Shown here: one piece after another, positions 1 to 64,000 of the stretch
Layout: the number at the start of each line of letters is the position of its first letter
How positions within the stretch are numbered: position 1 is the first letter of the stretch
Assembly (NCBI GenBank): GCA_902825985.1
Contig: CADEDC010000008.1
Span: forward strand, 1 to 64,000
From: an uncultured Acidobacteriota bacterium
Lineage (GTDB): Bacteria > Acidobacteriota > Vicinamibacteria > Vicinamibacterales > CAVVIG01
Length of the DNA stretch: 64,000 bases
Reading direction: 5' to 3'
The notes under the pieces: model-generated
Databases searched by the model: none
The model's input: only the letters and a program-made list of their open reading frames with translations
What the model was told of the DNA's origin: nothing
Program-made: the position numbers and the translations under genes

Positions 1-1
1 G

Positions 2-1363
2 CGGGAGTTTTGTGCGAAGCCGTGCGAGATGCTCTTCCTGATCGTCGACGGCTGGGGCACGCGCCGCGTGGCGCTCGTCGGCGCCGGTCCGCGAGCCGGC
101 TTCACCACGACCGTCGCACGCCGCCTGGCGACCACGGCCGGGTTGGCCGCGCGCAGCCGCCGGATCGCCCGGCTGGCCTTCGTCCTTCGTGCGGCGTCGG
201 AGCAGGCCACCGGGGAAGCCTGGGCGTCGCAGGCCCAGGCGGTGGCCGAGGGGCTGATGCTGGCCGAATTTCACAGCGGCTCCTTCAAGACCGGAGAGCC
301 CATCCCGCCGGTTCCCACCTGGACGGTGGTTGCCGACGGCGCGCCGGTCGACGTGACGCCGGCTCTCATGCGGGGGCAGATCCTCGGTGAATCGAGCAAC
401 CACGCCCGGGCACTGGCCAACGCCCCCGGGAACGTGTTGACACCGCGGGAGTTCGCCACCCGGATTGCCGACCTCGCGAGCGTCGGCGACGTCAAGGCGG
501 CGATTCTCGAGCAGCCGGCGCTCGAGGCGCTGGGCATGGGGATGCTGCTCGGCGTCGCACAGGGAAGCGCCGAGCCGGCCCGGCTGGTGGTGTTGCGCTA
601 TGACCCGCCGGGAGTCACCAGTGGTCCGGTGCTCGGCCTGGTCGGCAAGGGGGTCACGTTCGACACCGGCGGCATCTCGATCAAGCCGGCCGAGTTGATG
701 GACCGGATGAAAGACGACATGTCGGGTGGCGCTGCCGTGGCCGGTGCGCTCCGCGCCATCGGCTTGATCGGAGCGCCGATCCGGGTGCTGGGCATCATCC
801 CGATCGCGGAGAACATGCCGAGCGGTACCGCGATTCGGCCGGGCGATGTGCTGAAGAGCGCCGAGGGAAAAACGGTCGAGATCATCAACACCGACGCCGA
901 GGGCCGCCTGATCCTCGGCGACGCGCTGTGGTACGCGCGGCAACTGGGCGCCACCCACCTCGTCGATGTCGCGACGCTCACCGGCGCCATCGTGGTCGCC
1001 CTTGGTAAGATCACGTCAGGCATCTTCGGTACGCCGGACGGCTGGGTCGATCAGGTCCGCAGGACTGGGGAGATGGCAGGTGACCCGATGTGGCCGCTGC
1101 CGATCTTCGACGAGTACCGCGAGCAGTTGAAGAGCGAGATTGCCGACCTGTCGAACACCGGCGGACGTCCCGCCGGGGCGATTACCGCGGCGCTCTTCCT
1201 GAAGGAGTTCGCCGGCAGCGTGCCGTGGGTGCACATCGACATCGCCGGGACGGCGTGGGCAGAAGAGACGCGACCGTATCAGCCGAAGGGCGCGACGGGC
1301 GTGGCGGTGCGGACACTGGCGCGCCTCGCGCTCGACGCCACCGACTGGTCCGTCCGCCTGTGA
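2..1363 (+). CDS. pepA: Leucyl aminopeptidase (M17 family), 5' end cut by window
   Basis: This is a cytosolic di-metal aminopeptidase that removes N-terminal residues from peptides. The frame is open to the left edge, and the part seen (about 450 residues) is shorter than the usual ~500, so the true start lies upstream; the ATG at 29 is probably internal. The C-terminal catalytic domain carries the metal-binding segments KGVTFDTGG and NTDAEGRLILGDAL and the downstream DVATLTGAI strand. The N-terminal macro-like domain (VALVGAGPRAG) is partly present. A tiny membrane-protein gene follows within 10 bases. The family call is secure; peptide specificity cannot be read from the sequence. Confidence 0.95.
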   Translation, partial: REFCAKPCEMLFLIVDGWGTRRVALVGAGPRAGFTTTVARRLATTAGLAARSRRIARLAFVLRAASEQATGEAWASQAQAVAEGLMLAEFHSGSFKTGEPIPPVPTWTVVADGAPVDVTPALMRGQILGESSNHARALANAPGNVLTPREFATRIADLASVGDVKAAILEQPALEALGMGMLLGVAQGSAEPARLVVLRYDPPGVTSGPVLGLVGKGVTFDTGGISIKPAELMDRMKDDMSGGAAVAGALRAIGLIGAPIRVLGIIPIAENMPSGTAIRPGDVLKSAEGKTVEIINTDAEGRLILGDALWYARQLGATHLVDVATLTGAIVVALGKITSGIFGTPDGWVDQVRRTGEMAGDPMWPLPIFDEYREQLKSEIADLSNTGGRPAGAITAALFLKEFAGSVPWVHIDIAGTAWAEETRPYQPKGATGVAVRTLARLALDATDWSVRL

Positions 1364-1371
1364 GGGCAGGG

Positions 1372-1599
1372 GTGTTCAGAGTGCTCGCGGTGCAGCAGGA
1401 GCCGGCGTCCGACCCGTTCATGATCAAGATCGTGCAGCCTCCGAGCGACATCGAGGGGCTGGGAGACGTGCTGCTCGGGGCGCTCGGCATCACCGGCGCG
1501 ATTACCCTTGCTGCGCTGGTCACCGGCGTGCTGTTCGCGGGCGTCGTCTATCTCTTCCGGCGCTATCAGGCGAGCGACCAGCAGGGGCCCATCACCTGA
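1372..1599 (+). CDS. Small single-pass membrane protein, unknown function
   Basis: This is a short reading frame (75 aa from GTG 1372; 59 aa from ATG 1420) directly after pepA. It has a hydrophilic N-terminus, one hydrophobic helix rich in Gly, Ala and Leu (roughly residues 33-57) and a basic YLFRRYQ segment just after it, as expected for an inner-membrane protein with its C-terminus inside. I do not recognise a family. The start is uncertain because neither candidate has a clear ribosome binding site. Its position suggests co-transcription with pepA. The stop lies 11 bases from the convergent amidase gene. Confidence 0.6.
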   Translation: MFRVLAVQQEPASDPFMIKIVQPPSDIEGLGDVLLGALGITGAITLAALVTGVLFAGVVYLFRRYQASDQQGPIT

Positions 1600-1610
1600 C
1601 GATCGGCGGA

Positions 1611-3842
1611 TCACTGGCCGACGACGTCGGTCGCCCGCGTCAGTGAACTCTGATAGCGCAGCACCGCGGTGAACAAGGCGTCGGCTATCCGCTGGCGGTA
1701 GTTCTGTGCCTTCAGCAGTCGCGCTTCCTGCTGATTGGTCATGAACGAGACCTCGGCCAGCACACTCGGCATCGCGGCGCCAATCAGTACGACGAAGGGT
1801 GCCTGCTTCACGCCGAGGTCGCGCAGGCCCTGATGGGCCGGCTTCAGCTTCTGGACCAGTGCCCGCTGCACGTGTGTGGCGAATTCCCGCGATTCATCGA
1901 GCTTGCCATTCATCGCGATCGCCCTCACGACGTCCGGCAGCGCGCTCATCGGCTTCCCCGAGGCGGCGTTCTCGCGCGCCGCCACGGCGGCGGCGCTGCC
2001 GTTGCTGGCGAAATTCAGGAAGTAGGTTTCGACGCCGGCTGCCCGGGCCAACGAGCTGGCGTTCGCGTGGATCGACAGGAACAGGTCCGCCTCCTCGCGG
2101 TTCGCCATGGCCGTGCGCTCCTCGAGCGGCACGAAATCGTCGGTCCGGCGCGTGAGAACGACCGCAATCCCCTCGCGCAGGAGCATCGCTTCGAGGCGCA
2201 GCGCGATGTCGAGCACCACGGTGGCCTCGGTCGTCCCGGCGCCCTTCGCTCCAGGATCATGGCCGCCGTGGCCAGGGTCGATGACCACCCGCGTGACCGT
2301 GAGTCCGAGCTGACGCGCGATCGACAGCCCGCCATCGAGATTCCTCGCCGGGGCGAGGGGCGCGGCGACGGCCGCGGGAGTGCGGCTTTGAGGCACCGCT
2401 GCGACGATGACAGAAGCGGCGGCCGGCGCGACCGACGCGCTGGCGAGCCCGTCGGGTGAAGGGGTGTCTTCGGCGACTGCGGTGAGGGATGCGAGCGCCG
2501 CGGCCGGCACGCGCGTGGCGGTCGGAAGCGGCGCCGCCCACACCGCCGGCGCGCGGTGAGCATGGAGCACCGGGCGCTCCGCCATCGACGGCGTCGTTGC
2601 CCGGGCCGGCAGCGCGATCAGCGGCGGCGGCGGCGAGCTGGCAGCGGGCGTCGCTGGCGGTGTCCTGCGGGCGAACGTCGCCGGCGTCAATGGCGTGGGC
2701 CGGGCGCTGGCAGTCGTCGCCCCCGCCTTCGGCGGCGTCGGCTTCGCGAGCCCGGGCGCTGGTGCCGCGGCCGGCCGTGTGCCGGCATCCGCCGCTGCCG
2801 TGGCCGCCGCGGTCGACGCGCGGACGCAGTCGATGACCAGCCGGTACGGACCGTAGAGCGGCGATGCGCTGCACGACGCCACGCCGCGGGCGTCGAGCAC
2901 GACGCGCGTGGTCTCACCGGACTGCTGGCCGATCCGGATCTGGCGCACGACGTCGGAGTCGTGATCGAAGCGGACTGTGCGCTCGGCCAGCGAGCGGGCG
3001 GCCGCCGTGCGGGCGAAATCGAAGAAGATGCGGTCCGGCCCGCTCAGCCGCTCCTGCCGGAACGTCACCTCCTGGTCGATGTCGAGCGTCAGGCGGACGA
3101 CGTCAGGCAGCACGGCCCGATGAATGGCCAGCAGGCGCGCCGTGCCTGCACCTCGGGCCGGTGGCGGGGCGGCCGGGGGAGCGGATGCCCGCGTCCCGGT
3201 TGGCGCAACCGGTGCGTCGGAAGGTTCAGCGATGGACGCCGTCGACGACCGGCGGGCGACCGCCGCGGCCTCGCGTGACGCGGTCGCGCTGCCGGTCGCC
3301 TCTGGAACCGCCGTGACGGGCCCCGCGGCGGGCGCTGGCGTCACCGGCGTGGCCGCGACGGATGCCGGCGGCGGCAGCGGCGTCGCGGCCGGACGCGGTG
3401 GGGCGCTCTGCGCCGCCGCTTTCACGGACGCCGGCAGCTGGCGCGCGTGCTTGCTGCTTGGATATTCGGACGCCAGCCGCCTCGCATAGCGTGCCGCGGT
3501 GGCCTCGTAGGCGGCATCGTGCAGCAGCGCCGCGACATCGGTCGCAAGTTGCGCCGCTCGCCACAGGGCATCGTCGCTGTAGCCGCTGGTCGGGTACTGG
3601 CGAACGACGGCATCGTAGGCCGCAAACACGGAGCGCACCGCTTTGCCGAGGGCTGCGGCCGGCATCCCGTTCGTGATCGCCTTGCGGACCGCCTGCTCTT
3701 TCGCCAGCGCATCGGCGTACAACGCCTGCGCCGACAGCACCGCTGCCGCCGTGGCGGGGGCGAGCCCGACCGCCGCCCGCGCCGGGCCGACCATGGCGGC
3801 CACGGCGATCGTCAGCGCGATGAACGTCCTCAGCATGACCAC
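1611..3842 (-). CDS. N-acetylmuramoyl-L-alanine amidase with AMIN domain
   Basis: This is an exported cell-wall hydrolase of the AmiC type that cleaves the bond between MurNAc and the stem peptide. A signal peptide (residues ~1-23, ending ARA) is followed by a helical region that resembles a TPR-like segment (~30-140). Next come a Pro/Ala linker, an AMIN domain (~235-345, usual role: binding peptidoglycan or septal envelope), a long Ala/Pro-rich linker (~345-510) and an Amidase_3 domain (~515-735). The zinc-ligand segment VVIDPGHGGHDPG and the later LFLSIHANA and VLAEVSFMTN segments are intact. At 743 aa it is longer than E. coli AmiC because of the linkers. It lies just downstream of ftsK, which fits a role in cell separation. 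Confidence 0.9.
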   Translation of the reverse strand: MVMLRTFIALTIAVAAMVGPARAAVGLAPATAAAVLSAQALYADALAKEQAVRKAITNGMPAAALGKAVRSVFAAYDAVVRQYPTSGYSDDALWRAAQLATDVAALLHDAAYEATAARYARRLASEYPSSKHARQLPASVKAAAQSAPPRPAATPLPPPASVAATPVTPAPAAGPVTAVPEATGSATASREAAAVARRSSTASIAEPSDAPVAPTGTRASAPPAAPPPARGAGTARLLAIHRAVLPDVVRLTLDIDQEVTFRQERLSGPDRIFFDFARTAAARSLAERTVRFDHDSDVVRQIRIGQQSGETTRVVLDARGVASCSASPLYGPYRLVIDCVRASTAAATAAADAGTRPAAAPAPGLAKPTPPKAGATTASARPTPLTPATFARRTPPATPAASSPPPPLIALPARATTPSMAERPVLHAHRAPAVWAAPLPTATRVPAAALASLTAVAEDTPSPDGLASASVAPAAASVIVAAVPQSRTPAAVAAPLAPARNLDGGLSIARQLGLTVTRVVIDPGHGGHDPGAKGAGTTEATVVLDIALRLEAMLLREGIAVVLTRRTDDFVPLEERTAMANREEADLFLSIHANASSLARAAGVETYFLNFASNGSAAAVAARENAASGKPMSALPDVVRAIAMNGKLDESREFATHVQRALVQKLKPAHQGLRDLGVKQAPFVVLIGAAMPSVLAEVSFMTNQQEARLLKAQNYRQRIADALFTAVLRYQSSLTRATDVVGQ

Positions 3843-3848
3843 GGCCTG

Positions 3849-6203
3849 CTAGCGAAGCTGCGCATCCACTTCCGCGAAGTAATCCTTGTCGACCAGCACT
3901 TCGCGCGCCTTGCCGCCCGCCGCGGGCGAGACGAGGCCTTCCATCTCCATCATGTCGACGAGGCGCGCGGCGCGGCTGAAGCCGATCCGCAGCCGTCGCT
4001 GCAGGTACGAAATCGATGCCTGGCCGCTCTGCACGACGATGCGGGCGGCCTCGTCGTAGAGGTCGTCCTTCTCCATGTCGATGCCCTCGGCGGCGCTCTT
4101 CTCCTCGGCGGTGATCGTTTCGTCGTAGGTCGGCTTGCCCTGCTTGCGCAGGAAGCTGGCCAGGCGGGCGCTCTCCTGTTCGCTGATGTAGGGACCGTGC
4201 AGGCGGATGAACCGGGACGAGGCCGGCGGCAGGAACAGCATGTCGCCCTTGCCGAGCAGCTGCTCGGCACCGTTGCCGTCGAGAATCGTCCGCGAGTCGA
4301 TCTTCGACGACACCCGGAACGAGATACGGGCCGGCATGTTCGCCTTGATGAGGCCGGTGATGACGTCCACCGACGGCCGCTGGGTCGCCAGAATCAGGTG
4401 GATGCCGACCGCCCGCGCCATCTGCGCCAGCCGCGCGATCGACTGCTCGACTTCGTTGCTGGCAACCATCATCAGGTCGGCCAGCTCGTCGATCACGACG
4501 ACGATGAACGGCAGCGGCTTCGGCAGTTCCGCCAGGTCCGCCCCCTTGGCTTCGCTGAGCGCGCTGTGGATGTTGCGGTTGTACTGCTCGATGTTGCGGA
4601 CGCCTTCAGCCGCCAGCGTCTTGTAGCGCTCTTCCATTTCGCGCACCGCCCAGCGCAGGGCGTTCGCCGCCTGCTTGGGATCGACGACGACCGGCGTCAG
4701 CAGGTGCGGGATGTCCTCGTACATCCCGAGTTCCAGCCGTTTCGGGTCGATCATGATCAGGCGGACGTCCTCCGGCGACGCGCGATACAGGATGCTGGTC
4801 AGCATCGAGTTCATGCCGACCGACTTGCCGGTGCCGGTCGAACCGGCGATGAGCACGTGCGGCATGGTCGCCAGATCGGCCATGTACGGCTCGCCATGGA
4901 TCGTCTTGCCGAGCGCCAGCGTCAGGCGGGACGAACTGCGGCGATAGGTCTCCGACTCGAGCAGCTCTCGCAGCGAGATCGGCTCGCGGTTGCGATTCGG
5001 AATCTGGATGCCGACAGTCGACTTGCCGGGGATGCGGTCGATGAGCACCGATTCGGCCTGCATCGCCAGGCAGAGATCGTCGGCCAGGCCGGTGATCTTG
5101 GCGTACTTGACGCCGGCGTCCGGCTTGAACTCGAATGTCGTGACGACCGGGCCCGGGTGAATCTGGACCACCGACCCCTCGACCGAGAACTCGCGGCACT
5201 TCTCCTCGAGCAGGCGGGCGCCGTCCATCAGCTCGCGTTCGTCGATCTTGCGCTCGGTCTTCGGCGCGTCGAGCAGCGCCAGCGGCGGCAGCGTGTACTC
5301 ACCCTTTCGCCGTTCCGCCGGCCCCTTGATGGGCTCCGACTCCGCCAGCGGCAGCGGCAGCGGCGGCAGGCTGACCTTGGGCGGCCGTGGCGGCGCCAAC
5401 GGCTTTGCGCCGGCGGCCGGCGCCGGCAGCGCCGCGGCGGCCGGTGCCGGGGCGGGCGCGGCGGGCTGGACCGCGGCCTCGCGCTTGCGCGTCGCCTTGT
5501 CGGTGACGATCGCCGGCGTCACCGCGGCGACCGCGGCCGCCTCACCGGCCGCACCGCCCTTCTTCGTGTGCTTGGCGATGACCTCGCGGCGCTGCTGATC
5601 GCGGCGGCGGTCGTCGCGCCACTGGCGGACGCCGTCGAGCCCGCGCAGCGCGCCGTCGCGGAGCGTGCCGAACAGCGACGCGGCCATCCGCCCGACCGAG
5701 AACTGCGTCGAGACGATGATCGCGAGGCAGGCCAGCGTCAGCAGGACGATGACCGAGCCGGTGCGATTGAGATACTCGGACATCTCGGCGGCGGTCCACT
5801 CGCCGACATAGCCGCCGGCACGGAACGGCTTGCCGGCGACCTCGACGGTGCCGAACACGAGCCCCAGGAAGGCGCTGACGCACATGAACATCACGCCGGC
5901 GCCGAGCGCCTTGCTGCCCGCGGCATCCATCTCGCGGCACCAGAAGTAGTGCCAGCCGACCATGACCATCAAGGCCGGGATGAGGTAGGCGGCATAGCCG
6001 GCCAGCTGGAACGAGATCTCGGCGAGAAACGCCCCGACGCGCCCGGCGAAGTTCTCCGGCAGCTGGTGGACGCCAGCGCTGAAGAACCAGGCGGGATCGC
6101 CCGGGTTGTAACTCGCCAGCGCGACGATCCAGATGAGGGCGGCCGCGAACAACGCCACCCCCACGAACTCGCTGACGCGCCGAGAGACGGTCGAACCCTT
6201 CAC
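3849..6203 (-). CDS. ftsK: DNA translocase FtsK/SpoIIIE
   Basis: This is a septum-located motor that pumps chromosome ends into daughter cells. The N-terminus has four membrane helices (~15-165). A short Ala/Pro-rich linker (~215-300) and the alpha/beta motor follow, with Walker A GSTGTGKS (Lys460) and Walker B PFIVVVIDELADLMM. The C-terminal gamma winged-helix domain (~715-780) includes SISYLQRRLRIGFSRAARLV, the usual KOPS-reading module. At 784 aa the linker is short compared with E. coli FtsK but normal for FtsK/SpoIIIE of many phyla. It is followed after 6 bases by the amidase gene and preceded by rnj, all leftward. Confidence 0.95.
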   Translation of the reverse strand: MKGSTVSRRVSEFVGVALFAAALIWIVALASYNPGDPAWFFSAGVHQLPENFAGRVGAFLAEISFQLAGYAAYLIPALMVMVGWHYFWCREMDAAGSKALGAGVMFMCVSAFLGLVFGTVEVAGKPFRAGGYVGEWTAAEMSEYLNRTGSVIVLLTLACLAIIVSTQFSVGRMAASLFGTLRDGALRGLDGVRQWRDDRRRDQQRREVIAKHTKKGGAAGEAAAVAAVTPAIVTDKATRKREAAVQPAAPAPAPAAAALPAPAAGAKPLAPPRPPKVSLPPLPLPLAESEPIKGPAERRKGEYTLPPLALLDAPKTERKIDERELMDGARLLEEKCREFSVEGSVVQIHPGPVVTTFEFKPDAGVKYAKITGLADDLCLAMQAESVLIDRIPGKSTVGIQIPNRNREPISLRELLESETYRRSSSRLTLALGKTIHGEPYMADLATMPHVLIAGSTGTGKSVGMNSMLTSILYRASPEDVRLIMIDPKRLELGMYEDIPHLLTPVVVDPKQAANALRWAVREMEERYKTLAAEGVRNIEQYNRNIHSALSEAKGADLAELPKPLPFIVVVIDELADLMMVASNEVEQSIARLAQMARAVGIHLILATQRPSVDVITGLIKANMPARISFRVSSKIDSRTILDGNGAEQLLGKGDMLFLPPASSRFIRLHGPYISEQESARLASFLRKQGKPTYDETITAEEKSAAEGIDMEKDDLYDEAARIVVQSGQASISYLQRRLRIGFSRAARLVDMMEMEGLVSPAAGGKAREVLVDKDYFAEVDAQLR

Positions 6204-6206
6204 GTA

Positions 6207-7859
6207 TCAAATCTCCATGATCACGGGCAGGACGAACGGTCGCCGCCCAGACCGCTTGCGCAGGAACCGCCGCAACTCCGCGCGGACCTTTTCCTTGATG
6301 ACCCCCTGGTCGGTACGTTCTTCCGCACTCGATTGTTCGATCACCTCGGTCAGCAGCCGGACGCCGTCCGCCATCAGTTCGGCGGCGTTCTCCATCACGA
6401 AGCCGCGCGTGATGAGCTCGGGGACGCCTTCCAGCTTGCCGGTCTGCGTGTTGATGGCGACCACCGGGACGACGAGCCCGTCCTCGGCGAGGTGCCGGCG
6501 ATCGCGCAACACCTCGTCGGCGACCTCGCCGGACCGGGTGCCGTCGATCAGCACGCGTCCCACCGCCACCTTGCCGTCGACGCGCGCTCCCTGATCGTCG
6601 AGGACCAGGTGATCGCCGTTCTCGATCAACAGCACGGCGGGCTTCGGATCGCGGCCGGCGAACACGCGTCTGGCAATCGCGGCATGGCGCGCGAGCTGCC
6701 GGAACTCCCCGTGCACCGGGATGAAGTAGCGCGGTCGCACCAGCGACAGCATCAGCTTCAGCTCCTCCTCGCTGCCGTGTCCGGAGACGTGGACGTGCTT
6801 CATGCCCTCGGTGATGACGTCGGCGCCGCGGCGCGAAATATGGTTCATCACCCGGCCGATCGCCTTCTCGTTGCCGGGAATGGCGCGCGCCGACAGGACG
6901 ACGGTGTCGTCGGGCGCCAGCTTCACGTGCCGGTGATCATCGATGGCAATCCGCGACAGCGCCGACAGCGGTTCGCCCTGCGAGCCGGTCGACAGGCACA
7001 GCACGTCCTGCGCCGGATAGCTCGGGACATCGGCATCGCGAATCTGGACGCCGGCCGGTATGCGCAGATACCCGAGCCGCTGCGCAATCTGCGAGTTCTC
7101 GATCATGCCGCGGCCGACGAAGGCCACCTTGCGTTCGAACTGCGCCGCCAGATCCACCAGGATCTGCATGCGGTAGATGCTCGAGGAAAACGCTCCGACG
7201 ATCAGCCGGCCCGTGGCGCTCGAGAAAATCTCTTCGAACGCCGGAATGATCTCGGTCTCGGAGCCGGTGAAGCCCGGCCGGTCGACGTTGGTGCTGTCGG
7301 CGAACAGGGCCAGCACGCCGTCGGCGCCGAGCTGGGCGAACCGGTGGATGTCGAAGTGCTCGCCATCGAGCGGTGTTTGATCGATTTTGAAGTCGCCGGT
7401 GTGTACGAGGACGCCGATGGGCGTGTGGATGGCCAGCGCGACGCAGTCCGGGATGCTGTGGGTGACCCGGATGAACTCGATGGAGAACGGACCGACGGTC
7501 ACCCGCTCGCGCGGCCGGACGACGTTCAGCACCGCCGCCTTCTCGAGCCCGTGTTCCCGCAGTTTGGGTTCGACGAGAGCCAGCGTGAGCGGCGTCCCGT
7601 AGACCGGCCCGCGGACGTGCGGTATCACGTGCGGCACGCCACCGATGTGGTCCTCGTGGCCGTGCGTCAGGATCAGCGCGGCGGCGCCGCCGCGCTGCTG
7701 GAGATACGTCAGGTCCGGGATGACCCGGTCGACGCCGAGCAGTTCCGGATCCGGGAACATGACGCCGGCGTCGACGACGATCGTGGTGTCGGCCCACGAG
7801 ATCGCCATCATGTTCATGCCGAACTCGCCAAGTCCACCCAGGGGCACTATTTCGAGCAT
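6207..7859 (-). CDS. rnj: Ribonuclease J
   Basis: This metallo-beta-lactamase/beta-CASP ribonuclease (endonuclease and 5'-3' exonuclease in characterised members) takes part in mRNA decay and rRNA maturation. The zinc motif THGHEDHIGG lies at residues 65-74, followed by the beta-CASP domain and a C-terminal region. I chose the ATG at 7859 (550 aa, giving MLEIVPLGGLGEFGMN, the usual N-terminus). The frame extends upstream to a GTG at 7913, but that would add 18 residues unlike the family. The start is preceded by about 250 bases of non-coding leader with strong hairpins. RNase J here presumably has the role RNase E has in enterobacteria; that is inference. Confidence 0.95.
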   Translation of the reverse strand: MLEIVPLGGLGEFGMNMMAISWADTTIVVDAGVMFPDPELLGVDRVIPDLTYLQQRGGAAALILTHGHEDHIGGVPHVIPHVRGPVYGTPLTLALVEPKLREHGLEKAAVLNVVRPRERVTVGPFSIEFIRVTHSIPDCVALAIHTPIGVLVHTGDFKIDQTPLDGEHFDIHRFAQLGADGVLALFADSTNVDRPGFTGSETEIIPAFEEIFSSATGRLIVGAFSSSIYRMQILVDLAAQFERKVAFVGRGMIENSQIAQRLGYLRIPAGVQIRDADVPSYPAQDVLCLSTGSQGEPLSALSRIAIDDHRHVKLAPDDTVVLSARAIPGNEKAIGRVMNHISRRGADVITEGMKHVHVSGHGSEEELKLMLSLVRPRYFIPVHGEFRQLARHAAIARRVFAGRDPKPAVLLIENGDHLVLDDQGARVDGKVAVGRVLIDGTRSGEVADEVLRDRRHLAEDGLVVPVVAINTQTGKLEGVPELITRGFVMENAAELMADGVRLLTEVIEQSSAEERTDQGVIKEKVRAELRRFLRKRSGRRPFVLPVIMEI

Positions 7860-8002
7860 TCGTGTCGTTTCTTTTGAGACAGACCCGCCCCCGAGCGTTC
7901 CCGTGCGGGACACTCACCGGAGCAGGGAGCCGCGGTATCGGCTCGGCAGACGCCTGGGCGCGCCTGACGTGAAGGCGGGATGTGTGGCCGGCCGCACGCA
8001 GA

Positions 8003-8049
8003 CTGAGCGCGTCAGAACCCGGATGCGCCGTATGGGTCCTAAGACTCAG
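8003..8049 (-). promoter_or_regulatory. Long hairpin in the rnj 5' leader
   Basis: Read on the minus strand, an outer 5-bp stem CTGAG/CTCAG encloses a 9-bp inner stem TTAGGACCC/GGGTTCTGA that includes G-U pairs, separated by a small asymmetric internal loop. It lies about 145 bases before the rnj start and downstream of the candidate -10 box, so it should be in the mRNA leader. The pairing is seen directly in the sequence. A regulatory role, for example RNase J autoregulation, is inference. Confidence 0.5.
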
Positions 8050-8054
8050 CCCAC

Positions 8055-8082
8055 GTACAACTTAGCAGCTGGAGAATTGTAC
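8055..8082. promoter_or_regulatory. Inverted repeat GTACAA-N16-TTGTAC overlapping a -10-like box
   Basis: This is a perfect 6-bp inverted repeat with a 16-base spacer. On the minus strand its upstream arm forms the -10-like hexamer TACAAT (8076-8081). No convincing -35 box is seen at the expected distance. It may be an operator at the rnj promoter or a second leader hairpin. The repeat is certain; the function is not. Confidence 0.4.
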
Positions 8083-8112
8083 CACGCCTGATCCGCTGGA
8101 ACGGCAGGGAAT

Positions 8113-8940
8113 TTACCGGGCGGCGGCGGCCGTCAGGGCGTCGGCCAGCCGGACGAATTCGGGGATGTCCAGTGTCTCGGGCCGGCGCTGTGGATCGATG
8201 GCGCAGCGGGTCAGCAGCTCGGCCGCGGCAACCGGAAGCGGCTGCGGCCAGGCGCCCAGCGCGTTGCTCATCGTCTTTCGTCGCCGGGTGAAGACCGCGC
8301 GGACGAGTGCGCGGAAGCGCGGGAGATCGGCCGGCCTGGGCTCCGGCGGGTGAAACGTCAACGCGACAACCGAGGAATGTACCTCCGGCGCCGGTCGGAA
8401 CGCGCCCGGCGGCAGATTGAGCCGGCGCGTGACCTTCGCGACGTGGCGGATGAGCACGCTGAGGACACCGTACTCGCCGGTGCCGACCGGTGCCAGCAGC
8501 CGGTCCGCCACTTCACGTTGCAGCATCACGGCGGCGTCGACCATGGGCAGGCCGGCCTCGTACAGGTCGATCGCCTTGAACAGGATGGGCGAGGCGACGT
8601 TGTAGGGCAGATTGCCGGCCAGCCGGAGTCGGGCGTCGTCGAGACGCTGATCGCGAAGCTGACCGCGGATTGACTCGACCGACCGATCGAGGAAGTCTCC
8701 CTCGACAACCGTCAGATGCGCGTGCGTCCCGGCCCGCAGGGCCGCCGCCAGATCGCGGTCGATTTCGAACGCGACGACGTGCCGGCAGGCAGCGAGGAGC
8801 GGTACGGTGAGCGCCCCCTGTCCCGGACCGATCTCGAGGAAGACTTCGTCGGCCGCCGGCGCAATCGCAGCGACAACGCGCTCCGCCCAGACCCGCTGCA
8901 GGAAATGCTGGCCGAACCGCTTGCGCGCCCGATGCTTCAC
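8113..8940 (-). CDS. rsmA: 16S rRNA dimethyladenosine transferase (RsmA/KsgA)
   Basis: This SAM-dependent enzyme dimethylates two adjacent adenines in helix 45 of 16S rRNA during small-subunit assembly. The protein begins RARKRFGQHFL, typical of the family, followed by the SAM-binding FLEIGPGQGALT (~35-46) and the catalytic NLPYNVASPI. The C-terminal helical domain contains RAVFTRRRKTMSNAL. Its 275 aa match the usual length. It overlaps the start region of nothing downstream but its own start overlaps the end of the upstream zincin gene by 4 bases, so the two are probably translationally coupled. Confidence 0.96.
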   Translation of the reverse strand: MKHRARKRFGQHFLQRVWAERVVAAIAPAADEVFLEIGPGQGALTVPLLAACRHVVAFEIDRDLAAALRAGTHAHLTVVEGDFLDRSVESIRGQLRDQRLDDARLRLAGNLPYNVASPILFKAIDLYEAGLPMVDAAVMLQREVADRLLAPVGTGEYGVLSVLIRHVAKVTRRLNLPPGAFRPAPEVHSSVVALTFHPPEPRPADLPRFRALVRAVFTRRRKTMSNALGAWPQPLPVAAAELLTRCAIDPQRRPETLDIPEFVRLADALTAAAAR

Positions 8941-9383
8941 CGCCGGTCATCCTCGTCGGCCGGCTCACCGAACGAGTGCCAATAGTGATCCTCGACCTCC
9001 TGGATCTCGTCCTCGCTCATGCCGAAGTAGTGCCCGATCTCGTGGATGAGCGTCTCGGCAATGGACACGATCAGGTCCTCGTGATCCTCGGCCTCGCGCT
9101 CGTGTGGACCCTGAAAGAGCAGGATCTGATCGGGGAGCCGGTTGCCGTAGCCGGCGTCCCGTTCGGTGAGCGGCGTCCCCTGGTAGAGCCCGAACAGCGT
9201 GTCGGGGGCGTGGATGTCCATTTCGCGGAGCAGGGCCGGCGAGGGCTCGTCCTCGACGATGATCGCGATGTTGTTCATCGCCTCGCGAAACTGAGCTGGG
9301 ATGTCGCTGAGTGCCTCAGCGACGAGGCGTTCGAAGGCGGCGCGGTCCACGGGCACCTCTGACAGGTTTCTGGGCGCGCTCAT
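8937..9383 (-). CDS. Minimal zincin metallopeptidase family protein (DUF1025-type)
   Basis: This is a small acidic protein of 148 aa with a zincin motif HEIGHYFGMSEDEIQEVE near the C-terminus (HExxH followed by Glu). It matches the small metallopeptidase family known from Thermus and actinobacteria, whose substrate is unknown. The start used overlaps the end of nth by 68 bases. In-frame GTG codons at 9353 and 9347 would shorten the overlap to about 30-40 bases. It has no signal peptide and is probably cytosolic. It lies between nth and rsmA in one leftward run. Confidence 0.85.
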   Translation of the reverse strand: MSAPRNLSEVPVDRAAFERLVAEALSDIPAQFREAMNNIAIIVEDEPSPALLREMDIHAPDTLFGLYQGTPLTERDAGYGNRLPDQILLFQGPHEREAEDHEDLIVSIAETLIHEIGHYFGMSEDEIQEVEDHYWHSFGEPADEDDRR

Positions 9384-10014
9384 GATCCAGGGCGCGCGCG
9401 TAATCGCAGTCGTCGCGCACCGCGCACTGATCGCACAGCGGCTTGGGTTTGCAGATGCGGCGGCCGTGCAGGATGAGCAGGTCCGAAGTCACCGTCCAGC
9501 GCGCGGGAGGCAGCGCGGCGCACAGCTGCTGCTCGACCGTCTCGGGGTTGTCGCCCTCGGCAATGCTTAGCCGATTGGCGACGCGCAAGACGTGGCGGTC
9601 GACCGGCAGACCGGGGACGCCAAGGGCGTGCCCGAGGACGACGTTGGCCGTCTTGCGACCGACGCCCGGCAGCGCCGTGAGCGCCGCCATATCGGCCGGC
9701 ACCTCACCGCCGTGATGAGCCACGAGGGCCCGGGCCATGCCGACAATCGCCTTGGACTTGGCGCGGAAGAAGCCGGTCGAATGAATCTGCGGTTCAATCT
9801 CGGCGGGCGCCGCAGCGGCGAGGGCAGCCGCATCGGGATAGCGCCCGAACAGTGCCGGCGTGACCATGTTCACGCGCGCGTCGGTCGATTGCGCGGACAG
9901 GATGGTGGCCACCAGCAGTTCGTAGGCGTTCCGGTAGCGGAGCTCGGTGTCGGCGCCCGGATGTTGGCCGTCGAGGCCGTCGATGATGCGGCGCGTCTGT
10001 GCCGGCGTCTTCAC
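9316..10014 (-). CDS. nth: Endonuclease III
   Basis: This is a bifunctional DNA glycosylase/AP lyase that removes oxidised pyrimidines. The helix-hairpin-helix segment LPGVGRKTANVVL carries the catalytic Lys, and VDRHVLRVANR carries the catalytic Asp. A C-terminal 4Fe-4S loop has four cysteines in the pattern C-x5-C-x2-C-x5-C, one residue shorter in the first gap than E. coli Nth (C-x6-C). I chose the GTG at 10014 (232 aa), since longer versions run into the DUF3467 gene and add unlike sequence. The 3' end overlaps the zincin gene out of frame. Confidence 0.93.
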   Translation of the reverse strand: MKTPAQTRRIIDGLDGQHPGADTELRYRNAYELLVATILSAQSTDARVNMVTPALFGRYPDAAALAAAAPAEIEPQIHSTGFFRAKSKAIVGMARALVAHHGGEVPADMAALTALPGVGRKTANVVLGHALGVPGLPVDRHVLRVANRLSIAEGDNPETVEQQLCAALPPARWTVTSDLLILHGRRICKPKPLCDQCAVRDDCDYARALDHERAQKPVRGARGPRRLRTPRR

Positions 10015-10024
10015 GTCGTCCGCC

Positions 10025-10354
10025 CTAGTGGATCGGATCGCCCTTGTTCCAGCCGACGTTGCTGTAGGTGTCGGAGAACACGCGCATGTGCTCCTGAAGC
10101 GCCGCAATCAGGTTCGGCACGAACTGTACGGGCACCACGATCCTGGTCTTCACCGGCGCACGCACGATGTGGTCGGCTTCGGCCGCCTTGATCTCCTTCT
10201 CCGAGAGCGGCATGACCTCGCAGAACGTCAGGGTGAAATCGAACGGCGTGTGCGCGATCGAGCAGAAGTTCGCATAGATACGGGGCGTCGGCCAGGCATC
10301 GCTGTCCTCGGCCGGAACGATGGTGAAGTTGATCTGCTTGGGTTGGTCGGCCAT
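10025..10354 (-). CDS. DUF3467 family protein
   Basis: This 109-aa protein begins MADQPKQINFTIVPAED and matches the small DUF3467 family found in many Acidobacteria and other phyla. The family has no assigned function. Conserved-looking segments are YANFCSIAHTPFDFTLTFCE and the C-terminal LQEHMRVFSDTYSNVGW. I chose the ATG at 10354 because the upstream extension to 10465 looks non-coding and the family begins here. There is no signal peptide or membrane helix. It sits between lexA and nth, all leftward. Confidence 0.8.
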   Translation of the reverse strand: MADQPKQINFTIVPAEDSDAWPTPRIYANFCSIAHTPFDFTLTFCEVMPLSEKEIKAAEADHIVRAPVKTRIVVPVQFVPNLIAALQEHMRVFSDTYSNVGWNKGDPIH

Positions 10355-10447
10355 GACGGTGTGCTCGCGTTGGGTTGACAGTTGGCGGTACGTGGCCCGC
10401 CTAATGTACCCGAAATGCGACGAGGCCACCTCGACCGCCCTCGTCCG

Positions 10448-10477
10448 CGGCCCGGCCCCCGGCACGGCCCGGCCCCC
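10448..10477. repeat. 13-bp direct repeat just downstream of lexA
   Basis: CGGCCCGGCCCCC occurs twice (10448-10460 and 10465-10477), separated by GGCA, immediately after the lexA stop codon. The block is pure G/C apart from one A. It does not form a clean hairpin with a U tract, so I do not call it a terminator. Confidence 0.5.
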
Positions 10478-11086
10478 TCAATACTTGCGCATGACACCGA
10501 CGACGACCCCCTGGATTTGTACCTGATCCGGGTCGACGAAGATCGGCTGCATGGCGGCATTTGCCGGCTGCAGCCGGACGCGGCCGCCCGGATCGCGATA
10601 GAACTTCTTCAACGTGACGTCGGCGCCGCGCAGCAGCGCGATGACCATTTCGCCGTTCTCCGCCGTCTTGCGGTCTTCGACGACAACGAAGTCGCCGTCC
10701 CGGATCTGTTCGTCGATCATCGAGTCGCCGCGGACCCGGAGGACGTAGGTTTCCCGCTTGCCGACCAGGTCGTCCGGTACCGCGATGGTTTCGTTCGAGG
10801 CGATCGCCTCGATCGGCAGGCCGGCGGCAACGTAGCCCAGCAGCGGCAGCTCGACAGCCCGGCCGCCAGTGCGGGCCTGCACCATCTCGACCGATCGGCT
10901 GCGATTCCAGGCCCGCTTGATGAAGCCCTTCTCCTGCAGGTTCGTGAGGTGTTTGTGCACGGTCGCGAGCGAAGAGAGGCCGAAGCGCCGGCCGATTTCT
11001 TCGAGACTGGGGGCATAGCCGTGCTGCTGGATGAACTCGTTCAGGTAGTCGAGAATTTCACGTTGCCGTTTCGTGAGCGGAAGCAT
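10478..11086 (-). CDS. lexA: LexA repressor
   Basis: This is the SOS-response transcriptional repressor that cleaves itself when stimulated by RecA filaments. The N-terminal winged helix (~1-65) has APSLEEIGRRFGLSS as the recognition region. The cleavage site Ala88-Gly89 lies in YVAAGLP, with catalytic Ser122 in RGDSM and Lys160 in DVTLKK. I chose the ATG at 11086 (202 aa) rather than the GTG at 11092 because a GGAGG ribosome site sits 7 bases before the ATG. It diverges from the PfkB gene across a short region with a strong promoter. recA is also in this window at 45.4 kb. Confidence 0.96.
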   Translation of the reverse strand: MLPLTKRQREILDYLNEFIQQHGYAPSLEEIGRRFGLSSLATVHKHLTNLQEKGFIKRAWNRSRSVEMVQARTGGRAVELPLLGYVAAGLPIEAIASNETIAVPDDLVGKRETYVLRVRGDSMIDEQIRDGDFVVVEDRKTAENGEMVIALLRGADVTLKKFYRDPGGRVRLQPANAAMQPIFVDPDQVQIQGVVVGVMRKY

Positions 11087-11115
11087 CGGCACTCCTCCAG
11101 TAAAGCGACCGGTGC

Positions 11116-11144
11116 ACTATACGCAAAAGAAAGGCGAAGGTCAA
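11116..11144 (-). promoter_or_regulatory. lexA promoter
   Basis: On the minus strand, -35 TTGACC (11139-11144) and -10 TATAGT (11116-11121) are separated by exactly 17 bases, a near-consensus sigma-70 promoter. I see no classical E. coli, Bacillus or alphaproteobacterial LexA box. The -35 region reads TTGACCTTCGCC, almost identical to the -35 region of recA. Confidence 0.75.
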
Positions 11145-11187
11145 CATACGCCTGAGCAGCCGACCCTGCTACGATCCGAAGACCAAC

Positions 11188-12147
11188 GTGCGCATCCCTT
11201 TCCGGCTCCCGTCCCCGACGGATCGACGATTCGACCTGGTCGGCCTGGGCTTGAACAGCGTCGACCTCGTGGCCGTCGTCGCCGAATACCCGGTCAGCAA
11301 CTCGAAGCAGCGCTTGCAGCGCTTCGCCCGCCTGCCCGGCGGGCAGACGGCGACGGCCACGGCGGTGGCCGCCCGTCTCGGCTGGCGGGCCTCCTACATC
11401 GGCAGTTTCGGCGGCGACGAACTCGGCACGCTCTCGCGGACAAGCCTCGAGGATGAAGGCGTCGACATCGGCGCCGCGCGCACGGTGCCGGAGGCGACCA
11501 ACCAGTTCGCGGTGGTCCTCGTCGACGCCCGATCGGGCGAACGGACGGTCCTCTGGGATCGCCATCCGGCGTTGACGATGGATCCCGGCGACGTCGTCGA
11601 GTCGGCCGTCTGCGCCGGACGGATGCTGCTGGTCGACTGCCACGAGACGGCGGCGGCGACACGGGCGGCCCGCTACGCACGGGCGGCCGCGATTCCGACC
11701 GTGCTCGACATCGAGAAGGTTCGTCCTGGCATCAACGACCTGCTGCAGCTCAGCGATGCGATCATTGCCGCCGAGGCATTTCCCGCCGAGCTGACCGGCT
11801 ATGAGTCGCCTGGGCGCGCCCTCGAGGCGATCGCGCGCGAGTTCCAGGCGCCGCTCGTCGCCGTGACGCTGGGCGCCGCCGGCAGCCTGGCGCGGTGCGG
11901 CGGGCGGGAGATTCGGACGCCGGCGTTTCGGCTCGACTGCATCGACAGCACCGGCGCCGGCGACGCCTTTCACGGCGGCTTCGCGGCGGCCTGCCTGGCC
12001 GCCGACGGCGCTGACGTCGACATCGAGGACGTGTTGATCTATGCGAACGCCGTCGCGGCACTCAATTGCCGTGCGCTCGGGGCGCGCGGCGGCATGCCGA
12101 CGGCGGCCGACGTGCAGCGGCTCATCGCCTCGCAGCCCCGGCGGTAG
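11188..12147 (+). CDS. PfkB/ribokinase-family carbohydrate kinase
   Basis: This ATP-dependent kinase of the ribokinase fold phosphorylates a sugar or nucleoside; the substrate cannot be read from sequence. The family's first signature region (GQTATATAVAARLG, ~51-65) and the second signature DSTGAGDAFHGG with catalytic Asp259 are both intact. Its 319 aa are normal for the family. Translation starts at GTG 11188. It is transcribed divergently from lexA with about 100 bases between, and is followed by a methyltransferase gene after 40 bases. Confidence 0.88.
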   Translation: MRIPFRLPSPTDRRFDLVGLGLNSVDLVAVVAEYPVSNSKQRLQRFARLPGGQTATATAVAARLGWRASYIGSFGGDELGTLSRTSLEDEGVDIGAARTVPEATNQFAVVLVDARSGERTVLWDRHPALTMDPGDVVESAVCAGRMLLVDCHETAAATRAARYARAAAIPTVLDIEKVRPGINDLLQLSDAIIAAEAFPAELTGYESPGRALEAIAREFQAPLVAVTLGAAGSLARCGGREIRTPAFRLDCIDSTGAGDAFHGGFAAACLAADGADVDIEDVLIYANAVAALNCRALGARGGMPTAADVQRLIASQPRR

Positions 12148-12187
12148 CTTTTGGTTCCGCAGCGAATCAGCTAGATTCTAGGGGCCG

Positions 12188-13531
12188 GTGCCCGATCAAC
12201 CTCTCGAAGACCTCCTCGCGCGTCTGGAACGCGAACGACTCGACGCAGATCGTCACTACAACGACGCGCTGACCGCCGTGAACCAGGCGATCCAGTCGAC
12301 GCCGTCGCTGCCGGAGCCGCCACCCGCGCACGACGCCGCCGGGCTCGATCGCCTGAATCAGCTCTGGGACATCCTGCCGGGCGGCGCGCCGCCCGGCGAC
12401 GGCGGCTGGCGTGGCCGCCTCCGCGATGCCGTGTGGCGGCTCACCGGTCCGTCACTCGAACGGCAGCGGCAGTTCAATGCCGCGCTCGTGGAGCATCTGA
12501 ACCGCAACGCCGCGTCGGCACGGGCGGTGCCCGAGCGCACCACCGAGGTCATCGAGTCGCTGCGGACCGCGCTTGCCGGGCTCCAGCGCTTCCAGTCGCT
12601 GCTCGTCCAGTATTTGATGACCGTCACGGCGTTCGTCGACACGCGCGACCGCCGCATCGGCGCGGAGGGCGTCGCCGAGCAGCTGCGGTTCGTCGAGCAG
12701 CGGCTGTTCGCGCTGAGCCGCGAAGTCGACCGGCTGCAGTCGGCCGCGCCGTCGGCCGCACCGTCGACCGCACCGTCGATCGCACCGTCGACCACCGGGT
12801 CGGACGGGGCGGGTAGTGAGGCTTTCGTCGCACCGGTCGCGTCGATGACCTACGTCGGGTTCGAGGATCGCTTCCGGGGTTCGGAACAGGAGATCCGGGT
12901 TCGCGTCGAGGACTACCTGCCGATCCTCCGGTCCACCAGCGACATCGTCGACATCGGCTGTGGCCGGGGCGAACTGCTCGATGCGTTGCGCGATGCCGGC
13001 GTGCGGGCGCGGGGCGTCGACGCCAACCACGCGATGGTCGAGCTGTGCCGCGCGCGCGGACTGGACGTCGAGGAGGCCGACGCGGCTTCGTTCATGCTGC
13101 GGCAGGAACCCGGCAGCGTCGGCGGTCTCGTCGCCATTCAGGTGGTCGAGCACTTCACGCCGGCGTATCTGACGGCCTTCCTGTCGGCCGCCTACGGGGC
13201 ACTGCGGCCCGGGGCGCCGCTGGTGCTCGAGACCATCAACCCGGCGTGCTGGTCGGCGTTCTTCGAGACCTACATCCGCGACCTGACCCACCAGCGGCCG
13301 CTGCATCCCGACACGCTGAAGTATCTCGTGCAGGCGAGCGGGTTCACCCAGGTGGACGTGCAGTTCCGCCAGCCGGTTCGCGACGCCGATCGGCTGGCGC
13401 GGGCTGCCGCGGCCGGCGCGGCTGCCGATGCCGGCCTTCGCGACGCCATCGCGGTGCTGAACGACCATGCCGACAAGCTGAACGTGCGCCTGTTCTCGTC
13501 GTTCGACTACGTCGTCATCGCGCGTCGCTGA
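12188..13531 (+). CDS. SAM-dependent methyltransferase with long helical N-terminal region
   Basis: The C-terminal ~200 residues form a class I methyltransferase. Motif I is DIGCGRGELLDAL (from about residue 255), followed by RGVDANHAMVE and the AIQVVEHFTP strand. The first ~200 residues are polar, Arg/Glu-rich and probably coiled-coil, followed by a Ser/Ala/Pro linker of near-identical 4-residue repeats. This layout resembles methyltransferases that cap or control polysaccharide chain length (WbdD-like), but that link is inference. The start is GTG 12188. No membrane segment is seen. Confidence 0.8.
   Translation: MPDQPLEDLLARLERERLDADRHYNDALTAVNQAIQSTPSLPEPPPAHDAAGLDRLNQLWDILPGGAPPGDGGWRGRLRDAVWRLTGPSLERQRQFNAALVEHLNRNAASARAVPERTTEVIESLRTALAGLQRFQSLLVQYLMTVTAFVDTRDRRIGAEGVAEQLRFVEQRLFALSREVDRLQSAAPSAAPSTAPSIAPSTTGSDGAGSEAFVAPVASMTYVGFEDRFRGSEQEIRVRVEDYLPILRSTSDIVDIGCGRGELLDALRDAGVRARGVDANHAMVELCRARGLDVEEADAASFMLRQEPGSVGGLVAIQVVEHFTPAYLTAFLSAAYGALRPGAPLVLETINPACWSAFFETYIRDLTHQRPLHPDTLKYLVQASGFTQVDVQFRQPVRDADRLARAAAAGAAADAGLRDAIAVLNDHADKLNVRLFSSFDYVVIARR
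12746..12793. repeat. Four tandem 12-bp repeats in the methyltransferase linker
   Basis: Four consecutive units of the form GCACCGTCGACC (the first is GCGCCGTCGGCC, the third has one change) encode an (S/T/I)-A-P-S linker between the coiled-coil and methyltransferase parts. The unit length is a multiple of three, so copy-number change would preserve the frame. Confidence 0.85.
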
Positions 13532-13544
13532 GTCCGGTGTCGGC

Positions 13545-13559
13545 CGGCGGACGCCGCCG
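13545..13559. terminator. Short GC hairpin between convergent genes
   Basis: CGGCGG-ACG-CCGCCG forms a 6-bp stem with a 3-base loop, 14 bases after the methyltransferase stop and just before the end of the convergent membrane-protein gene. It could serve both directions, but no U tract follows on either strand, so terminator function is a weak inference. Confidence 0.3.
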
Positions 13560-13562
13560 CGG

Positions 13563-15203
13563 TCACGGCGTGCCCGTCAGTTCGTAGACGCGGGTCGCCG
13601 CATCCTCGTAGTGCAGGGTGAGGTACGGGGCGAAGGCGCGCAGCTGCTGTTCGAGCTCGCTGCGCATCGGTTCTCCGTAGGCGTCGAGGTGAAACACCGC
13701 GTAGCGGACGCGGTCGTGGGCCAGCTGCCGGAAGGCCTCGCGACTCGGGAACCCGCCGAGGACTTCCATGCGTGCGTCGAAATCGGCCGGGATGTAGTCG
13801 CTGTAGGCGTTGACGATCGGCTTCCAGTGGATGGTCGATGCCAGCATGTACTTCGCGCGAATGAACTGCGCCCGCGCCGAGTACACCGGCAGCTCGAGCA
13901 CCGCGCCGTCGGGCAGCGCCGCCAGCGCCAGATACGCCGGCTCGGGCGCCGGCACCGCCTGGAACTCGAGCGGCACGACGTGCTCACCGATGACGACGGC
14001 GATGAGCAGCGCCGCGGCCAATGGTGAGGCCAGCCAGCGCCGCCGCCGGGCCACGGCGATCCCGATGCCCGACAGCACCACGCACGCCGCGAGGACGACG
14101 ACGCCGAAGCGGCTGGGCGCCCGCATCAGGGTGAACGCCGGGAACACTGCGTACAGCACCCGATAGAAGCCGGCGGTCGGACCGAACGACGCCCAGAGCG
14201 CGAGCAGTCCGACGCCGGCATACATCCAGATCGTCTCGCGATGGCGCTCGTTGGGGCGCAGTCCGGCGGCCACGCCGGCAACGCCGAGGCCCAGCGCGAC
14301 GAAGCCGGGGAACAGCACTTCATTCCATCGCGTCAGCCACGGCAGCATCCAGGCGTGTGCGTAGGCCGACGACGCGAAGTAGGCCTGCCAGTCAGCCGAG
14401 AAGCCGTCGGACGCGCCGAGCGGGCGGACGAATCCGGTCGACCGCTGGAACTCGAGGTACGGGATGAGCACCGGCAGCGACGTCACGACCGCCACGAGTG
14501 CCGCGATGCCGACGGCCGTCCAGTAGCGCGGCACCATCCAGACCCGCCGGCCGACCGCGACTGTCAGCGTGAATGCGCCGACGACCAGGACGAGGAAGAC
14601 CGCGTAGTAGGCGCACAGGTAGAGCGTTGCCGCCATCGCCACGCCGAGGACGACGCCGCGCCACGGTCCCGGGCGGTCGGCCAGCCGATGGAAGGCGAGC
14701 AGGCTCCACGGAATGCCAGCCGTCCACAGCAGTTGAATGTGGAGCAGGTGCGCGAAGACGTGCGGGCAGAAGCCGAATGCGACGCCGGTACAGACGGAAG
14801 CGACGCGGTCACCGGTCAGGTAGCGCACCAGGTAGTACATGCCGAGTGCGCTCAGCAGGAACGACAGCAGGACAACGAACCCGTGCGCCGCATAGGCATT
14901 GCCGGTCAGCCAGTAGACCGGGATGGCCAGGGCGCCCGAGCCCAGGTTCGCCTCCGAGTAGGCCAGGGTGCCGAGGTGCGGATGGAAGATGTTGGCGTCG
15001 AAGACCCGGGCGGGCTGCCGCACGAGGGCGCGCGCCACCCAGGCCGTGTTCCAGACGGAGAACTGCCCGTCGCCGTTGGAGATGCGGTAGGCGACCGAGC
15101 CCAGGCGCAAGGCCAGCGGCGCGGTCAGCAGCGCCACCAGCATGGCGAAACCGAGCGTCACCAATGCCGCCTCGCGCAGTTCACGCGATCGGGGGGTGGT
15201 CAT
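13563..15203 (-). CDS. Polytopic membrane protein, probable GT-C-like glycosyltransferase
   Basis: This 546-aa protein has about ten to eleven hydrophobic helices across residues ~15-420 and a soluble C-terminal region of ~120 residues. The early loop after the first helix (NTAWVARAL, FDANIFHP) resembles the acidic first loop of lipid-linked GT-C transferases and similar uncharacterised acidobacterial membrane proteins. I do not see a definitive DxD motif, so transferase activity is only a possibility. It is convergent with the methyltransferase and divergent from the sigma factor. The start at 15203 (ATG, MTTPRSRELREA) places a basic segment before the first helix. Confidence 0.65.
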   Translation of the reverse strand: MTTPRSRELREAALVTLGFAMLVALLTAPLALRLGSVAYRISNGDGQFSVWNTAWVARALVRQPARVFDANIFHPHLGTLAYSEANLGSGALAIPVYWLTGNAYAAHGFVVLLSFLLSALGMYYLVRYLTGDRVASVCTGVAFGFCPHVFAHLLHIQLLWTAGIPWSLLAFHRLADRPGPWRGVVLGVAMAATLYLCAYYAVFLVLVVGAFTLTVAVGRRVWMVPRYWTAVGIAALVAVVTSLPVLIPYLEFQRSTGFVRPLGASDGFSADWQAYFASSAYAHAWMLPWLTRWNEVLFPGFVALGLGVAGVAAGLRPNERHRETIWMYAGVGLLALWASFGPTAGFYRVLYAVFPAFTLMRAPSRFGVVVLAACVVLSGIGIAVARRRRWLASPLAAALLIAVVIGEHVVPLEFQAVPAPEPAYLALAALPDGAVLELPVYSARAQFIRAKYMLASTIHWKPIVNAYSDYIPADFDARMEVLGGFPSREAFRQLAHDRVRYAVFHLDAYGEPMRSELEQQLRAFAPYLTLHYEDAATRVYELTGTP

Positions 15204-15259
15204 CGAGCGGGGTCTGGGAGAGAAACGGACACGCGGCTGGGTCAGTATAACAAGGCGGA

Positions 15260-15289
15260 TGTAACCCTCCGGCCGGGAAGCCGGTCTAA
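15260..15289 (+). promoter_or_regulatory. ECF-type promoter upstream of the sigma-factor gene
   Basis: TGTAACC (15260-15266) and GGTCTAA (15283-15289) are separated by 16 bases. This matches the general -35 (AAC core) and -10 (GTC core) arrangement of ECF sigma promoters and stands about 30 bases before the sigma gene start. Autoregulation by the downstream sigma factor is inferred from position and motif shape. Confidence 0.6.
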
Positions 15290-15319
15290 CACGATATTTG
15301 GCGGAGTCGGCAGACCGGC

Positions 15320-16003
15320 ATGACGATACGCGCGTGGAATCACGACGGATGGCTGGCGACCGCCTGGGTCGACATGGCCGCAGCTGATGACGGTCGGACC
15401 CGTGAGACGGCCACGACGGGCGCGGCGACCGTCGCCGACCTCAGCGCCCCCAGCGACCTCAGCGGCCTCGCGGATGCAGACCTGGTTCGGGCGTGCCTCG
15501 ATGGCTGCGCCGCCGCCTTCGACGTCGTTGTCGCGCGTCACCGCCGCACCGTGTATCGCGTCTGCTACCGCTTCGTCGCCAACCACGAGGATGCCAGCGA
15601 CCTCACGCAGGACGTCCTGCTCCGCGCCTACCGCGGCCTGCACCGCTTCCGCGGCGACGCGTCGCTGACGACCTGGCTGTACCGCATCGCGGTGAACGTC
15701 TGCCTGAACCGCGTCAGTGGCAAGGCGCCGGCCAGCGAACCTGTCGATGCGGCCGGACTCGTGGACACGCGGCACGAGTCGGTTGCCGATGGCCTCCTGC
15801 GCGAAGAGCGGGCCGTGCGGGTGCGTGCCGCCGTCGCGCGGTTGCCAGCCAAGCAGCGCGCCGCGCTGGTGCTGCGCGTCTATCAGGACATGACGCATCA
15901 GGAGATTGCCGCGACGCTCGGCACCTCGGTCGGGGCGGCCAAGGCCAACGTGTTTCATGCGCTCCGGAATCTGAAAAGGCTGCTGGGCGAGGGGGTGGTG
16001 TGA
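15320..16003 (+). CDS. ECF-family RNA polymerase sigma factor
   Basis: Region 2 is seen at about residues 60-125 (YRFVANHEDASDLTQDVLL followed by a TTWLYRIAVN segment), and region 4 at ~170-220 (LPAKQRAALVLR, then MTHQEIAATLGTS as helix-turn-helix). Its 227 aa include an unusually long ~45-residue N-terminal tail before region 2; an internal start is possible (ATG 15374 gives a shorter form). The stop overlaps the anti-sigma start (TGATG), so the two are translationally coupled, the standard arrangement for sigma/anti-sigma pairs. Confidence 0.93.
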   Translation: MTIRAWNHDGWLATAWVDMAAADDGRTRETATTGAATVADLSAPSDLSGLADADLVRACLDGCAAAFDVVVARHRRTVYRVCYRFVANHEDASDLTQDVLLRAYRGLHRFRGDASLTTWLYRIAVNVCLNRVSGKAPASEPVDAAGLVDTRHESVADGLLREERAVRVRAAVARLPAKQRAALVLRVYQDMTHQEIAATLGTSVGAAKANVFHALRNLKRLLGEGVV

Positions 16004-16641
16004 TGCGCCACTGCGCACCGGACGAGCTGCTGGATGTCGCCGAGGGAGCCCGGTCGGCGGCGTCGCTGCCGCACCTCGCCGCCTGCGCCGCGTGTCGTGT
16101 GCAGGTCGACGAGTTGCGCGCGCTGGCGAATGCCGTGGGCGAGGTCGACGTGCCGGAGCCGCCGCCGCAGTTCTGGGATCAGCTGTCGGCCCGCGTCGCC
16201 GACGCGGTTGCGGCCCAGCCGCCGCCGGCACGGTTGCCCTGGTCTCCCGTGGTCGCGTGGACGATGTCGCGCCCGGTGTGGACGGCGGCGGCAGTCGCCG
16301 CCGTCGTTGCGGCGGCCCTGCTCCTGGCGCCGCCGAGCGGTCCGCGAGCCCCCGAGGGCGTCGCCGTGACTGCGGCCTCGCCGGCGGTCGCATCAGGCGC
16401 GGCGGCGGTGGGTGGGCCGGCCGTCGTTCTGCCGTCGGCGGATCCCGCCAGCGAACCGCTGCTCGGCTTCATGGAGGATCTCGCGGACGGGATCGACCTC
16501 GACGCCGCACTCGCGGCCGGGTGGACGCTCGACAGCCGCGTCACGGATGCCGCAGTCGCCGGACTGTCTGGCGAGGAGCAGGTCGAACTGCAGCGGCTGC
16601 TGCGGGAGGCACTGGCAGGCGCGGCCGGCGCCGGGGCATGA
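16003..16641 (+). CDS. Anti-sigma factor with zinc-finger-like N-terminus
   Basis: This 212-aa protein starts at ATG 16003, overlapping the sigma stop. The N-terminal cytoplasmic part contains HLAACAAC, the HxxxCxxC motif of zinc-binding anti-sigma domains. One membrane helix (VWTAAAVAAVVAAALLLAP, ~90-108) follows, with a periplasmic Ala/Gly/Pro-rich region after it. By family knowledge it should hold the sigma factor inactive at the membrane until an envelope signal arrives. The next gene overlaps by 4 bases, giving a three-gene module. Confidence 0.85.
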   Translation: MRHCAPDELLDVAEGARSAASLPHLAACAACRVQVDELRALANAVGEVDVPEPPPQFWDQLSARVADAVAAQPPPARLPWSPVVAWTMSRPVWTAAAVAAVVAAALLLAPPSGPRAPEGVAVTAASPAVASGAAAVGGPAVVLPSADPASEPLLGFMEDLADGIDLDAALAAGWTLDSRVTDAAVAGLSGEEQVELQRLLREALAGAAGAGA

Positions 16642-16658
16642 CGGGTGAAGGCGTGACC

Positions 16659-17195
16659 ATGAAGCTGTGGAAACGGCCGGCGATGACGGGCCTCTGCATC
16701 TGGGTGCTGCTGGCCGGCGTCGTCACGCACGCTCAGGGCCGGCGTGGCGACGGACCGGCGGCCGCGGACGGGGCGTCCCCGGCTGAATTGCAGCGCCTGT
16801 TCGATGCCTATGCGCTGGTGCAAGCGCAGGACGTGCTGCAGCTGACCGACGCCCAGTATCCGCAATTCATGTCGCGGCTGCGGGCCCTGCAGGACATCCG
16901 GCGGCGCCACCAGGACGAGCGGCGGCGCATCGTGCAGGAACTGCGACGGCTCGCGGAGCGCGCCCGGTCCGACGCCGCGGCCCGCGACGGCATCGGCGAA
17001 CGCCTTCGGGCGCTACGCGACGTCGAGATCCGCAGTGTCGACGAGGTGCGGCAGGCGGTGGACCGGCTCGACGAAGTGCTCGACCCGGTCCAGCAGGCGC
17101 GCCTGCGTGTCCTGGAGGAACAGATGGAGCGCCGCAAGCTCGAGCTGCTGCTGCGCGCCCGTCAGGGCGCCCGGGCACGTCGATTGCCCCGCTGA
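16659..17195 (+). CDS. Periplasmic Spy/CpxP-like helical protein
   Basis: A signal peptide (MKLWKRPAMTGLCIWVLLAG, cleavage near THAQG) is followed by an almost wholly helical, Arg/Glu-rich protein of 178 aa. The segment LQLTDAQYPQFMSRL resembles the first LTxxQ-type helix of Spy/CpxP and related metal-sensor proteins. I prefer the ATG at 16659 because it begins a proper signal peptide. An in-frame ATG at 16638 overlaps the anti-sigma stop and may be used instead. In this module it is a plausible envelope-stress sensor or chaperone, which is inference. Confidence 0.7.
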   Translation: MKLWKRPAMTGLCIWVLLAGVVTHAQGRRGDGPAAADGASPAELQRLFDAYALVQAQDVLQLTDAQYPQFMSRLRALQDIRRRHQDERRRIVQELRRLAERARSDAAARDGIGERLRALRDVEIRSVDEVRQAVDRLDEVLDPVQQARLRVLEEQMERRKLELLLRARQGARARRLPR

Positions 17196-17211
17196 ACGGG
17201 CGTAGTACAAT
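17184..17211 (+). promoter_or_regulatory. Candidate recG promoter
   Basis: TTGCCC (17184-17189), a 16-base spacer and TACAAT (17206-17211) lie at the 3' end of the preceding gene, ending 11 bases before the recG start codon. The leader would be very short. The hexamers are seen directly; use in vivo is inferred. Confidence 0.45.
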
Positions 17212-17222
17212 TCCGCACCCGA

Positions 17223-19325
17223 TTGTCCGCCGAGAGCGATGACCTCCTCGCCACGCCGCTCCAGTTCCTGAAGGGCGTCGGTCCACGCCGCGCTGCCGAC
17301 CTGGCACGGGTTGGACTCCTCACGCTCGAAGACCTTCTCTACCGTTTCCCGTTGCGCTACGAGGATCGCAGCCGGCTCGAGCCGATCGCCGCCATCCGGC
17401 CCGGGCGGCCGGCCCTGGTCGCCGGGCGTGTGCTCGGCGCCGAGGTGCGGACGACGGGGCGACCCGGCTTGAAGGTGGTCGAGGTGGTCATCGGTGACGA
17501 CAGCGGTGCCGTGCGCGCGACCTGGTTGAACCAGCCGTTCCTGCGCGACGTGTTCACCAGGGGACAGCACGTCATGCTCTTCGGGCCGGCCGAACTGCGC
17601 GGCACCTCCGGCATGCAGCTGACGAACCCGCAGTACGAACTGATCGAGGACGGCGACGGCGAGACCATCCACACCGGGCGCATCGTGCCCGTCTACGAGA
17701 AAGCCGGCAGCGTCACGTCGAAGATGCAGCGGAAGATCGTGCACGACGCGCTCGATCGCCTGCCGGTCGACCTGCCAGACCCGCTGCCGCCGCATGTGCT
17801 GGAGCCGCGGCGCTGGCCGGCGCGTTACGCAGCGCTGCTCGCGGTGCACTTTCCGCCGGCGGACGCGGCGGTCGACGATCTCAACCGCATGGCCACCGCC
17901 GCCCAGCAGCGGCTCATCTTCGAGGAGGCCTACGCATTCCAGCTCGGACTGCTGGCGCGCCGCCGCTTCGCCGCGCTCGATCGCAAGCCGGCGACCATCG
18001 TCGTCGACGACCGCATCCGCGCATCGGCGCGGGCGGTACTGCCGTTCAAGCTCACTCCGGGACAGCGGCAGGCGCTGAAGGAGATCGTCGACGACCTGCA
18101 GCGACCGCAGCCGATGAATCGCCTGTTGCAGGGCGACGTCGGCGCCGGCAAGACGATTGTCGCGGTGCTGGCGGCGCTCGTCGCGATGGAGAACGGCCTG
18201 CAGGTCGCCTTCATGGCGCCAACCGAGATCCTGGCCGAGCAGCACTACCTGAACCTGTTGCGGCTGCTGCAGTCGTCGCGCTTCCGGGTGGCGCTGTTGA
18301 CCGGCGGTACCGCGAGCGCCGCCCGGCGTGCCCAGCTCGCCGAGATTGCCGGCGGCTCGATACATCTCGTCGTCGGCACGCACGCGCTGGTGCAGGGCGA
18401 TGTTGCGTTCCACCGGCTCGGCCTGGTGATCATCGACGAGCAACACCGTTTCGGCGTGCTGCAGCGTGCGACGCTGCGCACGAAGGGCCTGGCTCCCGAC
18501 GTGCTCGTGATGACGGCGACGCCGATCCCGCGGACGCTGGCGCTGACGCTGTACGGCGACCTGGACGTGTCGGTCATCCGCGATCTGCCGCCCGGCCGGT
18601 TGCCGATTCGGACGATGGCGAGGCCGGAGTCGCGGCGCGACGAGATCTACGCGTTCGTGAAAGAGCAGGTCGACGCCGGACGCCAGGCGTACATCATCTT
18701 TCCGCTGGTCGAGGAGTCCGACAAGATCGATCTGAAGGCGGCGACCGAGATGGCCGACCACCTCGCCGTCGACCGGTTTCCATCGCTGCGCATCGGCCTG
18801 CTGCACGGCCGGTTGAAGGCCGACGGCAAGGATCGGGTGATGAAGGCGTTCGCCGCCGGCGACATCGACCTGTTGGTGTCGACCACGGTGGTGGAGGTCG
18901 GAGTCGACGTGCCGAACGCCAGCGTCATCGTCATCGAGCATGCCGAACGCTTCGGGCTGTCGCAGCTTCACCAGTTGCGCGGGCGGGTCGGCCGCGGCGC
19001 CCACCAGTCGTTCTGCTGCCTGCTCTACCAGGCGCCGCTCTCGGACGAGGCCCGCGGGCGCCTGAAGGCGATGACCGACACCACGGACGGCTTCGTCATC
19101 GCCGAGCGCGACCTCGAGCTGCGCGGCCCCGGCGATTTCTTCGGCACGCGTCAAGCCGGCGTGCCGACCTTCCGGCTCATCGATTTGATGCGCGATCGCG
19201 AGCTGCTCGCCGACGCCCAGCGCGACGCCGCCGCGACGCTGGCCGACAGGTCGATGGCGGCCGACGTCCTCAGGGAACTCATGGCCCGCTGGGCGACCCG
19301 CTTCCGGCTCATCGAGGTGGCCTGA
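17223..19325 (+). CDS. recG: ATP-dependent DNA helicase RecG
   Basis: RecG remodels stalled forks and branch-migrates recombination intermediates. The N-terminal OB-fold wedge domain (~60-150) precedes two helicase domains, with Walker A GDVGAGKT (Lys310), the DExH-type box VIIDEQHRFG, and motif VI LHQLRGRVGRGAHQS. Its 700 aa match the family. Translation apparently starts at TTG 17223, which gives the usual LATPLQFLKGVGPRRAADL N-terminus. Its stop overlaps rsmD (ATGA). Confidence 0.96.
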   Translation: MSAESDDLLATPLQFLKGVGPRRAADLARVGLLTLEDLLYRFPLRYEDRSRLEPIAAIRPGRPALVAGRVLGAEVRTTGRPGLKVVEVVIGDDSGAVRATWLNQPFLRDVFTRGQHVMLFGPAELRGTSGMQLTNPQYELIEDGDGETIHTGRIVPVYEKAGSVTSKMQRKIVHDALDRLPVDLPDPLPPHVLEPRRWPARYAALLAVHFPPADAAVDDLNRMATAAQQRLIFEEAYAFQLGLLARRRFAALDRKPATIVVDDRIRASARAVLPFKLTPGQRQALKEIVDDLQRPQPMNRLLQGDVGAGKTIVAVLAALVAMENGLQVAFMAPTEILAEQHYLNLLRLLQSSRFRVALLTGGTASAARRAQLAEIAGGSIHLVVGTHALVQGDVAFHRLGLVIIDEQHRFGVLQRATLRTKGLAPDVLVMTATPIPRTLALTLYGDLDVSVIRDLPPGRLPIRTMARPESRRDEIYAFVKEQVDAGRQAYIIFPLVEESDKIDLKAATEMADHLAVDRFPSLRIGLLHGRLKADGKDRVMKAFAAGDIDLLVSTTVVEVGVDVPNASVIVIEHAERFGLSQLHQLRGRVGRGAHQSFCCLLYQAPLSDEARGRLKAMTDTTDGFVIAERDLELRGPGDFFGTRQAGVPTFRLIDLMRDRELLADAQRDAAATLADRSMAADVLRELMARWATRFRLIEVA

Positions 19326-19891
19326 TGCGGATCATCGCAGGGGAGCTGAAGGGGCGGCGGCTGTCCGCGCCCACCTGGGAGGGGCTCCGGCCGACGTCCG
19401 ACAAGTTGCGCGAGACGCTCTTCAACGTGCTCGCACCGCGGATCGCCGGCGCCCGCGTCCTCGACCTGTACGCCGGCACCGGTGCCGTCGGCCTCGAGGC
19501 GATCAGCCGCGGTGCGCGTGCCGTCGTCTTCCTCGACGAGGACCGGCGCGCGCAGGCGCTGATCGCCGACAACGTCCGCCACTGCGGCGTCGAAGATCGG
19601 TGTGTTATCATCCGCGCCAATGCGGCACGCGGTCTCGGGAGCCTGCGCCGCCGTCCCGACTTCACGCCGTTCGACATCGTCCTGCTCGACCCGCCGTACG
19701 ACCGCTCACCCGCGACGGTGCTGGAGGGGGTCGATGCGATCGTCGCCGACGACGGCGTGGTGGTGCTCGAACGGGCGCGGCGGACGCCGGCGCCGGAACG
19801 GGTCGGCCGCCTCGTGAAGCAGAGGGACGTCACCTCCGGCGACAGCGCCTTGAGCTGGTACGCCATGTCCCGCGTGCCTGACGTTGACTGA
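19325..19891 (+). CDS. rsmD: 16S rRNA (guanine966-N2)-methyltransferase
   Basis: This SAM-dependent enzyme modifies G966 of 16S rRNA in the assembled small subunit. It begins MRIIAGELKGRRL, the standard family start, with RPTSDKLRETLFNVL as the substrate-binding helix, SAM motif DLYAGTGAVGLEA and catalytic DIVLLDPPYD. The ATG overlaps the recG stop. rsmD followed by coaD is a widely conserved pair. Length (188 aa) is normal. Confidence 0.95.
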   Translation: MRIIAGELKGRRLSAPTWEGLRPTSDKLRETLFNVLAPRIAGARVLDLYAGTGAVGLEAISRGARAVVFLDEDRRAQALIADNVRHCGVEDRCVIIRANAARGLGSLRRRPDFTPFDIVLLDPPYDRSPATVLEGVDAIVADDGVVVLERARRTPAPERVGRLVKQRDVTSGDSALSWYAMSRVPDVD

Positions 19892-19901
19892 AGCAGCCGC
19901 C

Positions 19902-20414
19902 ATGTCCAGACTTGCCGTATATCCGGGTTCGTTCGATCCGCTGACGAACGGCCACGTCGACATCATCACGCGCGGTGCCCGTCTGTTCGATCGGATCGTC
20001 GTGGCGGTCCTCGTGAACGCCCAGAAGGCGCCGCTGTTCACGATGGACGAACGGGTGGCCATCGCCCGGCAGGTGTTCCAGGATCATCCCAACGTCGAGG
20101 TCGACACCTTCGACGGGTTGCTCGTCGACTACGTCGAGCGCCGTCAGGCGCCGGTCATCGTCCGTGGCCTGCGGGCGGTGAGCGACTTCGAGGTCGAGTT
20201 CCAGATGGCGCTGATGAACCAGCGCCTGAACGGCCGCATCGACACGATCTTCATGATGCCGGCCGAGCAGTACACCTACATCAGCTCCCGCATGATCAAG
20301 GAGGTGGCGTCCCTCGGCGGCACGGTTCACGGTCTCGTACCCGATATCGTCGAGCAGAAACTGCGCGAGAAGTTCGCCGGCGGCGGGCGGGCAGGGGGGC
20401 GGGGGCAGTCATGA
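19902..20414 (+). CDS. coaD: Phosphopantetheine adenylyltransferase
   Basis: CoaD transfers AMP to 4'-phosphopantetheine, the penultimate step of coenzyme A synthesis. The nucleotidyltransferase motif TNGH is in YPGSFDPLTNGHVDII near the N-terminus, and the C-terminal ISSRMIKEVASLGG is the second signature. I chose the ATG at 19902 (170 aa, MSRLAVYPGS) over an upstream TTG at 19884 that would overlap rsmD. The C-terminus ends in a Gly/Arg-rich tail beyond the normal end. It overlaps the aminotransferase gene by 4 bases. Confidence 0.96.
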   Translation: MSRLAVYPGSFDPLTNGHVDIITRGARLFDRIVVAVLVNAQKAPLFTMDERVAIARQVFQDHPNVEVDTFDGLLVDYVERRQAPVIVRGLRAVSDFEVEFQMALMNQRLNGRIDTIFMMPAEQYTYISSRMIKEVASLGGTVHGLVPDIVEQKLREKFAGGGRAGGRGQS

Positions 20415-21616
20415 GCCGGTTGGCGGCACGGACGGGCCGGATTGCGACGTCGCCAACGATGATGGTGACGGCGGCCGTGGACCAGCTGAAGCGGCAGGGG
20501 ATTGCGATTGTCGATCTGGGTGCCGGCGAGCCCGACTTCCCGACGCCCGGCCCGATCAATGCCGCCGCCCGCGCCGCCATCGATCGCGATTTCACGAAGT
20601 ACACACCGGTCGCCGGCACGCTGGACCTCAGGCGCGCGGTGGCGCGGCGCTACGAGTTGGACTACGGCGTCCGCTATCAGGAGTCGCAGGTCATCATCAC
20701 GGCCGGTGGCAAGCAGGCGCTGTTCAACACGGCGATGGCGTTGTTCGGGCCTGGCGACGAGGTGCTGCTGCACACCCCGGGCTGGCCGACCCTGAGCGAA
20801 CAGGTGAAGCTCGCCGAGGCGACGCCGGTGTTCGTGCGGATGCGGGCGGAGGACGGCTGCACCATCGCCGCGCGGCCGTTTCTCGACGCGCTGACGCCGC
20901 GCACCCGCGGCATCGTCCTCAACTCGCCGTGCAATCCCACGGGAGCGATGATCAGCGAAGGCGAGTTGACGCTGCTGGCGCAGGAGGCGGCGCGGCGGGA
21001 CATCTGGATCGTCATCGACCTCTGTTACGAGAAGCTGATCTTCGCGCCGGTGCCGCACAACCTGCCGCGGGTGCTGGAAACGCACTGTCCCGGGCTCGGC
21101 GTCATCTGCGGGTCGGCGTCGAAGGCGTACGCGATGACCGGTTGGCGCTGCGGCTGGACGATTGCCCCCGCCGATGTGGTCGCCGCCGAGAGTGCGCTGC
21201 AGAGCCACGCGACCTCGAACGTGGCCTCGATCACGCAGGCGGCAGCGCTCGAGGCGCTCACCGGGTCGCAGCAGCCGGTGGCCGAGATGCGCGATGAGTA
21301 TCAGCGCCGTCGCGATGCGGTGCACGGGTGGTTGACGAAGGACGGCTATTTCTCGGCCGAGTTGCCGCCCGCCACGTTTTACTTGTGGCTCGACGTCTCA
21401 CGGCTGCTCTCGGCCGAGGGATTGCGGACGTCCAACGACGTCGCGCGAGTGCTGCTCGACGAGGTGCGGGTCGCGGTGACGCCGGGGGAGGCCTTCGACG
21501 CGCCCGGGTTCGTCCGCATCTCGTTTGCCGCCTCGCTCGACATCCTGCGGGAGGGCAGCGATCGGCTGGTTGCCTTTGCCCGCCAGCGGCTGACACCGCC
21601 GGTCGTAAGCCGCTGA
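20411..21616 (+). CDS. Class I/II pyridoxal-phosphate aminotransferase (aspartate-aminotransferase type)
   Basis: This fold type I aminotransferase of 401 aa is closest in layout to the bacterial aspartate aminotransferase subgroup Ib. The glycine-rich LGAGEPDFPTP, the NSPCNPTG segment and the PLP-binding lysine in GSASKAYAMTGWRCGW are all present. The amino-acid substrate is not certain; aspartate or an aromatic acid is possible. It starts within the coaD stop (ATGA). Confidence 0.9.
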   Translation: MSRLAARTGRIATSPTMMVTAAVDQLKRQGIAIVDLGAGEPDFPTPGPINAAARAAIDRDFTKYTPVAGTLDLRRAVARRYELDYGVRYQESQVIITAGGKQALFNTAMALFGPGDEVLLHTPGWPTLSEQVKLAEATPVFVRMRAEDGCTIAARPFLDALTPRTRGIVLNSPCNPTGAMISEGELTLLAQEAARRDIWIVIDLCYEKLIFAPVPHNLPRVLETHCPGLGVICGSASKAYAMTGWRCGWTIAPADVVAAESALQSHATSNVASITQAAALEALTGSQQPVAEMRDEYQRRRDAVHGWLTKDGYFSAELPPATFYLWLDVSRLLSAEGLRTSNDVARVLLDEVRVAVTPGEAFDAPGFVRISFAASLDILREGSDRLVAFARQRLTPPVVSR

Positions 21617-21634
21617 ACCGGGTGGGAGAGTGAC

Positions 21635-22006
21635 ATGGCGAAGACCGTCGCGGTGATCGGCGCGTCGAACAACCGCGAGAAGTTCGGCAATCGTGCGGTG
21701 CGCGCCTATCGCGCCCAGGGTTACACGGTAGTGCCGATTCATCCGTCGGAACGCGAAATCGAGGGACTCCCGGCGTTCAAGTCGGTGCTCGACGTGCCCG
21801 GCACGATCGATCTGGCGTCGTTCTACGTGCCGCCGGAGATTGGCGAGCAGGTCATCGAAGAGGTCGTCGCCAAGGCGATCCCGGAAGTCTGGCTGAATCC
21901 CGGCGCCGACAGCGACGCGCTCATCGAGAAGACCCGGGCGCTCGGCCTCAGGCCGATCGTCGCCTGCAGCATCGTCAGTCTGGGCATGAATCCCTATCGA
22001 TTGTGA
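21635..22006 (+). CDS. CoA-binding domain protein (YccU type)
   Basis: This 123-aa single-domain protein has a Rossmann-like CoA-binding fold (VAVIGASNNREKFGNRAVR at the N-terminus, then the VVPIHPSE strand and the C-terminal GADSDALIEKTRALGL). Stand-alone members have no firmly established role. It follows the aminotransferase after 18 bases with GGGAGAG before the ATG, so it is likely in the same transcript. Confidence 0.88.
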   Translation: MAKTVAVIGASNNREKFGNRAVRAYRAQGYTVVPIHPSEREIEGLPAFKSVLDVPGTIDLASFYVPPEIGEQVIEEVVAKAIPEVWLNPGADSDALIEKTRALGLRPIVACSIVSLGMNPYRL

Positions 22007-22076
22007 GTCCCGCGGCGATCGGACTCCCTTCGTCCGCATCACTGTCTACAGATGGCGGCCGGCTCACGGAGCGTGA

Positions 22077-22307
22077 ATGACGACGATCAGACTGCGCCCG
22101 AACGGCCCGCTCGTCATCGACGGCGATGATGTGACGGTAGTCGACTGGAACGGCGCGGCATACCCGATCACGCGCCGCCCCGTGGCGCTGTGCCGGTGCG
22201 GGGCGTCGGCGACCAAGCCGTTCTGCGACGGTTCGCACCGTCGGGTTGGCTTCAGCGCGCCGGAAGAAGCCGTCGAGTCGAGAAAGGACACCGGGCCGGA
22301 CGCCTAG
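22077..22307 (+). CDS. CDGSH-type iron-sulfur protein
   Basis: This 76-aa protein has the CDGSH signature C39-x-C41-x8-C50-D-G-S-H54, which binds a redox-active 2Fe-2S cluster with three Cys and one His. It has no targeting signal. It is a minimal bacterial mitoNEET-like protein with an unknown partner. The 115 bases after it, up to the convergent amidohydrolase gene, hold nothing I can identify. Confidence 0.9.
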   Translation: MTTIRLRPNGPLVIDGDDVTVVDWNGAAYPITRRPVALCRCGASATKPFCDGSHRRVGFSAPEEAVESRKDTGPDA

Positions 22308-22422
22308 CCGTGCCCCGGATGCGCGTCGGTCGTCGGGTCGGATTGGCGCACGCGATTCTCGGCGGCTCGCCGGCGGCGGACCTCGCCGGGGACGCGCACA
22401 GCCATGAGTTCCATCGCTTCGG

Positions 22423-23697
22423 TCACCGCGCGATGCGGTTACCCGCGATGTAGACGGCGTCGATCTGGCGGATGTTGCTGATGTCGGTGAGCGGATCGGC
22501 ATTGAGGACCACGAAGTCAGCCCACTTGTTCGCTTCGAGGGTGCCGAGTTCGCGGTCGATCTGCTGACACCTGGCCGCATCCCGCGTCGCCGACGTCAGC
22601 GCCTGCTTCGGCGTCAGGCCGGCCTTGACCATCATCTCGAGCTCCATCAGCTCGAAGTAGCCTTGGAAGCGGCCGGCCGGGCCGGTGTCGGTACCCATCG
22701 CGATGGTGACGCCCCCCTCGTGCAGCTTCTTGAGGTTGCGGCTCGCCACCTCGAGCGCCGCGCGGTAGCGCGCCGCACTCTGGCTCGCCTTGACCTTCGC
22801 CTGGGCCGCCGGATCCTTGATGTCGGCCACCCACTTGGGATCGGCGTGCCGGCTGAAGAGCGGATCGGAGAAGAAGGCCGGGGTGCTGTCGTAGACGAAC
22901 GTCGATACCTCGCGCATCAGCGTCGGTACCAGGCAGACGTTGCGCGACTTCATCTGATCGATCAGCGCTGTGTCGACATCGACATCGCGGACGCTGTGCG
23001 CGATCAGGTCGGCGCCGGCGGCCAGCACGGCCTTCGCGTCCGCCAGATAGAACAGGTGGACCTCGGTCCGCAGGCCGCGTTTGTGCGACTCGTCGATGAC
23101 GGCCTTGTAGACGTCCGGCGCCAACTTCGGCGTGGTCCCGAGGTTGTCGTCGACGCGGATCTTGATGACGTTCGCCTTCATCTCGGCGTTCCGCGCCACC
23201 AGCTGGCGGGCCTCGTCGGCCGTCTTCGGGTTCAGGACCGGCCCGGCCACGAAGACCCGGGCGCGGTTCAAGGCTGGCGTGTTCTGGGCGTCGCGCGCCG
23301 CAAACGCGTCCGGCTTCTCGTCGCCGAGGCTGTAGACCGTGGTCACGCCGTAGGCTGCGTAGGTCGCCAGGTCGCGCGCCGTGTTGTTGACATGGCCGTG
23401 CGCGTTGATCAGGCCGGGAATGACCGTCTTGCCGGCGAGGCTGGTTCGCTCGGCACCCGCCGGTATGGTTACCGCTGCCGCGGCGCCGGCCGCGACGATC
23501 CGGCCGTCGCGGACGAGAATGGTGGCGTTGTCAACCGGGGCGCGATCGGTGCCGTCGAACAGCCGCATGCCGGTGAAGGCACGGACGGCCGGCGACTGGG
23601 CCGCCGGTTCGACTGACGCCACGACGAGCGCCGTGGCGAGGACCACGGCTGCGGCCGATGCCGAGACGAAGCCAGACGGGAAGTTCAGGAGTTTCAT
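22423..23697 (-). CDS. Exported amidohydrolase (imidazolonepropionase-like)
   Basis: This TIM-barrel metal-dependent hydrolase of 424 aa has an N-terminal signal peptide (MKLLNFPSGFVSASAAAVVL, cleavage near EPAAQS). The metal motif HxH occurs in NAHGHVNN, and later ligands are in RTEVHLF, LIAHSV and AMGTDTGP. The C-terminal strand WADFVVLNADPL is typical of the family. Substrate is unknown. I chose the ATG at 23697 since it begins the signal peptide. It diverges from the MFS gene with 18 bases between the starts. Confidence 0.88.
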   Translation of the reverse strand: MKLLNFPSGFVSASAAAVVLATALVVASVEPAAQSPAVRAFTGMRLFDGTDRAPVDNATILVRDGRIVAAGAAAAVTIPAGAERTSLAGKTVIPGLINAHGHVNNTARDLATYAAYGVTTVYSLGDEKPDAFAARDAQNTPALNRARVFVAGPVLNPKTADEARQLVARNAEMKANVIKIRVDDNLGTTPKLAPDVYKAVIDESHKRGLRTEVHLFYLADAKAVLAAGADLIAHSVRDVDVDTALIDQMKSRNVCLVPTLMREVSTFVYDSTPAFFSDPLFSRHADPKWVADIKDPAAQAKVKASQSAARYRAALEVASRNLKKLHEGGVTIAMGTDTGPAGRFQGYFELMELEMMVKAGLTPKQALTSATRDAARCQQIDRELGTLEANKWADFVVLNADPLTDISNIRQIDAVYIAGNRIAR

Positions 23698-23715
23698 GCG
23701 CCACAATATAGCCGA

Positions 23716-24918
23716 ATGACCCCTCCGCCTGTGTGGCCCGTCGTCCTGGCCGGGTTCACCGCCTTCATCAACCTGTACGCCACTCAGCCGTTGCTGCCGT
23801 TGCTGACGCAGGTGTTCGATTCGACCCCGTTCGGCGTCAGCCTGACGATCACGGTGAGCACGCTGGCCGTCGCCATCGCGGCGCCGGTGGTCGGCCGGCT
23901 GGCCGATCGCATCGGCAAGCGACGGGTCATCGTCGGATCGTCGGCGCTGCTCGCCCTGGCCACCGCGCTGGCCGCCACGTCGCAGAGCCTGTCGCAATTG
24001 CTCGGGTGGCGGCTGCTGCAAGGGCTGCTGACCCCGGGGGTATTCGCGGTCACGATCGCCTACATCCACGAGCGCTGGCCGGCATCGCACACCGGCCGCG
24101 CCACCGGGGCGTACGTCAGCGGCACGGTCACCGGCGGTTTCAGTGGCCGGGCGGCCGCCGGCATGGTCGCCGAACGGGTCGGATGGCAGGCTGCCTTCCT
24201 GACCCTGGCAGGGATGATCGCGCTGACCGCGCTCGCGCTCCGGATCTGGCTGCCGTCGGAGTCACCGCGCCCGGCTCGGCATCCGGCGGCGTCCGGCGGG
24301 TCGTGGCGGCGTCTGCTTGCCAACCGGCAGTTGCAGGCCACCAACGCCATCGGGTTCTGTGTCCTGTTCACGCAGGTGGCAATCTTCACCTACGTGACGT
24401 TTCACCTGGCGAAGCCGCCGTTCAGCCTGTCGACCTCGGCGCTGGCCTGGATCTTCGTCGTCTACCTGTTCGGCGCGACGGTGACGCCGTTTGCCGGCGG
24501 CTGGAGCGACCGCTTCGGCCACCGCACCGCGCTCGGCGGCGGTACTGCGCTCGGCATTCTCGGAGCGCTGCTGACCCTGTTCCCGGCGCTGGCGGCAATC
24601 GCGGTGGGGCTGGCCTTCGTCGCCACCGGCGTGTTCATCGCCCACGCCACGGCCAGCAGCTACATCGGCGCCGTCACCCGCGAGGACCGCGGGCTGGCGG
24701 TCGGCCTGTATTCGACCTGCTACTACGTCGGCGGCAGCGTCGGCGCGGCGTTGCCGGCGCTGCTCCCGCAGTCGGGCAACTGGACTGCGACCGTGTGCCT
24801 GGTGATGGTCGTCCAGGCTGCCACGTTCGTGCTGGCCTGGCGCTTCTGGGCGCCGGGTCGGCCGATCGCGGTGCGGCGTGCCGCCGCCGAGCTGCCGCTG
24901 ACTGGGGCCGGCGGGTAG
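23716..24918 (+). CDS. Major facilitator superfamily transporter
   Basis: This 400-aa protein has twelve predicted membrane helices. The conserved loop motif between helices 2 and 3 is seen as VGRLADRIGKRRVIV, repeated in the second half as AGGWSDRFGHRTALG. Features such as TQPLLPLL near the N-terminus resemble YnfM/arabinose-efflux-type exporters. The substrate is unknown. It is divergent from the amidohydrolase and convergent with ftsH, with 7 bases between the stops. Confidence 0.87.
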   Translation: MTPPPVWPVVLAGFTAFINLYATQPLLPLLTQVFDSTPFGVSLTITVSTLAVAIAAPVVGRLADRIGKRRVIVGSSALLALATALAATSQSLSQLLGWRLLQGLLTPGVFAVTIAYIHERWPASHTGRATGAYVSGTVTGGFSGRAAAGMVAERVGWQAAFLTLAGMIALTALALRIWLPSESPRPARHPAASGGSWRRLLANRQLQATNAIGFCVLFTQVAIFTYVTFHLAKPPFSLSTSALAWIFVVYLFGATVTPFAGGWSDRFGHRTALGGGTALGILGALLTLFPALAAIAVGLAFVATGVFIAHATASSYIGAVTREDRGLAVGLYSTCYYVGGSVGAALPALLPQSGNWTATVCLVMVVQAATFVLAWRFWAPGRPIAVRRAAAELPLTGAGG

Positions 24919-24925
24919 GCGCGGC

Positions 24926-26851
<1,926 letters not shown>

Positions 26852-26869
26852 GGATACCTGTGCGATCCA

Positions 26870-29491
26870 TTATGCGCTCACCGACTCGCGCTTTTCGAAC
26901 GAGAGCCCGTCCGGGCCGGCGGTGACGACGATGGTGTCGCCCTCCCCGAAGTCGCCCTCCAGCACCCGCAGGGCCAGCGGGTCGAGCACCCGCCGCTGAA
27001 TCGTCCGCTTCAGCGGTCGAGCGCCGTAAATCGGATCGTAGCCCTCCTGGACCAGGCGGGTCTTGGCTTCGTCGCTGAGCCGGACGCGGATCTTCCGCTC
27101 GTCCAGCCGCTTGAGGAGCCCGGCGATCTGGATGTCGATGATCGATTTCAGGTCCTCACGCGTGAGCGCGTGGAAGAAGATGATTTCGTCGATCCGGTTC
27201 AGGAACTCCGGCCGGAACTCTGCCCGGAGGACGTCCATGACCTGGCGACGGGTGCCCTCGTCGAGCCGCCCACTGGCACCCTCGGACTGCACCGCCTTCT
27301 CGGCAATGAACTGACTCCCCATGTTCGAGGTCATGATGACGACCGTGTTCTTGAAGTCCACGGTCCGCCCCTTGCCATCGGTCAGGCGCCCGTCATCCAG
27401 CAGCTGCAGCAGCACGTTCAGCACCTCGGGATGTGCCTTCTCGATCTCGTCCAGGAGCACCACGGCGTACGGGCGCCGCCTGACCGCCTCGGTCAACTGA
27501 CCGGCCTCTTCGTAGCCGACGTATCCGGGCGGCGCGCCGATCATGCGTGACACCGTGTGCTTCTCCTGGTACTCGGACATGTCGACCCGCACCATGGCCT
27601 GTTCGTCGTCGAACAGGAACTCGGCCAGGGCCCGCGCGAGTTCGGTCTTGCCGACCCCGGTGGGACCGAGGAACAGGAAGCTGCCAAGCGGTCGATTCGG
27701 ATCCTGCAGCCCGGCACGGGCCCGCCGGATGGCATTGGCGACCGCGACGATGGCCTCGTCCTGACCGACCACCCGATGGTGCAGACGCTCCTCCATGTGA
27801 ATGAGCTTCTGCACTTCGCCTTCCATCAGGCGGCTGACCGGGATGTGGGTCCACTTGCTGACCACATCCGCGATGTCCTCCTCGTCGACCTCCTGCTTCA
27901 GCATGCGGCCGCCCTGCTGAGCCTCGGCCAGGCTGGCCTCGGCTTCGCGAATCTCACGCTCGAGCTGCGGCACCCGGCCGTACTGCAGTTCGGATGCCTT
28001 CTGGTAGTCGCCGGCGCGTTGCGCCCGCTCGATGTCACCCTTGACGGCTTCGAGCTGCTCCTGGACCCGCGCCACGCGCTGGATGGTGTCCTTCTCCTGC
28101 TGCCAGTGGGCATCGAGACGGCCGGACTCCTCCTTCAGGTCGGCCAGCTCCTTCTCGAGCTTGGCGAGCCGCTCCTGCGACGCCTTGTCCTTCTCCTTGC
28201 GCAGCGCCTCACGCTCGATCTCGAGCTGCATGATGCGCCGCCGGATCTCGTCGATCTCCGCCGGCATCGAGTCGATCTCCATGCGCAGTTTCGAGGCCGC
28301 CTCGTCGACGAGATCGATCGCCTTGTCCGGCAGGAAGCGGTCGGCGATGTAGCGGTGCGACAGCACGGCGGCGGCGACGAGCGCCGAATCCTTCAGATTG
28401 ACCTTGTGGTGAATCTGATAGCGCTCGCGCAGACCGCGCAGGATGCTGATGGTGTCTTCGACGGTCGGCTCGTCGACGAGTACCGTCTGGAAGCGGCGCT
28501 CGAGCGCCGCATCCTTCTCGATGTACTTGCGGTATTCGTCGAGAGTCGTGGCGCCCACCGTGTGCAGCTCGCCGCGCGCCAGCATCGGCTTCAGCATGTT
28601 CGAGGCGTCCATCGAGCCTTCGGCCGCGCCCGCGCCGACCACCGTGTGCAGTTCGTCGATGAAGAGGATGATCGTCCCCGCCGAATCGGCGATCTCCTTC
28701 AGCACTGCCTTGAGCCGTTCCTCGAACTCACCGCGATACTTGGCACCGGCGACCAGCGCGCCCATGTCGAGCGCGATGATCTTCTTGTTCTTCAACCCCT
28801 CGGGGACGTCGCCGCGGATGATGCGTCCCGCCAGCCCTTCGACAATCGCCGTCTTGCCGACGCCCGGTTCGCCGATGAGGACCGGATTGTTCTTCGTCCG
28901 GCGCGACAGCACCTGGATGACGCGCCGGATCTCCTCGTCGCGGCCGATCACCGGATCGAGCTTGCCCTTGCGCGCCAGATCGGTGAGGTCGCGGCCGTAG
29001 CGCTCGAGTGACTGATACGTGCTCTCGGGATTCTGGCTGGTGACGCGCTGCGTCCCGCGGATGCTCGTCAGGGCGGCGAAAATCGCGTCGCGCGTCAGGC
29101 CGCGGCCGGTCAGCAGGCTGGCCGACGGCGAGCGGCCGGTCTCGGAGGCGATTGCCACGAACAGATGTTCCGTGCTGACGTACTCGTCCTTCAGGCGGTC
29201 GGCTTCGGCCTGCGCGAGGTCGGTCACCAGCTTGAGGCGCGGCGCGAGCCCGGGCTGCGCGCCGCCGTACGCGGACGGCAGCTTCGTGAGCAGATCGCGC
29301 GCCGCGCGTGCCAGCTGCACCGGATCCGCGCCCATCTTGCGCAGGACCTCGGGAACGATGCCGTCGCGCTGTTCGACCAGGGCGACGAGGAGGTGCTCGG
29401 GTTCGATTCCGGCATGGCTCGCCTGCTCGGCGAGCTGCTGCGCCGCGAGCACGGCCTCCTGAGCTTTCTCGGTGTACTTGTTGATGTTCAT
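26870..29491 (-). CDS. clpB: Chaperone ClpB
   Basis: ClpB is a hexameric disaggregase that works with DnaK/DnaJ to rescue aggregated proteins. It has an N-terminal double-Clp domain ([14 protein letters not shown] start), the first AAA module with GEPGVGKT (~203-210), a long coiled-coil middle domain (~400-530) and the second AAA module with GPTGVGKT (~605). I chose the ATG at 29491 (873 aa), which matches the family start; the frame is open about 28 codons further. It is third in the hspR operon, the arrangement known from actinobacterial HspR regulons. Confidence 0.96.
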
Positions 29492-29593
29492 AACGCCTGC
29501 TTTCCCAACCATCCTGCAGCGGCCGGTCGCGCCGGCCGTCTGGCCCCCTCGCGACGGCGCTGCCGCCGCGGACATGCCGCGCCGCGGCGGCCC

Positions 29594-30610
29594 CTACGAC
29601 GATGCGTGGCTGGCCTTCGCATCGGCTTCGAGCTGACGCAGGGCTTCGAAATGCGTCCGCTCGGCGGCGGTGAGCGACCGGGGCAGCTGCACCTCGACGG
29701 TCGCATACAGATCGCCGGTCTCGCCCGGTTTGCCGACCACCGGCATTCCGTGACCCTTCAGACGGAACACCTGCGCGTTCTGCGTCGTCGGCGGTATCCG
29801 GAGGCGAAGCACCTTGCCGGCCAGCGTCGCCACGGCGGTTTCGCCGCCGAGGACGGCGGTGGTGAGCGGGACCGGCGCGCGAGTGTACAGGTCGTGGCCC
29901 TTCCGCTCGAACACCGGATGTGGCATCAGCCGGATGCGGAGATACAAATCCCCGGCCGGCGCACCGCCGCTGCCGCGCTCGCCCTCGCCGGCGACGCGCA
30001 GGCGCGACCCGTCGCCGACGCCTGCCGGGATGCGAACGTCCACCGTCCGTGCCTGCCCGTCGTACTTGAGCGCCAGCGTGCGCTGGACCCCATGCCACGC
30101 GTCTGCCAGCGACAGCGGCAGCTCGTGCTCGACGTCACGGCCCTGGCGTGCGACCCGGCCGCGGCCGCGGCCACGCCGACGGCTGTCGTCGGCGCCGGCG
30201 TCGCCGCCCGTGGTGCCGCCGAAGAACGTGTGGAAGAAGTCCGAGAAGGGGTCGGCGTTGCCGAACATCTCCCGCATCTCGTCTTCGGTCATCGTCCGGA
30301 AGCCACCCGGGCCACCGCGGCCACCCGGATTGACGTGCCAGCCGGCGCCGCCGGCACCCGGCGGCGGTGCGCCGCCCTGTTCGTACATCCGCCAGTTCGC
30401 GCCGAGCTCGTCGTACTTCTTGCGCGTCGCGGCGTCGCCGAGCACCTCGTAGGCTTCGTTGATTTCCTTGAAGCGCGACTCGGCGGCCTTGTCGCCCGGG
30501 TTGACGTCCGGGTGGTGCTTCCGGGCCAGCTTCCGGTAGGCCTGCTTGAGTTCCTTCTCGGTGGCGGTCTTCGGCACGCCGAGGGTGGCGTAGTAATCCT
30601 TGAAGTCCAT
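29594..30610 (-). CDS. DnaJ-type co-chaperone (CbpA-like)
   Basis: This J-domain protein of 338 aa has the HPD motif in KLARKHHPDVNPGDK (residues ~30-45). A Gly/Pro-rich linker follows (~75-140, including a GG-rich stretch). The DnaJ C-terminal peptide-binding domains are present, but the four-repeat zinc finger of full DnaJ is absent, so it is CbpA-like. It should stimulate DnaK, which is not in this window. It lies 9 bases downstream of hspR. Confidence 0.92.
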   Translation of the reverse strand: MDFKDYYATLGVPKTATEKELKQAYRKLARKHHPDVNPGDKAAESRFKEINEAYEVLGDAATRKKYDELGANWRMYEQGGAPPPGAGGAGWHVNPGGRGGPGGFRTMTEDEMREMFGNADPFSDFFHTFFGGTTGGDAGADDSRRRGRGRGRVARQGRDVEHELPLSLADAWHGVQRTLALKYDGQARTVDVRIPAGVGDGSRLRVAGEGERGSGGAPAGDLYLRIRLMPHPVFERKGHDLYTRAPVPLTTAVLGGETAVATLAGKVLRLRIPPTTQNAQVFRLKGHGMPVVGKPGETGDLYATVEVQLPRSLTAAERTHFEALRQLEADAKASHASS

Positions 30611-30619
30611 GGTGACGCC

Positions 30620-30964
30620 CTAATCGAGACCGAGCACGCGCATCAGTTCGGTGATCTCCTGCGAGAGACGTCTCGTGTCGCGAGCCGAGAGCGGCTCATC
30701 CGACATGAGTGGGCGCATGCGCTGCACGATTTCGGCGATGGAGAGCAGCCGCTGCACACCCGCAAGGTTGATTCCGGCATCGTCGACCAGGCGCTTGATG
30801 ACACGAAGTCGCTCGAGCTCGTCGCGGGTGTAGAGGCGCATGCTGCCGACCGTCCGGGTCGGTTGCACCAATCCCAGACGCTCGTACTTGCGCAGTGTCT
30901 GCGGATGCATGCCGAGCATCCGGGCCGCCACGCTGATGAAGTAGATGTCGTCCTGGAGCGCCAT
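30620..30964 (-). CDS. hspR: Heat-shock repressor HspR (MerR family)
   Basis: This 114-aa protein is a MerR-fold winged-helix DNA-binding protein. It begins FISVAARMLGMHPQTLRKYE, the HspR-typical recognition region. The wing segment GSMRLYTRDELERL and the helix VIKRLVDDAGINLAGVQRLL follow. HspR represses clpB and dnaK operons in actinobacteria and binds HAIR operators, using DnaK as co-repressor. Here it heads the operon hspR-cbpA-clpB-ftsH, with a HAIR-like site over its own promoter. The ATG at 30964 follows an AAGG ribosome site. Confidence 0.92.
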   Translation of the reverse strand: MALQDDIYFISVAARMLGMHPQTLRKYERLGLVQPTRTVGSMRLYTRDELERLRVIKRLVDDAGINLAGVQRLLSIAEIVQRMRPLMSDEPLSARDTRRLSQEITELMRVLGLD

Positions 30965-30983
30965 GGTACCTTGCGTCGAAACA

Positions 30984-31012
30984 AGTATGGGCCTTGATAC
31001 GGGTCATGTCAA
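30984..31012 (-). promoter_or_regulatory. Promoter of the hspR-cbpA-clpB operon
   Basis: On the minus strand, -35 TTGACA (31007-31012, perfect consensus) and -10 CATACT (30984-30989) are 17 bases apart. The predicted start site would leave a leader of only about 10-15 bases before the hspR ATG. Confidence 0.75.
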
Positions 31013-31013
31013 T
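30993..31013. promoter_or_regulatory. HAIR-like HspR operator
   Basis: CTTGA (30993-30997), 11 bases, then TCAA (31009-31012) match the core and exact spacing of the HspR-associated inverted repeat (CTTGAGT-N7-ACTCAAG). Nine of 14 defined bases fit. The site fills the spacer and -35 box of the hspR promoter, so bound repressor would block RNA polymerase. The match is seen directly; binding is inferred from the adjacent hspR gene. Confidence 0.65.
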
Positions 31014-31075
31014 ATTTGTGGGGCATACTGTGGGCGTGATCCCGTCGTCTGGCCGCCTCGTCCATCTGGAGTCAT

Positions 31076-31813
31076 TTGGTCACCCCCGCTGATCTCGTCA
31101 CGGTCGCCCTTCTGGTCGCCCTCGAGGGGCTGCTCAGCGCTGACAACGCGATGGTGCTGGCCGTCCTGGTCCTCGGGCTGCCCAAGGACCAGCAGCAGAA
31201 GGCCTTGCGTTACGGCATCATCGGCGCCTTCGCATTTCGCGCCCTGGCGACGCTGCTGGCCGTGTATCTGATCGGCCTCGGCTGGGTGAAGCTGGTCGGT
31301 GCCGGGTATCTGATGTATCTGACCGTGCAGCACTTCAGCCAGCACGGCTCAGGGGAGACGCGCCGGACACCGCCGAAGGCGAAGGCCATGCTCGGCCTCA
31401 CCGCGTTCTGGGCGACGGTGGTCAAGGTCGAGCTGACCGACATCGTATTCGCGGTCGACTCGATCCTGGTCGCGGTGGCGATGTCGCCGAAGACGTGGGT
31501 GATTCTCACCGGCGGCATCCTCGGGATTATCATGATGCGGCTCGTCATCGGCCAGCTGCTGGCGATCGTCGAACGGTATCCGCCGCTCGTCGACGGCGCC
31601 TTCGTCATCATCGGCTGGGTGGCGCTGAAGCTGTTCCTCGAGTACCTGCATCAGTACGGCTACGTGGAGTTCGAAGTGCCGAAGTGGCTGTCGCTCGGAC
31701 TGATCGTCGTCATCTTCGGGCTCTCGTTCTTCTACGCGCGGCTCGACGAAGCGCGACGGCTGGCGGCTCACGGCGGCGGCCCGGCGTCCCGTCCTGACGA
31801 GGCCGGCGACTGA
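31076..31813 (+). CDS. TerC-family integral membrane protein
   Basis: This 245-aa protein has about seven membrane helices and the TerC/YkoY motif pair LLSADNAMVLAVL (helix 1) and VELTDIVFAVDSI (mid-protein), whose acidic residues are thought to bind metal. Members act in tellurite resistance or in manganese export to exported enzymes; which applies here is unknown. Translation appears to start at TTG 31076, with GGAG just upstream. Its stop overlaps the start of the hybrid kinase (TGATG). Confidence 0.88.
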   Translation: MVTPADLVTVALLVALEGLLSADNAMVLAVLVLGLPKDQQQKALRYGIIGAFAFRALATLLAVYLIGLGWVKLVGAGYLMYLTVQHFSQHGSGETRRTPPKAKAMLGLTAFWATVVKVELTDIVFAVDSILVAVAMSPKTWVILTGGILGIIMMRLVIGQLLAIVERYPPLVDGAFVIIGWVALKLFLEYLHQYGYVEFEVPKWLSLGLIVVIFGLSFFYARLDEARRLAAHGGGPASRPDEAGD

Positions 31814-33750
31814 TGACGCGGCCGCTGCGCGTGCTCGTCGTCGACGACTCGGGTGAGCATGCGGCACTCGTGGGCGAGATGGTCCACAGCGCCGGGTCAT
31901 GGCCGGACGCCACCGTCGACCAGGCCGGGTCGTACGCGGCGGCGCTGGAAGCGCTCGATCGGCGCGCCTACGATCTCGCGTTCTTCGACTACTGGCTCGG
32001 GGCGGAGGATGGTCTCCGCCTGCTGCGCGACGTACGAGAGCGCGGCATCCACGTCCCGGTCATCCTGCTCACCGGGCACGGCGCCGAAGACGTGGCTGTC
32101 GACGCGATGAAGGCCGGCGCGGCCGACTATCTGAGCAAGACCAATCTGACCGTCGAGACGATCGGCCGGGCGATGCGCCACGCGATCGCCCTCGGCATCG
32201 GTGAGCAACAGAAGCGGGCGGCGGAACGGGCGCTGCGCAGCAGCGAGGAGCGGTTCCGGGCCCTCGTCGAGAACAGCTGGGAAGTGCTGCTGCTACTCGA
32301 CGTCGAAGGACGGATCACCTACACCACACCGTCGATCACGCGGCAGTTCGGCTGGCGGCCGGAACAGGTGATCGGCAGCGTCCTGGTCGATCTGCTGCAC
32401 GCCGAGGATCGGCGGCCGGTCGCGCAGAAGCTCAGCGCCGCCCTGGGCCGCCCCGGCGATCGGATGATGACGGAGGCGCGCATCCGGCATCTCGACGGGA
32501 CGTACCGCAGCATGGACGCGATCGTCGTCAACCGCCTGCCGGAGCCGGCGGTCAACGCGGTGGTCTTCAATGCCCGCGACATCACGGAAGGACGCCGCCT
32601 CGAAGAGCAGCTCCGGCAGTCGCAGAAGATGGAAGCGGTGGGCCGACTGGCCGGCGGTGTCGCCCACGACTTCAACAACCTGCTGACCGCGATTCTCGGC
32701 TACTGCAACCTGGCACTCGACGATCTCGGACCAAAGGATCCGTCACGCCGCGACCTCGAAGAGATACGGGACGCCGGCGAGCGCGCTGCGACGCTGACGC
32801 GTCAACTGCTGGCGTTCAGCCGTCGCCAGATGCTGCAGCCCGAGCCAACCGACCTGAACGGGCTCGTGCAGCAGACCGAGAAGATGCTGCACCGCATCCT
32901 CGGCGAGGACATCGAGCTCATCACGGCGCTGGCGCCGGGGCTGCCGGAGATCATGGCCGACCCGGCGTCCATCGAGCAGGTCATCGTGAGTCTGGCGATG
33001 AACGCCCGCGACGCGATGCCGTCGGGCGGCCGCCTGATTCTCGAGACCATGGTGTCCGAACTGGACGACGCGTATGCGGACTCGCACGCCACGGTCCTCC
33101 CCGGGCTGTACGTGATGCTCGCCGTCACCGACAGCGGGGAAGGGATGGACGCTGCGACCCGATCGCGGATCTTCGAACCGTTCTTCACCACGAAGCCGCA
33201 GGGCAAGGGCACCGGGCTCGGATTGGCGACGGTGTACGGCATCGTCAAGCAGACCGGCGGCTACATCTGGGTCTACAGCGAGCCGGCGCATGGGACGGTG
33301 TTCAAGGTCTACCTGCCGCTGGCCGACGCCGCCTACGCGGCGGTCGCCGCGCCTGAACCGTTGCCCGCCAGTCGCGAGCGCGAGACGATCCTGCTGGTCG
33401 AAGATGAAGAGGCGGTGCGGTCACTGACGGCCGAGGTGCTGAGCCGCCAGGGATTCGAGGTCATCGATGCCCAGGATGGTGTCGAGGCGCTGCGGGTCGC
33501 GCACTCGTTCGCCGGGCCGATCCATCTCCTGCTCACCGACATCGTGATGCCGCACATGAACGGCCGCGATCTCGCAGAGAAGTTGATTGCGGTTCGCCCG
33601 GACACCAAAGTCCTGTTCATGTCCGGCTACACCGATCACGCCGTGGTCCATCGCGAACTCAGTGCCGGGGCGCCCTTCCTGCAGAAGCCGTTCACTCCCG
33701 ACGCGCTCGCCCGCAAGGTCCGGACGCTGCTCGACGGCGCCGCGCACTAG
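31813..33750 (+). CDS. Hybrid histidine kinase: receiver-PAS-kinase-receiver
   Basis: This cytosolic signalling protein of 645 aa has no membrane helix. In order: a receiver domain (1-125, phosphoacceptor Asp59), a PAS domain (~150-270) and HisKA (~275-345, His285 in [15 protein letters not shown]). The HATPase domain (~385-500) has DSGEGMD and the [17 protein letters not shown] box, and a second receiver (~525-640, Asp576 in [15 protein letters not shown]) ends the protein. A kinase fed by an N-terminal receiver suggests a node in a phosphorelay. No output regulator lies next to it. It is translationally coupled to the TerC gene. Confidence 0.93.
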
Positions 33751-33850
33751 AACCGCCGAGCCGGCCCAACGCCCGGTTCCGGCATCGATCCTGCAACCGG
33801 GTGTCGCGGCTGCCCAACCAACAGCGGTTGACCGGCACGCACACCTGTCG

Positions 33851-35836
33851 ATGTCAGAGTCTCCGTCGCCACGTGCAACCCACGGCCTGTCCGGCGCCAT
33901 GCCTGCTCCGCGAACCCCGGTCGCCGGGCATCGGCGCTATCCGGTGGGCGCCGAACCACGCGGGGACGGCTCCGTGCATGTCAGGGTCTGGGCCCCGGCG
34001 GCACGTGAGGTGACGGTCGTCGTCACCGCGCGCGGCACCGACACCGCCCGCGAGGTGCCGCTGGCTTTCGAGGAGGGCGGCTACTTTGCCGGCCTGGTCG
34101 ACGCGCGCGTCGGCGACACCTATCGATTCCGGCTCGACCAGAGCGACCGTCTCCTGCCGGATCCGGCATCACGGTTCCAGCCGTCGGGACCGCATGGGCC
34201 GTCCGAGATCATCGACGCCGCCGCCTTCCGCTGGACGGATCACGCCTGGACCGGCGTGCGCCCGGTCGGGCAGGTGATCTACGAGCTGCACGTCGGCACG
34301 TTCACCACCGCGGGGACGTATGCCACGGCGGCGGAGCAGTTGCCGGCGCTCGCCGCGGTCGGCATCACCGTCATCGAACTGATGCCGCTGGCGGAATTCG
34401 AGGGTCGCTTCGGATGGGGCTACGACGGCGTCGATCTGTTTGCGCCGTCGCATCTCTACGGCCGCCCCGACGACCTCAGGCGCTTCGTCGATCGCGCCCA
34501 TGGGCTCGGCATTGGCGTCATCCTCGACGTCGTCTACAACCACCTCGGGCCGGTCGGCAACTATCTGCGGCAGTTCTCGCCGTCCTACTTCAGCCGCCGC
34601 TACGAGAATGAGTGGGGAGACGCCCTGAACTTCGACGACGAGGACGCCGGGCCGGTGCGGGATCTGTTCATCGCCAATGCCGCGTACTGGATCGACGAGT
34701 TCCACGTCGACGGCCTGCGGCTCGATGCGACGCAGCAGATCTTCGACGCGACCGACGATCATCTCGTCGGTGCCGTCACGCGCGCCGCGCGCGCCGCGGC
34801 GCCCGGCCGCTCGGTCTATGTCGTGGCCGAGAACGAGCCGCAGCAGACGCGGCTGGTGCGCCCGGCTGCCGAGGGCGGCTACGGGGTCGATGCGCTGTGG
34901 AACGACGACTTCCACCACGCGGCCACGGTCGCGATGTCCGGCCGGGGCGAGGCGTACTACTCCGATACCACCGGCTCCGCCCAGGAGCTCATCGCCTGCG
35001 CCAAGTATGGATATCTCTTCCAGGGGCAGCACTATCACTGGCAGCGCAGACCGCGCGGCAGCTATGGACTCGATCTGCCGCCGCACTGCTTCGTCACCTA
35101 CCTGCAGAATCACGATCAGGTGGCGAACTCGGCGCGCGGCTTGCGGGGGCACCAGCTGACCAGCCCGGCGCAGTGGCGGGCCATGACGGCGCTCTGGCTG
35201 CTGATGCCGGGCACGCCGATGCTGTTCCAGGGACAGGAGTTCTCGGCAAGCGCGCCGTTCCTCTATTTCGCCGATTTCGACGAGGCGCTGAACACCGCGG
35301 TCCGACGCGGCCGCTCCGAGTTCCTGCAGCAGTTTCCGAGCGTGGCGGACTTCGAACAGCGTGGCCGGATCGCGGAGCCGTCATCGCCCGACACCTTCCG
35401 CCGCTCGGCGATCGATCACGCCGAACGCGACGCGCACGCCGAATCGTATGCGCTGCACGTCGACCTGCTCCGCCTGCGACGGGAGATCCAGGCGCTGCAG
35501 CAGCCGCAGCGCGGCGGCTGCGATGGAACCGTGCTCACGCCGGATGCCCTGGCGCTGCGGCTGTTCGATGGCGAGCCGCGGGCGCACCGTCTGGTCGTGA
35601 CCAATCTCGGCAGCCGATTCGAGCGGCCGTCGGTGGCCGACCCGCTGGTGGCACCGCCCGACGGCTTGCGCTGGACGCTGCGCTGGTCGAGTGAACATCC
35701 GGCCTACGGCGGTGGCGGCACGCCGGATATCTGGAAGGCCGGCACCTGGTGCGTGCCCGGTCGGATCACGCTGCTGTTCGAACTCTCGGCAGGCGCCGGC
35801 GAGCCGACGCCGACCGTGCGGAGGCGCACCGCGTGA
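33851..35836 (+). CDS. treZ: Malto-oligosyltrehalose trehalohydrolase
   Basis: TreZ cuts trehalose from the end of malto-oligosyltrehalose. It is a GH13 alpha-amylase-fold enzyme with an N-terminal beta-sandwich (RVWAPAAREVTVVV, ~35-120) and a barrel containing all three catalytic acids: Asp292 (GLRLDAT), Glu327 (VVAENE) and Asp422 (LQNHDQ). The segment ELHVGTFTTAGTY and overall layout favour TreZ over branching enzyme. The start is unsure: ATG 33851 (661 aa) or ATG 33899. It overlaps the next gene by GTGA. No treY is present in this window. Confidence 0.88.
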   Translation: MSESPSPRATHGLSGAMPAPRTPVAGHRRYPVGAEPRGDGSVHVRVWAPAAREVTVVVTARGTDTAREVPLAFEEGGYFAGLVDARVGDTYRFRLDQSDRLLPDPASRFQPSGPHGPSEIIDAAAFRWTDHAWTGVRPVGQVIYELHVGTFTTAGTYATAAEQLPALAAVGITVIELMPLAEFEGRFGWGYDGVDLFAPSHLYGRPDDLRRFVDRAHGLGIGVILDVVYNHLGPVGNYLRQFSPSYFSRRYENEWGDALNFDDEDAGPVRDLFIANAAYWIDEFHVDGLRLDATQQIFDATDDHLVGAVTRAARAAAPGRSVYVVAENEPQQTRLVRPAAEGGYGVDALWNDDFHHAATVAMSGRGEAYYSDTTGSAQELIACAKYGYLFQGQHYHWQRRPRGSYGLDLPPHCFVTYLQNHDQVANSARGLRGHQLTSPAQWRAMTALWLLMPGTPMLFQGQEFSASAPFLYFADFDEALNTAVRRGRSEFLQQFPSVADFEQRGRIAEPSSPDTFRRSAIDHAERDAHAESYALHVDLLRLRREIQALQQPQRGGCDGTVLTPDALALRLFDGEPRAHRLVVTNLGSRFERPSVADPLVAPPDGLRWTLRWSSEHPAYGGGGTPDIWKAGTWCVPGRITLLFELSAGAGEPTPTVRRRTA

Positions 35837-37947
35837 CCGGACCGATCGGACTGCCGGTGCGCCGGTTGCCGTGGCCGATGTCGGCCGATGCCACCGCGGC
35901 CGCGCAGGTGACGCGCGAGTGGCTCGTCACCAACGGTCTCGGCGGCTACGCGTCGGGAACCGTCGCCGGCGTGATGACCCGGCGCTACCACGGCCTGCTC
36001 ATCGCGGCGTTGCCGGCGCCGCACGGGCGGACGGTGATGTTGAGCCACCTGTCGGCGCAGGTGCGCTGGCCCGATGGCCGCCGCCGCGAGCTCGGCGGCC
36101 GCGAGTGGGTCGGCGCCGATGCCGATGTCGTCGGCCGGCTCGTCGAGTTCCGGCTCGAGGGCGGGCTACCGGTCTGGCGCTATCAGGTGGACGGCGTGAC
36201 GCTCGAGCGGCGGCTGCTGTTCAGCCACTTGCAGAATACCGTGCACGTCATCTTCGAGCTGATCGAAGGCGGGCCGATCGAACTGGCACTCCGTCCGTCG
36301 GTCAATTTCCGTGCGCAGGAGGCGCCGGTCAGCGAGCCGCTGCGCCGCGGCTACCAGTTCGACGCCATCGAGGACCGCTACGCCATCACGCTTCCATCCA
36401 GCGGCCTGCCGCCGCTGCGCATGCTGCTGCGGGCGCGCGATGCCACCTTCACGCTCAAGACCACCCGCATCGACAGCGTGCTCTATCCGGTCGAGGAGAG
36501 TCGCGGCTACCACGCGCATGGCGACCTGTGGAGCCCCGGTTACTACCGCTGCGCGCTGGCGACCGGCGAGCGGGCCGGTTTCGTAGCGTCGACCGAGTCG
36601 TTCGAGACGATGGCGGTTCTCGGCCCGGTGGAGGCGCATCGGCTCGAAATCTACCGCCGCCAACGCCTGCTGGCGCAGGCCGCGCCGGAAGCGCGGCACG
36701 GCACGGCTGCGGAGCTGGTGCTGGCCGCCGATCAGTTCATCATCACGCCGGCCGGCCGCTTCCAGGACGCGACCCGGGCCCGGGCCGCCGGCGACGCCGT
36801 GCGGACCGTCATCGCCGGCTATCACTGGTTCACCGACTGGGGACGCGACACGATGATCAGCCTCGAGGGGCTGACCCTCGCGACCGGCCGTCACGGCGAC
36901 GCCGGCGAGATCCTGCGAACCTTCGCACACTACGTGCGCGACGGGCTCATTCCCAACATGTTTCCGGAGGGCGAGAACGACGGGCTGTATCACACCGCCG
37001 ACGCGACACTGTGGTTCTTCCACGCGGTCGCCCGCTACGTCAGCTTGTCGCACGACGAGCTCACCCTGAGCACCCTCTATCCGACCCTCAAGGTCATCGT
37101 CGATGCCCACGTCCGCGGCACGCGCTTCGGCATCCGCCTGGATCCGGACGATGGGCTGCTGACGCAGGGAGCGGACGGCTACCAGTTGACCTGGATGGAT
37201 GCGAAGGTCGACGACTGGGTGGTCACGCCCAGACGCGGCAAGGCGGTGGAGATCAATGCACTCTGGTTCAACGCGCTGCGGTTGATGGCCGACTGGGCCG
37301 GGCAGGCTGGCGATCCGGACGCCGGTGTCTACCGGACGCGCGCGCAGACGGCCCAGGAGAGCTTCAATCGCAAGTTCTGGTGTGCCGCTCGCGAACACCT
37401 GTACGACGTCATCGACGGCGAGCCGGCGACGTCGGGCGCCACCAACGATGCGCGCTGCCGCCCGAACCAGCTTCTGGCGATTGCGCTCCCGCACGCCGTG
37501 CTGGCGCCGGACCGCTGGCCGGCGGTGATGCGCGCCGTCCGAACGCACCTGCTCACACCGGTCGGCCTGCGGTCCCTGGCGCCGGGTGAGCCAGAGTTCA
37601 AGTCGCGCTATTACGGCGATCTGCGGGCGCGCGATGCCGCCTATCACCAGGGCACCGTGTGGGGGTGGCTGGCCGGCCCGTTTGTCGACGCCTGGCTCAA
37701 GGTCTATCCGGACGACGTCGAAGGTGCCCGGCGCGCCCTCGCAGGATTCGAGGCACACCTGGACGACGCATGCGTCGGATCGGTCAGCGAAGTCTTCGAT
37801 GCCGACGCGCCGTTCACGCCGCGTGGGTGCGTGGCGCAGGCATGGAGCGTCGCCGAACTGCTGCGGGTCCTCGTGGCGCTCGAGCGGCGGACGGCCGAGC
37901 CCTGGCGGCCGGTCCGCGATCCGGCGGATCGCGGTGCGTCGGGCTAG
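35833..37947 (+). CDS. Glycogen debranching enzyme (amylo-alpha-1,6-glucosidase, GH133 type)
   Basis: This enzyme removes alpha-1,6 branches from glycogen-like glucans. The N-terminal domain begins with the family signature WLVTNGLGGYASGTVAG, RRYHGLL. The C-terminal (alpha/alpha)6 barrel carries WFTDWGRDTMISLEGL and the later YHQGTVWGWLAGP. Length 704 aa from GTG 35833, which overlaps the treZ stop (GTGA), so the pair is translationally coupled. Debranched linear chains are a natural feed for the TreY/TreZ route; that coupling is inference from gene order. Confidence 0.9.
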   Translation: MTGPIGLPVRRLPWPMSADATAAAQVTREWLVTNGLGGYASGTVAGVMTRRYHGLLIAALPAPHGRTVMLSHLSAQVRWPDGRRRELGGREWVGADADVVGRLVEFRLEGGLPVWRYQVDGVTLERRLLFSHLQNTVHVIFELIEGGPIELALRPSVNFRAQEAPVSEPLRRGYQFDAIEDRYAITLPSSGLPPLRMLLRARDATFTLKTTRIDSVLYPVEESRGYHAHGDLWSPGYYRCALATGERAGFVASTESFETMAVLGPVEAHRLEIYRRQRLLAQAAPEARHGTAAELVLAADQFIITPAGRFQDATRARAAGDAVRTVIAGYHWFTDWGRDTMISLEGLTLATGRHGDAGEILRTFAHYVRDGLIPNMFPEGENDGLYHTADATLWFFHAVARYVSLSHDELTLSTLYPTLKVIVDAHVRGTRFGIRLDPDDGLLTQGADGYQLTWMDAKVDDWVVTPRRGKAVEINALWFNALRLMADWAGQAGDPDAGVYRTRAQTAQESFNRKFWCAAREHLYDVIDGEPATSGATNDARCRPNQLLAIALPHAVLAPDRWPAVMRAVRTHLLTPVGLRSLAPGEPEFKSRYYGDLRARDAAYHQGTVWGWLAGPFVDAWLKVYPDDVEGARRALAGFEAHLDDACVGSVSEVFDADAPFTPRGCVAQAWSVAELLRVLVALERRTAEPWRPVRDPADRGASG

Positions 37948-37956
37948 AGGCGCGCG

Positions 37957-38370
37957 TCAGTCCTTGCCCTTGAGGGCGCGGAGGGCGCGGCGCTCGCGCT
38001 TCTCCGGGGCACGCGGCGGCGCCACGCTGGCGCGATAGATCCGTTCCAGCCGCCGCATCTCGATTTCCTCGGGCGACGGGGGCGGCGTGCGATCCTCGTA
38101 GAGCGCCTTCGCCTCGGCCTTCGGGAGGTGTCGTTCGGCAATCGCCGTGACGATGACCTGCTGCTTGCGGCCCATCGGCCGGCTGATCTCGAGGGCGTCG
38201 CCGACCCGCACCAGCCGGTGCGGTTTCGCGGCATTGCCGTTGACGTCGACTTTGCCGCCGTTGCATGCCTTCTGGGCCTCGGAGCGCGTCCGGAAGAGAC
38301 AGGACACGTCCAGCCACACGTCAAGGCGCACGGCGACGACGCTCGTCGATTCCTTCCCGGTCTCTGCCAC
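37957..38370 (-). CDS. S4-domain RNA-binding protein (Hsp15/RqcP-like)
   Basis: The S4 domain (~15-75) begins VRLDVWLDVSCLFRTRSEAQ and includes NGGKVDVNG, the typical RNA-binding turn. A charged C-terminal extension rich in Arg, Glu and Pro follows. E. coli Hsp15 and firmicute RqcP bind stalled 50S subunits carrying nascent chains; assignment to that role is by family only. Length is 137 aa. It is convergent with the debranching-enzyme gene, leaving 9 bases between stops. Confidence 0.85.
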   Translation of the reverse strand: MAETGKESTSVVAVRLDVWLDVSCLFRTRSEAQKACNGGKVDVNGNAAKPHRLVRVGDALEISRPMGRKQQVIVTAIAERHLPKAEAKALYEDRTPPPSPEEIEMRRLERIYRASVAPPRAPEKRERRALRALKGKD

Positions 38371-38451
38371 GACCTGATTGTCGCATGCGGCGCCGGGAAG
38401 GATCAGGGGGCGGCGCGGTCGAGTCGTCCGGCCGGTGCCGGCCCGTCCGGC

Positions 38452-40137
38452 CTACTTCGGTGCGACGACCGGCACGTATGACGGGAACACGTAGGCGAAC
38501 AGCATCGAGATGATCCCCATCGCGACCATCAGCAGCACGCTGTGCTTGATGGTGAAGCGGAACAGCCGCCCTTCGTCCTCGGACGTCATGCCGGTGGCAG
38601 CCACCGCCACCGCAATGCTCTGGACCGAGATCATCTTGCCCATGACGCCGGCCGCCGAGTTGACCGACGCGGTGAGGACCGGATTCAGCGCCAGCGCATT
38701 GGCGGTCACGACCTGGAGGTTGCCGAACAGCGCGTTGGCCGACGTGTCGCTGCCGGTCAGGAAGACGCCGAGCCAGCCGACCACGGCACTGAAGAACGGG
38801 AAGGCGGCGCCGGTCCCGGCGAGCGCGAGCCCGAGGGTCGACGTCATGCCCGAATAGTTCATCAGATAGGCCAGCCCGAGCATCGACGCGATCGTCAGCA
38901 TCGCGTACGCCAGCTGCCTGAACGTCGCCTTGTAGATGCTGACGACCTGCGCCGGCTTGACGCCGAGCAGCACCGCGGCGAGGAGAGTCGCCAGGAAGCA
39001 GGCCGTGCCCGAGGCGCTCAGCCAGTTCCAGGTGTAGACGGCGGCATAGGGAGCCGGCTGCGCCACCACCGGCTGCACCCGTTGGATCGCGTTGTGCAAC
39101 CCGGGCACGTTGATACCGTTCAGACCGGCGCTCGCCTTGGGCAGGAAGTCCGGCATGACGCCGTTGGTCCACGTGTCGATCGCCAGCTTCATCGACGGTT
39201 CACCCCACGCCAGGACGAACACGACGAGCAGCAGATACGGCAGCCACGCCTGGAAGATCTCGCCACCGCCGTGGCGCTTCAACGTGAGCGATGCGTCCTT
39301 GTCGCCCTCGAGCCGCATGATGTTCGCCGGCTTCCACAGCTTCAGCACGACCACCATGACGATGATGCAGGTCAGCGAACTCATGATGTCGGTCAGTTCG
39401 GGACCGATGTAATTGGACACGAAGAACTGCATGGCGGCGAACGAGACGCCGCAGGCGACGATGGCCGGCCAGACCTCCAGCGCGCGGGCCGGTCCGGCCA
39501 TGACGACGAGCAGGTAGCCCGGGATGATGATCGAGATCATCGCGCACAGCCGGCCGACCATGGCGCTGAGCGGCAGCACCGGCAGGCCGGTCACCGCCGC
39601 CAGCGTCGTCACGGGAATGCCGATGGAGCCGAACGCCACCGGCGCCGTGTTGGCGAGCAGGCAGATGCCGGCGGCGTAGAACGGGTTGAAGCCGAGGCCG
39701 GCCAGCATGGCGCCCGACACCGCGACCGGCGCGCCGAAGCCGGCGGCGCCTTCGATGAACGCGCCGAACGAGAACGCGATGAACAGCGCCTGCAGGCGGC
39801 GGTCATCGGTGAGGCTGCCGACCGAGTCCTTGATGATCTCGAACTTGCCGGTGTCGACGGCCAGCCGGTAGAGCATGATCGACGCGAAAACGATCCAGGC
39901 GATCGGAAACAGCCCGTAGGCGGCGCCGTACAGGGTGGAGATGACGGCCAGTTGCACCGGCATGCCGTAGACGGTGAGCGACACCAGCAGCGCCGAGCCG
40001 AGGGCGGTCAACGCCGATATCCACGACGCCTTGCGCAGGACGCCGAGCATGACGCCCAGCACGATCAGAGGGATGGCGGCGACGAGGGCGCTGACGCCCA
40101 GACTGCCGGCCAGCGGTGCGTAGTTATGCTGCCACAT
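38452..40137 (-). CDS. L-lactate permease (LctP family)
   Basis: This proton symporter for L-lactate (and glycolate in some members) has 561 aa and about thirteen membrane helices. The family-typical GAFIEGAAGFGAPVAVS and the C-terminal GSDTSANALFGNLQ segments are intact. The minus-strand region upstream has a -10-like TATAAG and an AAGGAG motif about 12 bases before the ATG. No lactate dehydrogenase gene is adjacent. Confidence 0.93.
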   Translation of the reverse strand: MWQHNYAPLAGSLGVSALVAAIPLIVLGVMLGVLRKASWISALTALGSALLVSLTVYGMPVQLAVISTLYGAAYGLFPIAWIVFASIMLYRLAVDTGKFEIIKDSVGSLTDDRRLQALFIAFSFGAFIEGAAGFGAPVAVSGAMLAGLGFNPFYAAGICLLANTAPVAFGSIGIPVTTLAAVTGLPVLPLSAMVGRLCAMISIIIPGYLLVVMAGPARALEVWPAIVACGVSFAAMQFFVSNYIGPELTDIMSSLTCIIVMVVVLKLWKPANIMRLEGDKDASLTLKRHGGGEIFQAWLPYLLLVVFVLAWGEPSMKLAIDTWTNGVMPDFLPKASAGLNGINVPGLHNAIQRVQPVVAQPAPYAAVYTWNWLSASGTACFLATLLAAVLLGVKPAQVVSIYKATFRQLAYAMLTIASMLGLAYLMNYSGMTSTLGLALAGTGAAFPFFSAVVGWLGVFLTGSDTSANALFGNLQVVTANALALNPVLTASVNSAAGVMGKMISVQSIAVAVAATGMTSEDEGRLFRFTIKHSVLLMVAMGIISMLFAYVFPSYVPVVAPK

Positions 40138-40192
40138 GTATGCGCTCGGCTCCTTGGGAACGGTGCATCTTATATCCGCCGCCGCCGGTCGG

Positions 40193-41092
40193 TCAGCGGC
40201 TCCGCGGATACATCGATCGGATCATCCGGATGTCGTAGGGCGAGAGCGCCTTGTTGGAGTTGGTCGGTCCGCGGCCGTCGGAGAACAGGGCGCCGTCGAA
40301 CGTGTAGAGCATGATCGAGCGCGGGTCGAACTGCGTCGCGGACACGCCGAGACGCGAGTACTTGCCGAGGACGTTGTGCTGGATGTCCTGCGGCGACCAG
40401 TAGTTCGGCGGGCCCTGGAAGTAGCGCATCACGGCGTCGACGTTCCACGTCCGCGTGAACGTCGGTGACTGGTGCTCGTGGATGCAGCCGAGCGCGTGCC
40501 CGAATTCGTGCAGGACGACCCGCTCGTACTCGTCGTCGTTCGTGGTGTCGCGCAGCCATCCGTAGTTCATGGTCGGCTGGTGGACCGGGAAATACTGCGT
40601 GTTCAGCGCGTCGCGCCCGACCGCCGACCACGATCCGGCGTCAGCCGAGAACGAGATCCGGATTTCGGCCGCGCCGCTCTCGACGAATCGAAAACGGATG
40701 CCGCAGTGCGACTCCCAACGCTTGGCAATGGTCTGCACCTTGCGCCGCATCGTCGGCGTACCGTCGAGGAAGCGGCAGCGCAATGTGGCGCCGGCCGGCC
40801 ACTTCTTGGTGTTCACCACGGCCATGCGGGCCAGGTGCGACACGTCGTTCGGATTCAACCGCCGGCCGGCGGTGGCCATCATGTGTTCGCGCAGGACCCG
40901 TCGCACCGGACGCTCGGGGTCGAGGTCATCCGGGATGATGCGCTCGAAGCAGATTTTCACCGGGTCCGTGACGGCGTCGTCCGGTGTGCCCCCCGCGGAG
41001 GGCACGGCGGGTGCCGCCGTCGACGATGTCATCGGTTTCTTCGAGCGGGCCGGCCGCTTCGGCGACCGGGGCGTGCGGGAGCGTGTAGCCAT
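40193..41092 (-). CDS. Metzincin zinc protease (M12A/astacin-like)
   Basis: This 299-aa protein carries the extended metzincin motif HExxHxxGxxHE (His195-Glu206, in HEFGHALGCIHEHQ) and a Met-turn candidate in SIMLYTF. The catalytic domain is preceded by ~45 residues rich in Lys, Arg, Ser and Pro rather than a recognisable hydrophobic signal peptide, so its export route is unclear. The domain matches bacterial M12A-type proteases of unknown substrate. It is divergent from the rhodanese gene with 48 bases between. Confidence 0.82.
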   Translation of the reverse strand: MATRSRTPRSPKRPARSKKPMTSSTAAPAVPSAGGTPDDAVTDPVKICFERIIPDDLDPERPVRRVLREHMMATAGRRLNPNDVSHLARMAVVNTKKWPAGATLRCRFLDGTPTMRRKVQTIAKRWESHCGIRFRFVESGAAEIRISFSADAGSWSAVGRDALNTQYFPVHQPTMNYGWLRDTTNDDEYERVVLHEFGHALGCIHEHQSPTFTRTWNVDAVMRYFQGPPNYWSPQDIQHNVLGKYSRLGVSATQFDPRSIMLYTFDGALFSDGRGPTNSNKALSPYDIRMIRSMYPRSR

Positions 41093-41140
41093 GGCGATCC
41101 TCCAGGATTGAGCGCCTGTATCCTACGCTAGACTCATCCC

Positions 41141-41788
41141 ATGATTGCAGCCATTCTCCTCGCCGGCGCGGTGGGCTACGCCCATCCCGAGCAGCTGGTG
41201 GACACCGACTGGGTTGCCGCCCACGCGACCGACGCGAACGTCCGCGTCGTCGACGTGCGGCGCAGCGGGTTCGATGCCGGTCACATTCCTGGAGCGGTAT
41301 GGCTCGATCCGGAGGCGATCCGGGATCCCGGCAACGCGCCGTCGTTCATGCTGGCCGAGACGGCGTTCGAACAGGCGGTGGGGCGGCTCGGCATTTCGAA
41401 CCGCACTCGCATCATCCTTTACGACGATCGCGGCGGCCTGCTGGCGGCTCGCGTCTGGTGGATATTGAACGCCTATGGCCACGGCGACGTCGCGCTGGTG
41501 GATGGCGGATGGGTGCGGTGGACGGCCGAGAAGCGACCGAGCAGCACGGCGTTGCCGATGGTGACGGTGGCGCGCTTCAAGTCGGCCGACGACCTGCGCG
41601 CCCTGTTCGAGGCGCGCGGCATCACCACCGCCGGTGAGGTGATCGCCTACTGCTGGGTCGGGCACCGATCGGCGGTCGATCTCTTTGCCCTGCACTTGAT
41701 CGGCCACGACCGCCTGCGCAACTACCTGGGCTCCTGGGAAGAGTGGAGCCGTCGCCCCGACCTCCCGACCGCACCGTTCCCGAGATAG
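41141..41788 (+). CDS. Rhodanese-type sulfurtransferase, shortened
   Basis: This 215-aa protein has a two-domain 3-mercaptopyruvate sulfurtransferase layout. The N-terminal domain (RVVDVRRSGFDAGHIPGAVW, ~35-125) lacks an active cysteine, as is normal. The second domain retains the active-site loop AYCWVGHRSA but is about 60-70 residues shorter than in SseA-type enzymes (~280 aa). The first residues (MIAAILLAGAVGYAH) are hydrophobic and could be a short signal sequence. Export and activity are both uncertain. Confidence 0.8.
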   Translation: MIAAILLAGAVGYAHPEQLVDTDWVAAHATDANVRVVDVRRSGFDAGHIPGAVWLDPEAIRDPGNAPSFMLAETAFEQAVGRLGISNRTRIILYDDRGGLLAARVWWILNAYGHGDVALVDGGWVRWTAEKRPSSTALPMVTVARFKSADDLRALFEARGITTAGEVIAYCWVGHRSAVDLFALHLIGHDRLRNYLGSWEEWSRRPDLPTAPFPR

Positions 41789-41800
41789 CGCGTCGACGCC

Positions 41801-42901
41801 TCACTGCGGCACGAACTTCTCCAGCATCCGGCGGCGGACCACGGCGCCGTAGATGTTGCCCTTGGAATCGACACCCAGCCCCTCGGCACCGCTGTGCGAC
41901 GTGGTCGTGGCCTCGATGTCCCTGATGAAGTACTCGACCGAGCCATCCCGTGCGCTCCCGATACGGATCCCCTTCTCCCATCCCGGGTTGTGGAAATCGT
42001 ACGACTCCGAATCGGCAACGTAGATCCGATCGTCCTTGGTGACGACGATGCCGCTCGGCCGTCCGAACTGATACCAGATATCGAGCAGCGCCCCCTCCTG
42101 ATCGAAAATCTGGATCCGGTTGTTGTTCCGGTCGCCGACGAAGAGCCGTCCGCGCGAGTCGAACGCCAGCGTGTGCGGCGTGCTGAACTCACCGGGTGCC
42201 GCACCGGTCCTGCCCCAGCTCTTGACGAAGGATCCGCTTCCGTCGAATTTCGACACCCGCGCTACCACCGCATTGGGGCTGTTGTCGTGCCCCTCGCTGA
42301 CGAAGATGTCCCCGTTCGGTGCGACGGCGATCGCCGTCGGCGACGTCAGGTGTGCGGGCGGGTTGCCGCTGGTCCCGACCTCGCCGATCGTCATCAGCAG
42401 CTCGCCTGACGCCGCGAACTTGCGGACGACGTGATTGCCCTCGTCGGTTGTCCAGACGTGCCCGTCGGCGTCGATGCTCAGGTTGTGCGGGAACTCGAAG
42501 AGACCGACGCCCCACGACGCCAGCAGGGTGCCGTCGGGACTGAATTTCAGAATCGGCGCCTCCGGGCGGCCCTTGCAGGAGTTCCGGTTGCAGCGCGTCA
42601 GGACATAGATGTTGCCGTCCCGGCCTTCGGCGACGCCGATGACGGCGGCGCGCTTGTCGTACTCCTGTTCGTCGTACGGCAGCTGGCTCCACGGATGAAC
42701 GCGCGTGTACGGACCGGGCCTGTCGTTGATTGGAACGACGAGCCGCTGGTCCGCGAAGGTTCTGGTCGCCGCCGGCGCAGCCGTGTCGGCCGCGGGTCCG
42801 GCATTCTCCGCCGGGCCGCAGCCGAGGAGCGCACAGCACGCGGCGGCCAGCAGCCGCGCTGCCCTGCCGATCGGACTCGCTGAGGGCGAACCTGACATCA
42901 C
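41801..42901 (-). CDS. NHL-repeat beta-propeller lipoprotein
   Basis: A lipoprotein signal (LLAAACCALLGC, lipidated Cys28) is followed by a six-bladed propeller of NHL repeats (blades seen as FPHNLSIDADGHVWTTDEG, TAIAVAPNGDIFVSEG, HTLAFDSRGRLFVGDRNNN). Length is 366 aa. Such proteins occur as binding scaffolds or as peptidylglycine lyase-like domains; no catalytic assignment is justified here. It is convergent with the rhodanese gene, 12 bases apart. Confidence 0.85.
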   Translation of the reverse strand: MMSGSPSASPIGRAARLLAAACCALLGCGPAENAGPAADTAAPAATRTFADQRLVVPINDRPGPYTRVHPWSQLPYDEQEYDKRAAVIGVAEGRDGNIYVLTRCNRNSCKGRPEAPILKFSPDGTLLASWGVGLFEFPHNLSIDADGHVWTTDEGNHVVRKFAASGELLMTIGEVGTSGNPPAHLTSPTAIAVAPNGDIFVSEGHDNSPNAVVARVSKFDGSGSFVKSWGRTGAAPGEFSTPHTLAFDSRGRLFVGDRNNNRIQIFDQEGALLDIWYQFGRPSGIVVTKDDRIYVADSESYDFHNPGWEKGIRIGSARDGSVEYFIRDIEATTTSHSGAEGLGVDSKGNIYGAVVRRRMLEKFVPQ

Positions 42902-42928
42902 GATGCCTCCGCTGGGTGGTGGCGACCT

Positions 42929-43609
42929 TTACCTGAGGACCCGCGCGAGCCGTTCGCCCTCGAGCGTCGAGTAGATCTGGGCCTCGAGCTGGTTCATGCC
43001 CGGCTCGACGGCGTCGAGTTCGATGCGCCCGTTGCCATTGGCGTCCCGCCCGGTGTCGAGTTCCAATGCCATGGTCCGCAGCGCCGCCACGAGCGGTGCG
43101 GCGTCGGCTGCGGTCGACGTCGCCAGAATCCGGTTGGCCAGGTCCGCCAGGGCCTGCGCCCGTGCCGCCACCGCACGGGCGGCCACCGCGATCGTCGGCC
43201 CGATCTTCGCGACGGCCGGCGAAGCATCAGCGGCGGCCACGGCCAGGTCGATGTGGGTGGCGATCGCCTCGGCCGCACGCTTCAGTCCGAAGCCCAGCCC
43301 GGGGCCGGAACCGCCTTCGGCCGGTATCAGTGCGTGCAGCACGTGGCGCACGTTCGTCTTCATCGCCTCGAGGTCTGCCGGCGAGCCGGCGGCGAAGTTG
43401 GCGTGCAGCATTGCCGCGTTGCTCTCCATCGCCGCGGTGACCGCCAGCCCGCGCCCACCGGGTGCGCCGTTGAAGCCGGTCGCGATGTGCGAGAAGTGGG
43501 TGAGGGCGGCGTCTGGCCGCTGTGCTGCCACCGGGCGTCCCGGCATCGCGGTCGCGGCCGCGACGACGAGCGAGAGGGCGATCGCGGCCCTCGAGCCTGT
43601 CTGCATCAT
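42929..43609 (-). CDS. Exported helical protein with EF-hand-like loop, unknown function
   Basis: A signal peptide (cleavage near PVAAQR) is followed by an Ala-rich helical protein of 226 aa. Near the C-terminus, GRDANGNGRIELDAVE resembles an EF-hand or dockerin calcium loop (D-x-N-x-N-G-x-I). I do not recognise the family. I chose the ATG at 43609 (MMQTGSR start; a second ATG follows at 43606) because upstream residues do not fit a signal peptide. It lies 27 bases upstream of the NHL lipoprotein gene and is probably co-transcribed. Confidence 0.65.
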   Translation of the reverse strand: MMQTGSRAAIALSLVVAAATAMPGRPVAAQRPDAALTHFSHIATGFNGAPGGRGLAVTAAMESNAAMLHANFAAGSPADLEAMKTNVRHVLHALIPAEGGSGPGLGFGLKRAAEAIATHIDLAVAAADASPAVAKIGPTIAVAARAVAARAQALADLANRILATSTAADAAPLVAALRTMALELDTGRDANGNGRIELDAVEPGMNQLEAQIYSTLEGERLARVLR

Positions 43610-43757
43610 CGTCTCCTGGGCCGAGCCAGCTGGAACATCGGGAGGGCGAGCGTACAAGGCACCGTGGAGCGCGTCAAGCGCCAGACGTCCGCCTCGGCGG
43701 ACCGCGCCGGCGCCGGCCGACGCCGGCCGTCGTCACCTCGAATGGCATGGCGACGCG

Positions 43758-44717
43758 CTAATCCGGCCACGCAGGCTGCGACACCGCGGATGCGCCCGCG
43801 GCGAGCGTCTGCCTGAGCCGCGCCACCGTTTCCGACACGTTGGTGTCGAGCCGCCGAGCCAGGGCCAACAGCGCCGGGAAATCGCGTGTATACGTCCGGT
43901 CGAACGCCAGGCCGGCGTTGTTCAGCACCGCGGGACACTGGTTGAAGGAAACCGGCGTGCCGTGCGACTCCACGCATGTCTGCCCGAGCTCCGCGAACAG
44001 CCGGTGCTTGCGGTCCAGCACGTCGTCTCTCTGCAGATGCCCGGCGCGATAGGCGGCGTACAGCGCAGCGACTTCGTCGTAGTACCGGTTGACGATGGCC
44101 GCCTTGGCGGCGAAGAGCGTCGGTTCAGTGGCGAGATGCCGGACGATGGTGCTGTCGGGGCCAAAATACTCGCGCGCGAAACCAGCCGCCGTCACGAAGC
44201 CGGCAAGCGTCGCCGCCGCCTCCGCGACCGATGGTGCCGCTCGCTGGGCCTCCGGCTGGTTGTGGAAGTCTTCGTGTGGGACGAGCATCAGCATGCGTGC
44301 CAGGGTCGCGTTTTCGAGAGCAGGTGTGACGGCGCTCGTTCCGGTGGCGGCCGTCTCGAGAGCGTACGGGAATACGTCGAGCGCCGACTCATCGAGCGAA
44401 CACCGGCCGTTGTTGGCGCCCACCAGGCGCAGCGCCTGGTACGACTCGGGCAGTTCCAGCTTTCCCGTGTAGTAGCACCGGCCCGCGAACGCGACGTTCG
44501 TCGCCTCGACAAAGTTCCGGGTCGGCGCGAACCCGACACGCGTCTCGTAGGCCTTCAGGGCGGCGATGATCGTTTGCGTCGCGGAAGGGGCGGAGCGGCT
44601 GGCCGGTACGGCGGTGCCACGGGTGGCGACGCAGGCGGTCACGAGCATCGCACACGACGCCAGCGGCAGCAGAAGGGCGACCGCGGGAACGCGGCCAGGT
44701 CTCGATGTGGTCGTCAT
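43758..44717 (-). CDS. Putative zincin-like lipoprotein peptidase
   Basis: A lipobox (MLVTAC) follows a hydrophobic stretch, so this 319-aa protein is probably an outer- or inner-membrane lipoprotein. The mature part contains HEDFH (His148-His152) followed by a helix with a candidate third ligand Glu (SVAEAAATLAGF), and several Tyr/Arg-rich helices. It recalls the putative aminopeptidase family PF10023, but the resemblance is loose. I chose the ATG at 44717, which places the lipobox ~30 residues in. The 147 bases before the next gene and the 176 bases up to the tRNA show nothing clear. Confidence 0.6.
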   Translation of the reverse strand: MTTTSRPGRVPAVALLLPLASCAMLVTACVATRGTAVPASRSAPSATQTIIAALKAYETRVGFAPTRNFVEATNVAFAGRCYYTGKLELPESYQALRLVGANNGRCSLDESALDVFPYALETAATGTSAVTPALENATLARMLMLVPHEDFHNQPEAQRAAPSVAEAAATLAGFVTAAGFAREYFGPDSTIVRHLATEPTLFAAKAAIVNRYYDEVAALYAAYRAGHLQRDDVLDRKHRLFAELGQTCVESHGTPVSFNQCPAVLNNAGLAFDRTYTRDFPALLALARRLDTNVSETVARLRQTLAAGASAVSQPAWPD

Positions 44718-44893
44718 GTCCCGCTCATGTCGGAACGGAACGCCAACCGGCAGCCGCCGGTCCGTGATCCGCATCGGTGGCTGCGCGGCCGCTCACGTGG
44801 GTCGGACGCGGGCGGCGAGTCGTGGGCGCGTGATGGTCAACGGATGTGGCGGCGGAGGAGGCGTCCGGCCGACGGCGACCGGGAGTGAAGATT

Positions 44894-44969
44894 TGGTGGC
44901 CAGGGCCAGAATCGAACTGGCGACACCACGATTTTCAGTCGTGTGCTCTACCAACTGAGCTACCTAGCC
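44894..44969 (-). tRNA. tRNA-Phe (GAA)
   Basis: The 76-base cloverleaf pairs GGCTAGG with CCTGGCC in the acceptor stem. It has the D-arm TAGCTCAGTTGGTAGAGC, the anticodon arm CACGA-CTGAAAA-TCGTG with anticodon GAA, and the T-arm GCCAG-TTCGATT-CTGGC. The discriminator base is A and the CCA end is encoded. Confidence 0.97.
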
Positions 44970-45070
44970 ACGCAGGTGCGTGCGGGGCGTGCCGCGCCCC
45001 AAGCCGAACAGGCCAAGGCATGATAGCACGCCCTCCGGTGGCGACGAACCGCCGAACCCGCCGCCATCCC

Positions 45071-45307
45071 TCAATCGGTCAGGTCGACGTCACCCTTGAT
45101 GGCGGCGACGAAGCGCGCCCGCGACTCCACCTCCATCAAACGGCCCGACGCATAGCGAGACGCGTCTTTGAGCAGGGCGTCTGCCTGCGCTGCAGGGAGT
45201 GTGTGCAGGGTACCCAGGCTGACTCCCTGAGCCTGCAGGAACTCGTCGATGAGTGAACGCTCGAGAAGCGCGTCCGGGTCGGTCATTGGCGTCCGGTCCG
45301 TATCCAT
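45071..45307 (-). CDS. Small acidic protein of unknown function
   Basis: This 78-aa frame begins MDTDRTPMTDPDALLERSLI with an AGAGGTG ribosome-site-like sequence just upstream. It is predicted helical and acidic, has no signal peptide or cysteines, and matches no family I recognise. It lies between the recA terminator hairpin and tRNA-Phe. An internal ATG at 45286 is an alternative start. Composition and codon use fit real coding sequence, but support is moderate. Confidence 0.55.
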   Translation of the reverse strand: MDTDRTPMTDPDALLERSLIDEFLQAQGVSLGTLHTLPAAQADALLKDASRYASGRLMEVESRARFVAAIKGDVDLTD

Positions 45308-45369
45308 GGGACACCTCTGACGCCATCCTACGCCTGTTCGGGACGATCGGGGTAAATCGGTGCGACAAG

Positions 45370-45394
45370 CGGGCGCCCCCCGTCGGGGCGCCCG
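45370..45394 (-). terminator. Hairpin downstream of recA
   Basis: CGGGCGCCCC and GGGGCGCCCG form a perfect 10-bp stem with a 5-base loop, 16 bases after the recA stop. On the minus strand it is followed by CTTGT, a weak U-containing tail. It is probably the recA terminator; the weak U tract lowers certainty. Confidence 0.6.
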
Positions 45395-45410
45395 TACGGC
45401 CGCGATGGCA

Positions 45411-46466
<1,056 letters not shown>

Positions 46467-46494
46467 GCGTGCTCCTTCTCTTGTCGTTGTTCTC

Positions 46495-46548
46495 GGGGGC
46501 GCTTCCCCCTGTGCGTATCGGTGATGCCAAGGGTCGAGTCCCTTTGGC
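46495..46548 (-). promoter_or_regulatory. Two hairpins in the recA leader
   Basis: Read on the plus strand, GGGGG-CGCTT-CCCCC (46495-46509) is a 5-bp GC stem. GCCAAGGG...CCCTTTGGC (46526-46548) is an 8-bp stem with one bulged base. Both lie in the transcribed leader between the recA promoter and its ribosome site. Neither is followed by a U tract on the minus strand, so they look like leader structure rather than attenuators. Confidence 0.45.
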
Positions 46549-46586
46549 GCGGGGCTCCGGGGCCGTGACCTCTCAGAAGCGGGGCT

Positions 46587-46616
46587 ATTCTAGTGAGATG
46601 CCGTGGCGAAAGTCAA
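46587..46616 (-). promoter_or_regulatory. recA promoter
   Basis: On the minus strand, -35 TTGACT (46611-46616) and -10 TAGAAT (46587-46592) are separated by 18 bases. The -35 region reads TTGACTTTCGCC and differs by one base from the lexA promoter's TTGACCTTCGCC. Confidence 0.7.
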
Positions 46617-46688
46617 GCATCCTATAACTGTCTAATGTACGTCAAAGGCATAGGAATCAGTAAGTTGCACTTTTACATGACTTTCGCC
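46605..46688. repeat. 11-bp inverted repeat flanking an AT-rich block upstream of recA
   Basis: GGCGAAAGTCA (46605-46615) and its exact reverse complement TGACTTTCGCC (46678-46688) enclose 62 bases that are markedly A/T-rich for this genome. A smaller inverted repeat TCCTAT/ATAGGA (46620-46625, 46650-46655) is nested inside. The left arm overlaps the recA -35 box. Confidence 0.7.
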
Positions 46689-46745
46689 TCAGTGGCCGTC
46701 GCCGGCAGAAAGCGGCGTCCCGATCTGCGATGATGGTCGCTGAAA

Positions 46746-47372
46746 ATGCCGAGTCCGGTCGGACATGCGCTCGCCGGCGCCGCCATCGCCCTGGCGGCTG
46801 AGCCGCTGGTCCGCCACGGCGCGCTGCGATTCCGGGTGGCACTCGTAGCCTGCATCCTCCTCGCCGCACTGCCGGACCTCGACCTGCTGTACCAGCCGAT
46901 TCATCGCGCCGTGACCCACAGCGTCGGCTCCACCCTCCTCGTCACCATTGTGGCGATCGGCGTGACAGGGCGGGTCACAGGCTCCCGCCGCCTGGCTTTC
47001 GGCCTGCTCTGCGGCCTGGCCTGGGGGTCCCACCTGGTCCTCGACTGGCTCGGGACCGACCCGACGCCGCCGCGCGGCATCAAGGCGCTGTGGCCGTTCA
47101 GCCACCAGTGGTTCATCTCGGAGCTGGACATCTTCCGCGGCACCGAGCGCCGGCAGGTGCTGACCTGGGCCTCGATCGCGTACAACCTGAAGGCCATCGC
47201 GCAGGAAATCGCGATCCTGGCCCCGGTGGCCGCCGTGCTCGCGTGGTGGCGGTTGTACAGGCCGGGTGGGCCGGGTGGGCCAGGTAGGCCGGGTGGGCCG
47301 GGTGGGCCAGGTAGGCCGGGTGGGCCGGGTAGGCCGGGTGGGCCGGGTAGGTCACGTCGGCCGGGGGCTTAG
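46746..47372 (+). CDS. YdjM-type membrane-bound metal-dependent hydrolase (DUF457) with collagen-like tail
   Basis: This 208-aa protein starts [18 protein letters not shown] and has about four membrane helices. Histidines and aspartates typical of the family occur in [20 protein letters not shown] and [12 protein letters not shown]. The last ~37 residues are a Gly-Pro-x tail ((G/R)-P-G repeats) encoded by a 9-bp tandem repeat and are not part of the family domain. The stop overlaps the convergent hbd stop by 4 bases. The enzymatic substrate of the family is unknown. Confidence 0.82.
47260..47349. repeat. Ten tandem 9-bp repeats at the 3' end of the hydrolase gene
   Basis: Ten consecutive units GGCC(G/A)GGT(G/A) run without interruption, with a 27-bp higher-order period (two GGCCGGGTG then GGCCAGGTA) in the first six. 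They encode the Gly-Pro-Gly/Arg-Pro-Gly tail. The block ends just before the convergent stop codons. Confidence 0.9.
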
Positions 47373-48229
47373 GCGTACGTGTAGAAGCCCTGGCCGGACT
47401 TGCGCCCGAGATGTCCCGCCGCCACCATGCGCTTCAACAGCGGACAGGGGCGGTACTTCGGGTCGCCGAGCCCGTCGTGCAGGACGTTCAGGATGGCCAG
47501 GCACACATCGAGGCCGATGAAGTCGGCCAGCGTCAGCGGACCCATCGGGTGGTTCATGCCGCCGCGCATCACGGCGTCGATCGCGTCCGGCGTGCCGACC
47601 CCTTCCATCACCGCGAAGAACGCTTCGTTGAGCATCGGCAGCAGGATCCGGTTCGCGATGAAGCCGGGGTAGTCCGCCGCCTCCACGCCGGTCTTTCCGA
47701 GTGTGGCGCACAGGCCGGCGGCCGTCGCCATCGCGTCGTCGGCCGTCGCCTGCCCGCGAATGAGCTCGACCAGCGTCATCAGCGGCACCGGATTCATGAA
47801 GTGCATGCCGAGCACCAGATCCGGTCGCGTCGTCGCCGCGCCGAGCAGCGTGATCGAGATCGACGAGGTGTTCGACGCCAGAATCACGTCACGCCGCGTG
47901 ACCGTGTCGAGCGTGGCGAACAGCGCGCGCTTGGCGTCCGCCCGCTCGACAATCGCTTCGATGACGTAGTCGGCCGACGCGAGCGGGTCGAGCGCCGTCG
48001 CCGTGGCGATGCGATTGAGGGTGGCATCCCGATCGGTGGACGACAGCGAGCCCTTGCCGACGAACCGGCCGAGGCTCTTCTCGATCGCGGCGCGGGCCCG
48101 GTCGAGCGCCGGCGCGGAGACGTCGACCAGCGACACCTGGAACCCGGACTGCGCGAAGACCTGCGCGATGCCGTTGCCCATGGTGCCGGCACCGATGACG
48201 CCGACGTGGTGGATGGAGTGGGTGGCCAT
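47369..48229 (-). CDS. hbd: 3-hydroxybutyryl-CoA dehydrogenase
   Basis: This NAD(P)-dependent enzyme interconverts acetoacetyl-CoA and 3-hydroxybutyryl-CoA. The Rossmann motif VGVIGAGTMGNGIAQVFA opens the protein, and the catalytic His lies in LVLGMHFMNPVPLM, followed by VELIRG. The helical C-terminal dimer domain includes DYPGFIANRILLPMLNEA and GGMNHPMGPL. Length is 286 aa. It follows the thiolase gene on the same strand, so the two catalyse neighbouring steps. Confidence 0.94.
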   Translation of the reverse strand: MATHSIHHVGVIGAGTMGNGIAQVFAQSGFQVSLVDVSAPALDRARAAIEKSLGRFVGKGSLSSTDRDATLNRIATATALDPLASADYVIEAIVERADAKRALFATLDTVTRRDVILASNTSSISITLLGAATTRPDLVLGMHFMNPVPLMTLVELIRGQATADDAMATAAGLCATLGKTGVEAADYPGFIANRILLPMLNEAFFAVMEGVGTPDAIDAVMRGGMNHPMGPLTLADFIGLDVCLAILNVLHDGLGDPKYRPCPLLKRMVAAGHLGRKSGQGFYTYA

Positions 48230-48265
48230 CGGGTGCCGGGCTCCTGGTTCGAGGGACGCGAGGGG

Positions 48266-49453
48266 TTAGGGGCGTTCGACGGCGAGCGCGACGCCGTTGC
48301 CGCCGCCCAGACAGAGTGTCGCGATGCCGCGCCGGGCGTTGCGGCGAATCATCGCATGGAGCAGCGTCGTCAGGACGCGCGAGCCGCTCGAGCCGATGGC
48401 GTGACCGAGGGCGACGGCGCCGCCGTGCACGTTGACCTTCGCCGGATCGATGCCGAGTTCACGCAGCACCGCGACCGCCTGGACCGCGAACGCTTCGTTC
48501 AACTCGAACAGGTCGACGCTGTCCAGCGACCAGCCGACCTTGTCCGCCACGCGCCGCACCGCTTCGACCGGCGTCATCAGGACGAACTTCGGTGCCAGCC
48601 CGCTGGTTGCCTGACCGGCGATGCGGGCGAGTGGCGTCACGCCGAGGGCGGCGGCGCGGGACTCCGCCATGACGACCAGTGCCGAGGCGCCGTCATTCAC
48701 CGCCGGCGCGTTGCCGGCGGTGACCGACCCGTCCGCCTTGAACGCCGGCTTCAGCGCCGCGAGCGTGGCGACGGACGCGTCGCGCCGGATCGATTCGTCG
48801 ACCTTGACGATGATCGGCTCGCCCCTGCGCTGCGTGACGGCGACCGGGAGGATCTCGTCGGCGAACCATCCGGCATCGGTCGCGCCGGCGGCCTTCGCAT
48901 GGCTCGCCACCGCGTATTCGTCCTGCGCCGCGCGGTCGACGTGATAGTGGTCGGCGACGACTTCGCCGGCCAGTCCCATGTGGGACTGTTCGAACGCGCA
49001 CCACAGGCCGTCACCGATCATCGCGTCGACCATCGTGCCGTCGCCCATGCGCAGCCCTTCGCGGATGCGCGGCAGCAGGTAGGGACAGTTGCTCATCGAC
49101 TCCATGCCGCCCGCGACGGCGACGTCGATGTCGCCCACGGCAATCCCCTGGGCGGCGAGCATCACCGCCTTGAGGCCGGACCCGCAGACCTTGTTGACGG
49201 TCAGCGCCGCGACCCGCTCCGCCAGGCCGGCGCGCAACGCCGCCTGCCGCGCCGGGTTCTGGCCGAGGCCGGCGCCGACGACGTTGCCCATGATGCATTC
49301 GTCGACGAGTCCGGCATCGAGGCCGGCGCGCCGCACCGCCTCACCGACGACCAGCGCGCCGAGCTGCGGCGCCGTGAACGACTTCAGGGCGCCGAGGAAC
49401 CTGCCGGTGGGCGTCCGGACGGCGCTGACGATGACGGCGGATCGCACGGTCAT
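48266..49453 (-). CDS. Acetyl-CoA C-acetyltransferase (thiolase)
   Basis: This 395-aa thiolase condenses two acetyl-CoA or cleaves acetoacetyl-CoA. The nucleophilic Cys90 lies in [14 protein letters not shown]. The NEAFAVQ segment, the catalytic His in [16 protein letters not shown] and the second Cys in [11 protein letters not shown] are present. I chose the ATG at 49453 because it gives the family N-terminus ([13 protein letters not shown]); it overlaps the dciA stop by 4 bases. With hbd it forms a short acetoacetyl-CoA/3-hydroxybutyryl-CoA module. Confidence 0.94.
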
Positions 49454-49728
49454 CGGCTGCGGACCTCGAGCCGGGTGATCGCGGCCTCGCCGAGGAGCGA
49501 CTGCAGCCGGGCGACGATGACGCGCGACGACCGGCGCACCTCGTCGGCCCACTGCCGGCTGGCGGCCTCGATGATGAGCAATCCGGCCTCGAGGCGGATC
49601 TCGGTGTTCCGCTTGACCGCCGGGCCGACCGCCATGCCCCACGCGAACTCGACCTTGCCCGGCGAGAGCGGCGCCCGCCGCACGATGTCCATGAGGGCCC
49701 GCGGGATGGCGTGCTTCAGCGGCTGCAT
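49450..49728 (-). CDS. DUF721/DciA-family protein
   Basis: This 92-aa protein matches the DUF721 core: [19 protein letters not shown], then the [17 protein letters not shown] segment. DciA is the ancestral loader of the replicative helicase DnaB, and members of this family are widespread where DnaC is absent. The stop overlaps the thiolase start, an odd partner that probably reflects genome compaction. It is divergent from maf with about 40 bases between. Confidence 0.8.
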
Positions 49729-49768
49729 CCGCGGATTTTATCGGAAATGTCGGTAAGATGCCCTGGTG

Positions 49769-50368
49769 ATGCGACTCGTGCTGGCCTCGGCATCGCCCCG
49801 CCGCGCCGATCTGCTGCGCGACGCCGGCTACGTCTTCGACGTCCGCCCGGTCGACATCGACGAGCGGGCCCGGCCTGACGAGCGCCCCGACGCCTACGTC
49901 CGGCGGCTGGCGTCGGAGAAATCGGGTCGAGCGCACGCCGGTGCCGCAGCCGACGTGATCACCCTCGGTGCCGACACCTGCGTCGTCGTCGACGACCTGA
50001 TCCTGGGCAAGCCGCCGGATGACGAGGCGGCGGCGGAGATGCTGCGCCGCCTGTCCGGGCGCACGCATGAGGTGCTCACCGGCGTCAGCCTGCGGTTCGG
50101 GGCCGACGAGCTGACCCACGTCGAGCGGACCGCCGTGCGATTCGCGCCGCTCAGCACCCGGGACATCGAGTGGCACGTCCAATCGGGGGAGGGAATCGAC
50201 AAGGCCGGCGGCTATGCCATCCAGGGACGGGCGTCGCGCTTCATTCCAAGCATCGATGGCTCGTATGCGAATGTCGTCGGCCTGCCGGTGGCCGCCGTGG
50301 CCGATCTGCTCGGCCGGTTCAGCCGGGCCGCCGCCGCCACCGGGCCGGGCCAGAGGTCGGACGGGTGA
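49769..50368 (+). CDS. maf: Maf-type nucleoside triphosphate pyrophosphatase
   Basis: Maf proteins hydrolyse dTTP/UTP or modified nucleotides and can block septation. The N-terminal [16 protein letters not shown], the catalytic Asp69 in [12 protein letters not shown] and the C-terminal [12 protein letters not shown] fit the dTTP/UTP subgroup (YhdE-like). I use the ATG at 49769 (199 aa) rather than the GTG codon just before it. It is transcribed ahead of the ccm operon but with a separate promoter between. Confidence 0.92.
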
Positions 50369-50386
50369 GCGCCGCCGCCGCTCACC

Positions 50387-50415
50387 TTGCATCGTTGCGG
50401 TAGTCGAGCTATTCT
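50387..50415 (+). promoter_or_regulatory. Candidate ccm operon promoter
   Basis: TTGCAT (50387-50392) and TATTCT (50410-50415) are exactly 17 bases apart, ending 27 bases before the ccmE start. They lie in the only gap upstream of the operon. Function is inferred from spacing and position. Confidence 0.55.
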
Positions 50416-50442
50416 TGAGCAGTACTAGTCCCGGAAATCCTT

Positions 50443-50859
50443 ATGACACATCGACATATCAAGATCGGCGTCACGACGGTGGTTCTGGTCCTGGCCTTCT
50501 CGGGCCTGCTCTGGTCGACCCTTCGCGAGGGGACCGAGTACTACAAGCACGTCGATGAGGTCATGACGAACCCGCACGAGTGGGAAGGCAAGCGCCTGCA
50601 ACTGCACGGGTTCATCGTGGCGAAGTCGATTCTCGTCAATCCGAACACGCTCGAGTACCGCTTCCGCGTGCAGAGCAATGGGCATGTGGTCGACGCGCGC
50701 TACACGGGAGTGGTGCCCGACACCTTCAAGGACACGCCCGGCGAAGAGGCGGAAGTCGTCCTGAAGGGGCGCCTGAACGACGATGGCTTCCACGTCGATC
50801 CGAACGGCGTCATGGCGAAGTGCCCGTCGAAATACGAACCATCAAAGAAAGTAGGCTAG
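50443..50859 (+). CDS. ccmE: Cytochrome c maturation haem chaperone CcmE, CxxxY type
   Basis: CcmE carries haem from CcmC to CcmF in the periplasm. One N-terminal membrane anchor (~8-25) is followed by the OB-fold domain (LQLHGFIVAKSI, YRFRVQSNGHVVDARYTG). At the haem-binding position the protein has CPSKY (Cys127 to Tyr131) instead of the classical HxxxY. This CxxxY variant is known from archaea and Desulfovibrio, where cysteine binds haem covalently. Length is 138 aa. The stop codon abuts the ccmF start. Confidence 0.93.
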   Translation: MTHRHIKIGVTTVVLVLAFSGLLWSTLREGTEYYKHVDEVMTNPHEWEGKRLQLHGFIVAKSILVNPNTLEYRFRVQSNGHVVDARYTGVVPDTFKDTPGEEAEVVLKGRLNDDGFHVDPNGVMAKCPSKYEPSKKVG

Positions 50860-53344
<2,485 letters not shown>

Positions 53345-53367
<23 letters not shown>

Positions 53368-53947
53368 GGGGGTGCCGCCGCGCACGCTGCCGACGACTCC
53401 TGACACCGACGCCGAGCCGGGACTGCGCCCGTGGCAGTTCTTCGTGCTCGCCGCCCTCGGCTGTGCGACCGCCATCACGTGGATGGCCCGTGCCGAGGGC
53501 TTCATCGCCGTCCTGCTGCTGACCATCGTCATGGGCTCGATTGGCGTGGCGGCGCTCGCCGCGCTGCGCACCGTCGCGCCACTGGTGACGCCGGAGGAGG
53601 ATCGCACGCCGATGGTGGGCGAGCGGACGCGCGCCGCACTCGAGCGCGAGAAGATGCTGACGCTGCGTGCGATCAAGGAGCTCGAGTTCGATCGCGCGAT
53701 GCGCAAGCTGTCGGACGACGACTTCCAGGAGATGTCGGGTCGCCTGCGCGCCCGCGCCTCGCGCCTGATGCGGCAGCTCGATGCCGGCGGCGGCTATCGC
53801 CCCCGCATCGAGCAGGACCTCGCGAAGCGGCTGGGCGAACAGGCCGAGGCGGCGGCCCGCGCCACGGCGCCGGACGCCTGCGCCAGCTGTTCGACGGTCA
53901 ATGATCAGGACGCGCGGTTCTGCAAGTCGTGCGGAGCGAAACTGTGA
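53345..53947 (+). CDS. CcmI-like membrane protein with C-terminal zinc ribbon
   Basis: This 200-aa protein has two membrane helices (~30-75) and a cytoplasmic helical part in which LRAIKELEFDRAMRKLSDDD resembles the CcmI coiled coil. A C-terminal zinc ribbon follows, CASC-x(11)-CKSC. It starts at ATG 53345, overlapping the ccmF 3' end by 23 bases; a GTG at 53372 is an alternative with poorer ribosome-site spacing. Its stop overlaps the next start (TGATG). A role in apocytochrome handling is inferred from context and the partial CcmI likeness. Confidence 0.75.
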
Positions 53948-55179
53948 TGGGTCGGGGCGGGTGGCGGTCGGTGGCCGGGGTGCTGGCGGTGCTGTGCCTG
54001 TCCACCTCCGGCGCGGCGCAGTTCCAGATGCCCGACGCGAAGCAGATGTCGGGGATTCCGCGGCCGGTCAACGACCTGCCCGACCGGACGATCTCGGTTC
54101 GCGTCATCCGCGGCGACATGTCGAACAACATCGTCAATCAGCCGGTGGAGTTCACCGTGGACGGCCAGGCGCAGCCGGCGACGACCAACGCGGACGGGCG
54201 TGCCGAGATCGTCGCGCCGGCCGGCGGAGCCGTCATCAAGGCAGCGACCACCGTGGACGGCGAGCGTCTCGAGTCGACCGAGTTCCCGGCGCCGACCAGC
54301 GGCGGCGTCCGGATGCTGCTGGTCGCGACCGACAAGGAGAAGGAGGCGAGAGCTGCCGCCGATGCGGCGGCGCCCGCCGTCACCGGCATGGTCGTGCTCG
54401 CCGGGGAAACCCGCCTGGTCGTCGAACCCGACGAAGAGAACGTCCGCGTCTACTACCTGCTCGACATCACGAACAACGCACGGACGAGGGTCACGCCGCA
54501 GGCGCCGTTCGAGTTCGAGCTGCCAGCCGGCGCCGCCGGCGCCGCCCTGATGGAAGGGTCGTCGCCGCAGGCGCTGCTGAACGGCACGCACGTCCGGGTC
54601 AACGGCCCATTCGCCCCGGGCGCAACGTTCGTCCAGATCGGCTTCATCCTGCCGCAGAAGGATGGCGTGGTCGAGATTGCACAAACCTTCCCGGCCAACA
54701 TGGAGCATCTGGGCGTCATCGTCCAGAAGGTCGGTGACGCCAGGTTGACCTCACCGCAAATCGACCGGCAGCAGGACATGCCGGCCGGCGGTGCCGTCTA
54801 CATCGCGGCGGCGGGTGGAGCGGTCACAGCCGGAACGCCGGTGCAGCTCACCATCACCGGCCTGCCGCATCACAGCTCGACACCCCGCTACGTCGCCCTG
54901 TCGCTGGCCTTCGCCGTCGTCGTGCTCGGCATCTGGCTGGGCGGCCGGACGACGCCGGCAACCGCGGGCGGTGGCCGCAAACAGCTGGTCGCCCGGCGCG
55001 AGAAGCTGTTTCAGGAGCTGGTCCGTCTCGAACACGACCACCGTCGCGGCAAGGGTGACCCGCATCGCTACCAGGCGCGGCGCGAGGAGCTGCTGTCGGC
55101 ACTGGAACACGTCTACGGGGCGCTCGAAAGTGAAGGGACGAGCCCCGATCCGGCGGGACGTCCGGGCGTCGCCGCGTGA
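53947..55179 (+). CDS. Exported, membrane-anchored protein of unknown function inside the ccm operon
   Basis: A signal peptide (cleavage near GAAQFQ) is followed by a beta-sandwich-like domain (~40-120, carboxypeptidase-regulatory-like, with TTNADGRAEIVAP). A second beta-rich region (~145-300) follows, then a membrane helix (ALSLAFAVVVLGIWLGG) and a cytoplasmic basic coiled-coil tail. Length is 410 aa. The tail EKLFQELVRLEHDHRRGKGD recalls the helical signature of the preceding zinc-ribbon protein. I do not recognise a named family. It overlaps both neighbours (ATGA, GTGA), so it is made with the Ccm proteins. Confidence 0.75.
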   Translation: MGRGGWRSVAGVLAVLCLSTSGAAQFQMPDAKQMSGIPRPVNDLPDRTISVRVIRGDMSNNIVNQPVEFTVDGQAQPATTNADGRAEIVAPAGGAVIKAATTVDGERLESTEFPAPTSGGVRMLLVATDKEKEARAAADAAAPAVTGMVVLAGETRLVVEPDEENVRVYYLLDITNNARTRVTPQAPFEFELPAGAAGAALMEGSSPQALLNGTHVRVNGPFAPGATFVQIGFILPQKDGVVEIAQTFPANMEHLGVIVQKVGDARLTSPQIDRQQDMPAGGAVYIAAAGGAVTAGTPVQLTITGLPHHSSTPRYVALSLAFAVVVLGIWLGGRTTPATAGGGRKQLVARREKLFQELVRLEHDHRRGKGDPHRYQARREELLSALEHVYGALESEGTSPDPAGRPGVAA

Positions 55180-55877
55180 CCCTCGACTTCGACCGCATCC
55201 AGCTGGCCGACGTCTCCCGCCACTTCGGCCGCCGCCGGGCGGTGTCCAAGATATCGCTGACGGCGCGGGCGGGCGAGATCATCGGCCTGCTCGGACCGAA
55301 CGGCGCCGGCAAGTCGACCATCATCGGCATGCTCGCCACGCTGGTGGCGCCGACCGTCGGCACCATCACCTACGGCGACCGAACGGCGCGCGAGGCAGGT
55401 CCTGACGTGCGCGGCCGCATCGGTCTGCTGGCCCACGAACTCCACCTGTATCCGGAACTGACGGCCCGCCAGAACCTCGAGTTCTTCGCGCAGCTGCACG
55501 GCGTCCGCGGCACCGACGTCGTCACGGCGGCCCTCGAGTCGGCCGGACTCGCGGAGCGTGGCGCCGACGAGGTGGCCGGGTTCTCCCGCGGCATGCGGCA
55601 GCGTCTGGCCCTCGAACGCGCGCTGTTGCACCAGCCGCGGCTGGTCCTGCTGGACGAACCGTTCACCGGCCTCGACGACCGCGCCGTGCGTCTCGTCTCG
55701 GATCGGCTCCGGGCCCTGGCGGCCGGCGGGGCCATGGTGATGCTGGCGACCCACGACCTGGATCTTGCCGACGGTCTCATCTCACGCGTCGTCATCATCC
55801 GCGACGGCCGCCTGATCACCGACGAAGCCGGCGGCAGCGGCTTGCGCGCCCGCTATCGCACCCTGGTGGGGCACTGA
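55176..55877 (+). CDS. ccmA: Haem-exporter ATP-binding protein CcmA
   Basis: CcmA is the ATPase of the CcmABCD complex that releases holo-CcmE from CcmC. Walker A GPNGAGKST, the signature FSRGMRQRLALERALL and Walker B LVLLDEPFTGLDD are intact in a single 233-aa ABC domain. It starts at GTG 55176 overlapping the upstream stop and is followed by ccmB after 6 bases. Context, rather than sequence alone, fixes it as CcmA. Confidence 0.9.
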   Translation: MTLDFDRIQLADVSRHFGRRRAVSKISLTARAGEIIGLLGPNGAGKSTIIGMLATLVAPTVGTITYGDRTAREAGPDVRGRIGLLAHELHLYPELTARQNLEFFAQLHGVRGTDVVTAALESAGLAERGADEVAGFSRGMRQRLALERALLHQPRLVLLDEPFTGLDDRAVRLVSDRLRALAAGGAMVMLATHDLDLADGLISRVVIIRDGRLITDEAGGSGLRARYRTLVGH

Positions 55878-55883
55878 CCGCTG

Positions 55884-56561
55884 ATGCCGTTCCGCGTCGC
55901 ACTCCTGATCCTGAAGAAGGACTTCCTGATCGAGGTGAAGAGCCTCGAGATTCTCTCGACGACGCTGTTCTTCGCCGTCTCGTGCCTGCTGGTCTTTTCG
56001 TTCGCCTTCGTCAAGGAGGGCTCGCCGGTGCAGGATGCCGCCGCCGGCATCCTGTGGATTGCGATCGCGTTTTCCGGCACGCTGGCGCTCGGCCGGGTGT
56101 TCGAGCGTGAACGCTACGGCGAGACGCTGCGGGCGCTGCTGCTGGCACCCGCCCCCCGTCCGGCGATCTATCTCGGCAAGCTGTTCGGGATGGTGCTGCT
56201 GATGTTCACGACGGAAGTGGTGCTGGTCCCCATGGTGGCGCTCCTCTTCCAGGCGCCGCTCTTCTCGCGGCCGCTGCTGCTCTTCGTGCTCCTCGCCGCC
56301 GGTACGGTCGGGTTCGCGTCGGTCGGGACGCTCTTCGCCGCGATGCTCGTCCGCGCCCGCACACGCGATATCATGCTGCCGATCCTCTTGTATCCGGTGA
56401 CCATCCCGGTGATGATTGCCGGCGTTCAGGGGACCTCGGCGTTGCTGCAGGCGTCGCCTGACGAAGCGATGGCGACGATGTGGATCGCGATCGTCTCGAC
56501 GTTCGACGTCGTCGCCATCACGCTGTGTTTGTGGATGTTCGAGCCGCTCATGACCGAGTAG
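55884..56561 (+). CDS. ccmB: Haem-exporter permease CcmB
   Basis: This 225-aa protein has six membrane helices with the CcmB-typical N-terminus KKDFLIEVKSLEILSTTLFF and the loop GRVFERERYGETLRALLLAP. It pairs with CcmA in the ABC part of the complex. A 118-base gap follows before ccmC, the largest inside the operon. I see no promoter or terminator in it. Confidence 0.93.
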   Translation: MPFRVALLILKKDFLIEVKSLEILSTTLFFAVSCLLVFSFAFVKEGSPVQDAAAGILWIAIAFSGTLALGRVFERERYGETLRALLLAPAPRPAIYLGKLFGMVLLMFTTEVVLVPMVALLFQAPLFSRPLLLFVLLAAGTVGFASVGTLFAAMLVRARTRDIMLPILLYPVTIPVMIAGVQGTSALLQASPDEAMATMWIAIVSTFDVVAITLCLWMFEPLMTE

Positions 56562-56679
56562 GCAGGGTACGACCGCTTGACGGGAGCGCCCGCGGCCGCA
56601 CCTGAGCGGGGACTGCGCCTCCGAGCGGCGGTGTCCGCGTCAGTCGCGATGGGTGTGGCGCCCCATCGCAGGTGAAAAC

Positions 56680-57336
56680 ATGACCCGATTCTTTCTCCCA
56701 GTCTTCGGTGTGACGGCGCTGATGTTTGCCGGCGCGCCGTTCGTGATTGCCGACGCGCCCTACGAATCGACGATGCTGCTGGTGCAGAAGATCTTCTACT
56801 TCCACGTGCCGGCGTGGTTCGTGATGTTCACCGCCATCTTCATCTCGGGCATCTGGAGCGCGAGGTACCTCTTCAAGGGCGATCGCAATGCCGATCGCGT
56901 CGCCTTCGCGGCGGCGGAAATCGCCGTCGTGTTCGGCTTGATGGGACTGGTCACGGGACCGCTCTGGGGCCGCAAGGCCTGGGGCGTCTGGTGGCAGTGG
57001 GACGCCCGCCTGACGATGGCGCTGTTGCTCGAAGCGATTTTTATCGGCTACCTGCTGGTCCGCAAGTACGGGGGGCCCGGCTCCGAGAAGCTCAGCGCGG
57101 CGATGGCGATCTTCGGCATGCTGAACGTGCCGTTCGTCTATATCTCGGTCAACATCTGGCGGACGATTCACCCCAAGACCAGCGTGGTGCCGACGCTCGG
57201 GCCCGGGATGTTCGGCGCGTTCTGGTTCAGCGTGATTGCCTTCATGCTGTTGTTCGCGCTGCTCATGCATCTGCGCGTGCGGCTCGAGCAGCAGCGCGCC
57301 GCACTCGACGACCTCTATCTCGCGGAAGAACCATGA
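56680..57336 (+). CDS. ccmC: Haem transfer protein CcmC
   Basis: CcmC loads haem onto CcmE. It has six membrane helices, the WWD segment WGVWWQWDARLTMALLL and histidines flanking it (YFHVPAWFVMF and WRTIHPK). Length is 218 aa. I chose the ATG at 56680, which has AGGTG just upstream, rather than the earlier in-frame ATG at 56653. The stop overlaps the next small gene (ATGA). Confidence 0.93.
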   Translation: MTRFFLPVFGVTALMFAGAPFVIADAPYESTMLLVQKIFYFHVPAWFVMFTAIFISGIWSARYLFKGDRNADRVAFAAAEIAVVFGLMGLVTGPLWGRKAWGVWWQWDARLTMALLLEAIFIGYLLVRKYGGPGSEKLSAAMAIFGMLNVPFVYISVNIWRTIHPKTSVVPTLGPGMFGAFWFSVIAFMLLFALLMHLRVRLEQQRAALDDLYLAEEP

Positions 57337-57620
57337 CCATGTTGAAGAAGCTGTCCGTCCTGTTCCTGACGGTGCTGTTGACCGGCGCACCGCTGCTCGC
57401 GTCGCAGCCGCCCGGCGGCGCCGCGACCGACGGGTTCGTCCCGCTCGATTCACTGCCGCCGCAGGAGCAGCTGCCGGCGGCACCGCTGCTGGTGACCGCC
57501 TACGCCTTCGTGTGGGTGTTGTTGATGGCGTACATCTGGTCGATCGCGTCCCGCCTCCGCAAGGTCGAAGCGGAAATGGCGACGCTGCAGCGCCGGACAC
57601 CGGGAGCCGCCGGGCGGTGA
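57333..57620 (+). CDS. CcmD-like small membrane protein with signal sequence
   Basis: This 95-aa protein begins with a hydrophobic segment (LSVLFLTVLLTGAPLLAS) that could be a signal peptide, then a Pro-rich stretch. A single membrane helix follows with the CcmD-like ending YAFVWVLLMAYIWSIASRLR and a charged KVEAEMATLQRR tail. CcmD normally has 40-70 aa, so the N-terminal part is extra. It starts inside the ccmC stop; an alternative ATG lies at 57339. Confidence 0.75.
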   Translation: MTMLKKLSVLFLTVLLTGAPLLASQPPGGAATDGFVPLDSLPPQEQLPAAPLLVTAYAFVWVLLMAYIWSIASRLRKVEAEMATLQRRTPGAAGR

Positions 57621-57757
57621 CCGCCGGCCATTTCATCTTCATCCCGGCCGTCCTGCTGGTCGGGGTCGTGCTGGGATGGATCCTCGGTTCGCGCGCGGCG
57701 CGTGACGCCTTCGCGGCGGAATTGAAGCGGCGGGACGAGCGCAAGTCGCGCTCGTGA
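57617..57757 (+). CDS. 46-aa single-helix membrane protein at the end of the ccm operon
   Basis: GTG 57617 overlaps the previous stop (GTGA). The product has one membrane helix (FIFIPAVLLVGVVLGWILGS) and a short basic and acidic tail. It is too short to assign. The tight overlap supports expression, and its position suggests it could be a second CcmD-sized subunit or a small accessory. Confidence 0.6.
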   Translation: MTAGHFIFIPAVLLVGVVLGWILGSRAARDAFAAELKRRDERKSRS

Positions 57758-57773
57758 GCCGCCGGCTGGGCCG

Positions 57774-58517
57774 TCAGCGGCCGGCAGCCAGGCGATCGGC
57801 GAGCGGATCGGGGAGGCCGGCCTTCCGGATCTTGTCCTGGGCGATCGCCACCGCGTAGGGCAGGCGGACCATTTCCACACGCGCCGCCAGCACGTCGACG
57901 ATCGCGTAGGCGGCTCGCGGGTCGCCGTCGCGAGGCTGTCCCACCGACCCCGGATTGATCAGGTACTTGATCCCGGTTCGCAGGACCAGTTCGGGTGCGA
58001 CGGCGCCGGCGACGCGGGCCGCCTCCATCGTGCCGTTCAGCGACTCGAACACGGCGGGGTAGTGCGTGTGTCCGAAGAGGCAGACGTTCCGCTTCGTCGT
58101 CAGTAGCGCAATCCGCGCCTCGCTCTGCCCGAAGATGTACTCATCCTCGTCGATGGGCGAGCCGTGGCAGATTTCGACGTCCGCGTCGACCGTGATCGGA
58201 CCCTTCGGGAGTGCGGCCACCCACTGCCGATTGTCCGGCGTCAGTGCCCCGAGCGTCCAGTGGGCGGCGGCCCGCGCCACACTGTTGAAGCCGTCGGCAG
58301 CTTCCAGTCCGCACGAGACCTTGTCGTGGTTGCCACGAACGATGGCCATCGGCTGCAGGGCGCGCACCCGCTCGACCACCGCATTCGGATCGGCGCCGTA
58401 TCCCACGACGTCGCCGAGCACGACCACGTCGTCGTAGCCACGGACCGCGGCATCCGCGAGACAGCTGTCCAGCGCTTCGAGGTTGGCGTGGATGTCCGTG
58501 AGTACCAGATGACGCAT
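57774..58517 (-). CDS. Calcineurin-like metallophosphoesterase
   Basis: This 247-aa phosphoesterase has the metal motifs LTDIHANLEAL, VVLGDVVGYGADP, IVRGNHDK and CLFGHTHYPA in order, typical of the YfcE/diadenosine-tetraphosphatase-like group. The start ATG 58517 gives MRHLVLTDIHAN; the frame runs further upstream but without a family-like N-terminus. Substrate is unknown. It is convergent with the ccm operon and follows aroK by 7 bases. Confidence 0.88.
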   Translation of the reverse strand: MRHLVLTDIHANLEALDSCLADAAVRGYDDVVVLGDVVGYGADPNAVVERVRALQPMAIVRGNHDKVSCGLEAADGFNSVARAAAHWTLGALTPDNRQWVAALPKGPITVDADVEICHGSPIDEDEYIFGQSEARIALLTTKRNVCLFGHTHYPAVFESLNGTMEAARVAGAVAPELVLRTGIKYLINPGSVGQPRDGDPRAAYAIVDVLAARVEMVRLPYAVAIAQDKIRKAGLPDPLADRLAAGR

Positions 58518-58524
58518 CAGCCGC

Positions 58525-59025
58525 CTACGATTCGAGCCAGTACATGAGTTCCTCGACCAGGCCTGGCACGGTCGAGCGGGACGCATCCAAGCGGAGCTGG
58601 GCCTGTTCGTAGGCCGCCCGGCGGAGCAGGAAGAGCCGTTCGAATTCGACGCGGTCCGCCGCCAGCGGCCGGCGCCCGTCCGACGGCACCCTGGCGATGA
58701 GCCGTTCCAGCGGAACGTCGAGCCACACCGAGGCGCCGTCCTGGTTGATCACGGCCCGATTCTGCGGATCGACGAACGTCCCGCCGCCGGTCGCGACCAC
58801 CACATGGCGGTTCGGCAGCTGATCCATGAGGACGGCCCGTTCGGCCGCACGGAAGTACGCTTCGCCCTTCCGCGAGAAGATGTCCGAGACGGATTGGTGC
58901 TCACGGCGCTCGATCATCTCGTCGATGTCGGTGACCTGCCAGCCGAGGCGCCGCGCCAGCGCGCGGGCCACCGTGGTCTTGCCGGCGCCCATGAATCCGA
59001 CGAGATACACCTTGTCGGCCTTCAC
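58525..59025 (-). CDS. aroK: Shikimate kinase
   Basis: This enzyme phosphorylates shikimate in chorismate synthesis. Walker A GFMGAGKT (9-16), the shikimate-binding DIDEMIE and ATGGG segments and the lid RRPLAAD are present in a 166-aa protein. Its start overlaps the aroA stop by 4 bases, so aroA-aroK are coupled and supply the steps on either side of 3-phosphoshikimate. Confidence 0.94.
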   Translation of the reverse strand: MKADKVYLVGFMGAGKTTVARALARRLGWQVTDIDEMIERREHQSVSDIFSRKGEAYFRAAERAVLMDQLPNRHVVVATGGGTFVDPQNRAVINQDGASVWLDVPLERLIARVPSDGRRPLAADRVEFERLFLLRRAAYEQAQLRLDASRSTVPGLVEELMYWLES

Positions 59026-60314
59026 GCGACGATGCGCTCCAGCGTCTCCCAGAAGCCGGGATACGAGATGATGACGGCATCCGAGCCTTCGACGCGCGAC
59101 GGGGCGGATCCGGCCAGGGCGGCAATGGCGAAGGCCATCGCCATGCGATGGTCGCCGCGGGCGTGCGCCGCTCCGCCTGACGGCGGACCGCCGCCGCGAA
59201 TGGCAAAGCCGTCGGGATACTCGTCGGCGTCGATGCCGAGGGCCCGGAAGCCGGTCACCAGCGTGGCGATGCGGTCGCTCTCCTTGACCCTCAGTTCCCT
59301 GGCGCCGTGGACGACGACCTCGCCGCCGTGTGCGGCCAGGGCGGCGATGGCAGGCAGCTCGTCGATCAGGCCCGGCACTTCGTCCGGGGCGATCTGTACG
59401 CTGCCGTGACGATCCGCCTCGACGACGATGGTGCCGCGCGGCTCGCCAGCTTCCGCGTGGGTCTCCGTCACCGTGACCCGTGCGCCGAAACGCCGCAGGA
59501 CGTCGAGCAGGCCGGTGCGGGTCGGATTCAGCCCGACGTCGGCGATCTCGATGCGGGAGCCGGGCAGCGCGGCGGCCGCGACGAGCCAGAAAGCCGCAGA
59601 GGAGAAGTCGCCCGGAATCGACACCTGACGCGCCATGCCCCGCTGTCCGCCCTGAACGGTCGTGGTCAGCCCGGTCACGTCGATGCGATAGCCGAACGTG
59701 ACGAGCGCCCGTTCGGTGTGGTCGCGGGTCTGGGCCGGTTCCGTGACGGTTGTCGATCCGTCGGCGTGCAGGCCGGCGAGCAGCACGGCGCTCTTGACCT
59801 GGGCGCTCGGCACGTCGGGCGCGAACGCAATGCCGTGCAGCGGTCCGCCATGGATCGTCAGCGGCGCGTGCCCGTCGGTCGCCTCGATACGGCCGCCCAT
59901 GCGGGTCAGGGGTTCCATGACCCGGCGCATCGGCCGCTGCGACAGGGACTCATCGCCGATCAGGGTCACGGTGAACGGTTGGGCGGCGAGCAGTCCCGTC
60001 ATCATCCGCATGGTCGTGCCGGAGTTGCCGGCGTCGAGCGGACCGGCTGGCGAACGCCAGTGATGGAAACCTCGTCCCACTAGAGAGACGGACCGCGAGG
60101 CCAGATCTTCCTCGATGGGCACGCCGAGGGCGGCAAGGCAGCTCAGCGTCGAGTGGCAGTCGGCCCCGGGGGCAAAATTGGTCAGTCGTGACGGTCCGTC
60201 GGCAAGCGCGGCGATCAGGGCGTAGCGATGAGCAATCGACTTGTCGCCCGGGACTTCGAGGCGTCCGGAGACGCGGCGAGCCGGGTTGATGGTGACGGCG
60301 GGCGCAGAAGGCAT
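59022..60314 (-). CDS. aroA: 3-phosphoshikimate 1-carboxyvinyltransferase (EPSP synthase)
   Basis: AroA joins phosphoenolpyruvate to shikimate 3-phosphate. The N-terminal PGDKSIAHRYALIAAL, the PEP-binding LDAGNSGTTMR, and the C-terminal RVKESDRI and GDHRMAMAFAIAAL signatures are all intact. I chose the ATG at 60314 (430 aa), which gives the normal ~430-aa enzyme; the frame is open 26 codons further. It diverges from the RsbW-type gene. Confidence 0.95.
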   Translation of the reverse strand: MPSAPAVTINPARRVSGRLEVPGDKSIAHRYALIAALADGPSRLTNFAPGADCHSTLSCLAALGVPIEEDLASRSVSLVGRGFHHWRSPAGPLDAGNSGTTMRMMTGLLAAQPFTVTLIGDESLSQRPMRRVMEPLTRMGGRIEATDGHAPLTIHGGPLHGIAFAPDVPSAQVKSAVLLAGLHADGSTTVTEPAQTRDHTERALVTFGYRIDVTGLTTTVQGGQRGMARQVSIPGDFSSAAFWLVAAAALPGSRIEIADVGLNPTRTGLLDVLRRFGARVTVTETHAEAGEPRGTIVVEADRHGSVQIAPDEVPGLIDELPAIAALAAHGGEVVVHGARELRVKESDRIATLVTGFRALGIDADEYPDGFAIRGGGPPSGGAAHARGDHRMAMAFAIAALAGSAPSRVEGSDAVIISYPGFWETLERIVA

Positions 60315-60338
60315 CCGCAGGATCTTACGCCAGTCGGC

Positions 60339-60367
60339 TTGACATCGCGGAACAGATGGGATGGTAT
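60339..60367 (+). promoter_or_regulatory. Candidate promoter of the RsbW-type gene
   Basis: TTGACA (60339-60344, perfect -35) is followed after 17 bases by TGGTAT (60362-60367), a poor -10. The start site would lie within about 10-15 bases of the ATG at 60380. The -35 is convincing; the -10 is weak. Confidence 0.45.
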
Positions 60368-60379
60368 TCAGTCGGGCCC

Positions 60380-60838
60380 ATGACGGTGACACACCCGCGC
60401 ATGCTGCGTCTCGAGTTTTCCAGCGTCTTCGACATGGTCGACTTCGTCCAGGTCGTCAGCGATCACGTGGGCCGCGAGATCGGCCTCGACGAGGACGCCA
60501 TGCACTGGGTCGGCGTGGCCATCCGCGAGTGCGTGATCAACGCCATCAAGCACGGCAACCAGAACGACGCGGCGAAGCGCGTGTTCGTCGAGTTCACCTC
60601 CGGCGGCTCGCGTGACCTGCCCGAACTCACCATCAGCGTCCGCGATCAGGGTGACGGCTTCGATCCGGATACCCTCGCCGACCCGCTGGCGCCCGAGAAC
60701 CTGCTCAAGTCGAGCGGCCGGGGCATCTTCCTCATCCGCAGCTTCATGGACGACGTGCGGCTGACCCGCGTGCCCGATGGCGGCATGGAGATCCGGATGA
60801 CGAAGCGGGCGCAGTCCCCGGCCAACCCAACCGCATGA
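60380..60838 (+). CDS. RsbW/SpoIIAB-type ATP-binding regulator
   Basis: This 152-aa protein is a stand-alone GHKL ATPase domain: N-box IRECVINAIKHGNQND, then SVRDQGDGFDPD and GRGIFLIRSFMDDV. Such proteins are anti-sigma factors and serine kinases acting on anti-anti-sigma partners. No STAS partner or group B sigma factor is next to it, so its target is elsewhere. I chose the ATG at 60380. It is followed by the phosphatase gene 31 bases downstream. Confidence 0.85.
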   Translation: MTVTHPRMLRLEFSSVFDMVDFVQVVSDHVGREIGLDEDAMHWVGVAIRECVINAIKHGNQNDAAKRVFVEFTSGGSRDLPELTISVRDQGDGFDPDTLADPLAPENLLKSSGRGIFLIRSFMDDVRLTRVPDGGMEIRMTKRAQSPANPTA

Positions 60839-60869
60839 CGGCTTCGTGCCCTGCGACCGCCTGCCGCTC

Positions 60870-61682
60870 ATGACCCACGATCCCCTCCTGCTGACGACCG
60901 CCGTGGAAGCGGTCACTCGCGCCGGCGCGATGATGATGGCGCGCCTCGGTCAGGACGTCCGCATCGACAAGAAGGGCGCCATCGACCTCGTCACCGAGGT
61001 CGACCTCGCCATCGAGCGGACGTTTCGCGCCCTCATCGCCGACCGGTTTCCGACCCACGCCGTGCTGGGCGAGGAGTTCGGCGGCGCGGCCGAGGCCCCG
61101 GCCGGCCCGTGCTGGGTGTTCGACCCGATTGACGGGACCACGAACTTTGCCCACGGCCTGCCCATCTTCTGCTCGTCGGTTGCGCTCGAAGTCGACGGTG
61201 ACGCCCAGGTGGCGGCGATTTTCGACCCCTCACGCCAGGAACTGTTCACCGCCGAGCGCGGCGGCGGCGCGCGGCTCAATGGCCGGCCCATCCACGTCTC
61301 ACGGGCCGACCGCATCGTCGACGCGATGCTGGTCACCGGATTCCCGTACGACGTGCACCAGCGCGTCGAGGAGATTGTCGGCCTGTTCGCCGCCTTCGTC
61401 GGACAGGCGCGTGCGGTGCGCCGCCTCGGATCGGCCGCCATCGACCTCTGCTACGTTGCGGCCGGCCGGCTCGACGGATTCTGGGAGAGCGACCTCAAGC
61501 CGTGGGACATCGCCGGCGGGGCGCTCATCCTCCAGGAGGCGGGCGGCCGCATCACGACGTATGACGGCGGGCGGTTCTCGTCGCGTGGCCGCCAGGTGGT
61601 CGCCAGCAATACGGTCCTGCACGATCAGATGATCGCGATTGTGCGCGACTTCGAGTCGCGGCAATCCGGGCCGCACCGCTGA
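60870..61682 (+). CDS. suhB: Inositol-1-monophosphatase family protein (SuhB-like)
   Basis: This metal-dependent phosphatase of 270 aa has the sites GEEFGG, WVFDPIDGTTNFAHG and the C-terminal LKPWDIAGGALIL. The lithium-sensitive family includes inositol monophosphatase, and SuhB also aids rRNA transcription in enterobacteria. The precise substrate is not clear. I chose the ATG at 60870 instead of a GTG at 60846. Confidence 0.9.
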   Translation: MTHDPLLLTTAVEAVTRAGAMMMARLGQDVRIDKKGAIDLVTEVDLAIERTFRALIADRFPTHAVLGEEFGGAAEAPAGPCWVFDPIDGTTNFAHGLPIFCSSVALEVDGDAQVAAIFDPSRQELFTAERGGGARLNGRPIHVSRADRIVDAMLVTGFPYDVHQRVEEIVGLFAAFVGQARAVRRLGSAAIDLCYVAAGRLDGFWESDLKPWDIAGGALILQEAGGRITTYDGGRFSSRGRQVVASNTVLHDQMIAIVRDFESRQSGPHR

Positions 61683-61783
61683 CCTTAGGCGTCGCCACCG
61701 GCTCGCCCGGACTGTCGCTTCCAGCGGACACTGCGTGTGCCCCTGCCCGAAATCCTTCGCTAAATCGCGAGCTCGGCTGGCAT

Positions 61784-61840
61784 CCGTCATGCTCTGACGG
61801 AGGCAGGGCGCTGGAATCGCCCGGGCGTCGGCGCCCGGGC
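61784..61840 (+). promoter_or_regulatory. Two perfect hairpins in the leader of the beta-barrel gene
   Basis: CCGTCA-TGCTC-TGACGG (61784-61800) and GCCCGGGCG-TCGG-CGCCCGGGC (61819-61840) are perfect stems of 6 and 9 bp. The second ends 24 bases before the ATG, just ahead of the AAGGAG ribosome site. Neither is followed by a U tract. They may be leader structure, or the second could be the suhB terminator. Confidence 0.45.
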
Positions 61841-61864
61841 CATGCTCCCGCACAAGGAGTGCTC

Positions 61865-62578
61865 ATGCGTCGACTGTTTTCGTCTGGGGTGGTCGCGGCA
61901 ATCGCAATGACGGCCGTGTTGACGGCGCCGTCCGTCAGCTACGCCCAGCAGGCCCTGTCGTTCAACCTCGGCGGGTTCGTTCCGAGAGGCGAGACCTCGC
62001 GCAGCACCGACGACGTGCTGCGCAACAACCTGAATGCCGGCGGCGACTCGCTGCTCTTCGAGGTCAGCGACTTCAACAACGTGACCGTCGGCGTCGAATG
62101 GCTCATCGGCCTCAATGACTTCATCGATGCCGGCCTCGGCGTCGGCTACTACTCGGAGACGGTGCCGAGCATCTATGCCGACCTCGTCAACGCCAACGGC
62201 CGGGAGATCGAGCAGGACCTGTCGCTCCGCGTCGTGCCGTTCACCGCGACGCTGCGCTTTCTGCCGATTGGCCGCCGCGACGCGTTCACGCCGTACATCG
62301 GCGGCGGCGTCGGGGTGATGCGCTTCCGATATCGGGAGTCGGGGGAATTCGTCGACGTGCGCGACAACATCTTCCAGGACACGTTCACGGCGACGGGCGC
62401 CGCGGCCGGTCCGGTGATCCTGGGTGGCGCCCGATTCCCCATCGGCGGGCTCGACGTCGGCGGGGAGGTGCGGTACCAGCACGCGATCGGTGACATCTCA
62501 GCCGAAGACGATTTCCTCGGCACCGAGATCGACCTCGGCGGCTTCTCCTATCTGCTGACGTTCACCGTCAAGTTCTGA
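61865..62578 (+). CDS. Outer-membrane beta-barrel protein
   Basis: A signal peptide (cleavage near SYAQQ) is followed by alternating beta strands consistent with an eight-stranded barrel (VEWLIGLNDFIDAGLGVGYY, FTPYIGGGVGVMRFRY, GGEVRYQHAIGD). It ends with FTVKF, a terminal aromatic as used by the BAM complex. Length is 237 aa from ATG 61865 with AAGGAG upstream. The role is unknown; small barrels of this shape are structural or adhesion proteins. Confidence 0.83.
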   Translation: MRRLFSSGVVAAIAMTAVLTAPSVSYAQQALSFNLGGFVPRGETSRSTDDVLRNNLNAGGDSLLFEVSDFNNVTVGVEWLIGLNDFIDAGLGVGYYSETVPSIYADLVNANGREIEQDLSLRVVPFTATLRFLPIGRRDAFTPYIGGGVGVMRFRYRESGEFVDVRDNIFQDTFTATGAAAGPVILGGARFPIGGLDVGGEVRYQHAIGDISAEDDFLGTEIDLGGFSYLLTFTVKF

Positions 62579-62601
62579 CGTCCGCGTCCGCCCAGACACC
62601 G

Positions 62602-62641
62602 CGCACGTCGAGACCGGCTGCTTGTCCGGCTCCGACGTGCG
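62602..62641 (+). terminator. Large hairpin after the beta-barrel gene
   Basis: CGCACGTCG (62602-62610) and CGACGTGCG (62633-62641) form a 9-bp stem around an inner CCGG/CCGG stem, 23 bases after the stop codon. There is no U tract, so it may act as a 3' stabilising structure or Rho-assisted terminator. The stem is certain. Confidence 0.45.
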
Positions 62642-62729
62642 GCGGTGCCGTCCGCCGCGCCATTTCCTGCCCTGCCGCCGCCCCTGCCCGTGCCGCGTCC
62701 GCCCGACGGTATAATCCGACGTTTACATC

Positions 62730-63329
62730 ATGAGACGATTCGTCGACTGGATACAGTCGATCGCCATCACGCTGGGTGCGCCCGGCCTCTTCATCATCGG
62801 CTTCCTCGACTCGTCGTTCCTGTCGTTCCCGGAAGTCAACGACCTGCTGCTCGTCCTGATGGTCATCGAGCACCCGCATCGGATGGTGCTGTATGCCGCG
62901 AGTGCGACGCTGGGATCGCTGGCCGGCTGCCTGGCGCTCTACACCGTCGGTCGCAAGGGGGGCGATGCCTTCATCCGCAAACGGTTCGGATCGGGCTCGG
63001 TCGATCGGACCCTCCGGCTGATTCAACGCAACGGCGTGCTGGCGATCCTGATTCCGGCCCTCCTGCCGCCGCCGGCCCCCTTCAAGATCTTCGTTCTGCT
63101 GGCCGGTATCGCCGGCATTTCGCCGGGACGGTTCACGACGGCGATCCTGGTTGGCCGCGGCGTCCGCTACTTCGGCGAGGGGCTGCTGGCGCTCTACTAC
63201 GGCGAGCAGGCAACCGCCTTCATCGAGGAGAACAGCGCCACCGTCGGGCTGTGGCTGGTCGGACTGCTGGTGGCCGGCGCCCTGGGCTACTGGGGCTGGC
63301 GCAAAAGGCGGGCCCGGACGGGGCAATAA
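62730..63329 (+). CDS. DedA/VTT-family membrane protein
   Basis: This 199-aa protein has about five hydrophobic segments and the family region FIIGFLDSSFLSFPEVNDLLL, the TLGSLAGCLALYTVGR glycine-rich segment and ILIPALLPPPAPFKIF. DedA proteins are linked to undecaprenyl-phosphate or phospholipid flipping, which fits the glycosyltransferase next door. A TATAAT box lies at 62710-62715, 14 bases before the ATG, without a clear -35 box. Confidence 0.87.
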   Translation: MRRFVDWIQSIAITLGAPGLFIIGFLDSSFLSFPEVNDLLLVLMVIEHPHRMVLYAASATLGSLAGCLALYTVGRKGGDAFIRKRFGSGSVDRTLRLIQRNGVLAILIPALLPPPAPFKIFVLLAGIAGISPGRFTTAILVGRGVRYFGEGLLALYYGEQATAFIEENSATVGLWLVGLLVAGALGYWGWRKRRARTGQ

Positions 63330-63348
63330 ACTATACTTTCTGCGGCCG

Positions 63349-64000
63349 ATGATCGAGCTGAGCGTTGTCATTCCGATTCGCAACGAAGCGCAGTCCCTCG
63401 ACGACCTCTATCGCGAGTTGACCGCCGCGTTGGAGACGTACGGGCGTCCCTACGAGGTGCTGGTCATCGACGACGGCAGCACCGACGACAGCTTCGCGAT
63501 CCTGTCGCGCCTCCAATTGGCCGACGCGCGCTGGCGGATCATCCGCTTCCGCCGCAACTTCGGGCAGACGGCGGCGTTCTCGGCCGGCTTCGCGCACGCG
63601 AGGGGCCGCTTCATCGTCACCTCGGACGGCGACCTGCAGAACGACCCGCGCGACATCGCCGGCATGGTCGAGCGGCTGGAGCGCGGCGACTTCGATATCG
63701 TCTGCGGCTGGCGCAAGGAGCGCAAGGACGCGTTCATGTCGCGGCTGCTGCCGTCGATGCTGGCGAATCGCCTCATCTCGTGGGCCACCGGGGTGCGCCT
63801 GCACGACTACGGCTGCTCGCTCAAGGTGTTTCGCGCCGAAGTGGTCAAGCCGCTGAAGCTGTATGGCGAGATGCATCGCTTCATCCCGGCGATTGCGAGC
63901 GAGCAGGGGGTCCGAATCGACGAGGTCGTCGTCAACCATCGCGCGCGGAGGTTCGGCTCGTCCAAGTACGGCATCTCGCGCACCGTCCGGGTCGTGCTCG
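63349..64000 (+). CDS. Family 2 glycosyltransferase, 3' end cut by window
   Basis: The first 217 residues show the GT-A fold of a dolichol/polyprenyl-phosphate-sugar synthase-like transferase. VVIPIRNEAQSL and VLVIDDGSTDDS form the nucleotide site, and the DGDLQNDP segment holds the metal-binding acids. GSSKYGISRT near the edge is typical before the C-terminal membrane helices of polyprenyl-phosphate glycosyltransferases, which lie outside the window. It starts at ATG 63349, 19 bases after the DedA gene. Confidence 0.9.
   Translation, partial: MIELSVVIPIRNEAQSLDDLYRELTAALETYGRPYEVLVIDDGSTDDSFAILSRLQLADARWRIIRFRRNFGQTAAFSAGFAHARGRFIVTSDGDLQNDPRDIAGMVERLERGDFDIVCGWRKERKDAFMSRLLPSMLANRLISWATGVRLHDYGCSLKVFRAEVVKPLKLYGEMHRFIPAIASEQGVRIDEVVVNHRARRFGSSKYGISRTVRVVL

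Follow-up and report, generated by a model that had tools for sequence, protein, structure and literature searches.

The stretch of DNA analysed here (the window, 64,000 nucleotides) contains what is very probably a working cytochrome c maturation operon of the System I* type, belonging to a Vicinamibacteria-type acidobacterium. As in System I, CcmA, CcmB, CcmC, CcmE and CcmF are encoded together in one operon, with the gene order E-F/H-X-Y-A-B-C-D, in which X is a CcmI-like protein and Y a beta-sandwich protein (Table 1). The CcmE carries a cysteine, Cys127, where classical CcmE proteins have their haem-binding histidine, and the CcmF is fused to a CcmH-like domain with five cysteines.

In the proposed mechanism CcmABCD would carry haem to the outer face of the membrane, where the tryptophan-rich motif of CcmC would offer it to CcmE. 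Cys127 probably replaces His130 of the E. coli protein as the residue of haem attachment, by way of a putative thioether bond, with Tyr131 as the likely iron ligand. Following a presumed release step, CcmF would accept the haem and attach it to apocytochromes. The handling of the apocytochrome and of its cysteines most likely falls to the CcmF-tethered CcmH domain and the two CcmI-like proteins.

Table 1. Features of the ccm operon in the window.
Feature	Position	Strand	Basis
ccmE, cysteine type	50443..50859	+	138 aa; PF03100 match, PDB alignments, conservation
Codons for the CPSKY haem-binding motif of CcmE	50820..50835 (approximate)	+	Sequence; alignment with E. coli HDENY
ccmF part of the fused ccmF-ccmH gene	50860..52845 (whole gene 50860-53367, 835 aa)	+	CcmF_C E 1.9e-57; Cytochrom_C_asm E 2.3e-38
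CcmH-like C-terminal domain	52930..53367	+	PF03918 E 1.6e-10 (domain alone), E 1.2e-9 (whole fused protein)
CcmI-like membrane protein with C-terminal zinc ribbon	53372..53947	+	GTG start at 53372 inferred; operon place, profile links
Membrane-anchored beta-sandwich protein with CcmI-like C-terminal helical loop	53947..55179	+	Gene order, shared loop; start inferred
ccmA, ABC-transporter ATPase	55176..55877	+	ABC_tran E 6.7e-30; TIGR01189 124 bits, just under cut-off; operon place
ccmB	55884..56561	+	PF03379 E 2.5e-31
ccmC	56680..57336	+	Cytochrom_C_asm E 4.2e-23; TIGR01191 E 5.3e-29; start inferred (ORF opens at 56653)
ccmD-like small membrane protein	57333..57620	+	Weak PF04995 match, E 0.086; placed after ccmC

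The haem-binding position of CcmE

The open reading frame at 50443-50859 matches the CcmE family PF03100 with an E-value of 1.1e-19 and 71 bits (Pfam cut-off 24.6), and its product has the build of a CcmE, i.e. a membrane anchor at the N-terminus followed by an OB-fold. Residues 126-131 read KCPSKY and include Tyr131 and the sole cysteine of the protein, Cys127. In phmmer alignments against the PDB, Cys127 lies opposite His130 of E. coli CcmE (AKHDENY; entries 8ce8 and 1sr3) and opposite the cysteine of D. vulgaris CcmE (KCPLE; 2kct), such that C127-PSK-Y131 pairs with H130-DEN-Y134 of the E. coli protein. K126, C127 and Y131 are invariant in all 91 cysteine-type sequences of an alignment with one sequence per genome, and all 91 fit the pattern K-C-[PA]-[ST]-[KR]-Y; the 14 histidine-type sequences in the alignment carry HDENY, HDNEY and similar motifs. 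Since the neighbouring residues switch from acidic to basic along with the haem-site residue, the change concerns the whole motif and not a single position. The initial annotation had read a CxxxY motif in place of HxxxY with Cys127 at the haem position, and both the PDB alignments and the complete conservation uphold this reading. Judged from these comparisons, Cys127 occupies the haem-binding position of a CcmE of the archaeal and Desulfovibrio type.

The other histidines of the protein (His3, 5, 36, 45, 55, 81 and 117) are conserved neither in the 91 cysteine-type nor in the 14 histidine-type sequences. As Cys127 itself aligns with the classical histidine, a location of that histidine elsewhere in CcmE was ruled out. 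A chance or frameshift origin of KCPSKY was ruled out as well by the invariance of the motif in 80 named loci and 90 sampled genomes. These 80 nearest named loci are practically all from Acidobacteriota and all read AKCPSKY.

A less probable, though still serious, alternative to the covalent bond is that Cys127 acts as a non-covalent thiolate ligand of haem, so that no bond has to be broken and CcmE is a simple shuttle. A different haem-CcmE bond and different release chemistry, which the initial annotation took the variant to imply, may exist, but published results conflict, with covalent attachment in D. desulfuricans CcmE versus binding of ferric haem by D. vulgaris CcmE (2KCT) through its conserved cysteine, C127, without a covalent bond (PMC3884852). 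Moreover, according to PMC3601427 a stable thioether would be hard to release, and the making and breaking of a thioether-like link between haem and the cysteine of CcmE is recognised there as a puzzle of System I*. Against this, the CcmE proteins of D. desulfuricans and M. acetivorans form covalent, haem-stainable holo-CcmE (PMC3601427; PMC9084895). According to PMC3601427, the cysteine-CcmE operon of D. desulfuricans yields holocytochromes in E. coli, and its haem binding is covalent; in M. acetivorans CcmE residue C120 is required for haem attachment, with C120H being no substitute (PMC9084895). In addition, Tyr131 and Lys126 are invariant together with the cysteine, as expected if the site is that of histidine CcmE. 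Covalent attachment through Cys127 is the reading preferred here.

The operon and its five-cysteine CcmH domain

The initial annotation had remarked that the operon still has CcmA, CcmB, CcmC and CcmF. All four were detected, but this is nothing unusual: to our knowledge every System I* operon keeps them, and the published question concerns CcmH, CcmG, CcmD and CcmI. Its list did not include the CcmF-fused CcmH domain, the CcmD-like gene and the two CcmI-like genes. In CcmF, the histidines H172, H260, H302 and H504 and the WWD residues W235, W239, W241 and D242 are invariant in an alignment of 51 fused relatives, and the AF2 model is nearest to Thermus CcmF (6zmq, E 8e-27). CcmC keeps the WGVWWQWD motif and two flanking histidine regions (FYFHVP and TIHPK). 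A gene of the CcmD family occupies the place matching that of the ccmD-like gene in a Metabacillus plasmid (L175).

Between the fused gene and ccmA lie the two CcmI-like genes. The helical loop of the first product (53372-53947) reads EREKMLTLRAIKELEFDRAMRKLSDDDF. The Bacillaceae gene in the same operon place matches CcmI (TIGR03142) with an E-value of 1.6e-4, under the cut-off, and its profile retrieves the CcmI of histidine-type operons (L045 and L046). The window protein ends in a zinc ribbon, which the Bacillaceae counterpart does not have. The second product (53947-55179) is conserved across cysteine-type operons and has a counterpart at the same place in Bacillaceae. It has a transmembrane helix, with the CcmI-like loop on the cytoplasmic side; the fold predicted by AF2 (pLDDT 89.7) is partly like OST1/ribophorin I, with a TM-score of about 0.3, and no function was drawn from this match. 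Neither accessory gene gave a match to a TPR domain, the apocytochrome-binding part of CcmI, and the likeness to CcmI is confined to its N-terminal loop.

The fused five-cysteine CcmH is the less ordinary part of the operon and the part worth following up. The domain matches the CcmH structures 2hl7 and 2kw0 in the PDB (E 8e-4). Its AF2 model, of medium confidence, predicts helices at residues 707-715, 734-748 and 753-764 and a C-terminal transmembrane helix at 778-805, which supports the three-helix bundle and membrane anchor of classical CcmH. The five cysteines are C718, C720, C723, C731 and C733 (CLCGSC...CTC). These columns (CxCG(x)C...CxC) are kept in 119-120 of the 120 distinct sequences of the class, fused or separate; classical CcmH retains just two of the five columns. 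The LRCxxC active site of classical CcmH is not present in the window domain, which reads VCLCGSC. The domain does contain C720-GS-C723, yet approximately half of the class reads CxCxC and thus lacks CxxC altogether. CcmF and CcmH are fused in 10 of the 12 genomes sampled from the window's order, and two further genomes share the fusion. In the open-licence literature, the only literature covered, a published description of the five-cysteine class was not found, which is slight evidence of novelty.

The same genome has a second CcmH-like gene on another contig (L243:6140-6643; G000 contig C11:24139-24644), with a PF03918 match of E 7e-20. It reads APCCYSQQASVHQS where CxxC is expected, and adjoins a TonB receptor gene, apart from the remaining ccm genes. 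About ten further Acidobacteriota genomes have a CcmH of this APCCW class, and no other CcmH was found in them.

Distribution of CcmE and CcmH types

Among 149 Acidobacteriota genomes searched, CcmE was found in 100, of which 90 have the cysteine type and 11 the histidine type, one genome having both. The cysteine CcmE is thus not a local oddity, CPSKY also having been reported as the majority form already in 2011. The observation on the CcmE residue is correct, but the variant was already known and is typical of the phylum. In the genome with both types (G069; L011 and L055), the CPSKY cysteine-type and HDEQY histidine-type CcmE are on separate contigs.

The cysteine and histidine types of CcmE part at a single old split: they lie on either side of one branch of the CcmE tree, which has an SH-aLRT support of 98, or 87 after removal of the motif columns. 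Bacillaceae group with the cysteine type, and E. coli, Deinococcus and Pseudonocardia with the histidine type. The midpoint root serves for drawing only, and the direction of change is not given by the tree. The CcmF tree requires two changes. Operon order follows E-F-(H)-X-Y-A-B-C in the cysteine type versus A-B-C-E-F-H in the histidine type. The comparison outside the phylum consists of plasmid-borne operons from Bacillaceae, Deinococcus, Pseudonocardia, Natronorubrum and E. coli; a contig scan for related loci gave only Acidobacteriota-like loci. Five metagenome-assembled records (L094, L096, L135, L162 and L166) carry acidobacterial ccm operons under the titles Acidimicrobiia, Bifidobacterium breve or Cyanobacteria, which look wrong. 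Almost all archaeal CcmE proteins are described as having CxxxY; the haloarchaeal CcmE on a Natronorubrum bangense plasmid (L244:10001-10456) ends VRAHEGEHPDDH, with neither CxxxY nor HxxxY.

The CcmH classes, read by eye from the genome table together with a genome-wide CcmH search, are distributed along this split. CcmH was detected in 10 histidine-type Acidobacteriota genomes, in every case in the LRCxxCQ form, which is found in none of the 90 cysteine-type genomes. The latter comprise 49 with the five-cysteine class, 10 with only the APCCW class elsewhere in the genome, one with another form, one with a match whose motif was unread and about 29 in which no CcmH was detected. In the cysteine-type genome G017, an LYCPVCP protein is additionally encoded elsewhere.

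This distribution, the near-complete conservation of the five cysteine columns and the occurrence of a CcmH without CxxC in the cysteine-type Bacillaceae operons as well might suggest that cysteine CcmE and five-cysteine CcmH are coupled, with the extra cysteines aiding haem release or guarding against wrong thiol exchange. We consider such coupling unlikely. The cysteine/histidine difference is one event in the CcmE tree, and an independent-contrast check of the association yielded one independent pair only, so that common descent and functional coupling are not separable. Furthermore, the cysteine-CcmE genomes in which CcmH was not detected or is of the APCCW class alone speak against coupling, and those with no detected CcmH show that haem release from a cysteine CcmE does not in general require the five-cysteine domain. 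A broader proposal, put forward here as a speculation with rather poor odds, is that the cysteine-CcmE systems of Acidobacteriota, and of Bacillota, are a separate and older branch within System I that has an apocytochrome-handling module of its own. Such a module would comprise a five-cysteine CcmH, in many cases joined to CcmF and using metal-thiolate or multi-disulfide chemistry, and two TPR-less CcmI-like partners, adapted to haem that comes from a cysteine-bound chaperone.

Genome context and comparison with known systems

The whole assembly contains one CcmE, one DsbD-type protein and, at about 65 places, cytochrome c domains (Cytochrome_CBB3). A second maturation system was considered, but ResB of System II was not found in the genome, an assembly of 174 contigs and 98 percent completeness in which such a system could escape detection. 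From the single CcmE, the absence of ResB and the many cytochrome c domains it follows that the operon is most likely the working maturation system, and most likely the only one of this genome. CcmG is not encoded in the operon; five TlpA-like places occur in the genome, all under the cut-off, and the lack of any CcmG match above it counts against a working system. The order E-F-H-CcmI-like-Y-A-B-C-D is found also in Bacillaceae plasmids bearing KCPSKY, which counts in favour of a working operon. That the window CcmE is an inactive relict and cytochromes are matured by another system is a general idea for which no specific support was found, and it is most improbable in view of this genome content, the invariance of the CcmE motif across the phylum and the intact CcmF and CcmC motifs.

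System I* is the name under which cysteine CcmE was described from archaea and Desulfovibrio (PMC3601427, PMC9084895), in line with the initial annotation. According to the 2011 review, CPSKY is the majority System I* motif (25 of 36 genomes) and is present in delta-proteobacteria, chloroflexi and firmicutes (PMC3601427). Acidobacteriota are not named as a System I* phylum in the open-licence papers found. The absence of CcmH, part of the original System I* description of 2006, was withdrawn as a defining feature, and CcmH is present in about a third of System I* bacteria (PMC3601427). The present genome belongs with these bacteria, having both the CcmF-fused domain and the second CcmH-like gene.

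The operon resembles System I* in the cysteine of CcmE, which falls in the cysteine clade, in the identical CPSKY and in the presence of CcmABC and CcmF. What sets it apart is the CcmF-fused CcmH domain with its five cysteines, together with the pair of CcmI-like genes. As a bacterial, CcmH-containing System I* with different CcmH cysteines, it makes the role of CcmH testable by domain swap. In addition, it shows the cysteine type as the main CcmE form in a large environmental phylum, with the non-cysteine form across one old split.

With System I of E. coli (CcmABCDEFGH) the operon shares CcmA, CcmB, CcmC, a CcmD-like protein, CcmE, CcmF, a CcmH homologue and the key residues of CcmF and CcmC. 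Unlike the E. coli system it has CPSKY in place of HDENY and follows the order E-F/H-X-Y-A-B-C-D, where E. coli has A-B-C-D-E-F-G-H; it also encodes no CcmG and no TPR-containing CcmI, and its CcmH is without LRCxxCQ. The CcmABCEF system of M. acetivorans likewise has a cysteine CcmE, in which the cysteine is needed (PMC9084895), but is without CcmD, CcmH and CcmI, and its CcmF is split over two genes. Bacillaceae are usually linked to System II; complete cysteine-type ccm operons are nevertheless present on plasmids of this family (L174 and L175). The plasmid operons of Cytobacillus firmus (NZ_CP107028.1) and Metabacillus (NZ_CP088246.1) have a separate ccmH gene with two cysteines only (GCTDSMTADYC), followed by a TlpA-like gene, but resemble the window operon in their KCPSKY CcmE and in a gene order that includes both CcmI-like genes.
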